Positions 1-33,517 of a stretch of 33,517 nt of DNA are shown here, piece by piece. Positions within the stretch are counted from its first letter, which is position 1, and every line of letters begins with the position of its first letter. A program made the position numbers and the translations under genes. The DNA comes from a virus. The stretch covers positions 1 to 33,517 of IMG/VR virus record IMGVR_UViG_3300043773_000654; one strand, 5' to 3'. The notes beneath the pieces were generated by a model, which was given only the letters and a program-made list of their open reading frames with translations, did no database searches and was not told the origin of the DNA.

Positions 1-108
1 CAGCACAACCAACTGTTGCTAATGAAAACTTTATATTCACAAGCGGCACTGGTAACTACATTGCGCAAGGTCAAATGCTTTATTACTGTCCGATTGAGGG
101 CAGCACAT
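1..108. repeat. Left copy of 108-bp terminal direct repeat
   Basis: Bases 1-108 are identical to 33410-33517. The repeat lies inside one long open reading frame that stays in frame across the join, so it is best read as the overlap of a circular assembly or a permuted genome, not as a functional repeat. Confidence 0.95.
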
Positions 109-356
109 TATCTGAAAAGGAAACTATCGATGTGAGCAACTTCGACAATGACTATTACATAACACCAATTTGGAAAACTGAATATGTAACCTTTACCGCA
201 CCGTTTTCGATGGCAGATTTTGAAGATGTTAAAGTAAATCCTTATGGGGCGATTCGTTTTAGATGCTCAGACACTTACTACATTGGTAACATTGTTGAAA
301 TCAATCACGATCCGAACGAGGGATTAGCAGAATTTAAACTTTTAATTAGAAGATAA
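1..356 (+). CDS. C-terminal part of the 736-aa tail protein (continues from 31555)
   Basis: This is the 3' end of the large tail gene that starts at 31555 and crosses the circular join. Position 75 corresponds to 33484, which is 643 codons from the start at 31555, so the frame is kept. The ATG at 75 is an internal methionine and not a start. The reading frame ends with TAA at 354-356, whose last base is the A of the next ATG (TAATG), so the downstream tail gene is probably translationally coupled. The segment contributes roughly the last 118 residues and shows no recognised domain. See the entry at 31555 for the main description. Confidence 0.9.
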   Translation, partial: AQPTVANENFIFTSGTGNYIAQGQMLYYCPIEGSTLSEKETIDVSNFDNDYYITPIWKTEYVTFTAPFSMADFEDVKVNPYGAIRFRCSDTYYIGNIVEINHDPNEGLAEFKLLIRR

Positions 357-1240
357 TGGCAGCAATATTAAACATACCTAATAGCTTTGTAACCTTTTAC
401 AACCTGGCAAATGACTTAGGCATACCCGAGTATGTAACCGATACCGAGTGCGGAATACAAAAAGACTTTTGCTTACCGATTTATGATGAAAAAGATTTAG
501 CTTTTCAAGTAAACATTGCATCAAGCGAAGTATTGACTTCTGCCAATATAGATGTTCAATTAATACCCGCATCAGGAACGGGAATAACCTTAACTGGGTA
601 TAGCATTTCAGTTGTGGCTAATGGCATTTATGGAGGCTCAATACCGATTTATAATATTTATATTAACTTTTTGGGGAGTGATTTAACTAATGGAATAAGT
701 GAGGGCGATTGTTTTCAAATAGGTATGCTTACGGGTGGCAGTATTGATTTAGCATATTTTGTATCCAACCAATGCTTTAAAAAGGTTAACGATAAATGTT
801 TGACAACTAAACTTCAATACATAAACACATCTAATGCGTTTGGGTTTGTTTACAGAGCGTTTGGCACGTTTCCATTTATATCATTAACTTATAATTTTAT
901 CCGCTTACCATTGTACTTTAAAGAGCCAAACATTAGCAGCGACAAAACTGTTTACGTTAGACCTGATGGAAGCCGCCAACTATTATCGGCACGATTGGCG
1001 AAGCGTTATAAAGGTTATGTCGATGAGGTGCCGGAGGAAGTGCATCAAAATTTAGTAATTGCATTGAATCATGATGGAATTTACTTTACACCCGAAAACT
1101 TTACGACTCAAATACAAGCACGATTTGAGGATGAGTATAACAATAATTATCCCGAAATAATGCAGAACGTAAACATTTGGAGCTCAGATTTTACTATCTT
1201 TGAAACGCCATTTAACAACTTTAACTCTAACTGCGAATGA
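356..1240 (+). CDS. Putative distal tail protein, 294 aa
   Basis: The product is 294 residues, rich in Asn, Ile, Thr and aromatic residues with scattered cysteines, as expected for a beta-rich virion protein. I do not recognise a named domain. It follows the large tail protein through a TAATG stop-start overlap and overlaps the next gene by four bases (ATGA), so it belongs to the same late operon. Its place after the tape measure and the 736-residue tail protein suggests a distal tail or baseplate component. A fragment around residues 200-212 (VRPDGSRQLLSAR) hints at a separate C-terminal region. Role is inferred from position only. Confidence 0.6.
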   Translation: MAAILNIPNSFVTFYNLANDLGIPEYVTDTECGIQKDFCLPIYDEKDLAFQVNIASSEVLTSANIDVQLIPASGTGITLTGYSISVVANGIYGGSIPIYNIYINFLGSDLTNGISEGDCFQIGMLTGGSIDLAYFVSNQCFKKVNDKCLTTKLQYINTSNAFGFVYRAFGTFPFISLTYNFIRLPLYFKEPNISSDKTVYVRPDGSRQLLSARLAKRYKGYVDEVPEEVHQNLVIALNHDGIYFTPENFTTQIQARFEDEYNNNYPEIMQNVNIWSSDFTIFETPFNNFNSNCE

Positions 1241-2106
1241 CAACTGGAATACTTTTAATAGGAATAGGACATAAAAATTATGGGTGCATGGCTGCAAACC
1301 TTGCGATGTCATTACGTGCAAACGGTTGTGACTTACCTATAACATTAATAACGCAAGCCGATACTATCACGCGTTTAGATGAAGACTACAAAGCATTGTT
1401 TACAGAGATAAAAGAAATCCCGCCACATTGCTACACACTTAATGATAACGAAACGTGTTACATCAAAGCAAAGGCGCACATGGATGAGTTAACGCCTTAT
1501 GACTATACGTTGTTTATTGATGCCGATGTGATTATGATTAACAACCACAAAATAAACGAGGTAATCGAATCGCTAAAGGGCATTGATTTTGCGGTAAAAA
1601 ATAGCGGGTTTAAAAACTATGATAGTGATGAGATTACTGCCGATTCAAAGCAATGGGCTAACTTATTAGAAGTAAAAGATGCGTTCGGATTTACAACTGA
1701 AAAGATTTGGAATGTGCATTCCGAGTTTATATGGTGGAAAAAAGGACATCCATTGTTTGCAAAGTGGGTAGAAAACTTTGAAAACATACGTGTAAAAAAC
1801 ATTGAGTTTGCAGGATGCATACCCGATGAGTTACCGTTATGGATTGCAATGTGCCAGTTAGGTGTTGACTGCCATCAAGAAATGTATCACCCTACTTTTT
1901 GGCCAATGGATTCAACTAAAACAATGCGCTTAAAGGATTTAACAGATGACTATTGTGGTGTATCTATTGGAGGTAACAGAATAAGTGAAGTTCAATTAAC
2001 AATCTATAACAACCTTGTGCAAATTCATGCATTAAGAATGAATATGCGATATAAATTTTTACAACAGCCTAAAAGAAGATGGGCTCCAGAACGCCATACT
2101 TATTAA
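1237..2106 (+). CDS. Glycosyltransferase-like protein (GT-A fold candidate)
   Basis: The 289-residue product begins with a Rossmann-like strand (GILLIGIGHKNYGCMAANLA) and carries a DAD motif at residues 95-97 in the context LFIDADVIM, the typical metal and nucleotide-sugar binding DxD of GT-A transferases. A later stretch, HSEFIWWKKGHPLFAKW followed by DELPLWIAM, resembles the acceptor-side region of GT8-like enzymes. It probably transfers a sugar from a nucleotide donor; the acceptor is unknown. It sits between tail genes and the portal gene, overlaps the upstream gene by four bases, and is followed at once by the portal start. Virion glycosylation or surface-glycan modification are both possible. 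Family membership is inferred from motifs. Confidence 0.65.
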   Translation: MTTGILLIGIGHKNYGCMAANLAMSLRANGCDLPITLITQADTITRLDEDYKALFTEIKEIPPHCYTLNDNETCYIKAKAHMDELTPYDYTLFIDADVIMINNHKINEVIESLKGIDFAVKNSGFKNYDSDEITADSKQWANLLEVKDAFGFTTEKIWNVHSEFIWWKKGHPLFAKWVENFENIRVKNIEFAGCIPDELPLWIAMCQLGVDCHQEMYHPTFWPMDSTKTMRLKDLTDDYCGVSIGGNRISEVQLTIYNNLVQIHALRMNMRYKFLQQPKRRWAPERHTY

Positions 2107-4056
2107 ATGGAAACCGAAAACAAATACATTATTATTGATGCCGATATTGTTGCCGATGTCGCACGTAATCCACACATAGAAGATGAGGAGTATGTTAACT
2201 TTCAATACTATTCCGATGGAGAATATCCGCGTAAATTAATTGATGAGGTAAGACCTAACGAGCACATAATCGTTAAGGAATATCGCAAGAAAACTTATGA
2301 GGCGGTGTTCAGCGAGGTTTACGATCGCGTGTTAAATGCACTTAATAAAATACAACGTGCGGATGGATTCTTTTTAAAGTTTCCAGACACACAATATCCA
2401 CGAATTGCCAAAGATGAGGACTTAAAAACATACCTCACAAAAAACTTTACCGCTTCCAAGTCATTAATGAATTGGGCTTTTCAAGTGGGGTTAAAACAAT
2501 ATACAATCGATGCTAACGGTGTTATTATTGTTTGGGCAGAACAAGCTGAGCCGACTGAATATAAGAAGCCTAAACCTTACGTAATCAATTCAAGTAGCAT
2601 TGTTTATCATTACGAGGGCAATAGCATCGTTTACAAAGATGATGACAATGGCAATGTATATTATTCGATTGATAAGATTAGTTGGTCAAAGTGGCGCAAG
2701 AAAAAGAAAGGCAACGGGTTTGATTTAGTTGAGGAAACATTGCATGGCTTAGGTGTATTTCCTGGCTTTACAATTGGTGGTGTTGTAGAAGAGGAGGAGG
2801 AACTTGGCCGAGAATATCAAAGCAGATTAAAAGCTATGTTACCATGGCTTAACGTGGCAACGGTTGAATTTAGTGATTTACGCGCCGAGATAACGCAACA
2901 CATACATTCAACGGTTTGGATTTACCAGGATGAGCAATGTAAAAGTTGCAACGGTCAAGGATTTACCTTTACCAAAGAGCAAGAGCGTGTGCCATGTACT
3001 AATAGTAAGTGTAAAGATGGGCAGATACCGACATCACCTTACGAAACTATACGTGTAAGACCTGCGAAAACATCGATGGGAGAAGTGCCAGCACCGACTC
3101 CACCGATGGGCTACATTCAGAAGCAAACCGAGATTGCTGAGTTGCAGGATAAACGCATAAACGAAATGCGTTATCGTTCGTTAGCTGCCATCAATATGCA
3201 GTTTTTAGAGGCACAACCAGCGGCTCAAAGTGGTGTTGCAAAGGCATACGATAGAGATGAAACTAACAACACTTTTTATGGTGTTGCAGTTGACTTAGGA
3301 ACTATAATGACAAACATTGCTGAGTTATGTGCAATGTGGAGATATAAAGAGATATACGATGTGGCAACCATTAAATCAATGGTGCCAGTTTGCGTTGTGC
3401 CAAATCAGTTTGATATCTTAGGCAGTCAACTAATATTGGAAGAGATTAAAGCGGCTAAGGATAGCGGTCTAAACGATGCGGTATTGAGCGCTCAAGAGTT
3501 GGAATATATTGTTAAGAGATTCCCAAATGACATCGCAATGCAAGATATGTTACGTGATGCATTCAACCTTGACCCTGCGAGTGGTAAAACGCAAGAGGAG
3601 AAAGCGTTATTGGTAAGCAATAAGATGCTATCTAAAACAGATGCAGTTATAAGCACATACATTCAAGATTTCGTGCAACGTGCATACGCTGAGAATCCTG
3701 AATTCAACCGCTTAGATAAGTCAAGGCAACAAGCGGTATTGAATGCATTTGCAGTTGAGAAGTTAAAAGAAATAAACACTAAAGACATATTGTTTAATCA
3801 GATATTTAATATAAACGAAGCACAATCAACAATTGGTGGGCCATCTCCTGCGGATTTGAAATACACAGTCGGAGGTTTAACGGGTATTATTGAAATTGTT
3901 AAAGCGGTAAGTAGTGGTGTTTACGATTTAGAGGCAGCTATTGAAATGGTTATGGATAGATTTGGATTAACTTATGAGCAAGCAAAAGCGCAATTAGGAA
4001 CACCAAAAATTATAACATCTGATGAAGAGTTGAATAAGGTAACACAATTGACTTAA
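2107..4056 (+). CDS. Portal protein candidate with internal zinc-finger-like insert
   Basis: The 649-residue product has the length and position of a portal protein: it is followed directly by a Mu gpF-like head protein, then scaffold and capsid genes. The stretch around residues 375-400 (QSGVAKAYDRDETNN, then YGVAVDLGTIM) resembles the long-helix and stem region of portals. An unusual insert at residues 278-302 has Cys278, Cys281, Cys297 and Cys302 in a CxxCxGxG...CxxxxCxxG layout, like half of a DnaJ zinc finger. Portals form the dodecameric DNA channel at one capsid vertex. The gene ends in TAATG, coupled to the next gene. The identification rests on context and overall pattern, not on a diagnostic motif. 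Confidence 0.7.
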   Translation: METENKYIIIDADIVADVARNPHIEDEEYVNFQYYSDGEYPRKLIDEVRPNEHIIVKEYRKKTYEAVFSEVYDRVLNALNKIQRADGFFLKFPDTQYPRIAKDEDLKTYLTKNFTASKSLMNWAFQVGLKQYTIDANGVIIVWAEQAEPTEYKKPKPYVINSSSIVYHYEGNSIVYKDDDNGNVYYSIDKISWSKWRKKKKGNGFDLVEETLHGLGVFPGFTIGGVVEEEEELGREYQSRLKAMLPWLNVATVEFSDLRAEITQHIHSTVWIYQDEQCKSCNGQGFTFTKEQERVPCTNSKCKDGQIPTSPYETIRVRPAKTSMGEVPAPTPPMGYIQKQTEIAELQDKRINEMRYRSLAAINMQFLEAQPAAQSGVAKAYDRDETNNTFYGVAVDLGTIMTNIAELCAMWRYKEIYDVATIKSMVPVCVVPNQFDILGSQLILEEIKAAKDSGLNDAVLSAQELEYIVKRFPNDIAMQDMLRDAFNLDPASGKTQEEKALLVSNKMLSKTDAVISTYIQDFVQRAYAENPEFNRLDKSRQQAVLNAFAVEKLKEINTKDILFNQIFNINEAQSTIGGPSPADLKYTVGGLTGIIEIVKAVSSGVYDLEAAIEMVMDRFGLTYEQAKAQLGTPKIITSDEELNKVTQLT

Positions 4057-4973
4057 TGGCGGTTGGAAGTAAAGAAATACAATCAACATTAAACGCCATT
4101 GATAATGGTTTGATTACTTGGAATGAGGCAATGCCAAAAATCCAAGAGCAAATCTATCGGAGGATGTTACAATTTCAACGTGAGTTAGGTGTTCAAGGCG
4201 ATACGATAACAAACTCAGTTAAGAACATTAAACTGTTATCCAGTCTTAAGAGTGATTTGGAAACAATCATTTTAGATGACTCAGACTATGGCGAAAGCGT
4301 AACGAAATTTGCAAAGCTTTACGATAAGGTAAACGCGCTTAACTTTTCTTATTACAAAGCAATTGAAAAGAAATTCAAACCGCCCAAAGTAGTTGAGGCA
4401 ATAAGGCAACAATCAATATCGGTTACGTTGGAGGGGTTAACCGAATCGGGATTGAATCAAAACCTTATCACTCCAGTGCGCGAAATGATTAACACCTATG
4501 TAACTACGGGTGGAAGTTACTCTAAGCTATCTAAGGAACTAAACAACTACATCAATGGCACACCAACGATTGATGGCGCATTAGTTAAGTACACAAAACA
4601 GATTGCAACCGACTCAATCAATCAATACAACGCAACCGTTAACCAAGCTATAAGCGCGGATTTGGGTTGGGATTGGTTTCGCTATGTGGGCAGTAATATA
4701 AAGACAACACGAACGTTTTGTAAGGCATTAACGCAAAAGCAATACTACCACAGAAGCGAACTGCCAAAGATTATCAAAGGTAACTTTGCAGAATTTAAAG
4801 AAATGCAAGGAGAAATCAATCCACGCACTGACTTACCGCAAGGAATGATTGAGGACACTAACCCAAGTAACTTCCAAACTTATCGAGGCGGTTATAACTG
4901 CGGTCATCAAGCATATCCGATACCCGCTTCACTTGTACCTAAGAATATAATTGCTACATTTGCAAATAAATAA
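4056..4973 (+). CDS. Mu gpF-like minor head / head morphogenesis protein
   Basis: The 305-residue product has a helical N-terminal half and a C-terminal segment typical of the phage Mu F-like head morphogenesis family (PF04233): DWFRYVGS near residue 205, then TRTFCKALTQK, and the closing GYNCGHQAYPIP near residue 285, where conserved Cys and His residues fall. Members are minor capsid proteins found beside the portal in many siphophages. The start ATG overlaps the portal stop (TAATG), which fixes it. The gene is followed by a short gap of 17 bases and a small gene of unknown role. Confidence 0.8.
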   Translation: MAVGSKEIQSTLNAIDNGLITWNEAMPKIQEQIYRRMLQFQRELGVQGDTITNSVKNIKLLSSLKSDLETIILDDSDYGESVTKFAKLYDKVNALNFSYYKAIEKKFKPPKVVEAIRQQSISVTLEGLTESGLNQNLITPVREMINTYVTTGGSYSKLSKELNNYINGTPTIDGALVKYTKQIATDSINQYNATVNQAISADLGWDWFRYVGSNIKTTRTFCKALTQKQYYHRSELPKIIKGNFAEFKEMQGEINPRTDLPQGMIEDTNPSNFQTYRGGYNCGHQAYPIPASLVPKNIIATFANK

Positions 4974-4990
4974 TTAAACCCAATAATAAA

Positions 4991-5335
4991 ATGGAAACAA
5001 ATCCGACACTATTTAAATTACTAAAGATTACAAACGTGCGAAACGAAGTTAATTACTTTCCACTAAACCGCACTAACAAACAATTTCATGAAACTTATAA
5101 GCGTTCACTAAGCAATGAAAAACGCGAAAAGTACAAAGTTGAGGAAGTTGAATTAACAACCGAGCAAGCGGCAGAGTTAGGTGTTGCTGAAGCACACGCT
5201 ATTCTTTACCCACCGACACGCAAAGGGCAACCGAATGCAGCAAACACAAATATCATGGAGATGCTTATTGCGCAAAATGCTAAGTTAATGGAGATGTTAG
5301 AGTCTAAAAACGAAACAATTAAACCAAAGAAATAA
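4991..5335 (+). CDS. Small head-module protein of unknown function, 114 aa
   Basis: The product is 114 residues, basic and charged, with no membrane segment. The last third (residues about 84-110) is predicted by eye to be helical, with repeated MEML and KLMEML patterns that could form a coiled coil. It lies between the gpF-like head protein and the scaffold candidate and ends in TAATG, overlapping a tiny Cys-containing reading frame. A role in head assembly is inferred from position only; I do not recognise the family. Confidence 0.65.
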   Translation: METNPTLFKLLKITNVRNEVNYFPLNRTNKQFHETYKRSLSNEKREKYKVEEVELTTEQAAELGVAEAHAILYPPTRKGQPNAANTNIMEMLIAQNAKLMEMLESKNETIKPKK

Positions 5336-5391
5336 TGGCAAAGCAAACTAAACCTAAAGGCGGCTGCAAAGGATGTGGCGGTGCACGTTAA
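5335..5391 (+). CDS. Tiny CxxC peptide, 18 aa
   Basis: A complete 19-codon reading frame starts on the TAATG overlap with the upstream gene and encodes 18 residues, MAKQTKPKGGCKGCGGAR. It is basic, Gly-rich and has a CxxC pair that could bind a metal. The tight coupling and the codon pattern favour a real gene, but the size makes chance possible. Another small Cys/Gly motif protein (CGCGG) is encoded at 28319-28519. Confidence 0.45.
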   Translation: MAKQTKPKGGCKGCGGAR

Positions 5392-5414
5392 TTATAATTT
5401 AAAACACAAACAAA

Positions 5415-6293
5415 ATGGCAATATTAGCTGATACAATTAAAAAATTACTTACCAAAGCGGGTTTCGACCTTAACTCTGAAACATACAGACAACTTATAGG
5501 CATCAAAGAACTGGTTGCCGAGATACCTGATGAGGTTGACCAATCATTGACAACTCTTATGAGTGCAAATGAGGCTAAGAATAACATCGATATTAAGAAA
5601 CATTTTAAAGCCGAAGCACTTGATCCGTTTAACAATAAAGTTTCAACATGGCTTAAAGACAATGGCGCAGATGATGATACTATCAAACTGATTACTGATG
5701 ACCCAAACACGTACAACAAAGTTGAGGTAGCAATTAAGAAGATTGCTGAATTAAAATCAAAGCAAATTGATGGCAAAGGCGATAAAGCAGAACTTGAACG
5801 TAAGATTAACGAACTAAGTGCACAACTTTCTAAGGCCGCAACCGATGCCGCATTTGAAAAGCAAAGTGCTATTGATGCGATTGTTGCAAAGTATGATGGC
5901 GAGTTTACAGAGATGGAAATTAACCGCATAATTTCATCTAAAAAGTTGCCAGGTCAGTTTGGTTTGGATGTTGAATCTAAGATTGCGCGTGAGTTTTTGA
6001 ATAAGAAACTTGCTGAAAAAAGTGCGGCAATAAAAAAAATTGATGGTAAGTTAAAATTAGTTGCAAAAGATGATGATAAAATGCTTATCTTTGACAACGG
6101 AAAGGAACTCGACCTTGACACTCTCACAGATATGGCCTTGGCCGACAACAAGTTTTTGAAAGTATCTGACAACGGAGGCGGTATGCCACCAAAGTCGACA
6201 CAGAGCCAACAAAGCTCATCTAAACCATCTGCCGCGGCAGCCAACGCTTTAAGCGACTTAGACATCGCATTGCAAGGTTTCGGGCAGAAATAA
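5415..6293 (+). CDS. Capsid scaffolding protein candidate
   Basis: The 292-residue product is strongly charged, rich in Lys, Asp, Glu and Ala and largely helical. A coiled-coil stretch lies near residues 100-160 (ELERKINELSAQLSKAA). The C-terminal tail is a low-complexity Ser/Gln/Ala region (GGGMPPKSTQSQQSSSKPS). This composition, together with the position directly before the major capsid candidate and the absence of any prohead protease signature, fits a scaffolding protein that guides procapsid assembly and then leaves. No enzymatic motif is visible. An alternative is a structural minor head protein. Confidence 0.65.
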   Translation: MAILADTIKKLLTKAGFDLNSETYRQLIGIKELVAEIPDEVDQSLTTLMSANEAKNNIDIKKHFKAEALDPFNNKVSTWLKDNGADDDTIKLITDDPNTYNKVEVAIKKIAELKSKQIDGKGDKAELERKINELSAQLSKAATDAAFEKQSAIDAIVAKYDGEFTEMEINRIISSKKLPGQFGLDVESKIAREFLNKKLAEKSAAIKKIDGKLKLVAKDDDKMLIFDNGKELDLDTLTDMALADNKFLKVSDNGGGMPPKSTQSQQSSSKPSAAAANALSDLDIALQGFGQK

Positions 6294-6307
6294 ACACATA
6301 AAATATC

Positions 6308-7420
6308 ATGGCATTAGGTTATTGCCCCGCGATGCTCCAACATATGAAATTCATAATTGGACAAAACGCACCAGAACATAAGATTACTCCTACGGGATTT
6401 TTACGCGCTGCCTTAGAGAAAGGCGCAAACGCGACACCAATCGCTGACTCTTTACAACTTGCAAACACTGCGGGTCATATTAAAGATTTAAGATTGAAAT
6501 ACTACCAACGTACAACACCAGCACAAATGTCAACTGCTGACAACTGTGATATTGACTTAGTACAAGCGTATGATGAGATTACTATTGATACAACTTCAAT
6601 TGTAAAATTCGGATTACATTTTGACCAAGCAACTATCGCACGTTACTGCGATGAGGCTTCTGCAACTGTATCAATAGGTGGTGCACCAACTCCATTTATG
6701 CAAGAGCACTTAGCAGGCTTAATGGCTGCTATGAATGGTTTCGTTGGTAAGATTGACCAAACATTGTTAGGTCAAGTTACTTGGGGTACAAATGTTGTTA
6801 CGGGTGTAAATACATCAACAACCGTTAACTTCAACGATGACTCTACTGTAAACAACTTCTCTGAGGGTTGGACAAAAGTATTAACTGATTACCGCAGCAA
6901 TGAGGGTCAAGGTAGACCAATCGTTGTAGGAAGTGGTTTAGTTGATTCTGCATACGTTCAATCTTTGAATCCTGCAATGACTCAATACGCTACGTTAAAC
7001 AACGCGGCCGCTGCTGGTAACATTGATTACTACCACGATATCTATTCAGGTACATCTTGGGGGTCAAATCAGTTTGCAGTATTGATGCCTGGAACTTTTG
7101 GTATTGTTGAATTAGACCGTTACAAAGGATTCAGAGCACAACAACTTGGTTTATCTACATTCTGGAACATGGCAATGCCATTTGAAATGCCAGGAAGTGA
7201 GGGAACTTTAGGTATGTTAAACATCGATTTCCAATTAAGAGAGATTGACTGCCCTACTGAAACCACAGTTGGTTACGAATCTGCAACGCTTGGAGCAGGA
7301 TATTCTTTGATTATGTCTAAGAGATTTGCATTATGGCAAGTGCCAAGTGATGCTTACTTAGCATCTGACAGATTAACTGGCAACAATGGAAGTTTACGTT
7401 ACACCGCAACTAACTCTTAA
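6308..7420 (+). CDS. Major capsid protein candidate
   Basis: The 370-residue product lies directly after the scaffold candidate and before connector genes. It has the size, neutral composition and lack of Cys-rich or enzymatic motifs expected of an HK97-fold capsid protein. A long N-terminal region with many Ala and Thr residues is followed by beta-rich segments such as YSGTSWGSNQFAVLMPG near residue 250 and PFEMPGSEGTLGMLNIDFQL near 300. Codons are better balanced than in the early region, as is usual for a highly expressed gene. The identification is from order and pattern; mass spectrometry of virions would settle it. Confidence 0.75.
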   Translation: MALGYCPAMLQHMKFIIGQNAPEHKITPTGFLRAALEKGANATPIADSLQLANTAGHIKDLRLKYYQRTTPAQMSTADNCDIDLVQAYDEITIDTTSIVKFGLHFDQATIARYCDEASATVSIGGAPTPFMQEHLAGLMAAMNGFVGKIDQTLLGQVTWGTNVVTGVNTSTTVNFNDDSTVNNFSEGWTKVLTDYRSNEGQGRPIVVGSGLVDSAYVQSLNPAMTQYATLNNAAAAGNIDYYHDIYSGTSWGSNQFAVLMPGTFGIVELDRYKGFRAQQLGLSTFWNMAMPFEMPGSEGTLGMLNIDFQLREIDCPTETTVGYESATLGAGYSLIMSKRFALWQVPSDAYLASDRLTGNNGSLRYTATNS

Positions 7421-7423
7421 TAA

Positions 7424-8446
7424 ATGAGTTGTTTTGACGGAATCGTAAAACTCAACGGTTGCTCAATTACAGAGGTGCCGCAGGCTGTTTATTCTTTAAA
7501 CAGCCTGCCAGGCATTTCATTAAAATCATTTGAGCAAGTAGCCAATAGTGAGCAACAAAATTACATCGGCGTATGGAATGCTATCAATGAACGTGCTGAG
7601 GCGCGAATGAAGAATCAAATTATATCGTACATGTCAACCCGTTACGATATCAAAAGAGTGCGTAGGACAGTCGATGTGTTTGGCGATGATGAGTTACCCT
7701 CAACAAGTAACAATTTATTCAAGGGCATCGTTATAAATTCGGCTTACACACTTGTTGACAATTGGAAGATTAGCCCATTGCAAACAACAACGGTTGACAA
7801 AATAAGATTTTACAAGTCAAGCACCACAACTGCAACGACAATTGATGTAAAGTTTTTTAATTACTTATCTAAGGAAGTACTATTCACTAAGACTTTAACC
7901 GTTGCAAATATGGTTAATGGTTGGAATGAATTCTCTATACTAAAACAATTTGATTGCGCTATTTTAGCCATCGGTTTTTTAGACACAAACATTAACGGTG
8001 TTACCTATTCGACCACCGATTCAGATACGTTTTTTGCCAGTTGTTTTAGCGCTTATTATGACTGCGGAACATGCGGTCAAATCAATGGTTTTGTTTCATC
8101 AAATTCAAGTGCAAACGGAACACTAACATACAACACTATTGCTGACTCATTACAAGTACTATTAACACTTGGATGCAGTTATGATTCTGCGGTTTGTTCA
8201 AATAGAATGCTGTTTGCTGAAGCTTATTGGTATGCATTAGGCATCGAGTTTATGACTGAGCGTTTATATTCGGAAAGAACAAACTTCTACACAACGGTTA
8301 AACGTGAGGAGGCTAACGAGTTGTTAGCATTATACACAACACGTTATGAGGAGGCAATTAAGAATGCATTAGGCGGCATTAAATTAGAATGTGATGCATG
8401 TTTAGAGTGCAATAGTCAAATACAAGTGTTTACTCAGCTACCTTAA
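7424..8446 (+). CDS. Head-tail connector candidate, 340 aa
   Basis: The product is 340 residues. The N-terminal third (ISLKSFEQVANSEQQNYIGVW..., then ARMKNQIISYMSTRYDIKR) is helical and could be an adaptor domain. The middle third is beta-rich, with Thr/Phe strands and a CGTCG cluster near residue 210. Helices and a Cys pair (CDACLEC) close the protein. It starts four bases after the capsid gene and overlaps the next gene by one base. Position suggests a head completion or connector protein, possibly with a decorating beta domain. Bases 7480-7508 inside it form a perfect 12-bp hairpin. Confidence 0.55.
   Translation: MSCFDGIVKLNGCSITEVPQAVYSLNSLPGISLKSFEQVANSEQQNYIGVWNAINERAEARMKNQIISYMSTRYDIKRVRRTVDVFGDDELPSTSNNLFKGIVINSAYTLVDNWKISPLQTTTVDKIRFYKSSTTTATTIDVKFFNYLSKEVLFTKTLTVANMVNGWNEFSILKQFDCAILAIGFLDTNINGVTYSTTDSDTFFASCFSAYYDCGTCGQINGFVSSNSSANGTLTYNTIADSLQVLLTLGCSYDSAVCSNRMLFAEAYWYALGIEFMTERLYSERTNFYTTVKREEANELLALYTTRYEEAIKNALGGIKLECDACLECNSQIQVFTQLP
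7480..7508 (+). other. Perfect 12-bp intragenic hairpin
   Basis: GCAGGCTGTTTA (7480-7491) pairs without mismatch with TAAACAGCCTGC (7497-7508) around a five-base loop TTCTT. It lies about 57 bases into the connector candidate and 60 bases after the capsid stop. No T-run follows, so it is not a standard terminator; an mRNA-stabilising or translation-tuning role is possible. Confidence 0.75.
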
Positions 8447-8901
8447 TGGATATAACCTCTAACATACCATTTGTGATTGGCAATATACTTGCTAAGTTTC
8501 GAGAACTTGGAAACCCCGAAACGGTTTCAAGGGCTGCGGCTATTGCGGTGCTGCCTGAGTTGCATTATCGCATTCATACAAGCGGTAAAAAAACGGATGG
8601 TAGTAAGATAGGAACGTATAGCAATAGCTATTTAAAGATAAGACAATCACAATACAATCGAACTGCGGATAGTACTGTTATTGCATCGTTGACAAGGCAG
8701 TTAGAGGGTGCTTATACATTAAAAGCAACTGAGAAAGGTTACACAATTGATAATTTAGGTAACACAATAGAAAACGATAGTAAAACAAAAACAGAATATT
8801 TAACTGAGAAATATGGTGAAATTTGGGCATTGTCAGAACGTGAGCTTGAAATGACTCAAATCGTTGCGCAAGAAACCGCTTTATTAATAATGAACAAATG
8901 A
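8446..8901 (+). CDS. Neck/head completion protein candidate, 151 aa
   Basis: The product is 151 residues. The segment LPELHYRIHTSGKKTDGSKIG (split here by description: residues about 37-57) is reminiscent of HK97 gp10-like neck proteins, in which a conserved basic loop follows the first helices. The C-terminus (EIWALSERELEMTQIVAQET) is helical. The start overlaps the upstream stop (TAATG) and the end overlaps the next gene by four bases (ATGA). With the next gene it forms the expected head-closure and tail-terminator pair. Family assignment is tentative. Confidence 0.55.
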   Translation: MDITSNIPFVIGNILAKFRELGNPETVSRAAAIAVLPELHYRIHTSGKKTDGSKIGTYSNSYLKIRQSQYNRTADSTVIASLTRQLEGAYTLKATEKGYTIDNLGNTIENDSKTKTEYLTEKYGEIWALSERELEMTQIVAQETALLIMNK

Positions 8902-9449
8902 ATCTTAAGCAAGTAATAACCGAAATTGACAACGCTATTATCGCAGCGTTACCATTAACACCTAATAAGGCGTTTGGACTTGCTGAGTTTTACTACGATG
9001 GCGAGAAGCGTTATCCTGGCATTAACATTAATGGCGAAGTAACTAACTGTTTATTGCAAGATCAATACGCAATAAGTTGGTATCATCGTTCGGAGTCATC
9101 ACGTTTAACAGTAATTGAAAATAATTTTGGTGACAAGATGGATAAGGTGGAGGAAACAACACCCGTTACACTTGTCATTTATGCAAATAAAACATTAACA
9201 TCGCAAACAATTAAGGATATATTTGTTTCGGCTATTCCAAGTGTATTAAGTAAATTAGTGTGTGAGAGCATTAACGTATTTGATTGCACATTCGAGTTAA
9301 CGGAAACCGAAATGAATTCAACTTTAGTGTTTAAAGAGGAATGTTCAATACCCGATGTGAGAGTCGGTCTTAACCATGGACTGTTAGCAGTTCGATACGA
9401 AATCAAACAAACATATCGCAGAGGCTGCACAGTCATTTGCGAATGCTAA
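8898..9449 (+). CDS. Tail terminator/completion protein candidate, 183 aa
   Basis: The product is 183 residues and beta-rich, with several short hydrophobic strands and a final RRGCTVICEC. It is placed immediately before the two tail-tube candidates, where siphophages encode the protein that caps the growing tail. The start is fixed by a four-base ATGA overlap with the neck gene. No diagnostic motif was seen, so the role is inferred from gene order. Confidence 0.55.
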   Translation: MNLKQVITEIDNAIIAALPLTPNKAFGLAEFYYDGEKRYPGININGEVTNCLLQDQYAISWYHRSESSRLTVIENNFGDKMDKVEETTPVTLVIYANKTLTSQTIKDIFVSAIPSVLSKLVCESINVFDCTFELTETEMNSTLVFKEECSIPDVRVGLNHGLLAVRYEIKQTYRRGCTVICEC

Positions 9450-9461
9450 AAACAAATAATC

Positions 9462-10004
9462 ATGGCATATTATCCATCGGGTTGTGATGAAAACATTACC
9501 GCCCACAGTTGTGGTACTTGCGGCGTTGAGTTATCTCGCGTTAGAGGAACTGCATTCATAAATAAAAGCTATTACCCTACACTATCTACTGACTTCGAAG
9601 ATGAAGCATTGTGGAATGCGGGAATAGCATCAGGCGCAATCATTGTTTATCCTGAAACACAAGGCGAATTTGATGGTGGAACACCTAACATGGGCCAAGG
9701 TTATGGCGATACTGAAGAGAGTTTAAATTCTTACACTTTCTTATTGTCATTCAAAGACCCTAACTATGTAGGCAATAGAAACCATTACAATAGCGTTAAA
9801 GGCTCACGTAATTTTCACGTAGCTTTTAGAAGTGAAACAGTGCTTGCCATCAGTGATGAGCCTTGCACAATCGTACCAAAGAATCCAATCGCTAACGACT
9901 TAAAAGTTGAGCGCACTTGGGATGTAGAAGTTAAGTGGACCAGCGATAATTTCCCAGAGGAAAGCGCTATTCCTGCTAACTTGTTTACTTGTTACGTAGT
10001 TTAA
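9462..10004 (+). CDS. Major tail tube protein candidate (paralogue 1)
   Basis: The 180-residue product is the first of two tandem paralogues. Shared blocks with the next gene include the start MAYYPS, ELSRVR (ELARVR in the other), the central NHYNSVKGSRNF (PHYNSITGSRNF) and the NPIANDLK/NPVANSLK block near the C-terminus. Size and beta-rich composition fit a tube-forming tail protein. It is followed by a terminator-like hairpin, as would suit a strongly expressed structural gene. Cys residues at 8, 17 and 20 near the N-terminus are notable. Role is inferred from order and pattern. Confidence 0.65.
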   Translation: MAYYPSGCDENITAHSCGTCGVELSRVRGTAFINKSYYPTLSTDFEDEALWNAGIASGAIIVYPETQGEFDGGTPNMGQGYGDTEESLNSYTFLLSFKDPNYVGNRNHYNSVKGSRNFHVAFRSETVLAISDEPCTIVPKNPIANDLKVERTWDVEVKWTSDNFPEESAIPANLFTCYVV

Positions 10005-10009
10005 TCATT

Positions 10010-10040
10010 GGCGGTAACACCCCGTAAGGTGGCCGCCTTT
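10010..10040 (+). terminator. Terminator-like hairpin between tail tube paralogues
   Basis: GGCGG at 10010-10014 and CACC at 10018-10021 pair with GGTG at 10028-10031 and CCGCC at 10033-10037, with a small internal loop and a CCGTAA apical loop; TTT follows. The short T-run suggests partial rather than full termination, which would lower expression of the second paralogue and the fibre genes relative to the first. Confidence 0.65.
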
Positions 10041-10054
10041 AATACTTTAAAATA

Positions 10055-10669
10055 ATGGCATTCTATCCATCAAATTGTAATACTATTGAAAGTCATTTTG
10101 CTTGCGGCTTAAGCGGAAGCGGTGAATGCACAAGCATCGAGCTTGCACGAGTTCGTTCGGTAGCATTGATTCACAAAACATTTTACCAACAGTTAATGAC
10201 TGACCCAGAATCAACTTTGATTTGGCAAACGGGCATCACTGCGGGAATGATTATCGTTTTGCCACAGACACATGGTGAGTATAATGGTGGCAGTCCTATT
10301 GTTGGGCGTGGTTTTGGTTGGTCAGATGAAACATTGATTGCCTATAATTTTGAAGTAAATTATAAAGACCCCGATTACGTTTCTAATTTACCGCATTACA
10401 ATTCAATAACGGGAAGTAGAAACTTTTACTTAGCGTTTTGCTCGGAAACATTGATGAGAATATCACAAAGACCAGGCACATTAATAGCAAGTAATCCCGT
10501 TGCAAATTCATTAAAGGATGAGGTAAACTTTGTATTAAATTACAAATGGATACACGATAAGATGCCATTGGAGTTTAGCATTCCAGATGGTGTATTTGTT
10601 TGCGCTCCATCAGTTGTTTATGGTGCAAGTTTTGACAATAGTTTTGATGAATCATTTGATATACCTTAG
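10055..10669 (+). CDS. Second tail tube-like protein (paralogue 2)
   Basis: The 204-residue product is homologous along its length to the preceding 180-residue protein: MAFYPSNC, ELARVRSVALIHKTFY, GGSPIVGRGFG, KDPDYVSNLPHYNSITGSRNF and NPVANSLKDE align by eye. It differs by an extended N-terminus with extra Cys residues and by a C-terminal tail with a repeated SFD motif (ASFDNSFDESFDIP). Such a pair could be a tube protein and a specialised variant, for example a tube initiator, a minor tube protein or a decorated version. It follows the hairpin at 10010 and precedes fibre genes by two bases. Confidence 0.6.
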   Translation: MAFYPSNCNTIESHFACGLSGSGECTSIELARVRSVALIHKTFYQQLMTDPESTLIWQTGITAGMIIVLPQTHGEYNGGSPIVGRGFGWSDETLIAYNFEVNYKDPDYVSNLPHYNSITGSRNFYLAFCSETLMRISQRPGTLIASNPVANSLKDEVNFVLNYKWIHDKMPLEFSIPDGVFVCAPSVVYGASFDNSFDESFDIP

Positions 10670-10671
10670 AT

Positions 10672-12090
10672 ATGGCACAAAAGAATAGGGCAAACATGCT
10701 CACAGATATTGTAAGTAATATCTACAACAATTTAATAAACTTTATAACGGGCCAAAACGCGCAAGATAGGTTTGTAAACTTGCTTGATAGCAGCCCAAAT
10801 ATATTATCGGATGCAAGTCAAGCAAATGGCTATGTGTCTACCGATGCAAACAATGAAATGTTTTCAAGTTATTACGATGAAGAGATTTCAAGAGCCGATT
10901 TAATTAGTGACTTAACTGCTAACTTAGCGGTTGGTGGTAAGTTTTACAGAATAAATGATGCAGTTGGATCAACTATAACATTGTTGGTTATTGCCGAAAG
11001 CAATATAAATTTATATTCAATAGGCACAGACATTACAACGGGTGAGCAAGGAACATATGATATAACAACTGATGTATTTACACCTATAGTAGTTAGTGGC
11101 ACACCCGACCTCCAACAAGTAACTGATGTAGGATTTACAACAACAAATAGGTTGTTATCAGATGATGGGGCAGGCAATTATACCGATATAGGCAATGGTG
11201 AAATACAAATAGCAACGGGCAACATTGGGGATGTAATTATTGATGCATCGTTGGTTACTGCAAGTTATGTTGCAAAACTGCCCGATAAGCCAACAAGCCC
11301 GCAAACATTTGCGATGTTGAGTGATGTTACTGGTGGTGTTCCTTATACTGGTGCAACTGCCGATGTAGATTTAGGAATTCATTCATTAACTGCTGACACA
11401 ATAGGAATAGGTGTTGCCGCTGGTGCTGAAAAATTGCATATTGATGGGGGGGCTACAACTACACGAGTAAAAATTGATGCAGATAATGGAGTTAATAGAA
11501 TTTTGTCTTTTAGAACTGATGATCTTCAACGATGGGCATTACGTGTTGATGGCATAGAAAGTGGGGCAAATAGTGGGGGTGATTTTCAATTAAGAAGATA
11601 TAATGATGCAGGAGCTTATATAGATAGCCCAATAGCTATTAATCGTGCCAATGGAAACATTACAACTGCTCAAAATATAAATGGAGCAACACCAACGGAA
11701 TTAGGTTATTTAAGTGGTGTAGGCAGTCAAGTTGTAGGAACAACAGATACAAACACATTAACAAACAAGCGCATAACTGCAAGAACGGGAACAGTTGCAA
11801 GTGCGGCAACACCAACGATTAATACTGACAATGTTGATTATTATTCAATAACCGCTTTAGCAGCAGCAATTACATCATTTACAACTAATTTAAGCGGCAC
11901 GCCAACAATAGGTCAAACATTGTGGATTTCAATTAAAGACAATGGAACTGCAAGGGCAATAGCGTGGGGCGCAAGTTTTGAAGCATCAACAATAGCATTG
12001 CCAACAACAACAGTAATAAGCACAAGGTTAGATGTTGCATTTATTTGGAATGAAGCAACAAGCGTATGGAGGTGCGTGGGTGTAGCATAA
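10672..12090 (+). CDS. Tail fibre protein, 472 aa
   Basis: The 472-residue product has a helical N-terminus (residues 1-90), then beta-rich repeats, and a C-terminal region with well known fibre signatures: TPTELGYLSGV near residue 343, TLTNKRITARTGTV near 362 and KDNGTARAIAWGASF near 423, a domain widespread in tail fibres. The segment GLHIDGG-like motif (KLHIDGGATTT) near residue 256 resembles the leading part of host-range fibre domains. It probably forms a trimeric host-recognition fibre. The stop overlaps the ATG of the next adhesin gene (TAATG). Low GC and Thr/Asn-rich composition match fibre genes. Confidence 0.75.
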   Translation: MAQKNRANMLTDIVSNIYNNLINFITGQNAQDRFVNLLDSSPNILSDASQANGYVSTDANNEMFSSYYDEEISRADLISDLTANLAVGGKFYRINDAVGSTITLLVIAESNINLYSIGTDITTGEQGTYDITTDVFTPIVVSGTPDLQQVTDVGFTTTNRLLSDDGAGNYTDIGNGEIQIATGNIGDVIIDASLVTASYVAKLPDKPTSPQTFAMLSDVTGGVPYTGATADVDLGIHSLTADTIGIGVAAGAEKLHIDGGATTTRVKIDADNGVNRILSFRTDDLQRWALRVDGIESGANSGGDFQLRRYNDAGAYIDSPIAINRANGNITTAQNINGATPTELGYLSGVGSQVVGTTDTNTLTNKRITARTGTVASAATPTINTDNVDYYSITALAAAITSFTTNLSGTPTIGQTLWISIKDNGTARAIAWGASFEASTIALPTTTVISTRLDVAFIWNEATSVWRCVGVA

Positions 12091-12893
12091 TGGGACTACC
12101 TGCAAACATAATCGGAATAATGGGTAAGAAACAAGGCTATCTACCATTAACAACTGCGTGGATAGCAGCAACATCGGAATCAAGCACAACTATTTTAAAT
12201 GCTTTAAATACTTTTGAGGCTTCACTTATTGCAAATAGTATGAGCAGTGATTTAATAGCCTATTATCCTATGGTTGGAGGCAGCAGCACTAAACATTCAT
12301 ACAACTTTATGAACACTTCGTTGTATCAGCTAACATTTACGGGAGGATGGACACACGCATCAACTGGGGCTTTGCCAAATGGGACAAATGCTTATGCTAA
12401 TACAGGGTTGAATATGGACAGTGTTTTAACACAGAATAACACTCACGTTAGTTTTTATTCAAGAACAAATGCCGCAGCAGCCGACAGAGCATCAATAGGT
12501 GGAGGAAATGGCTCTGCTCCTTATCTTGCAATACAAACAAGAATAGCCGCAGGTTTTGCAACGGCTTTTAATTCGTCAGCTACTCTTACTCAATATGTAA
12601 GGGTAACAAATGCAAATTCAAACGGGTTTTACCTAAACAACAAAACATCAACAGCAATAGGTGGTTTAACACTCGACAGAAACGGTTCTCAAATAGGTGC
12701 AAATACAGTAATTATAACTACCAATAATTATCAATCTTCAAATCTAATAATTTCAGCACTAACAACAACTGTCCAATTTGACAATAAAGAATGTGCAGGA
12801 GTTACAGTAGGATTGGGATTAAATTTAACTAAAAGAGGTCAATTATACACTATGATACAAGCATTAAACACATCTTTATCTCGCCAAGTATGA
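12090..12893 (+). CDS. Tail adhesin with LamG/concanavalin-like segment
   Basis: I use the ATG at 12090 (MGLPANIIGIMGKKQG), which overlaps the upstream stop as TAATG; the reading frame is also open upstream to 12066. The product is 267 residues. After a short N-terminal anchor, LIAYYPMVGGSS near residue 54 begins a jelly-roll-like segment with the pattern of LamG or concanavalin-type carbohydrate-binding domains (YYPM...NGTNAYANTGLN...HVSFYSRT). It probably binds a surface glycan of the host. It overlaps the next gene by four bases. Confidence 0.65.
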   Translation: MGLPANIIGIMGKKQGYLPLTTAWIAATSESSTTILNALNTFEASLIANSMSSDLIAYYPMVGGSSTKHSYNFMNTSLYQLTFTGGWTHASTGALPNGTNAYANTGLNMDSVLTQNNTHVSFYSRTNAAAADRASIGGGNGSAPYLAIQTRIAAGFATAFNSSATLTQYVRVTNANSNGFYLNNKTSTAIGGLTLDRNGSQIGANTVIITTNNYQSSNLIISALTTTVQFDNKECAGVTVGLGLNLTKRGQLYTMIQALNTSLSRQV

Positions 12894-13126
12894 AGCTAAC
12901 AGAACTAACAAAAGAAGAAAAACTACTTTATGTAGGCTTGCTTACGGAATTGCAAAAAGATGAATTAGTCGGGCAGTTATATGCTCCATATTCATATTAT
13001 AATCCTATACAAGATTTTAACGATGATTGGGTAATTTCAGTTGAAGAAATTGAACAAACAATAGCACCAGAATTTATGTGGGTAAAAGATTTACCTTTGA
13101 TACCTTATACTCCTAAACAAAATTAA
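12890..13126 (+). CDS. Small fibre-cluster protein, 78 aa
   Basis: The product is 78 residues, acidic, without membrane segment, and contains a conserved-looking aromatic block (YAPYSYYNPIQDFNDDW). It is encoded immediately after the adhesin gene with a four-base ATGA overlap. Small proteins in this position are often fibre attachment or folding factors, but I do not recognise the family and no function is claimed. Confidence 0.6.
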   Translation: MKLTELTKEEKLLYVGLLTELQKDELVGQLYAPYSYYNPIQDFNDDWVISVEEIEQTIAPEFMWVKDLPLIPYTPKQN

Positions 13127-13131
13127 ATTTT

Positions 13132-13338
13132 ATGATTCATCCACATCATCCCGACAATAGCATATTAGTAATAATTACAAGCGTTATCATTCAAGCAGGT
13201 GTATGGACTTCGGATTGGTTCGGTAATATGAATTTAGTCGGCATCTATGACACGATTTATGACTTTGCTAAACTTGGTGCATTATTAGTATCAATGTGGG
13301 CTTCGTATCGTGTGGCCAAGAAAAACAAGAATGACTAA
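13132..13338 (+). CDS. Small membrane protein, 68 aa (possible holin)
   Basis: The 68-residue product has two hydrophobic segments (about 10-27 and 45-61) and ends in a charged tail KKNKND. Two membrane spans in under 70 residues is a holin-like layout, but a clearer holin candidate lies next to the endolysin on the other strand. The gene overlaps the next membrane-protein gene by eight bases, so the two are likely co-translated. Confidence 0.55.
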   Translation: MIHPHHPDNSILVIITSVIIQAGVWTSDWFGNMNLVGIYDTIYDFAKLGALLVSMWASYRVAKKNKND

Positions 13339-13510
13339 TCAAGAAATTGTAGCAATTAAACCTTTGATATTAGTATTGATTATTTTGTTTTTTTACCTAA
13401 TTGCAATGCTCTATCAATACAGAGCAATAGTTAAGAATGTAGGTCGCTTTTTCAAGGGCGGTGTAATAGCTTTGTTAGTGATGCTGGGCATTATTGATGA
13501 GCAGAAATAG
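13331..13510 (+). CDS. Small membrane protein, 59 aa
   Basis: I choose the ATG at 13331 (MTNQEIVAIKPL), which overlaps the upstream stop; an upstream extension to 13310 is also open. The 59-residue product has one strong membrane segment (about residues 10-29) and a weaker one near 45-55. It is the last + gene and ends one base from the convergent - gene. With the preceding gene it may form a membrane pair acting at lysis or entry; this is inference. Confidence 0.5.
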   Translation: MTNQEIVAIKPLILVLIILFFYLIAMLYQYRAIVKNVGRFFKGGVIALLVMLGIIDEQK

Positions 13511-13511
13511 T

Positions 13512-13862
13512 TTATTCTTTATCGCGATTTGCAATATCTTCAATCGGAAAATATTGCTTTAACTTTTCTGTATAATCTTTAAAAAATATAAATATAAATT
13601 CTGTTATTTCTAATTTGCTCAATAGTTCGTTGTCATCGGTAAGCACAATAACAGTAGTGTCTGTCATCCTTTCTTTTATTAGCGTTTTAGTGCTATAAAA
13701 ATACTTAATCCTTACTTCTTTAACATCGAATACAAACACCTCATCATTATATTCATTGGTCGGGATGTCAATATATTGCAAACTTTCTTTGTCAAATTCT
13801 TTATTAAAAATAGGGTGTATGCAATCAACAATAATGAATGATGTATTATCCATTATCGGCAT
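13512..13862 (-). CDS. Hypothetical protein, 116 aa
   Basis: The product is 116 residues, acidic, with alternating hydrophobic and charged residues typical of a small alpha/beta protein (TSFIIVDCIHPIF, TTVIVLTDDNELL). A second possible start is the Met at residue 4. It is the last gene of the leftward operon, 27 bases after the phosphoesterase. I do not recognise it. Its stop lies one base from the stop of the convergent + gene. Confidence 0.6.
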   Translation of the reverse strand: MPIMDNTSFIIVDCIHPIFNKEFDKESLQYIDIPTNEYNDEVFVFDVKEVRIKYFYSTKTLIKERMTDTTVIVLTDDNELLSKLEITEFIFIFFKDYTEKLKQYFPIEDIANRDKE

Positions 13863-13889
13863 TATTAGTGGTTAGTGAGTGATTAATCA

Positions 13890-15056
13890 TTAAAAAATAT
13901 GTGTTATTCTTGCTATTTGACCATTCTCTTTACAATGTAAAAAACCCTCAACCGCTTTGGGGGCGTGCTGATAACCATTTCTATGATGCCAACTATCTGT
14001 TCCACTTGGACTTCTTAAACTTTCAACCGTTACACCTATGAAATCTTTGCTTGTTTTGTGGTGTACGTGATGCGTATAAATATATCTGTGCTTTGTTTCG
14101 CCCCATTCTTGACTAAATTCTTGCGCCATCAATAGCGGTAAATCTCCTTGCTTTGCCCCATCTCCATGCGTTGTGCCAATCAAATTATTATGATACTTAT
14201 AACCTTTTCTATGTGCTATAGTACAATCAAAAGTTATATTCTTACAATCTTTAAAATATGTTTCTACAACTTGGGCCAAAAAGAAACCGTTTGTGTAATC
14301 ATGGTTGCTTGGATTAAAAGTAAAGTGAACATCGGCCACACCTATTAATATTTCTAAAACATCAACATACAACTGTTTAGCAATTAAAAAGTTTGTGTGC
14401 CACATTCCATCTGTGTCTTGCGGTGTTCCACTGGTAGTTGTTCTTTTTGGATTGTCTATGTGCAATATATCGTTACCACCAATAAACAATATTTTATCAA
14501 TATCAAACGAGCTTACCTTTTGCAATATTCCTTTTACACCCTCTAAAACCCTTTTAACTGCCACTTGGTTATCGTATGTTTCACCGGATTCAAACGATGT
14601 GCATAATTTACCAATGTGAATATCGGCAGGATCTAAAACAAGCAAATAAGAATCATTACTTTTTACTCTTTCTATTTGTGGGAACTTTGGCACATAAGCT
14701 TGTAAGTCTTTTAAAAGTGCTTCTTTAAAATCTTCTTGCTCTTTTGCTTCAGGCTTTTTATAATTAGGATTAACAACAAACAACGATGCTTCCTTATTCT
14801 TAATCCACATATTCTTTGTGGAGGTGTTTGGAACATCCAAGTTGTTTGTGGCATTATAAATTCCTTCGTGTTGGTCCAGTATTCTTTTCTTGTGCCTATG
14901 AATGTATTTTCTGAATGACCTTACCTTTGCATCTTCATCCCTTGTTGCAGTTGTGTTTAATATTTTAGCAACTATTTCGGAGCAAGCCAAGCCCTCCTGC
15001 AGCATTTCAGCTACAACAGAATCGTGTTTACAGAATTCTAAAGTAACTTGTGGCAT
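13890..15056 (-). CDS. Calcineurin-like metallophosphoesterase with N-terminal helical domain
   Basis: The 388-residue product shows the ordered metal-binding motifs of the calcineurin-like phosphoesterase superfamily: DIH at 145-147 (DPADIHIGK), GGND at 193-196, NHD at 251-253, THGD at 296-299 and THHVHH at 328-333. The first 60 residues look like a small helical, helix-turn-helix-type domain (EGLACSEIVAKIL, RSFRKYIHRHKKRIL). The enzyme should hydrolyse phosphodiester or phosphomonoester bonds with two metal ions; the substrate could be DNA, RNA or a nucleotide. It lies after the lysis genes with a 12-base gap from a 73-residue gene, downstream of an internal promoter. A nuclease or counter-defence role is speculation. 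Confidence 0.85.
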   Translation of the reverse strand: MPQVTLEFCKHDSVVAEMLQEGLACSEIVAKILNTTATRDEDAKVRSFRKYIHRHKKRILDQHEGIYNATNNLDVPNTSTKNMWIKNKEASLFVVNPNYKKPEAKEQEDFKEALLKDLQAYVPKFPQIERVKSNDSYLLVLDPADIHIGKLCTSFESGETYDNQVAVKRVLEGVKGILQKVSSFDIDKILFIGGNDILHIDNPKRTTTSGTPQDTDGMWHTNFLIAKQLYVDVLEILIGVADVHFTFNPSNHDYTNGFFLAQVVETYFKDCKNITFDCTIAHRKGYKYHNNLIGTTHGDGAKQGDLPLLMAQEFSQEWGETKHRYIYTHHVHHKTSKDFIGVTVESLRSPSGTDSWHHRNGYQHAPKAVEGFLHCKENGQIARITHIF

Positions 15057-15068
15057 ATGTTATAGGTG

Positions 15069-15290
15069 TTAATCTAACGAAATAGCGTTGTCCTGCAATA
15101 TTTCAAAGAATTTTTCTTGGAATCTTTCTGCTAATTCATATTCTTTGTCCGTTAGGTTGCCATTGTATTTGATTTCATCACGCATAAACTGCTTGAAATC
15201 CCAAAGCACACAGTACATAGCACTTGCTTTGACTGCCAGTTCAAAATCTCCTTTATCATCTGGCAAATTAAATTTTAATGTTGCTTCCAT
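15069..15290 (-). CDS. Small hypothetical protein, 73 aa
   Basis: I take the ATG at 15290 (MEATLKFNLPDDKGDFELAV), because a good Bacteroidota promoter lies just upstream at 15306-15338 and the longer frame would start inside it. The 73-residue product is mainly helical after an initial strand, with ALKASAMYCVLWDFKQFMR-type content and an acidic C-terminus. Similar short proteins with the MEATLxFNLPDD start occur in Bacteroidota phages in my memory, without known function. It is followed by the phosphoesterase gene. Confidence 0.65.
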   Translation of the reverse strand: MEATLKFNLPDDKGDFELAVKASAMYCVLWDFKQFMRDEIKYNGNLTDKEYELAERFQEKFFEILQDNAISLD

Positions 15291-15305
15291 TGTTGTTAGT
15301 TTGAG

Positions 15306-15338
15306 CAAAGATAGTGATTTATTCATACAAATAACAAA
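15306..15338 (-). promoter_or_regulatory. Putative Bacteroidota promoter for the 73-aa gene and phosphoesterase
   Basis: On the minus strand TTTG (complement of 15335-15338) is followed after 21 bases by TATCTTTG (complement of 15306-15313), matching the TTTG / TAnnTTTG consensus. The start codon of the next gene lies at 15290. The -33 box overlaps the T-rich tail of a hairpin. Confidence 0.65.
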
Positions 15339-15361
15339 GCCCTCACATTTCTGCAAGGGCT
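15329..15361 (-). terminator. Putative terminator after the lysis genes
   Basis: On the minus strand AGCCCT (complement of 15356-15361) pairs with AGGGCT (complement of 15338-15343) around a 12-base loop, followed by TTGTTATTTG. It would end transcripts of the spanin-like gene just before the next promoter. The stem is only six pairs. Confidence 0.5.
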
Positions 15362-15386
15362 ATGAACTAACTAACATTGAACGTGG

Positions 15387-15417
15387 CAAAGATAGTATAT
15401 TATTTCAAACCCACAAA
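15387..15417 (-). promoter_or_regulatory. Second promoter-like element at the end of the spanin-like gene
   Basis: TTTG (complement of 15414-15417) and TATCTTTG (complement of 15387-15394) are separated by 19 bases on the minus strand. A transcript from here would run straight into the hairpin at 15338-15361, giving an RNA of only about 50 bases unless it reads through. Confidence 0.5.
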
Positions 15418-15966
15418 CAACCAAAGCATAAACATTGCCCCACCAACACACCAAGCTGCAACTTTACCTCTCCTTTGTTGCTTTGTTTCTTGCTTGCTAA
15501 TCACTAACAACGTGCTATCTGTAACATTCTCCGCCTTATAAGCGGTGATTAAACTATCCTTAATAGTTGAAACCGAATCACACAACTGAAACGCAGTAAA
15601 CAACGCTGCATAACTTGAATCTTTAACATTGATTATTTCATCACACAACACGAATACTGTGTCACACTCTTTTGGCAACGTATTACGCAACTTCTTCATC
15701 AAAGCTATGTTAGTGTTCGTTAATGATATTTCGCGCTTTCTAATCGAATCTTTTGCGTTAACTGCAACCTGCAATCTTCGGTTAACTGATTCCAACTGGT
15801 TAAGTAGAATTGCCTGCTCAATGCCGAATTGCTTCTTTATTAGTTCCGCTTCTAATTTGTAGTCAAATGGGATAGGCTTTGGGTTGTCTTTGGCGCAATG
15901 GTTAAGCCCGATAATTAGCAGTAAGCATAGTACTGCGAATGTGATAAGTTGATATTGTGTTTTCAT
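15400..15966 (-). CDS. Spanin-like protein with hydrophobic segments at both ends
   Basis: I use the ATG at 15966 (MKTQYQLITF), which gives 188 residues and starts 10 bases after the holin candidate's stop; the frame is open to 15996. Residues 7-22 form a hydrophobic signal ending in GLNHC, with Cys24 as a possible lipid-modified residue although the -1 His is not a standard lipobox. Residues 40-165 are a charged, coiled-coil-rich periplasmic region with a CDTVFVLCDE block. Residues about 168-187 form a C-terminal membrane span. This order (lipidated or anchored N-terminus, periplasmic part, C-terminal membrane span) is that of unimolecular spanins such as T1 gp11, which fuse inner and outer membranes. 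An ordinary Rz-like inner-membrane protein is the alternative. Confidence 0.55.
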   Translation of the reverse strand: MKTQYQLITFAVLCLLLIIGLNHCAKDNPKPIPFDYKLEAELIKKQFGIEQAILLNQLESVNRRLQVAVNAKDSIRKREISLTNTNIALMKKLRNTLPKECDTVFVLCDEIINVKDSSYAALFTAFQLCDSVSTIKDSLITAYKAENVTDSTLLVISKQETKQQRRGKVAAWCVGGAMFMLWLFVGLK

Positions 15967-15976
15967 ATTGTTGTTT

Positions 15977-16231
15977 TTAGCACCCATCACCATCAATAAC
16001 CGCAGTTCTGGTAGGTGTTTCGGTTGTGAATTTAGTTAAAAACTTGGTATTAATAAGCAAGAATGTCGCTGCCAAACCGCCCCAAAACGCTTGCCTTAAA
16101 CTGATTAGACCTTGACTTTCTGCGAGTGCTAAAGATGTTTGAATAAATGGCAGCAAAACGTAGATTAAGTAGTCTGCAATCTTCTTTAGTTGGCGGTTGT
16201 CGGGGCTTCTGTACTTTTGTTTTAGATTCAT
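15977..16231 (-). CDS. Holin candidate, 84 aa
   Basis: The 84-residue product has a basic N-terminus (MNLKQKYRSPDNRQLKK), two hydrophobic segments at about 21-37 and 48-66, and a polar tail ending in GDGC. Size and layout suit a two-span holin that would open the inner membrane for the endolysin. It lies between the endolysin (with one small gene between) and the spanin-like gene, all on the minus strand, which is the strongest support. Confidence 0.65.
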   Translation of the reverse strand: MNLKQKYRSPDNRQLKKIADYLIYVLLPFIQTSLALAESQGLISLRQAFWGGLAATFLLINTKFLTKFTTETPTRTAVIDGDGC

Positions 16232-16232
16232 A

Positions 16233-16418
16233 TTAGTTAATTATTGTCCACTCAAATTTAGCTTTTAAATTCCATTCCAACAAGGGCATAATCAAATCGT
16301 TTTTATCCTTGCGCCTAAAATAAACGTGGTCTATCTTTCGACCTCCGATTACAATGAAATCAATCTTTTTAAAGGTTATGACTTCCTTGCCATTAGTGTA
16401 GCGTGTGTTGCGTGTCAT
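16233..16418 (-). CDS. Small hypothetical protein in the lysis cassette, 61 aa
   Basis: The product is 61 residues, strongly basic, with no membrane segment (IDFIVIGGRKIDHVYFRRKDKND). It overlaps the endolysin stop by four bases (ATGA) and ends one base before the holin candidate's start, so it is embedded in the lysis operon. Function unknown. Confidence 0.6.
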   Translation of the reverse strand: MTRNTRYTNGKEVITFKKIDFIVIGGRKIDHVYFRRKDKNDLIMPLLEWNLKAKFEWTIIN

Positions 16419-16837
16419 ACGATTGTCATTTTCCAGTTAGTTAATTCGTAGTGGGGTTTATCTGAAAAGTTCTTAAAATTACCGCCCCAAGTTAACTTAT
16501 TGCTTACCGATTGCAGTAGTTCCCAAAACTCTTTGAAATGCTTTGCCGAATAGTCTAACTCACGTTTGCCAACCTTTACAAAGGCAATGTCAAAGGCACG
16601 TGATGGGTAATAATTGTGCGGTGATTGCCCAGCACGAGCATTAGTGATTTTTGGTCGTTTATGAAAATACACTTCCTGCATTGCATTATTTCTATAAGTA
16701 CACACAATTATAACGTGAACATCGTTGTGTGTTGCGTTAAATTGCGCTTCGGCTTTCTTGTAGGCATTGGCTAATGTTGGGTGTAAATCCTCAATTAATC
16801 TCGATTCAAAGGGCTTGGTTTCATCTTTTGGTTTCAT
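16415..16837 (-). CDS. Endolysin, M15-type peptidase (L-Ala-D-Glu/D-Ala carboxypeptidase-like)
   Basis: I choose the ATG at 16837 (MKPKDETKPF), giving 140 residues; the frame continues upstream but there it overlaps another gene. The zinc peptidase M15 signature is clear: SPHNYYPSRAFDIAF with His74 and Asp83, and WGGNFKNFSDKPHYEL with Trp117, Asp126 and His129. The conserved ESR near residue 11 is also typical of phage M15 lysins. It should cleave stem peptides of peptidoglycan in the periplasm. No signal peptide or wall-binding domain is seen, so release through a holin is expected, and a holin candidate lies downstream. Confidence 0.88.
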   Translation of the reverse strand: MKPKDETKPFESRLIEDLHPTLANAYKKAEAQFNATHNDVHVIIVCTYRNNAMQEVYFHKRPKITNARAGQSPHNYYPSRAFDIAFVKVGKRELDYSAKHFKEFWELLQSVSNKLTWGGNFKNFSDKPHYELTNWKMTIV

Positions 16838-16841
16838 AATA

Positions 16842-17054
16842 TTATTTTTTTTTAAATTGTTCGTTGTAGTATAGTTCTGCATTTGCTCTTTGGTCTTCAT
16901 CATTCCACCCATTATTAGAATAAGCATCTATTATCTGCTTCTTTTCAATTTCTTTGGCTTGGTTAAATAATAAACTTATCTCTGAAAGTCTACAATCTTT
17001 TTTTATTTCCGTAAGATGTTCCATTAACCACTCAACTGCGGTTTGTTTGCTCAT
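16842..17054 (-). CDS. AVEW-family mini-protein, copy 3 (70 aa)
   Basis: I choose ATG 17054 (MSKQTAVEWLMEHLTEIKKD), because the longer frame overlaps the upstream gene. The 70-residue acidic helical product shares with two neighbours the layout AVEW[LI]..xL, then AK.[IM]EK.QI..[AG]Y, and the ending YYNE.F. It ends in EQFKKK, the same as the neighbouring gene at 17056, and the bases around both 3' ends are nearly identical, which suggests local duplication. It lies five bases before the endolysin start. Function is unknown. Confidence 0.7.
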   Translation of the reverse strand: MSKQTAVEWLMEHLTEIKKDCRLSEISLLFNQAKEIEKKQIIDAYSNNGWNDEDQRANAELYYNEQFKKK

Positions 17055-17055
17055 A

Positions 17056-17283
17056 TTATTTCTTTTTAAATTGTTCAATAAATTTAATTACTTCTTCACA
17101 CATTCTAGATGATGAGTAAGGTCTACGTTCAGTTATTTCTGAATAAAGAAATTGTAGTATTTGTTCTTGTTGCCACTCAGCACCATTAATAAAATCATTT
17201 GCTGCACCAACATAACCATAAGGTATTGGCAATTTTATATTATCATATCTAGCTGCTCTTTCTTCAAGTGTTTCTTTTTCCAT
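17056..17283 (-). CDS. GAEWQ-type mini-protein, 75 aa
   Basis: The 75-residue product starts MEKETLEERAARYDN and contains FINGAEWQQEQIL near residue 31, a motif of small proteins frequent in Bacteroidota phages in my memory. It ends in EQFKKK like the next gene. Predicted mainly helical and soluble. It is one of five tandem small genes between the 138-residue protein and the endolysin; spacing is one or two bases. No known function. Confidence 0.65.
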   Translation of the reverse strand: MEKETLEERAARYDNIKLPIPYGYVGAANDFINGAEWQQEQILQFLYSEITERRPYSSSRMCEEVIKFIEQFKKK

Positions 17284-17284
17284 A

Positions 17285-17473
17285 TTAATCCTGTTTAAAA
17301 GTTTCTAATGGTGGCATTCCATAATTAATTATTGCTCTTTCATATGCTGATTTTATCTGCTCCTTTTCCATTGCTTTGGCTTGTTCAAGTAATTCATCAA
17401 TGTACTTTTGTTGTAAAGATACAGATGGAGCAAGTTGTTCAACTATCCATTCTACTGCTGTGACTTGTTTCAT
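17285..17473 (-). CDS. AVEW-family mini-protein, copy 2 (62 aa)
   Basis: The 62-residue product, MKQVTAVEWIVEQL..., carries the family blocks TAVEWI near residue 5, then LLEQAKAMEKEQIKSAY near residues 29-45. It lacks the YYNE.F ending of the two sister copies and ends in FKQD. The start overlaps the upstream stop by four bases (ATGA). Soluble and helical; function unknown. Confidence 0.7.
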   Translation of the reverse strand: MKQVTAVEWIVEQLAPSVSLQQKYIDELLEQAKAMEKEQIKSAYERAIINYGMPPLETFKQD

Positions 17474-17691
17474 AGGTTGTTTATTTCGGTTTTAACTTGT
17501 TGCCAGTAAATGTGTTGTTCCATTTCATAGCTTTCTTTAGGACATTGAGCGGGATAGCATTCTAATACCTCATCAACTACTATCAATGCTGCTTGTTTTG
17601 AAAAGTATTTATTTGATTGACCACCATTGTAACCAGCGCAAATTGGCTTGTATTTGTTAAATAATTCTTCTGCTTTTTCTTTTGCTTCCAT
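17470..17691 (-). CDS. Small helical protein, 73 aa
   Basis: The 73-residue product begins MEAKEKAEELFNKYKPI and has a central AALIVVDEVLECYP helix. This resembles a second widespread family of tiny Bacteroidota-phage proteins that occurs next to AVEW proteins. Its start shares one base with the upstream stop and its end overlaps the next gene by four bases, so translation is coupled throughout the cluster. Function unknown. Confidence 0.65.
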   Translation of the reverse strand: MEAKEKAEELFNKYKPICAGYNGGQSNKYFSKQAALIVVDEVLECYPAQCPKESYEMEQHIYWQQVKTEINNL

Positions 17692-17888
17692 TAGTCTTGT
17701 TTATTAAAGTTTTCGTTATAATACTCCTGCGCATTGTAATCCTTGGGCATTATAGCCCTTGAATAGCCAACGTGGTAGCCATTGATTATGTTTTGCTTTT
17801 CGATTTCTTTCGCTAATTTTAGCAACTCTTTTGGAATGGCTAACTCATTCGCTAACCATTCAACTGCGCTTATTTGTTTTGTGGGCAT
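17691..17888 (-). CDS. AVEW-family mini-protein, copy 1 (65 aa)
   Basis: The 65-residue product reads MPTKQISAVEWLANELAIPK, then LLKLAKEIEKQNIINGY, and ends with EYYNENFNKQD. These three blocks match copy 3 (17054) and partly copy 2 (17473). The gene starts one base after the 138-residue gene ends and is the first member of the cluster in the direction of transcription. Function unknown; a helical, acidic, soluble protein is expected. Confidence 0.7.
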   Translation of the reverse strand: MPTKQISAVEWLANELAIPKELLKLAKEIEKQNIINGYHVGYSRAIMPKDYNAQEYYNENFNKQD

Positions 17889-17889
17889 C

Positions 17890-18306
17890 TTATTTTATTT
17901 TCAAATTATTTATCTGTATCTCAATAGGCACTTGCACACCCTCTACACCATCTTTTTCAGCATAATTTCCAAGCAAATAGCCAATAGGAAAAGAACACTT
18001 CGGTGCTACTCTAAATGCGTAACCATCGTTAGCCTTACACTCGATGTAATAGCCCCAGTGCAATCTACATTTAACAAGTTCACCAATTTGATATCTGCCT
18101 AACCTCTGAATTATACGCTGGCCTTTAATATACGCATAAAAATATAACACACAATAATCTTCCTCTTTTCGGATGCCAAGCCTAATGCTATTGTAGTGAT
18201 GCCAACCTTTGCTGAAGCCTATGACCTTTTGCACACCTTCGGACTTGTCGATGTCTGGCACAATAAATTCGCAGGTTAACTTTGTTGGTTTCCAAAGTAG
18301 TTTCAT
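17890..18306 (-). CDS. Hypothetical protein, 138 aa
   Basis: The product is 138 residues, basic and rich in aromatic residues and beta-prone stretches (YCVLYFYAYIKGQRIIQRLG, CRLHWGYYIECKANDGYAFRV). It looks like a compact beta-rich domain. I do not recognise it. It overlaps the upstream membrane-protein gene by four bases and is followed at two bases by the AVEW cluster, so it belongs to the leftward operon. Confidence 0.6.
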   Translation of the reverse strand: MKLLWKPTKLTCEFIVPDIDKSEGVQKVIGFSKGWHHYNSIRLGIRKEEDYCVLYFYAYIKGQRIIQRLGRYQIGELVKCRLHWGYYIECKANDGYAFRVAPKCSFPIGYLLGNYAEKDGVEGVQVPIEIQINNLKIK

Positions 18307-18494
18307 TTCTTAAGCCATTGTTGCATAAACCCTGCGCCACATACCGCACTTGTTAGCGAGGCGCAAAAGGATAGTGTAAATGTAAGTAACTCGGAATTGC
18401 CAAAGAAAACCCCAGTCATTGCGAATTTAACTGCCCAAAAGGACATAAATAGGGCTGATAATGCCCAAAGGATAAGTGATGGTTTTGTTTTCAT
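18303..18494 (-). CDS. Small two-span membrane protein, 63 aa
   Basis: The 63-residue product has two hydrophobic segments (about 6-27 and 36-57) and a short basic end QQWLKK. It is the second gene of the leftward operon, three bases after the 57-residue gene. Possible roles include superinfection exclusion or holin-like function, but nothing in the sequence decides this. Confidence 0.6.
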   Translation of the reverse strand: MKTKPSLILWALSALFMSFWAVKFAMTGVFFGNSELLTFTLSFCASLTSAVCGAGFMQQWLKK

Positions 18495-18497
18495 AGT

Positions 18498-18671
18498 TTA
18501 AAAGTTTTCGGGATCTAATTCTTCGTTTAAAAGTTGTTCTAATTTAGGGCTTAAATGTACTGATGTTTTTCCATTTGTGATGTCGGTAAGCACCCAGCCA
18601 CCACGAATGTTGTTTTCGCGGTCATCATTCTCGTAATCAAAGTGCAATGTCAATGTTAGTGTTGTTGTCAT
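18498..18671 (-). CDS. Small acidic protein, 57 aa, first gene of the leftward operon
   Basis: A 58-codon frame encodes MTTTLTLTLHFDYENDDREN followed by GGWVLTDITNGKTSV and an acidic end ELDPENF. The beta-strand start and acidic helical end suggest a small folded domain. It is the first gene after the strong leftward promoter at 18694-18724, with a leader of about 20 bases, so it should be among the most transcribed genes of this arm. I do not recognise it. Confidence 0.65.
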   Translation of the reverse strand: MTTTLTLTLHFDYENDDRENNIRGGWVLTDITNGKTSVHLSPKLEQLLNEELDPENF

Positions 18672-18693
18672 AGTTATTAGTTTTAAATTTTGG

Positions 18694-18724
18694 CAAATAT
18701 AAAATAATCTTTTTTAAATACAAA
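18694..18724 (-). promoter_or_regulatory. Leftward promoter (divergent pair)
   Basis: Minus-strand TTTG (complement of 18721-18724), 19 bases, then TATATTTG (complement of 18694-18701) matches the Bacteroidota consensus fully. The intergenic DNA is very AT-rich. It would drive the leftward operon starting at 18671. Confidence 0.75.
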
Positions 18725-18755
18725 TTTTATTTTTAAAAATATTGTTGTAGGTTTG
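18725..18755 (+). promoter_or_regulatory. Rightward promoter (divergent pair)
   Basis: TTTT (18725-18728, one mismatch to TTTG), 19 bases, then TAGGTTTG (18748-18755). It directly abuts the leftward -33 box, so the two promoters are back to back and could compete or share a regulator. It would drive genes from 18780. Confidence 0.6.
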
Positions 18756-18779
18756 CGGTCGAAATTAATAACTAACAAA

Positions 18780-18983
18780 ATGAAAGCAGTAATAGAAGAA
18801 ATATCAATAACATACACCCAAGAATGTGATGAATCAAGCCAAGACTGGCAATCAATTAAAATGTTTACAAACGATAATGGAGCATGTAAATACATAGTTT
18901 TTCAAACCGAACGATGGGCTATTGACAGTATTGATGAACTTGTAGAAATACTTAACGACTTTAAACTTAAAGCAGGAATATAA
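18780..18983 (+). CDS. Small early protein, 67 aa
   Basis: ATG 18780 is preceded by TAACAAA, the usual leader form in this genome; a TTG-initiated extension to 18753 overlaps the promoter and is rejected. The 67-residue acidic product (MKAVIEEISITYTQECDESS, then VFQTERWAIDSIDELVEIL) looks like a small alpha/beta protein. It is the first rightward gene, so likely early. Family not recognised. Confidence 0.65.
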   Translation: MKAVIEEISITYTQECDESSQDWQSIKMFTNDNGACKYIVFQTERWAIDSIDELVEILNDFKLKAGI

Positions 18984-19004
18984 ACTAACAAAACAACTAA
19001 CAAA

Positions 19005-19172
19005 ATGAAAGCACTAATCCAAAAACTACTATTCGGTTACCGAAACAACCCCGATGCGTACACTCCCAAAGGAGGCGCAAAATTAACGTACAAAGGTGGC
19101 AACGCTGAAGCCATACATTCAGCATTAGTGTTAATGCAATACCAAATCAAACATGCCAAAGGAATCAATTAA
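19005..19172 (+). CDS. Small basic protein, 55 aa
   Basis: A 56-codon frame preceded by CTAACAAA encodes MKALIQKLLFGYRNNPDAYT and then a Gly/Lys-rich middle (PKGGAKLTYKGGNAEA) and a helical end. The start sequence repeats the leader of the previous gene (ACTAACAAAATGAAAGCA in both), which supports it. It overlaps the next gene by 20 bases. Function unknown. Confidence 0.6.
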   Translation: MKALIQKLLFGYRNNPDAYTPKGGAKLTYKGGNAEAIHSALVLMQYQIKHAKGIN

Positions 19173-19530
19173 AACACGCAACCGTAAGATAAGCCGCTAT
19201 ATTAGTGATGCCTACGTTAACATCATAAGACCTGAAGCAATCGACCCTAAACATTGGGATATGTGGCTAAAACATAATGCAGGCCTAACGCAAGTTGAAA
19301 TCGCTATGTTATTCCACGTAAAGAAGTTTGAGGTGGTCCAAATACTTGCAACGGTTGTGGAGCTTTTAAAGTACAAACCGAAAATAATAGAAAAGGAATG
19401 GACTCAAGAATTTCGTGTATGGATAGATGGGCAGTTGTTTCGCGATAAGATAAGGGCTAAACTACATGATGCTTATAAGGTGGCAAGAAAAACGAATACA
19501 AATCAGTTATTAATAATGTCAGAAGTATGA
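19153..19530 (+). CDS. Possible DNA-binding protein, 125 aa
   Basis: The 125-residue basic product has a central LTQVEIAMLFHVKKFEVVQIL stretch (described by position, about residues 45-65) that reads like a helix-turn-helix with a recognition helix FEVVQILATVV. Basic patches at both ends (KTRNRKISR, RDKIRAKLHDAYK) would suit nucleic-acid binding. It lies in the early region and overlaps the next gene by four bases. It could be an early transcription regulator; no family is recognised. Confidence 0.5.
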   Translation: MPKESIKTRNRKISRYISDAYVNIIRPEAIDPKHWDMWLKHNAGLTQVEIAMLFHVKKFEVVQILATVVELLKYKPKIIEKEWTQEFRVWIDGQLFRDKIRAKLHDAYKVARKTNTNQLLIMSEV

Positions 19531-19775
19531 ACATAACCGCAGAACAACCCCGCATCAAACCAAGCAACACCCAACTTAAACAAGAATACAAACAGATGTT
19601 AGCACTTGTTGAACACAATGGATCAAGGCCCGCTAAATGTAATCCGATAACCGAAGCGGCTAAACAATTTGGCTACACTCGGCCAGGTATTGCGCGTTTA
19701 ATGAATGGTAAAGTTGACCGTTGGAAGCCACAACATTTCATGATTTATGATTTTCTTAAAGCATATTTAACATAA
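19527..19775 (+). CDS. Possible helix-turn-helix protein, 82 aa
   Basis: The 82-residue product carries ITEAAKQFGYTRPGIARLMN near residues 42-61, with the AAKxFGxTRxGIxRLM pattern of a small HTH that recognises DNA. The rest is short and polar. Coupled by four bases to the upstream gene. It may regulate the nearby divergent or downstream promoters; this is inference from motif and position. Confidence 0.6.
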   Translation: MNITAEQPRIKPSNTQLKQEYKQMLALVEHNGSRPAKCNPITEAAKQFGYTRPGIARLMNGKVDRWKPQHFMIYDFLKAYLT

Positions 19776-19801
19776 ATTAACACTTTAGTTGAAAATATTA
19801 T

Positions 19802-19831
19802 TTTGAGGTAAACTAATTAAAACTATATTTG
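19802..19831 (+). promoter_or_regulatory. Promoter for the recombination genes
   Basis: TTTG at 19802-19805, 18 bases, then TATATTTG at 19824-19831, followed by an A-rich leader (CTAACA...AACTAACATG) to ATG 19866. It lies in a 90-base gap between genes. Confidence 0.65.
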
Positions 19832-19865
19832 TACCCATAATTACTAACAATAACAACAAACTAAC

Positions 19866-20186
19866 ATGAAATCAATTCACATTAAAAAACAAATTACAAC
19901 CGTTACAACGTGGTTTAACGATGAGCAAAAACAAAAAATTGAACACGAAAGCGATTCACAACACTTTTATTTTTGGGATGATGGCAAAATAGCAGCATCA
20001 TTTGAGCAAAAGGATGCAGCCGATTTGTTAAAGAAATGCGATGCGCTAATTAGTGCTGGCTTCAACGAAATGGATTTAAGCGGTCAAGACTTCATCCCTA
20101 ACAATGCTTTTCTTTCAATCGTGCTTTCACAATACTTGCACGTTCCAAAAATCGATACAATTCATAATAATTCTAATCATAATTAA
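19866..20186 (+). CDS. Hypothetical early protein, 106 aa
   Basis: The 106-residue product starts MKSIHIKKQITTVTTWFNDE and has a KDAADLLKKCDALISAGFN helix pair and a low-complexity His/Asn end (IHNNSNHN). Acidic to neutral, soluble. First gene behind the promoter at 19802 and placed next to the SSB-like gene, so a DNA-metabolism link is possible but not shown. Confidence 0.55.
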   Translation: MKSIHIKKQITTVTTWFNDEQKQKIEHESDSQHFYFWDDGKIAASFEQKDAADLLKKCDALISAGFNEMDLSGQDFIPNNAFLSIVLSQYLHVPKIDTIHNNSNHN

Positions 20187-20198
20187 TAAATAAATCAA

Positions 20199-20555
20199 AT
20201 GACAATTAAAGGCACAATTAAGCGCATAGGCGCAACAGTATCAGTTAGTGATGGTAAATTCTCCAAGAGAGAATTAATCCTAACAACAAATGACCAGTAT
20301 CCGCAAATAGTATCAATCGAATTGCAGCAGAAATCCTGCTCATTAGCAGATGACTTAAAAGTAGGTCAGGACATTGAAGCTCACATCAATATTCGTGGGC
20401 GCGAGTGGACATCACCACAAGGTGAAGTTAAGGTGTTTAACACTATTGCGTGTTGGAAAGTGGATGCGAATCCGTTTACACAAACAGAAGACCCACAAGC
20501 AAGCTATTCAAAGCCAGTGCAAAAGAATGATGTTGAAAGCGATCTTCCATTTTAG
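20199..20555 (+). CDS. SSB-like OB-fold protein (DUF3127-like)
   Basis: The 118-residue product has an OB-fold-like series of strands (IKGTIKRIGATVSV, KRELILTT, IVSIELQQ, IEAHINIRGRE, FNTIACWKVDA) followed by a disordered linker and the end ESDLPF. The last residues mimic the acidic DDIPF tip of bacterial SSB, which recruits replication and repair proteins. Length and pattern match the DUF3127 group found in Bacteroidota. It probably coats single-stranded DNA for the annealing protein encoded next. The OB fold is inferred by eye. Confidence 0.75.
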   Translation: MTIKGTIKRIGATVSVSDGKFSKRELILTTNDQYPQIVSIELQQKSCSLADDLKVGQDIEAHINIRGREWTSPQGEVKVFNTIACWKVDANPFTQTEDPQASYSKPVQKNDVESDLPF

Positions 20556-20580
20556 TTTTAACCCTTAATACATAATAACA

Positions 20581-21276
20581 ATGAACACACAAGTAACAAC
20601 AGTAACAACAATTAACACTACTGATATAATGAATATCAGTAAAGCATTTTACGAATCGGGAATGTTTACCGACATTAAAAGTGTTGCGCAGGCTATGGTC
20701 AAAATATCCGCAGGGCAAGAAATCGGAATACCTCCATTTGCTGCAATGACTGGCATTCACATCATTCAAGGAAAGCCAACAATTGGCGCAGGTTTAATTG
20801 CATCAAGGTTAAAAGGTAGCGGTAAGTATGATTACAGAGTAGTTGAGGCCTCTGAAAAGGTTTGCAGTATAGATTTCTATCAAGGTAACACAAAGATAGG
20901 TAATAGCACATTCACTATTGAGGATGCAAGAAAAGCACTTACCAAGAACATCGACAAATTTCCTAAAAATATGCTATTTGCAAGGGCAATTAGTAATGGT
21001 GTTAAATGGTATTGCCCAGATATATTTAGCGGTCCAGTGTATGTGCCAGAGGAAATGCAAGTAGTGACAACTGAAGAAGCTACACACATTGAGGTTGACA
21101 CAACTATTGATGAAATTATTAATGACATTCAAGTGTGCGTTAGTTTAAATGAATTACAAGCTATTTGGAAAGCAGTTCCTAAAGACATTAAACTTGACTT
21201 AAGAGTGTTGGCTGCAAAAGATGATATGAAAGCTAAATTAACAACTATCTCATTAACACCTAAAATCGAAGCATAA
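20581..21276 (+). CDS. RecT-like single-strand annealing protein candidate
   Basis: The 231-residue product has conserved-looking blocks: IPPFAAMTGIHIIQGKPTIG near residues 57-76 and MLFARAISNGVKWYCPDIFS near 137-156, followed by GPVYVPEE. I remember this pattern from proteins annotated as RecT-family recombinases, which form rings or filaments on single-stranded DNA and anneal complementary strands. The context agrees: an SSB-like gene before and a Gp157-family gene after. The start ATG has a TAATAACA leader and the stop overlaps the next ATG (TAATG). Assignment rests on memory of motifs and on context. Confidence 0.6.
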   Translation: MNTQVTTVTTINTTDIMNISKAFYESGMFTDIKSVAQAMVKISAGQEIGIPPFAAMTGIHIIQGKPTIGAGLIASRLKGSGKYDYRVVEASEKVCSIDFYQGNTKIGNSTFTIEDARKALTKNIDKFPKNMLFARAISNGVKWYCPDIFSGPVYVPEEMQVVTTEEATHIEVDTTIDEIINDIQVCVSLNELQAIWKAVPKDIKLDLRVLAAKDDMKAKLTTISLTPKIEA

Positions 21277-21770
21277 TGAAACTAACAATCTATCAAATTG
21301 AACAAAGCTATAACCAATTAGCTGAAGAATTAATCGAAAATGGTGGGGAACTTACCCCATCATTAGAAGAAGCACTTGCCATTACTGAAGAACAGTTGCA
21401 AAACAAATCAGTAGCCTATTCATTTGTTATAAAGCAAATGGATGCAGATGTTGACATTATTGATGCTGAAATAAAGAGGTTGCAGGCAGCGAAAAAGCAA
21501 CGTGAGAAAGCATCGGATTATTTAAAGGATCGCATTAAACACGCAATGGATTTATTTAGCATTGATGAAATTAAGACACCTTTGGTCAAGATTAACTTTC
21601 GCAAATCGGAAACAGTTGAGGTGGATGATGTCAACCAACTGCCTGCTGCATACAAGGTAGTAAAGGTAACCGAACAAGCAGATAAGGCAGCTATTAAGGC
21701 AGCATTAAAGGATGGTGTTGAAGTTGCTGGATGCAGTATAGCAACACATCGTAATTTGCAGATTAAGTAA
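21276..21770 (+). CDS. Siphovirus Gp157-family protein
   Basis: The 164-residue product has the hallmarks of the Gp157 family: an N-terminal EQSYNQLAEELIENGGELTP, a long coiled coil (DVDIIDAEIKRLQAAKKQRE) and a C-terminal part with IKTPLVKINFRKSETVEVDD and LPAAYKV. Gp157 proteins are common in siphophage recombination modules next to SSB and annealing genes; the Streptococcus phage member was linked to phage resistance. The molecular role is unknown. The 3' end holds the -33 box of the next promoter. Confidence 0.8.
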   Translation: MKLTIYQIEQSYNQLAEELIENGGELTPSLEEALAITEEQLQNKSVAYSFVIKQMDADVDIIDAEIKRLQAAKKQREKASDYLKDRIKHAMDLFSIDEIKTPLVKINFRKSETVEVDDVNQLPAAYKVVKVTEQADKAAIKAALKDGVEVAGCSIATHRNLQIK

Positions 21771-21786
21771 TTAATTTATATATTTG
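21755..21786 (+). promoter_or_regulatory. Promoter for structured leader and primase gene
   Basis: TTTG at 21755-21758 inside the end of the Gp157 gene, 20 bases, then TATATTTG at 21779-21786: a full match to the Bacteroidota consensus. Transcription should start near 21791-21794, directly at the base of the first inverted-repeat arm. Confidence 0.75.
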
Positions 21787-21790
21787 CATT

Positions 21791-21880
21791 GTGGAGTTGC
21801 GGCCACTAAAAAAATATTATTAACAAGCCTTTAGGTGAGTAGGGAGCCGCAACCCCGAAAACCAAAGGCTTTATTTATTT
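21791..21880 (+). ncRNA. Structured RNA leader with H-type pseudoknot potential
   Basis: Two 8-bp inverted repeats interleave. Stem 1 pairs GTTGCGGC (21796-21803) with GCCGCAAC (21846-21853); stem 2 pairs AAGCCTTT (21825-21832) with AAAGGCTT (21864-21871). The order arm1-arm2-arm1'-arm2' is that of an H-type pseudoknot. A local 4-bp hairpin, GTGG (21791-21794) with CCAC (21803-21806), would compete with stem 1. Stem 2 alone is followed by TTATTTATTTTAT and could act as a terminator. The leader is about 90 bases, far longer than others here, and ends two or three bases before ATG 21884. It could be a cis-regulator, an attenuator or a small RNA. No known riboswitch or ribozyme class was recognised. 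Confidence 0.65.
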
Positions 21881-21883
21881 TAT

Positions 21884-23995
21884 ATGATATCAGTTTTTAA
21901 AAGTGCAAAAAGTAACCAATCAGATGCAAGCATTGAAGTAGATGAATATTTTGATGGAATTAAAAATGGTCGCTGGCAAGATGAAGTTTTAAACTATCGA
22001 GCAGGGCGAACGCAAAAAGAGTTAACTACTTGTGTAACTGCATCAGGTAGTTTTAAAGAACGTGCAGCAAGTAAATTACTTGAACATAGTGGATTTATTT
22101 GTTTAGACATTGATGCTAAAGACCAAATAGCTGATGTTGACATTGAGCGCATTAAACGAAATGAATACGTTTACGCTGTGCATCGTTCTTTAAGTGGTAA
22201 TGGTTATGCAGTATTTATTCGAATTGATGGCGCCAGACATTTAGATGCTTTTCTTTCGCTTGAACAATATTTTATGGTGCAGTTTACAATTGTGCTTGAT
22301 AAAAGTTGTAAGGATACAAGCAGATTAAGATTTGTATCTTATGATCCTGACATGTACATTAATAAAAAAGCAAAATCATTTAAAACTTATTTAAAGAAAA
22401 AAGATAAACCAAAGCCAAAGCCGCCAGTTGTTAAAACTGATTTTGATGAAATGGTTGTTAAGGCAGGGCCAATGAATTTGTTTGATAATTATGAGGATTA
22501 CATTAGACTTGCATTTGCATTAACAAAAGAGTTTTCAGAAAGTGGTCGCGCTTATTTTCATGCGCTTTGCCAATCCTCACCAAAGTATTTATATAAACAA
22601 GCTGAACGAGATTATAACATTGCACTACAAAGAAGTGAAACTGGTGTAAGCATTGCATCTGTTTATTATATTTTTAAGCAAGCAGGAATAAGCACCACTT
22701 CCGAGCGCACTGAAAAAATAAAAAGCATTGTTAAATTACATGATAATCCAAAAGAAGCACTTGAAAAATTAAATATAACTGATGCTGAAGTTTTTTTGCA
22801 AGTTCAGCCAAGAAATGAGAATACAGAGATTGATTCGATTGTTGAATTGATTAAAATGAATGATGTTAAATTTAATGAAATTACACGAAACTTTGAATTT
22901 AATGGCGAGGAAATGACCGACCGAATATTAGCCAATTTTTATACAAAGGTATGGATGAAAATAGATGATAAAATTAGCAAAGATAAAGTGTTTACATTGA
23001 TACAAAATAAAGATAGTAGCACTTCATATAATCCTATTCGACAATGGTTTCAAGAAAATGCACATCTCACACCGAACAATGAATTTGATAAATTAAAAGC
23101 ATGTTTTAAGATTGAACAATTACTTTATGAAAATGATGGAGTTTATATATTTGACCAATACCTTGATATTTATCTTAAAAAGTGGCTATTAGGTTTAATA
23201 GGTTCAGCATTTGGAACTTACTCTCTAATGATTTTAGTCATAGCTGGTGAGCAAGGAATTAAAAAAACTGAATTTTTTAGAAACCTTTTGCCAAAAAAAC
23301 TACGTAAATTTTATGCTGAATCAAACCTTGATGAGGGCAAAGATTCTGAAATTTTAATGACTAAAAAATGGCTCATAGTTGATGATGAGTTTGGAGGAAA
23401 GTCAAAAAAAGATGCCACAAAACTTAAGCGAATGAGCAGCCAACAAACATTCTCCATTCGTATGCCTTATGGCCGAGTATCTGAAGACTTATTGCGTTTG
23501 GCGGTTTTAGGTGGTACATCAAATGATGCTGAAGTAATCAATGACCCTACTGGTAATAGGCGAATTATACCCATAAATTTGATTAGCTTTGATTTTGAAG
23601 CTTACATGGCCATTGATAAGGATAAACTTTTTATTGAGTTGTACAACGAATGGAAAGCCGACAAAGAGGGATGGTTTTTGGATAAGTTACAAATCGAATA
23701 CTTAAACAAAGCCAACGAAAAAAACATCGAAGTAATGAGCGAAGTTGAATTGATAAATAGGCACATTCAAAATGACCCAACTGCGAGAATGACAAATACC
23801 GATGTCATCCTTGAATTGCAAAAATTACACCCAAGTTTCAAAACAAATACAAAAAGAATGGGGCAGGCTTTGAAAAAATGTGGGTATTTTCAGGAAGTAA
23901 TTAGAGATGGAACTAAAATTATTAGGTGCTATGAAATAAAAATCAAAGGATCTGTAACAAGTTATAGTGTTAATAATCAAATAGATATTGATTAA
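21884..23995 (+). CDS. VirE_N/VapE-type primase-helicase, 703 aa
   Basis: Domains in order: residues about 1-170 are a BT4734/VirE N-terminal-type domain with LDID at 74-77 and SLSGNGYAVFIRI at 102-114, a layout shared with primase-like domains; about 185-270 resembles a PriCT-type helical segment (YEDYIRLAFAL); 440-600 is a VapE-like P-loop ATPase with GEQGIKKT at 455-462, WLIVDDE at 496-502, GGTSND at 543-548 and GNRR at 557-560. The C-terminal 100 residues look like a winged helix. It should prime and unwind DNA at the phage origin. The Walker A has Lys where Gly is usual. The gene has its own promoter and a structured leader, and an iteron-rich region lies directly after it. Confidence 0.85.
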   Translation: MISVFKSAKSNQSDASIEVDEYFDGIKNGRWQDEVLNYRAGRTQKELTTCVTASGSFKERAASKLLEHSGFICLDIDAKDQIADVDIERIKRNEYVYAVHRSLSGNGYAVFIRIDGARHLDAFLSLEQYFMVQFTIVLDKSCKDTSRLRFVSYDPDMYINKKAKSFKTYLKKKDKPKPKPPVVKTDFDEMVVKAGPMNLFDNYEDYIRLAFALTKEFSESGRAYFHALCQSSPKYLYKQAERDYNIALQRSETGVSIASVYYIFKQAGISTTSERTEKIKSIVKLHDNPKEALEKLNITDAEVFLQVQPRNENTEIDSIVELIKMNDVKFNEITRNFEFNGEEMTDRILANFYTKVWMKIDDKISKDKVFTLIQNKDSSTSYNPIRQWFQENAHLTPNNEFDKLKACFKIEQLLYENDGVYIFDQYLDIYLKKWLLGLIGSAFGTYSLMILVIAGEQGIKKTEFFRNLLPKKLRKFYAESNLDEGKDSEILMTKKWLIVDDEFGGKSKKDATKLKRMSSQQTFSIRMPYGRVSEDLLRLAVLGGTSNDAEVINDPTGNRRIIPINLISFDFEAYMAIDKDKLFIELYNEWKADKEGWFLDKLQIEYLNKANEKNIEVMSEVELINRHIQNDPTARMTNTDVILELQKLHPSFKTNTKRMGQALKKCGYFQEVIRDGTKIIRCYEIKIKGSVTSYSVNNQIDID

Positions 23996-23996
23996 A

Positions 23997-24183
23997 TGTT
24001 ACACGTTACACATAAAAACACGTTTTCATATACTCTATATAAAATAATATGTGTGTGTGTGTGCGTGTGTGTGTATGTTTACTATGTTAATTATGTAATA
24101 TATCTGTAACGTGTAACAAAGTAACTAAAAAGCCTATAAATAGTGATGTTACAGATGTGTAACAGATTTATAAATGTGTAACA
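23997..24183 (+). repeat. Iteron-like GTGTAAC/GTTACAC repeats, candidate replication origin
   Basis: At least seven copies of GTGTAAC(A) or its complement occur in 190 AT-rich bases: 23997-24004, 24005-24011, 24105-24110 (short), 24111-24118, 24147-24154, 24157-24164 and 24176-24183, with a further TGTAACA inside the gene end at 23953. TGTTACA (24147-24153) and TGTAACA (24158-24164) form an inverted pair with a 4-base spacer. Position next to the primase-helicase fits an origin or an operator for its product. Confidence 0.65.
24050..24076 (+). repeat. (TG)n tract
   Basis: A run of about 13 TG dinucleotides with a single GC interruption (TGCG) lies between the two groups of GTGTAAC repeats. 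Alternating purine-pyrimidine DNA of this kind unwinds or flips to Z-form readily, which would suit an origin. Confidence 0.85.
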
Positions 24184-24201
24184 AATTAAAAACAATAAAA
24201 A

Positions 24202-24378
24202 ATGACAATATTTTACATTAAGTCACCATCAAATAAAATTATTTGTTTATGGGCAGAAACTATTTACCAAGCAATAAATAAATCATTTGCAAGGGATCAT
24301 TACCAATATGACTTGCAAGATTACTTTAAGCTAAATGCTAATCAAGTTAAAAAACACGAATCTAAATACGGCAAATGA
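24202..24378 (+). CDS. Small protein, 58 aa
   Basis: A 59-codon frame preceded by AACAATAAAAA encodes MTIFYIKSPSNKIICLWAET and a basic, aromatic C-terminus (YFKLNANQVKKHESKYGK). Its stop overlaps the next ATG (ATGA), which supports translation. It is the first gene after the repeat region. Family not recognised. Confidence 0.6.
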   Translation: MTIFYIKSPSNKIICLWAETIYQAINKSFARDHYQYDLQDYFKLNANQVKKHESKYGK

Positions 24379-24905
24379 AAATTTACACAATCCCAGAATT
24401 CGAACTTTATTACCACAACCAATACAAACGGTCAAACATGAATCAAGCATTTTGGAACACATTACCGATTGAACGATTCAACCTCAACAAAAAGAAAGTG
24501 GTTAAGAAGCGAAAAGCGGAGCTTACGACAAACCATTTGGACTTGCCCGTAAACAATGTTATCCAACCGAAAGAAACCAAAGATGCTTTCAATACTAATA
24601 AGTTTACTGACCTTATTATTGCCTACCTTAAAGCAGTGCATAGCTGCAATAGTGCAAGGCGTATAAGTAGTGAGGGCAGATATAGAAAAGGCATAGGTTA
24701 CATTGCAGGGTTGAACAAGGGCATGGAGGATATACAATGTATATTGAGAGGCCGATTGTTTGCCATAGAGGTAAAATCCCCAACGGATAAAATGGGAGAA
24801 GCACAACTTAAACGCAAGGCAGCAATCGAATCAGATGGAGGTAATTACATTGTGGCTACATCGTTCGAGCAGATGCAAACTGAAATATTAAACTTATTAA
24901 AATAA
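24375..24905 (+). CDS. VRR-NUC-type nuclease, 176 aa
   Basis: The C-terminal half shows a PD-(D/E)xK nuclease core of the VRR-NUC kind: GMEDIQCILRGRLFAIEVKS at residues 116-135 with Asp119 and the ExK pair Glu132/Lys134, then GEAQLKRKAAIESDGGNYIV with Gln144. The N-terminal 70 residues are basic and may bind DNA. Such stand-alone phage nucleases may resolve branched DNA during recombination or packaging. It sits between the origin-like region and the terminase genes, which fits either role. Confidence 0.82.
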   Translation: MKIYTIPEFELYYHNQYKRSNMNQAFWNTLPIERFNLNKKKVVKKRKAELTTNHLDLPVNNVIQPKETKDAFNTNKFTDLIIAYLKAVHSCNSARRISSEGRYRKGIGYIAGLNKGMEDIQCILRGRLFAIEVKSPTDKMGEAQLKRKAAIESDGGNYIVATSFEQMQTEILNLLK

Positions 24906-24909
24906 TACT

Positions 24910-24917
24910 TATCTTTG
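24910..24917 (+). promoter_or_regulatory. Possible -7 box before the terminase genes
   Basis: TATCTTTG fits the TAnnTTTG -7 element, but no TTTG is seen at the -33 position, and ATG 24922 follows only four bases later. If used, the mRNA would be nearly leaderless. Low confidence. Confidence 0.3.
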
Positions 24918-24921
24918 TGCT

Positions 24922-25278
24922 ATGAAAGCCGATGACAAAACGACCAAAAAACGACCTCAAAAACTATTTAAAGGCGATGAGGGTGTTAAGTTTAGCAAAG
25001 ACAATCAACCACCGCCTGAAAACAAGAGCAAAGGTTGGGAGGCAAGGCGCGCTGAAAGGTTGCTAACTCAAAAGATTATCGAAAAGTTAACTGGCTCAAA
25101 CAACCTTGAGGAGTATGTCGATAGTTTATTTAATAACGCTAAGATGGGCAATGCTAAGGCAATTGATACATTAAACAATGGCATTGAGGAGCAAATAACT
25201 AAAACCGAAACGACCATCACCGACACGCGACCACCATCAACGGTTACTATGCCTGATGGAACTAAGATTGAAATTTAA
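24922..25278 (+). CDS. Small terminase subunit candidate
   Basis: The 118-residue product has a disordered basic N-terminus with KFSKDNQPPPENKSKGW, resembling the start of DUF5681-type proteins, then a helical core (RAERLLTQKIIEKLTG, LEEYVDSLFNNAKMGN) and a beta-rich end (RPPSTVTMPDGTKIEI). It is directly upstream of the large terminase gene and overlaps it by TAATG, the usual arrangement. It should recognise phage DNA for packaging. Assignment is mainly by position. Confidence 0.65.
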   Translation: MKADDKTTKKRPQKLFKGDEGVKFSKDNQPPPENKSKGWEARRAERLLTQKIIEKLTGSNNLEEYVDSLFNNAKMGNAKAIDTLNNGIEEQITKTETTITDTRPPSTVTMPDGTKIEI

Positions 25279-26588
25279 TGAATGTCGACTTACAAGCCAA
25301 CCCAAAGCAATACGATTTCTATATTCAAGCAATGGCGGCGGCACAAGGCGCGACAGAGAAGCGCAATCTACTTTATGGCGGCGCAATTCGTGGTGGCAAG
25401 TCTTTTATTTGCGCCACGATCTGTTTGCGGTTGGCCTCAATGTATCCAAATAGCAAGTGGCATGTAATAAGGTCAGACTTCCCTAAGTTAGTTAAGACAA
25501 TTATACCGACCTTTGAAAAGATTATCGATGGCTCCCCACACTTTAGGTGGTCACGCGATAAGTCAAACTACTTCTTAGAAAACACTAAGACCAAATCAAA
25601 GATATTCTTTATGGCTGAGAACATAAGCCATGACCCCGAACTTAACGCGTTTCTTGGACTCGAAACAAACGGTATATACTTTGAGCAAATCGAGGAACTG
25701 AGCAAGAAACTTTGGAATATCGGCAGCTCACGCGTTGGCTCGTGGTATATTGATAAAATGCCAACCCCATTGATATTAGCAACATTTAACCCGACTCAAA
25801 CGTGGATTAAGGATGAGATTCATATTCCGTATTTAAAAGGCGAATTAGGGCCAGAGTTTTACTATCAGTTAGCCTTACCCGATGACAATGCATTCGTAAC
25901 TGAGGAGCAACGTAAAGTATGGTCACGTATGGATGAGCGTTATAAGCGGCAGTTTATCGGTGGCGATTGGACCAACTTCGATATGGATGGCAACAGATGG
26001 GCCTATGCTTACGATTCGACTAAGCACTTAAAGCCCGTTGAACTTAACAAACAACTGCCGATTATACTTAGCTTCGATTTTAACCGTAATCCAATATGTT
26101 GCTCGGTGCTTCAAGTTATGCCGCCATCAACGATAAGAGTTAAGGAGACGATTAAGTTAGCCAATAGCGACATCTATCAACTATGCGATGTGATTAAAAG
26201 CAAGTATGGCAATGCACTATACCAAGTAACTGGCGATGCAAGTGGCAAGTCATCGAGTGCATTGGTGCAGGATAACCTCAACTATTATGTTGTTATTCGG
26301 CAGAAGTTTAACCTATCTAACAATCAAATGTTAGTGCCGAGCGTTAACCCATCGTTAGAAGACAACCGAATGTTAGTCAACTCACTTCTTGCGCGTGGCA
26401 ATGTCGAACTTGACCCGCAGTTTACTAAGGGCTTGCAATTCGATTTGGAAAATGTGGCGGTGTTGCCAGATGGGACAATAAAGAAAACAGACCGTAACGA
26501 TCCAACTCAACAAGCGGATGCATTAGACACATTTCGATATGCATGTAACACTTATTTAAAAAATTTCATATATTTGTCAAATGTTTAG
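25278..26588 (+). CDS. terL: Large terminase subunit (TerL)
   Basis: The 436-residue product has an ATPase domain with Walker A GGAIRGGKS at residues 34-42, Walker B NGIYFEQIEEL at 131-141 (catalytic Glu) and an LATFNPT coupling motif at 167-173. The nuclease domain has LSFDFNRNP (Asp267), VTGDASG (Asp320) and QADALDTFRYAC near 412-423, matching the three-acid RNase H-like terminase nuclease. It pumps DNA into the procapsid through the portal and cuts it. Length is normal for the family. It overlaps the next gene by eight bases. Confidence 0.93.
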   Translation: MNVDLQANPKQYDFYIQAMAAAQGATEKRNLLYGGAIRGGKSFICATICLRLASMYPNSKWHVIRSDFPKLVKTIIPTFEKIIDGSPHFRWSRDKSNYFLENTKTKSKIFFMAENISHDPELNAFLGLETNGIYFEQIEELSKKLWNIGSSRVGSWYIDKMPTPLILATFNPTQTWIKDEIHIPYLKGELGPEFYYQLALPDDNAFVTEEQRKVWSRMDERYKRQFIGGDWTNFDMDGNRWAYAYDSTKHLKPVELNKQLPIILSFDFNRNPICCSVLQVMPPSTIRVKETIKLANSDIYQLCDVIKSKYGNALYQVTGDASGKSSSALVQDNLNYYVVIRQKFNLSNNQMLVPSVNPSLEDNRMLVNSLLARGNVELDPQFTKGLQFDLENVAVLPDGTIKKTDRNDPTQQADALDTFRYACNTYLKNFIYLSNV

Positions 26589-27189
26589 CGTAATTATACC
26601 TACGATGTGGCGAAGTCCACGCATCATAAAGCTTGTTGAAGACCTATGTGCATGCGAATTTGTCGGTGAGATTATCATTATTGACAACGACACAACTGAA
26701 TACAGACCGTTGCCGCTTAACGCTAAGTATGACATACACTTAATGGCTGAAAACATTTACGTAAACCCCGCGTGGAATTACGGAGTTGAGCGCGCTAAGT
26801 ATGATAACATCTTAATTTGCAACGATGACATTAACTTCAATCCTGCATTCTTATCGATATTTGATGACAGTTTGCAGCACGTTGGCGTTATCGGTATGGC
26901 ATTTGAAAACTATCAATTAAAAAAGGATGCTAACATACATTTGAAATCAATGAAGCAACGGCCATACGGATGGGGATGTATGATGTTGATGCATAAATCT
27001 AAGTATGTTGCTATACCCGAAGACTTACTGATTGCAAATGGCGATGACTGGTTAGCGCAAAATTCAACGCCTTACGAGTTGCATGGCTTAAGTATTCAAT
27101 CCGAGATTAGCACAACTACACAACTGCCTGAATTTGGAATGATTCAGTTGAATGACAATCAAACTTTCTTAACTAAATATAAAAAGTAA
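26581..27189 (+). CDS. GT2-like glycosyltransferase, 202 aa
   Basis: The product starts MFSVIIPTMWRSPRI, a GT2-type first strand, followed by EIIIIDNDT (residues 30-38), NPAWNYGVERAKYDNILICN (62-81) and NDDINFNP (81-88) as the DxD-like metal site. The end differs from full-length GT2 enzymes, so it is a short version. It should transfer a sugar from a nucleotide donor. Placement between terminase and a methyltransferase, with an eight-base overlap with the former and a one-base TAATG overlap with the latter, suggests a joint modification of glycan or virion. Confidence 0.75.
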   Translation: MFSVIIPTMWRSPRIIKLVEDLCACEFVGEIIIIDNDTTEYRPLPLNAKYDIHLMAENIYVNPAWNYGVERAKYDNILICNDDINFNPAFLSIFDDSLQHVGVIGMAFENYQLKKDANIHLKSMKQRPYGWGCMMLMHKSKYVAIPEDLLIANGDDWLAQNSTPYELHGLSIQSEISTTTQLPEFGMIQLNDNQTFLTKYKK

Positions 27190-27716
27190 TGGCACACAGA
27201 GAACAAAGAGAATGGTGTGAGCTTGTCAAATACGCGCACGATGAATTTTTTGTCGGCACAAGCGTGTTAGACATCGGCTCACTTGATATTAATGGCAACA
27301 ACCGTTACTTGTTTGAGCAATGCAACTACACTGGCATCGATATCGGCGAGGGCAACAATGTTGATGTAGTGTGTAGCGGTCACTTGTTTAAGTCTGATGA
27401 TTTATTCGATGTGGTTATTTCAACTGAGTGCTTTGAGCATGATGAGTATTGGCAACAAACGTTAAAGAATGTGATTAACAACTTGCTAAAGGATGGCGGT
27501 TTGTTTTTATTTAGTTGTGCCGCACCAGGTAGACCAGAGCATGGCACAAAGCGCACATCGCCAAAGGATAGCCCGTTTACTAACGACTACTATCGCAACT
27601 TAAGTGAGGCAGATATTAGAAGTGTGTTAAATTGCAATGAGATATTTTCAAATTATAAATTTAAAACACGTATAGACTTCCCACAAGATTTGTATTTTTA
27701 CGGAATAAAAAAATAA
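27189..27716 (+). CDS. Class I SAM-dependent methyltransferase
   Basis: The 175-residue product has motif I VLDIGSLDINGNN at residues 26-38, the acidic GIDI at 49-52 for the ribose hydroxyls, and FDVVISTECFEHD at 73-85 as the post-III region of Methyltransf_11/23-type enzymes. The fold is complete but lacks DNA-methylase motifs such as DPPY or PCQ, so small-molecule, glycan or protein methylation is more likely than DNA methylation. It is coupled to the GT2-like gene by TAATG, which suggests O-methylation of a sugar added by the transferase. That link is inference. Confidence 0.82.
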   Translation: MAHREQREWCELVKYAHDEFFVGTSVLDIGSLDINGNNRYLFEQCNYTGIDIGEGNNVDVVCSGHLFKSDDLFDVVISTECFEHDEYWQQTLKNVINNLLKDGGLFLFSCAAPGRPEHGTKRTSPKDSPFTNDYYRNLSEADIRSVLNCNEIFSNYKFKTRIDFPQDLYFYGIKK

Positions 27717-27719
27717 ACC

Positions 27720-28079
27720 ATGCCAATACTTAACTGCCTAACAAGCTACACCCAAGACATTAGCGGCTGCGCTGAGGTATTAGAATTCAGTTCGCCCACA
27801 TTCACAAACGATACTAACTACGTAATTAAGTTTACCTATTCAAATGGATGGGTGCTTAAAAAAGATGTAACAAGCGGCCTATACGATGCAGTTATTGAAA
27901 TGAATAACAACGGATTCTGGAACATCGGCACTGGCATCGTAAAGGTTGAGATTCTAAATGGCTGCGATGTCACAACCTTTGATATTTGTGGGACTGTTTA
28001 TTCATCGATTACACTTAACTTCATAAACATAACTGAAGATGATACAACTGCCATTATCCCTTGTCCTTGTCCTGAATAG
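27720..28079 (+). CDS. Hypothetical beta-rich protein, 119 aa
   Basis: The 119-residue product, MPILNCLTSYTQDISGCAEV..., has repeated short strands (VIKFTYSNGWVLKKDV, GIVKVEILNGCDVTTFDICG) and ends in PCPCPE. It could be a structural or decoration protein. It follows the methyltransferase at three bases and overlaps the next gene by 41 bases. Family not recognised. Confidence 0.6.
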   Translation: MPILNCLTSYTQDISGCAEVLEFSSPTFTNDTNYVIKFTYSNGWVLKKDVTSGLYDAVIEMNNNGFWNIGTGIVKVEILNGCDVTTFDICGTVYSSITLNFINITEDDTTAIIPCPCPE

Positions 28080-28329
28080 CCTCGGTTGTTTAGGTGTTCA
28101 CTGCCTAACGCGTGAGGGTATGTTATTCGAGCAAGCAGCAAACTATATCCGACATTATGTTGGCAACTATTGGAGCAAACCGCTATTCGATTGCCCGCCA
28201 TGTATGGCATCGGTTTGGGGGTTAATCGGTTGGTTATATTTTGTAACCGACTTGCACTTGATACCTTACTTACTTATACTATGTGGATTAAACGCGTTAA
28301 CATCTAAAATGTATTATCATGGAGATTGA
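28039..28329 (+). CDS. Small membrane protein with CPPC motif, 96 aa
   Basis: The 96-residue product has an N-terminal hydrophobic segment, a CPPCMASVWG motif near residues 53-62 and a C-terminal hydrophobic region (about 64-87), so two or three membrane segments. Proteins with FDCPxCMxSxWG are common in Bacteroidota phages in my memory; function unknown. The start at 28039 overlaps the previous gene by 41 bases; an internal ATG near 28117 is an alternative. Confidence 0.6.
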   Translation: MIQLPLSLVLVLNSLGCLGVHCLTREGMLFEQAANYIRHYVGNYWSKPLFDCPPCMASVWGLIGWLYFVTDLHLIPYLLILCGLNALTSKMYYHGD

Positions 28330-28519
28330 AGATGCACATAAGTTTCTGCTATCACTTGGCTACACCTACACTGGTCAAACGTGCGGATGTGGAGGTAGCG
28401 CAAAGAAGCGCACGTATAACAAAGTAGACAATAAAGTAATAATTAACTTAAGAACTAAACACTATACACACAACAATGAACTTCCGAAACCTATTCAAGA
28501 ACTTACCACCAACTTATAA
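28319..28519 (+). CDS. Small Cys-rich protein, 66 aa
   Basis: The 66-residue product contains CGCGGSAKKRTY near residues 22-33, a possible metal-binding Cys cluster, and is basic. It overlaps the membrane-protein gene by 11 bases and the chaperone gene by 44 bases. The Cys/Gly motif recalls the 18-residue peptide at 5335. Function unknown. Confidence 0.55.
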   Translation: MEIEDAHKFLLSLGYTYTGQTCGCGGSAKKRTYNKVDNKVIINLRTKHYTHNNELPKPIQELTTNL

Positions 28520-29066
28520 ATCTGAATTCCCGCTTGAATTCGCGTTCAAATGCGGAGGCGTGGACTACTTTGAGTTTGTCGATAAGAACAACCTACCTTA
28601 CGAGCGTGGCTTAGAAGCGTTAACATTTTACCAAGAAATGCAGAACGGAGTTACTAACGATTACATTAAGAATTATAACGCGGCAATGAGCAAGTTGTTA
28701 AGTGATCCAAAGAAAATAAACCTCAACGAAATCATCAAACTGCAAATGCGATTCGAGGAGCGTTGTAACTTCATTATAAGCAAGGATATTATTTACAAGG
28801 TTGCTTCGGTTGCGTTTGTTGATAAAAGTGAGCCATTGACACGTTATGACTTTAAGGCCAACGAAAAAAAGATTAAGAACTGGAAAGAAAACGCGGGCGA
28901 TAGTTTTTTTTTGTCAATGCCAATAAAGAAATTAATTCCGTTTTTAGCGAAGTCAGGCGACACTTCCCTGACGTATTTGGCGATAGTGGAAAAGGTAGAG
29001 CAGATTCAACGGGATATTCTTTCGTTACAGACATTAGGGATGGAATTGCAAGCCGAGAAAGATTAA
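28476..29066 (+). CDS. Tail assembly chaperone (G-like), 196 aa
   Basis: The 196-residue zero-frame product starts MNFRNLFKNLPPTYKSEFPL and is helical and acidic/basic mixed. It lies directly before the tape measure, where siphophages encode the G/GT-type tail assembly chaperones, and near residue 145 its gene contains a run of nine T that opens the -1 frame (see next entry). Chaperones of this kind coat the tape measure during tail assembly and are not in the finished virion. Identification is by position and by the frameshift. Confidence 0.7.
   Translation: MNFRNLFKNLPPTYKSEFPLEFAFKCGGVDYFEFVDKNNLPYERGLEALTFYQEMQNGVTNDYIKNYNAAMSKLLSDPKKINLNEIIKLQMRFEERCNFIISKDIIYKVASVAFVDKSEPLTRYDFKANEKKIKNWKENAGDSFFLSMPIKKLIPFLAKSGDTSLTYLAIVEKVEQIQRDILSLQTLGMELQAEKD
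28904..28912 (+). other. Slippery T9 site for -1 frameshift
   Basis: Nine T in a row follow TAG in the -1 frame. T_TTT_TTT is in register with the zero frame. The site lies exactly at the upstream limit of the -1 reading frame, as expected for a selected frameshift. No strong downstream stem was found by eye. Confidence 0.75.
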
Positions 29067-29185
29067 AGATTACCGTATTAAAATATTTACCCGCGAATTA
29101 TCAAATTAATTTACTAAATTTGTGGGATTTCTTTTTCTTTGCTAATGAGGCAAAGAAGCCACAACCTAAACAGCCTAAAAAGTAA
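28904..29185 (+). CDS. -1 frameshift extension (GT-like fusion, 236 aa in all)
   Basis: The -1 frame is closed by TAG at 28901-28903 and then open from 28904 to TAA at 29183-29185, with no ATG in it. It encodes a protein-like sequence including FSEVRRHFPDVFGDSGKGRA, RERLKITVLKYLPANYQINL and WDFFFFANEAKKPQ. T_TTT_TTT at 28904-28910 is a fitting slippery heptamer for the zero frame AGT-TTT-TTT-TTG. A -1 slip there gives 145 zero-frame residues plus 91 from this frame, 236 in all. This is the arrangement of lambda G/GT and relatives, where about a few percent of ribosomes shift. Transcription slippage on the T-run would have the same result. Confidence 0.8.
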   Translation, partial: FFFVNANKEINSVFSEVRRHFPDVFGDSGKGRADSTGYSFVTDIRDGIASRERLKITVLKYLPANYQINLLNLWDFFFFANEAKKPQPKQPKK

Positions 29186-29191
29186 TGGCAG

Positions 29192-31558
29192 TTGGAAAAT
29201 GTAATAATTAAATTCGTTGCCGACACATCAGGACTTGAGCCTGCGATTAAGCAATTAGAGTTACTTGGTAAGATAAGCAAAGAAGATGCTGCTGCATTTG
29301 CTCAGGTCAACAATGAGCAAAAGGAATTTATCCAAAACTTAAATAAATCCACCACCGAAATGGGCAAATTGTCCAACGAGGTCGATGGGCTTATGGCTGA
29401 AATTCAAGGCGGAGTTATGGAGGGGTTTGCTGACCATTTAGCTGAGGTCACCAAAGAAACCAAGCAAGCGGGTGGTGGCTTCAAATCAATGAAAGCTGAA
29501 TTGAAAGAATTAAAGGCGCAAATTGCAAGTGGTTCATTAGGTGCAAAAGAAATGAAAGAAGCCACAAAACGCGCCGCAGAATTAACCGATGAACTTGGAG
29601 ATGTTAATGATAAGGTTAAGGCATTAGCAAGCGATACAAAGAGAATAGATGCGGTTGTTACTGCGTTTACAGGTATAGCGGCAGCGGCTTCGGTTGCTGC
29701 GGGTGCTGCGGCATTATTTGGAGGCGAGAACGAGAAGTTAACTAAGACATTAGCGCAAGCCCAAGGTGCAATGGCATTGTTGCAAGGTGTTCAAGAGTTA
29801 GCAAACATAGCCACAACTGAGGGTGCATTGAGAACGTATGTGTTGGAGGGCGCACAAAAGGCGGCTGCGGTTAGTGCGAGAGTTATGGGCACAAGCATAG
29901 CTGCATCAACTGCGATGGCAACTGCTGGCGTTAGTTTGTTAGTTATTGGTTTGGTTGCGCTTGTTTCTTATTTAAATGATACAAGTGATGATGTTGAATC
30001 CTTTAATAAAAAAATAGCTAATATAGGTAATGATGAGGGTAGTATTGCAAATACGCGTGCAAGAATTGAGTTAATTCGTAAAGGATTATCAGATGAAACA
30101 AATCTAAGATTAGATGCATTAACTGCAAGAAACAAAGTTCAAAAGCAATTTGAAATAGAATTTCGTAAAGATATACAAACACTTGACGAAGCTTTTAATG
30201 CACTATCAAGTGAGGATAAAATAAGTCAAAATTCTAAATATCAAGCGGAGCGTAAAAAGTTACAAGATCGAGTTAACAAAGATTTTGCACTTGCTGAAAA
30301 GGTTTATAATCAAGAGATAGCAGATATTAACAAGTCGGCTGCCGATGCTAAATTAAAACAACAACGAGAAGTTAGTAAAAAAGTTGTAAATATTAAAAAA
30401 ACAGAATCAAAAGATTTAAAAAAAGATGAAGAAATAAGATTGCGTGAGGAAATAGCGGCTAATAAAATAGCTTTGGAATCTTCCACATCAATTGATGAAC
30501 AAGCACTTTACTTTAAAAAAATAACTGAATTAAAAAAAGACCAAGTAAGGTTAACTGAAGATTTAACTGATAGTGAATTAATATTAAGATTAGAGCAGTT
30601 TGACAAAGAATATGATGCATTTGTTAGGATGTTGGTGGATAAAAAATACGCGCAAGATGACTATTACGATGCCGATTTAGAAGCGTGGGCAGCGGCAGAA
30701 CAAGCAAAATTAGATGCAGCAAAAGAAGCCGCAGATAAGAAAGCCGCATATGATAAAGAAAAAATTAAGGAATACACTAAGTTAGCATTTGATTCAGCGC
30801 AAGTAGTATCCGACACCATCTTTACAATAAACAAACAAAACAGAGATGCCGAAACAAACGATATATTAGAATCACTTAGTCAACGCAAGGATGCCGAGTT
30901 GGCTAATAAAAACTTAACCGATGCCCAACGATTACAGATTGAGGAACGCTATCAACAACAAGAAGCCGAAATCAAAACACGCGCGTGGGAAGCACAAAAA
31001 CAAGCCTCAATAGCACAAGCTATAATCAATGGAGCTTTAGCAATCGGTAACATACTTGCAACAGTTCCAGGTGGGCCATTGAATCCTGCAACAATAGCAT
31101 CGTTAGCATTGGCCACAATAACAACCGCAGCACAAGTCGCAGTAATATCAAACACACAACCGCCAAAGTTTGCCGATGGTGGTATGGTAGGCGGTCAATT
31201 GCATTCAAGTGGAGGAACATTGATAGAGGCTGAGCGAGGCGAATACGTAATTAATAGACAATCTACATCCGACTATTTGCCATCATTAAAAGTGCTTAAT
31301 AGTGGCGATGTTGAGCCTACATTTGCAAACAATATCTTAACTGCATTAGCCAACGGAACATTTGACCTTGCGGCACAATTTCAAACCAAACAAAGTGCAA
31401 GTAGTGATGGAATTAACTACGATAAGTTAGACCGAATTATGGCAAAGCACAAATCGAATTTAAATGTCAATATTGATGAGCAAGGATTAACAACTTTTTT
31501 GCTTAAAGAAAATAGCCGCGTTGAATTTAGAAACAAAAAAATGAGATACAGAGCATGA
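29192..31558 (+). CDS. Tail tape measure protein, 788 aa
   Basis: The long helical product has coiled-coil stretches (KQAGGGFKSMKAELKELKAQ near residue 92), hydrophobic segments in the middle (VSLLVIGLVALVSYL near 246) and a C-terminal part typical of tape measures (AIINGALAIGNILATVPGGP, then KFADGGMVGGQLHSSGGTLI and EAERGEYVIN). It sets tail length and helps DNA delivery. With the rule of about 0.15 nm per residue, the tail would be near 118 nm. The start is uncertain: the frame opens with TTG 29192 and has no ATG, whereas ATG 29185 (TAATG overlap with the chaperone frame) is one base out of register. The end overlaps the next ATG (ATGA). Confidence 0.85.
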   Translation: MENVIIKFVADTSGLEPAIKQLELLGKISKEDAAAFAQVNNEQKEFIQNLNKSTTEMGKLSNEVDGLMAEIQGGVMEGFADHLAEVTKETKQAGGGFKSMKAELKELKAQIASGSLGAKEMKEATKRAAELTDELGDVNDKVKALASDTKRIDAVVTAFTGIAAAASVAAGAAALFGGENEKLTKTLAQAQGAMALLQGVQELANIATTEGALRTYVLEGAQKAAAVSARVMGTSIAASTAMATAGVSLLVIGLVALVSYLNDTSDDVESFNKKIANIGNDEGSIANTRARIELIRKGLSDETNLRLDALTARNKVQKQFEIEFRKDIQTLDEAFNALSSEDKISQNSKYQAERKKLQDRVNKDFALAEKVYNQEIADINKSAADAKLKQQREVSKKVVNIKKTESKDLKKDEEIRLREEIAANKIALESSTSIDEQALYFKKITELKKDQVRLTEDLTDSELILRLEQFDKEYDAFVRMLVDKKYAQDDYYDADLEAWAAAEQAKLDAAKEAADKKAAYDKEKIKEYTKLAFDSAQVVSDTIFTINKQNRDAETNDILESLSQRKDAELANKNLTDAQRLQIEERYQQQEAEIKTRAWEAQKQASIAQAIINGALAIGNILATVPGGPLNPATIASLALATITTAAQVAVISNTQPPKFADGGMVGGQLHSSGGTLIEAERGEYVINRQSTSDYLPSLKVLNSGDVEPTFANNILTALANGTFDLAAQFQTKQSASSDGINYDKLDRIMAKHKSNLNVNIDEQGLTTFLLKENSRVEFRNKKMRYRA

Positions 31559-33517
31559 ATTGGAAGTTCACATTAATAGACAGTTCAAGTGTTTCAACGG
31601 TTGTTGAATCGCCAGTTGGTTGGAATGGTATTGGTGGCAACTTAACGCGCAACATTGTGCATCATGGCATCAATATAAACATCTCAACTGATTCATTCGA
31701 ATGGGTTGGTGAGGCTTACGATTTGCTTTATACAGAGTATCAAACGAATGGCGCCAATGGTCAATACCAAGTGCAAATCGATTACGAGTGTGCTGAGGGC
31801 GATGGATATACTAACTATTTTATAGGTGCATTTGATTTTAATACATTTGAAAGACAATGTGCTGACTATTGCTTTATTAAGTTAAGCGTTACCGCATCTA
31901 AGTGCACCGATGTATTTATGAGTAGAATGGGTCAAGATGTTGACATTGAAGCAACAACTAACTTTGATGGGCAAGCGATAACACCACCATTGTTAAGGGT
32001 ATTAAACATTGAGGGGCAAGATATATTGTTGCAGAATAAAGCCTTTAATGATGGGACAAATAGCGGAAATGCGCAAGTATTCCCAACTGGAGCAAGTGCA
32101 TTTTATTTTATAAACTTTTGCATGCAAGTGCCTGAGCGAAATATGGAAGAGATAGGTACATTTAATGTTAACGGTGTTTCATTAATACCAACAACAAGCG
32201 GAAACGTATCAATAGCATCTTCATTTGCAACAGACCCATCAGCGGCTTTTGAAAACTTTGGTAGATTTTTAACTATTTGGGAGCGCACATCTGACCCATT
32301 AAATTGCATTGATAACGATGCACAAATTGATATAATTTGTAAAGGAACTTTTAATGTAACTTTTACTAATTTTGATGGCGAAATAACACCAACTTTAAAA
32401 TTATTTAAGTTTAATTCAACTACTGGAGTATTAACATTATTAAATACTAACACTATAGGAACAATTGCTTGTGTTTCAGGCACACCTGAATCATTAGCAT
32501 TTAATAAAGCATTTTTAGGCACTCCATCATACACTGATGCAGATTATTTGCTTTATTGTTTTGAATGTTTTGTTGAGCGTTTAGTATGGGATGGATTTAG
32601 TACACGCCAAGTAAACATAAACATTGATTACGATAACACCTCTAAAATAGAGATGACACTCAATTCAAACTGCGAGCCATCAGTTGCCACATCAGTTTAT
32701 TTGCCTGAGTTGTTAAAGTTTCTCCCAACTGCATACATGGATGAGGATTGCCCATCGGTAGTTATGGAAGAGGAATTAAATCAATGTTTAGACTTTTATC
32801 AAATAACTAAGGGTTCATTTATTCGCCAAGTAACTGAGCCAAGTGTTCCAAAATTATTTGTATCATACGAGTATTTATTTGAGCAATGTCGCAAAATATT
32901 TAACATCGGTTGGGGGTTTGACAATAACGAAACCGAATTAAAGATTGCACGTATTGAAGAGTTTTATAAGTCAACAATTGTTGTCGATGTCGGGTTGGTT
33001 GACAAGGCTATATTCACAACCGCAAAAGATTTGATTTACGGAACGATAATGGTTGGCTATAACAAATGGGAAGCCGAAGAGTATAACGGGCTTGATGAGA
33101 TGAATACCGAGCGACAATATCGCAGAAACATTGACTCAAATCCAACGGAGTTAGACCTAATGTCTGACCTAATAAGTGCAGGATATACGATTGAAATAAC
33201 ACGCAGAAAAAACCAAGCAACAACGGGCACAAGTGACTGGCGTTATGATGATGACTTGTTTATTGTGCATGCTATTGTTGAGGATGCTAACTTATATGCT
33301 TACCAAGGCATCGATGCTAACCCTGATAACGTTTATTCACCTAACACACGAATGAATTATGCGTTAACTCCTGCGCGTTCATTGATGCGTTGGTTTAAAT
33401 CTATTGCCGCAGCACAACCAACTGTTGCTAATGAAAACTTTATATTCACAAGCGGCACTGGTAACTACATTGCGCAAGGTCAAATGCTTTATTACTGTCC
33501 GATTGAGGGCAGCACAT
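31555..33517 (+). CDS. Large tail protein, 5' part (continues at 1-356; 736 aa in all)
   Basis: The reading frame starts with the ATG that overlaps the tape measure stop (ATGA) and has no stop to the window end; through the circular join it ends at 356, giving 736 residues. The N-terminal 130 residues (NWKFTLIDSSSVSTVVESPV, then FEWVGEAYDLLYTEY and FIGAFDFNTFERQ) look like a distal-tail-type domain. The rest is beta-rich with scattered Cys residues and ends in the conserved-looking block around the join. Position after the tape measure suggests the distal tail or tail-tip/baseplate hub protein. No enzymatic motif was recognised. Confidence 0.75.
   Translation, partial: MNWKFTLIDSSSVSTVVESPVGWNGIGGNLTRNIVHHGININISTDSFEWVGEAYDLLYTEYQTNGANGQYQVQIDYECAEGDGYTNYFIGAFDFNTFERQCADYCFIKLSVTASKCTDVFMSRMGQDVDIEATTNFDGQAITPPLLRVLNIEGQDILLQNKAFNDGTNSGNAQVFPTGASAFYFINFCMQVPERNMEEIGTFNVNGVSLIPTTSGNVSIASSFATDPSAAFENFGRFLTIWERTSDPLNCIDNDAQIDIICKGTFNVTFTNFDGEITPTLKLFKFNSTTGVLTLLNTNTIGTIACVSGTPESLAFNKAFLGTPSYTDADYLLYCFECFVERLVWDGFSTRQVNINIDYDNTSKIEMTLNSNCEPSVATSVYLPELLKFLPTAYMDEDCPSVVMEEELNQCLDFYQITKGSFIRQVTEPSVPKLFVSYEYLFEQCRKIFNIGWGFDNNETELKIARIEEFYKSTIVVDVGLVDKAIFTTAKDLIYGTIMVGYNKWEAEEYNGLDEMNTERQYRRNIDSNPTELDLMSDLISAGYTIEITRRKNQATTGTSDWRYDDDLFIVHAIVEDANLYAYQGIDANPDNVYSPNTRMNYALTPARSLMRWFKSIAAAQPTVANENFIFTSGTGNYIAQGQMLYYCPIEGST
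33410..33517. repeat. Right copy of 108-bp terminal direct repeat
   Basis: This is the second copy of bases 1-108. Removing one copy gives a unique circle of 33,409 bases. A genuine short terminal repeat cannot be excluded from sequence alone, but its position in the middle of a tail gene argues against it. Confidence 0.95.

Follow-up and report, generated by a model that had tools for sequence, protein, structure and literature searches.

Fixed boxes and exchanged spacers in families of coupled mini-genes from Bacteroidota phages

The DNA analysed here (the window: all 33,517 nucleotides of IMG/VR virus record IMGVR_UViG_3300043773_000654) is the 33.5 kb record of a tailed phage, the minus strand of which carries five contiguous and coupled mini-genes, A-B-C-D-E, between positions 17888 and 16842 (Table 1). 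All five have ATG starts and encode 62-75 aa, with overlaps of 1 and 4 nt or gaps of 1 nt between the open reading frames, which bears out the dense packing described in a first-pass annotation of this DNA. Its DNA repair exonuclease gene has 75-77% identity to Flavobacterium phages, and this gene was the sole match in a search of GenBank phage DNA for near relatives. By eye, two glycosyltransferase-like proteins and one methyltransferase-like protein are encoded among the structural genes on the plus strand (window 1237-2106, 26581-27189 and 27189-27716).

Table 1. Mini-genes of the cluster, their boxes and spacers, and selected genes in their surroundings (window coordinates).
Feature	Position	Strand	Sequence or description
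Gene A	17691..17888	-	65 aa, AVEW family; ORF, homologous to C and E
Gene A box 1			SAVEWL
Gene A spacer 1	17852-17814		ANELAIPKELLKL
Gene A box 2	17813-17787		AKEIEKQNI
Gene A spacer 2	17786-17724		
Gene A box 3	17723-17709		YYNEN
Gene B	17470..17691	-	73 aa, phrog_21441 family
Gene B box 1			EKAEEL
Gene B spacer 1	17661-17593		FNKYKPICAGYNGGQSNKYFSKQ
Gene B box 2	17592-17566		
Gene B spacer 2	17565-17509		LECYPAQCPKESYEMEQHI
Gene B box 3	17508-17473		YWQQVKTEINNL
Gene C	17285..17473	-	62 aa, AVEW family; box 3 degenerate (ETFKQD)
Gene D	17056..17283	-	75 aa, GA(K/E)WQ family
Gene E	16842..17054	-	70 aa, AVEW family
Gene E box 1	17042-17025		TAVEWL
Gene E spacer 1	17024-16959		
Gene E box 2	16958-16932		AKEIEKKQI
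Gene E spacer 2	16931-16872		IDAYSNNGWNDEDQRANAEL
Gene E box 3	16871-16857		YYNEQ
M15-type endolysin	16415..16840	-	1 nt downstream of gene E; context, outside the mini-gene families
DUF3127 SSB, RecT-like annealing protein and Gp157/Gam-like protein	20199..21770	+	candidate recombination machinery

Three of the genes had been noted to share an AVEW motif, and this relationship holds: A, C and E share homology (Z 9.3-11.7 over shuffled sequences, matched by 0/1000 shuffles) and retrieve one another in a search of this record (E-values 2e-4 to 3e-4). We define the AVEW family, here also called the A family, by a TAVEWL box, an AK.MEK.QI box and a YYNE box; all three are present in A and E, and C carries boxes 1 and 2 together with a degenerate box 3. 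Shuffles and profile comparison led us to reject B and D as further members, and a mutual relationship of A, B and D was rejected as well (hhalign probability 1-2% each). The EQFKKK ends of D and E had been taken as a sign of recent duplication, which is not the case: the two genes are otherwise unrelated (Z 1.4, 94/1000 shuffles) and their family profiles align with an hhalign probability of about 2%. An ending of the EQFKKK type is the regular third box, which reads WFEQFKKK in relatives of D and YYNETFK in relatives of A, and the common ending is thus what two different families each have as their ordinary last box, not a duplication. The further statement that these divergent paralogues have no known function stands, with no Pfam or NCBIfam family assigned to any of the five genes and only the unnamed phrog_21441 assigned to B (E-value 8e-13, residues 1-73 of 73); this profile is matched by all 32 of the 32 B relatives tested. 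Gene D corresponds to the C-terminal portion of larger 'IHVLPTDKPSR' (F5) proteins. Searches with PADLOC defence profiles gave no match common to family members, only isolated single-member matches (best E-value 0.0014). While the cluster and the AVEW relationship were recognised in the first-pass annotation and the recent duplication it proposed has to be dropped, what it missed is a design of three boxes and two spacers and the shuffling that acts upon it.

In each family, three conserved boxes are separated by two hypervariable spacers: (K)QTAVEWL - spacer 1 - QAKEMEKEQI - spacer 2 - EQYYNETF(K) in A; EKAKEL - spacer 1 - CALIAVDEI - spacer 2 - YWQEVKQEIEKL in B; and ETLEEAA - spacer 1 - GAKWQ.ERSYSEE - spacer 2 - WFEQFKKK in D. 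Spacers of the A and B families are 8-46 aa in length; spacer 1 of gene C (VEQLAPSVSLQQKYIDELLEQ) resembles that of L127, one of the related loci (L followed by a number). Structure prediction of the monomers, which had been proposed as a check, afforded three-helix AlphaFold2 models for gene E (pLDDT 83; helices 6-14, 23-46 and 53-67) and gene B (pLDDT 91; helices 3-18, 27-45 and 55-72). Both models place one box on each helix, with a spacer comprising the end of one helix, the turn and the start of the next. A Foldseek search against the PDB returned nothing significant; with VIA-align, B reached a best Z of 7.4 (against photosystem I PsaL, with 73 positions aligned and an rmsd of 3.5) and A one of 4.7. 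Since generic helical arrangements score in this range, fold identity was rejected, and the predicted A and B folds appear to match only such arrangements. The search of BFVD placed uncharacterised phage proteins at the top for B.

Several variations on this architecture were observed. In L126 (5427-6383, plus strand), A-family boxes 1 and 2 are followed by a NUMOD1 / I-HmuI-like homing endonuclease part that replaces box 3, and in L041 (776-1453, plus strand) A-family boxes 1-2 are joined to the tail of a DEFAI.FAEW...KELLEIYKKEKGL family, forming an inter-family hybrid. This further family, ADEFAI.FAEW ... KELLEIYKKEKGL (L045, L238, L280, L284, L352 and others; 20 distinct sequences), apparently shares the box-and-spacer design. 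F5-type modular proteins are encoded on contigs of 160-308 kb (L390, L399, L416 and L467), so that the design extends beyond small phages; L467 contains the conserved motif in four copies, of which three are clustered in about 1.1 kb.

Relatives stem mostly from metagenomic contigs. The first profile/pattern scan of viral contigs alone found at least 350 relatives of A, with B at 38 loci and D at 19 loci in the viral contig scans, and further loci were added through degenerate DNA patterns. The co-occurrence and copy-number check that had been asked for, run on the viral-contig loci, gave 1 to 4 A genes per locus. Members were all on one strand in 204/208 multi-member loci and 202/351 neighbouring same-strand member pairs lay within 60 nt, both counts being approximate as a few loci overlap; no B was detected in 61/97 A-fetched loci of at least 8 kb. 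Among cultured phages, A and a D-like gene are found in the Flavobacterium elemo phages, and B is found in Nonlabens P12024L/P12024S and Cellulophaga phi13:2/phi19:3. Bacterial genomes almost never carry the mini-protein families: a scan of 84,980 species yielded the A family at 5 loci only, each on a MAG contig, and among 395 genomes of the same phylum A was found in 3 (two weak) and B in 2.

REPLACEMENTS between close relatives, with one spacer replaced and matching flanks on either side, were detected both in this cluster and in cultured phages; flanks were compared by per-segment DNA alignment, a test in which unrelated spacers average 42%. Gene E and the sister contigs L084/L086/L087 agree at 150/150 positions of upstream DNA and at 65/66 of spacer 1, then carry unrelated copies of spacer 2 (52%) and are identical again in box 3. 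Between gene A and L088 it is spacer 1 that differs (62%), whereas spacer 2 is retained (90%), with spacer 2 and downstream DNA 90-94% identical. Gene B has spacer 1 in common with L092 (86% DNA) next to an unrelated spacer 2 (36%), and with L091 it has spacer 2 in common next to a different spacer 1. Between L010 and L359, the flanks are 95% identical on both sides and box 2 together with spacer 2 is 98-100% identical, with spacer 1 replaced (44%). The strongest case is provided by the isolates P12024L and P12024S, which infect the same host and are 96% identical over 5 kb: their B genes match at 100% in box 1, box 3 and the two flanks and at 87% in box 2, yet the spacers are unrelated at 36% and 33%. 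In phi13:2 and phi19:3, spacer 1 alone is replaced (46%), with box 2 and spacer 2 at 100%. As most sequences are metagenomic and the boxes constitute short repeats, chimeras joined at the conserved boxes during metagenome assembly could in principle produce such patterns; however, the same replacements in two pairs of cultured, separately sequenced phages exclude assembly error as a general explanation. Together with the recurrence of one combination across several samples (L084, L086 and L087) and many synonymous differences within common spacers, this leaves assembly chimeras with next to no probability. The diversity stems from exchange between phages.

Within one protein, spacer 1 and spacer 2 assort almost freely. 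Comparison of 299 distinct A variants identified 78 pairs with a common spacer 1 and 133 with a common spacer 2, but only 5 with both; the corresponding numbers are 95, 84 and 8 for 222 B variants, and 62, 79 and 6 for 173 D variants. Spearman correlations between spacer 1 and spacer 2 are 0.00 in A, -0.01 in B, 0.02 in D and 0.00 in the 121 variants of the F5 family, compared with 0.41-0.71 in controls (eight neighbouring phage gene families, cut mid-gene); co-inheritance amounts to 6% (A) and 10% (B), against 53-100% in the controls. Linked chimeras, in which spacer 1 is common with one protein and spacer 2 with another, each being unrelated elsewhere, number 16 in A, 29 in B and 19 in D: L310, for example, has the spacer 1 of L193 (32 aa, identical) together with a spacer 2 that matches L075 exactly. 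Hypervariable spacers of changing length could also arise through fast point-mutational divergence of loops or through retroelement mutagenesis, with no exchange of modules at all. This explanation is highly improbable given that spacers of up to 32 aa recur, identically or nearly so, beside unrelated partner spacers (L310/L193/L075) and that the rank correlation is zero where the controls are clearly positive, whilst length-variable, unrelated spacers are an ill fit for the adenine-only substitution of a retroelement. We also considered movement of spacers between positions or between families and rejected it, as no instance was found in any comparison at the 0.5 threshold. Same-genome paralogues are unsupported as spacer donors: only 1/78 same-locus paralogue pairs had a common spacer for either A spacer, and 0/21 for B, which argues equally against recent duplication as the origin of the set. 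Rough Chao1 estimates place the pools at about 790 and 1050 variants for the A spacers and at 390 and 655 for those of B.

Within the boxes themselves there is evidence of where exchange takes place. In case of A pairs with only spacer 1 in common, identity falls across box 2 from 0.95 next to the common spacer to 0.70, the latter being the baseline of unrelated pairs, a decay that crossovers within the box would produce; B has a similar but weaker trend, and A pairs with only spacer 2 in common show raised box 2 identity with a weak gradient. Codon choice in the boxes is constrained as well: alanine in A box 2 is encoded by GCC in 80% of cases, compared with 12% in the long genes found at these loci, and mean codon bias is 0.31-0.53 bits per codon as against 0.07-0.21 at conserved positions of control genes. 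Such constraint fits either homology anchors or a recent spread of the boxes. In raw counts, genes for ERF annealing proteins neighbour the families at 90 loci, along with NinG, VRR-NUC, DUF3127 SSB and DnaA-C-like genes; the window itself encodes an SSB as well as one RecT-like and one Gp157/Gam-like protein. Phage mosaics are known to arise through Rad52-like and Red recombinases, which act on homology that is short or diverged (PMC3945230, PMC2327257). We consider it likely, with good confidence, that the boxes serve as homology anchors for homologous recombination, in which RecT-like or ERF-like annealing proteins probably take part. Not every exchange uses box 2, as both spacers were replaced together in P12024L/S.

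A separate observation concerns box 3 of the A family, which together with its stop and the next start codon apparently recurs as conserved DNA before unrelated genes (out-of-frame reading NNTTTKPLNQNKM; strand-relative frame starts L025:5154, L226:7938, L166:2034, L262:2874 and L079:5119). This recurrence suggests exchange of whole genes at the same box.

Spacers common to different phages are constrained at the protein level, with dN/dS of 0.20 in A and 0.14-0.15 in B, values that are biased low because pairs were picked by amino-acid similarity; numbers for D were too small. Synonymous differences nevertheless reach about 0.5-0.6 per site, and this high divergence indicates real constraint in spite of the bias. 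Spacers common to phages are thus under purifying selection in A and B, and the variants are maintained working modules. These results bear upon the possibility that shuffling is a by-product of recombination, that is, that the genes are dispensable, lie in a hot spot and merely tolerate combinations that carry no specificity. Their location in early replication/recombination neighbourhoods, the conservation of the boxes at the DNA level and the variable copy number of A are all consistent with such a by-product; however, in common spacers the amino acids are preserved although synonymous sites have changed, and adjacent small genes are not shuffled, so that we regard it as unlikely, albeit as the most probable of the alternatives. 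A role in structure or assembly, in which spacers tune A-B-D hetero-oligomers and exchange is limited to compatible sets, would agree with the translational coupling and frequent adjacency of A, B and D. Almost free assortment within a protein, the many loci with one family only and the scarcity of common spacers among paralogues all speak against it, and we judge this role to be less probable still.

That these proteins have a mosaic architecture of fixed boxes and exchanged spacers we hold to be practically certain. The explanation that we favour overall, with somewhat better than even confidence, is that they are combinatorial two-module binders of host targets, diversified by recombination in the boxes. 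Three-helix folds, purifying selection on the spacers and a distribution nearly confined to viruses are in keeping with small proteins that act on targets in the host, and numerous maintained variants, selection within variants, free combination and the same near-confinement form the pattern expected of specificity determinants in conflict. For the spacers as recognition modules in particular we see an even balance, and a role in anti-defence or host takeover is proposed only tentatively. Mechanistically, each mini-protein would be a small helical scaffold with its three boxes in successive helices, as modelled for A and B. Spacers pass between phages as intact, position-specific modules with breakpoints at or in the boxes, which may act as short homology anchors annealed by phage proteins (RecT-like here, ERF-like near many relatives). 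Each spacer would then be a recognition module, and a phage would bear a small set of two-module binders taken from several hundred variants that phages have in common; in the course of infection, these binders may act on host proteins which vary from strain to strain, either defence factors or takeover targets.

Comparison with known systems reveals partial parallels. Domain shuffling of phage proteins has been described as the swapping of fragments between otherwise different proteins, linked to the arms race with the host, mainly in receptor-binding proteins, endolysins and replication proteins and with 50 aa as the minimum length of an aligned fragment (PMC10684548, Smug et al. 2023); the same study considers that proteins of unknown function probably contain more mosaicism. 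Ongoing fragment exchange is common to both cases, whereas here the modules are 8-46 aa in length, lie between fixed boxes and are found in mini-proteins as well as in larger F5 proteins. The A and B spacers are all shorter than the 50-residue minimum of that screen, which could not reveal modules of this size. HsdS specificity subunits of type I restriction systems (PMC3077401, Furuta et al. 2011) are alike in having conserved blocks that alternate with two modules, exchangeable through recombination in the conserved DNA, but their modules are large domains for DNA recognition that can also switch between positions 1 and 2, which the spacers here never do. No Pfam specificity-domain match was obtained with the five genes and 63 A members, and the present proteins would resemble HsdS in logic only, within about 70 residues. 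Ea22 of lambdoid phages (PMC7093339, PMC10834534) is likewise a diverse accessory protein of the early region near exo/recombination genes; it favours lysogeny, however, and has three unlike domains, while bacterial chromosomes hardly ever contain the families described here. The five genes and A members gave no Pfam match and only unnamed PHROGs matches, and Ea22 was compared by description only. As for phrog_21441, it is the same family as B, with an unnamed function in PHROGs and no record of shuffling, and the mosaics formed by Rad52-like and Red recombinases represent a general relaxed-homology mechanism that is untied to any protein design of boxes and spacers. In the literature searched, no account of mini-proteins that shuffle spacers between boxes was found, which is weak evidence given that subscription papers lay outside it.

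Phages bear very many small genes of unknown function, and in four families of these (A, B, D and F5) a single design rule now applies: fixed boxes with freely exchanged spacers. This provides a testable specificity-module hypothesis, natural swap pairs in cultured phages and small helical scaffolds with exchangeable modules. For the biology of Bacteroidota phages it may mean, as a wider picture that we put forward with caution and at less than even confidence, that at least families A, B, D and F5 form a common repertoire of mini-binders, with the boxes as recombination joints and helical scaffold and several hundred variants of each spacer as interchangeable recognition halves, which would be reassorted on co-infection against variation in host defences or host factors.
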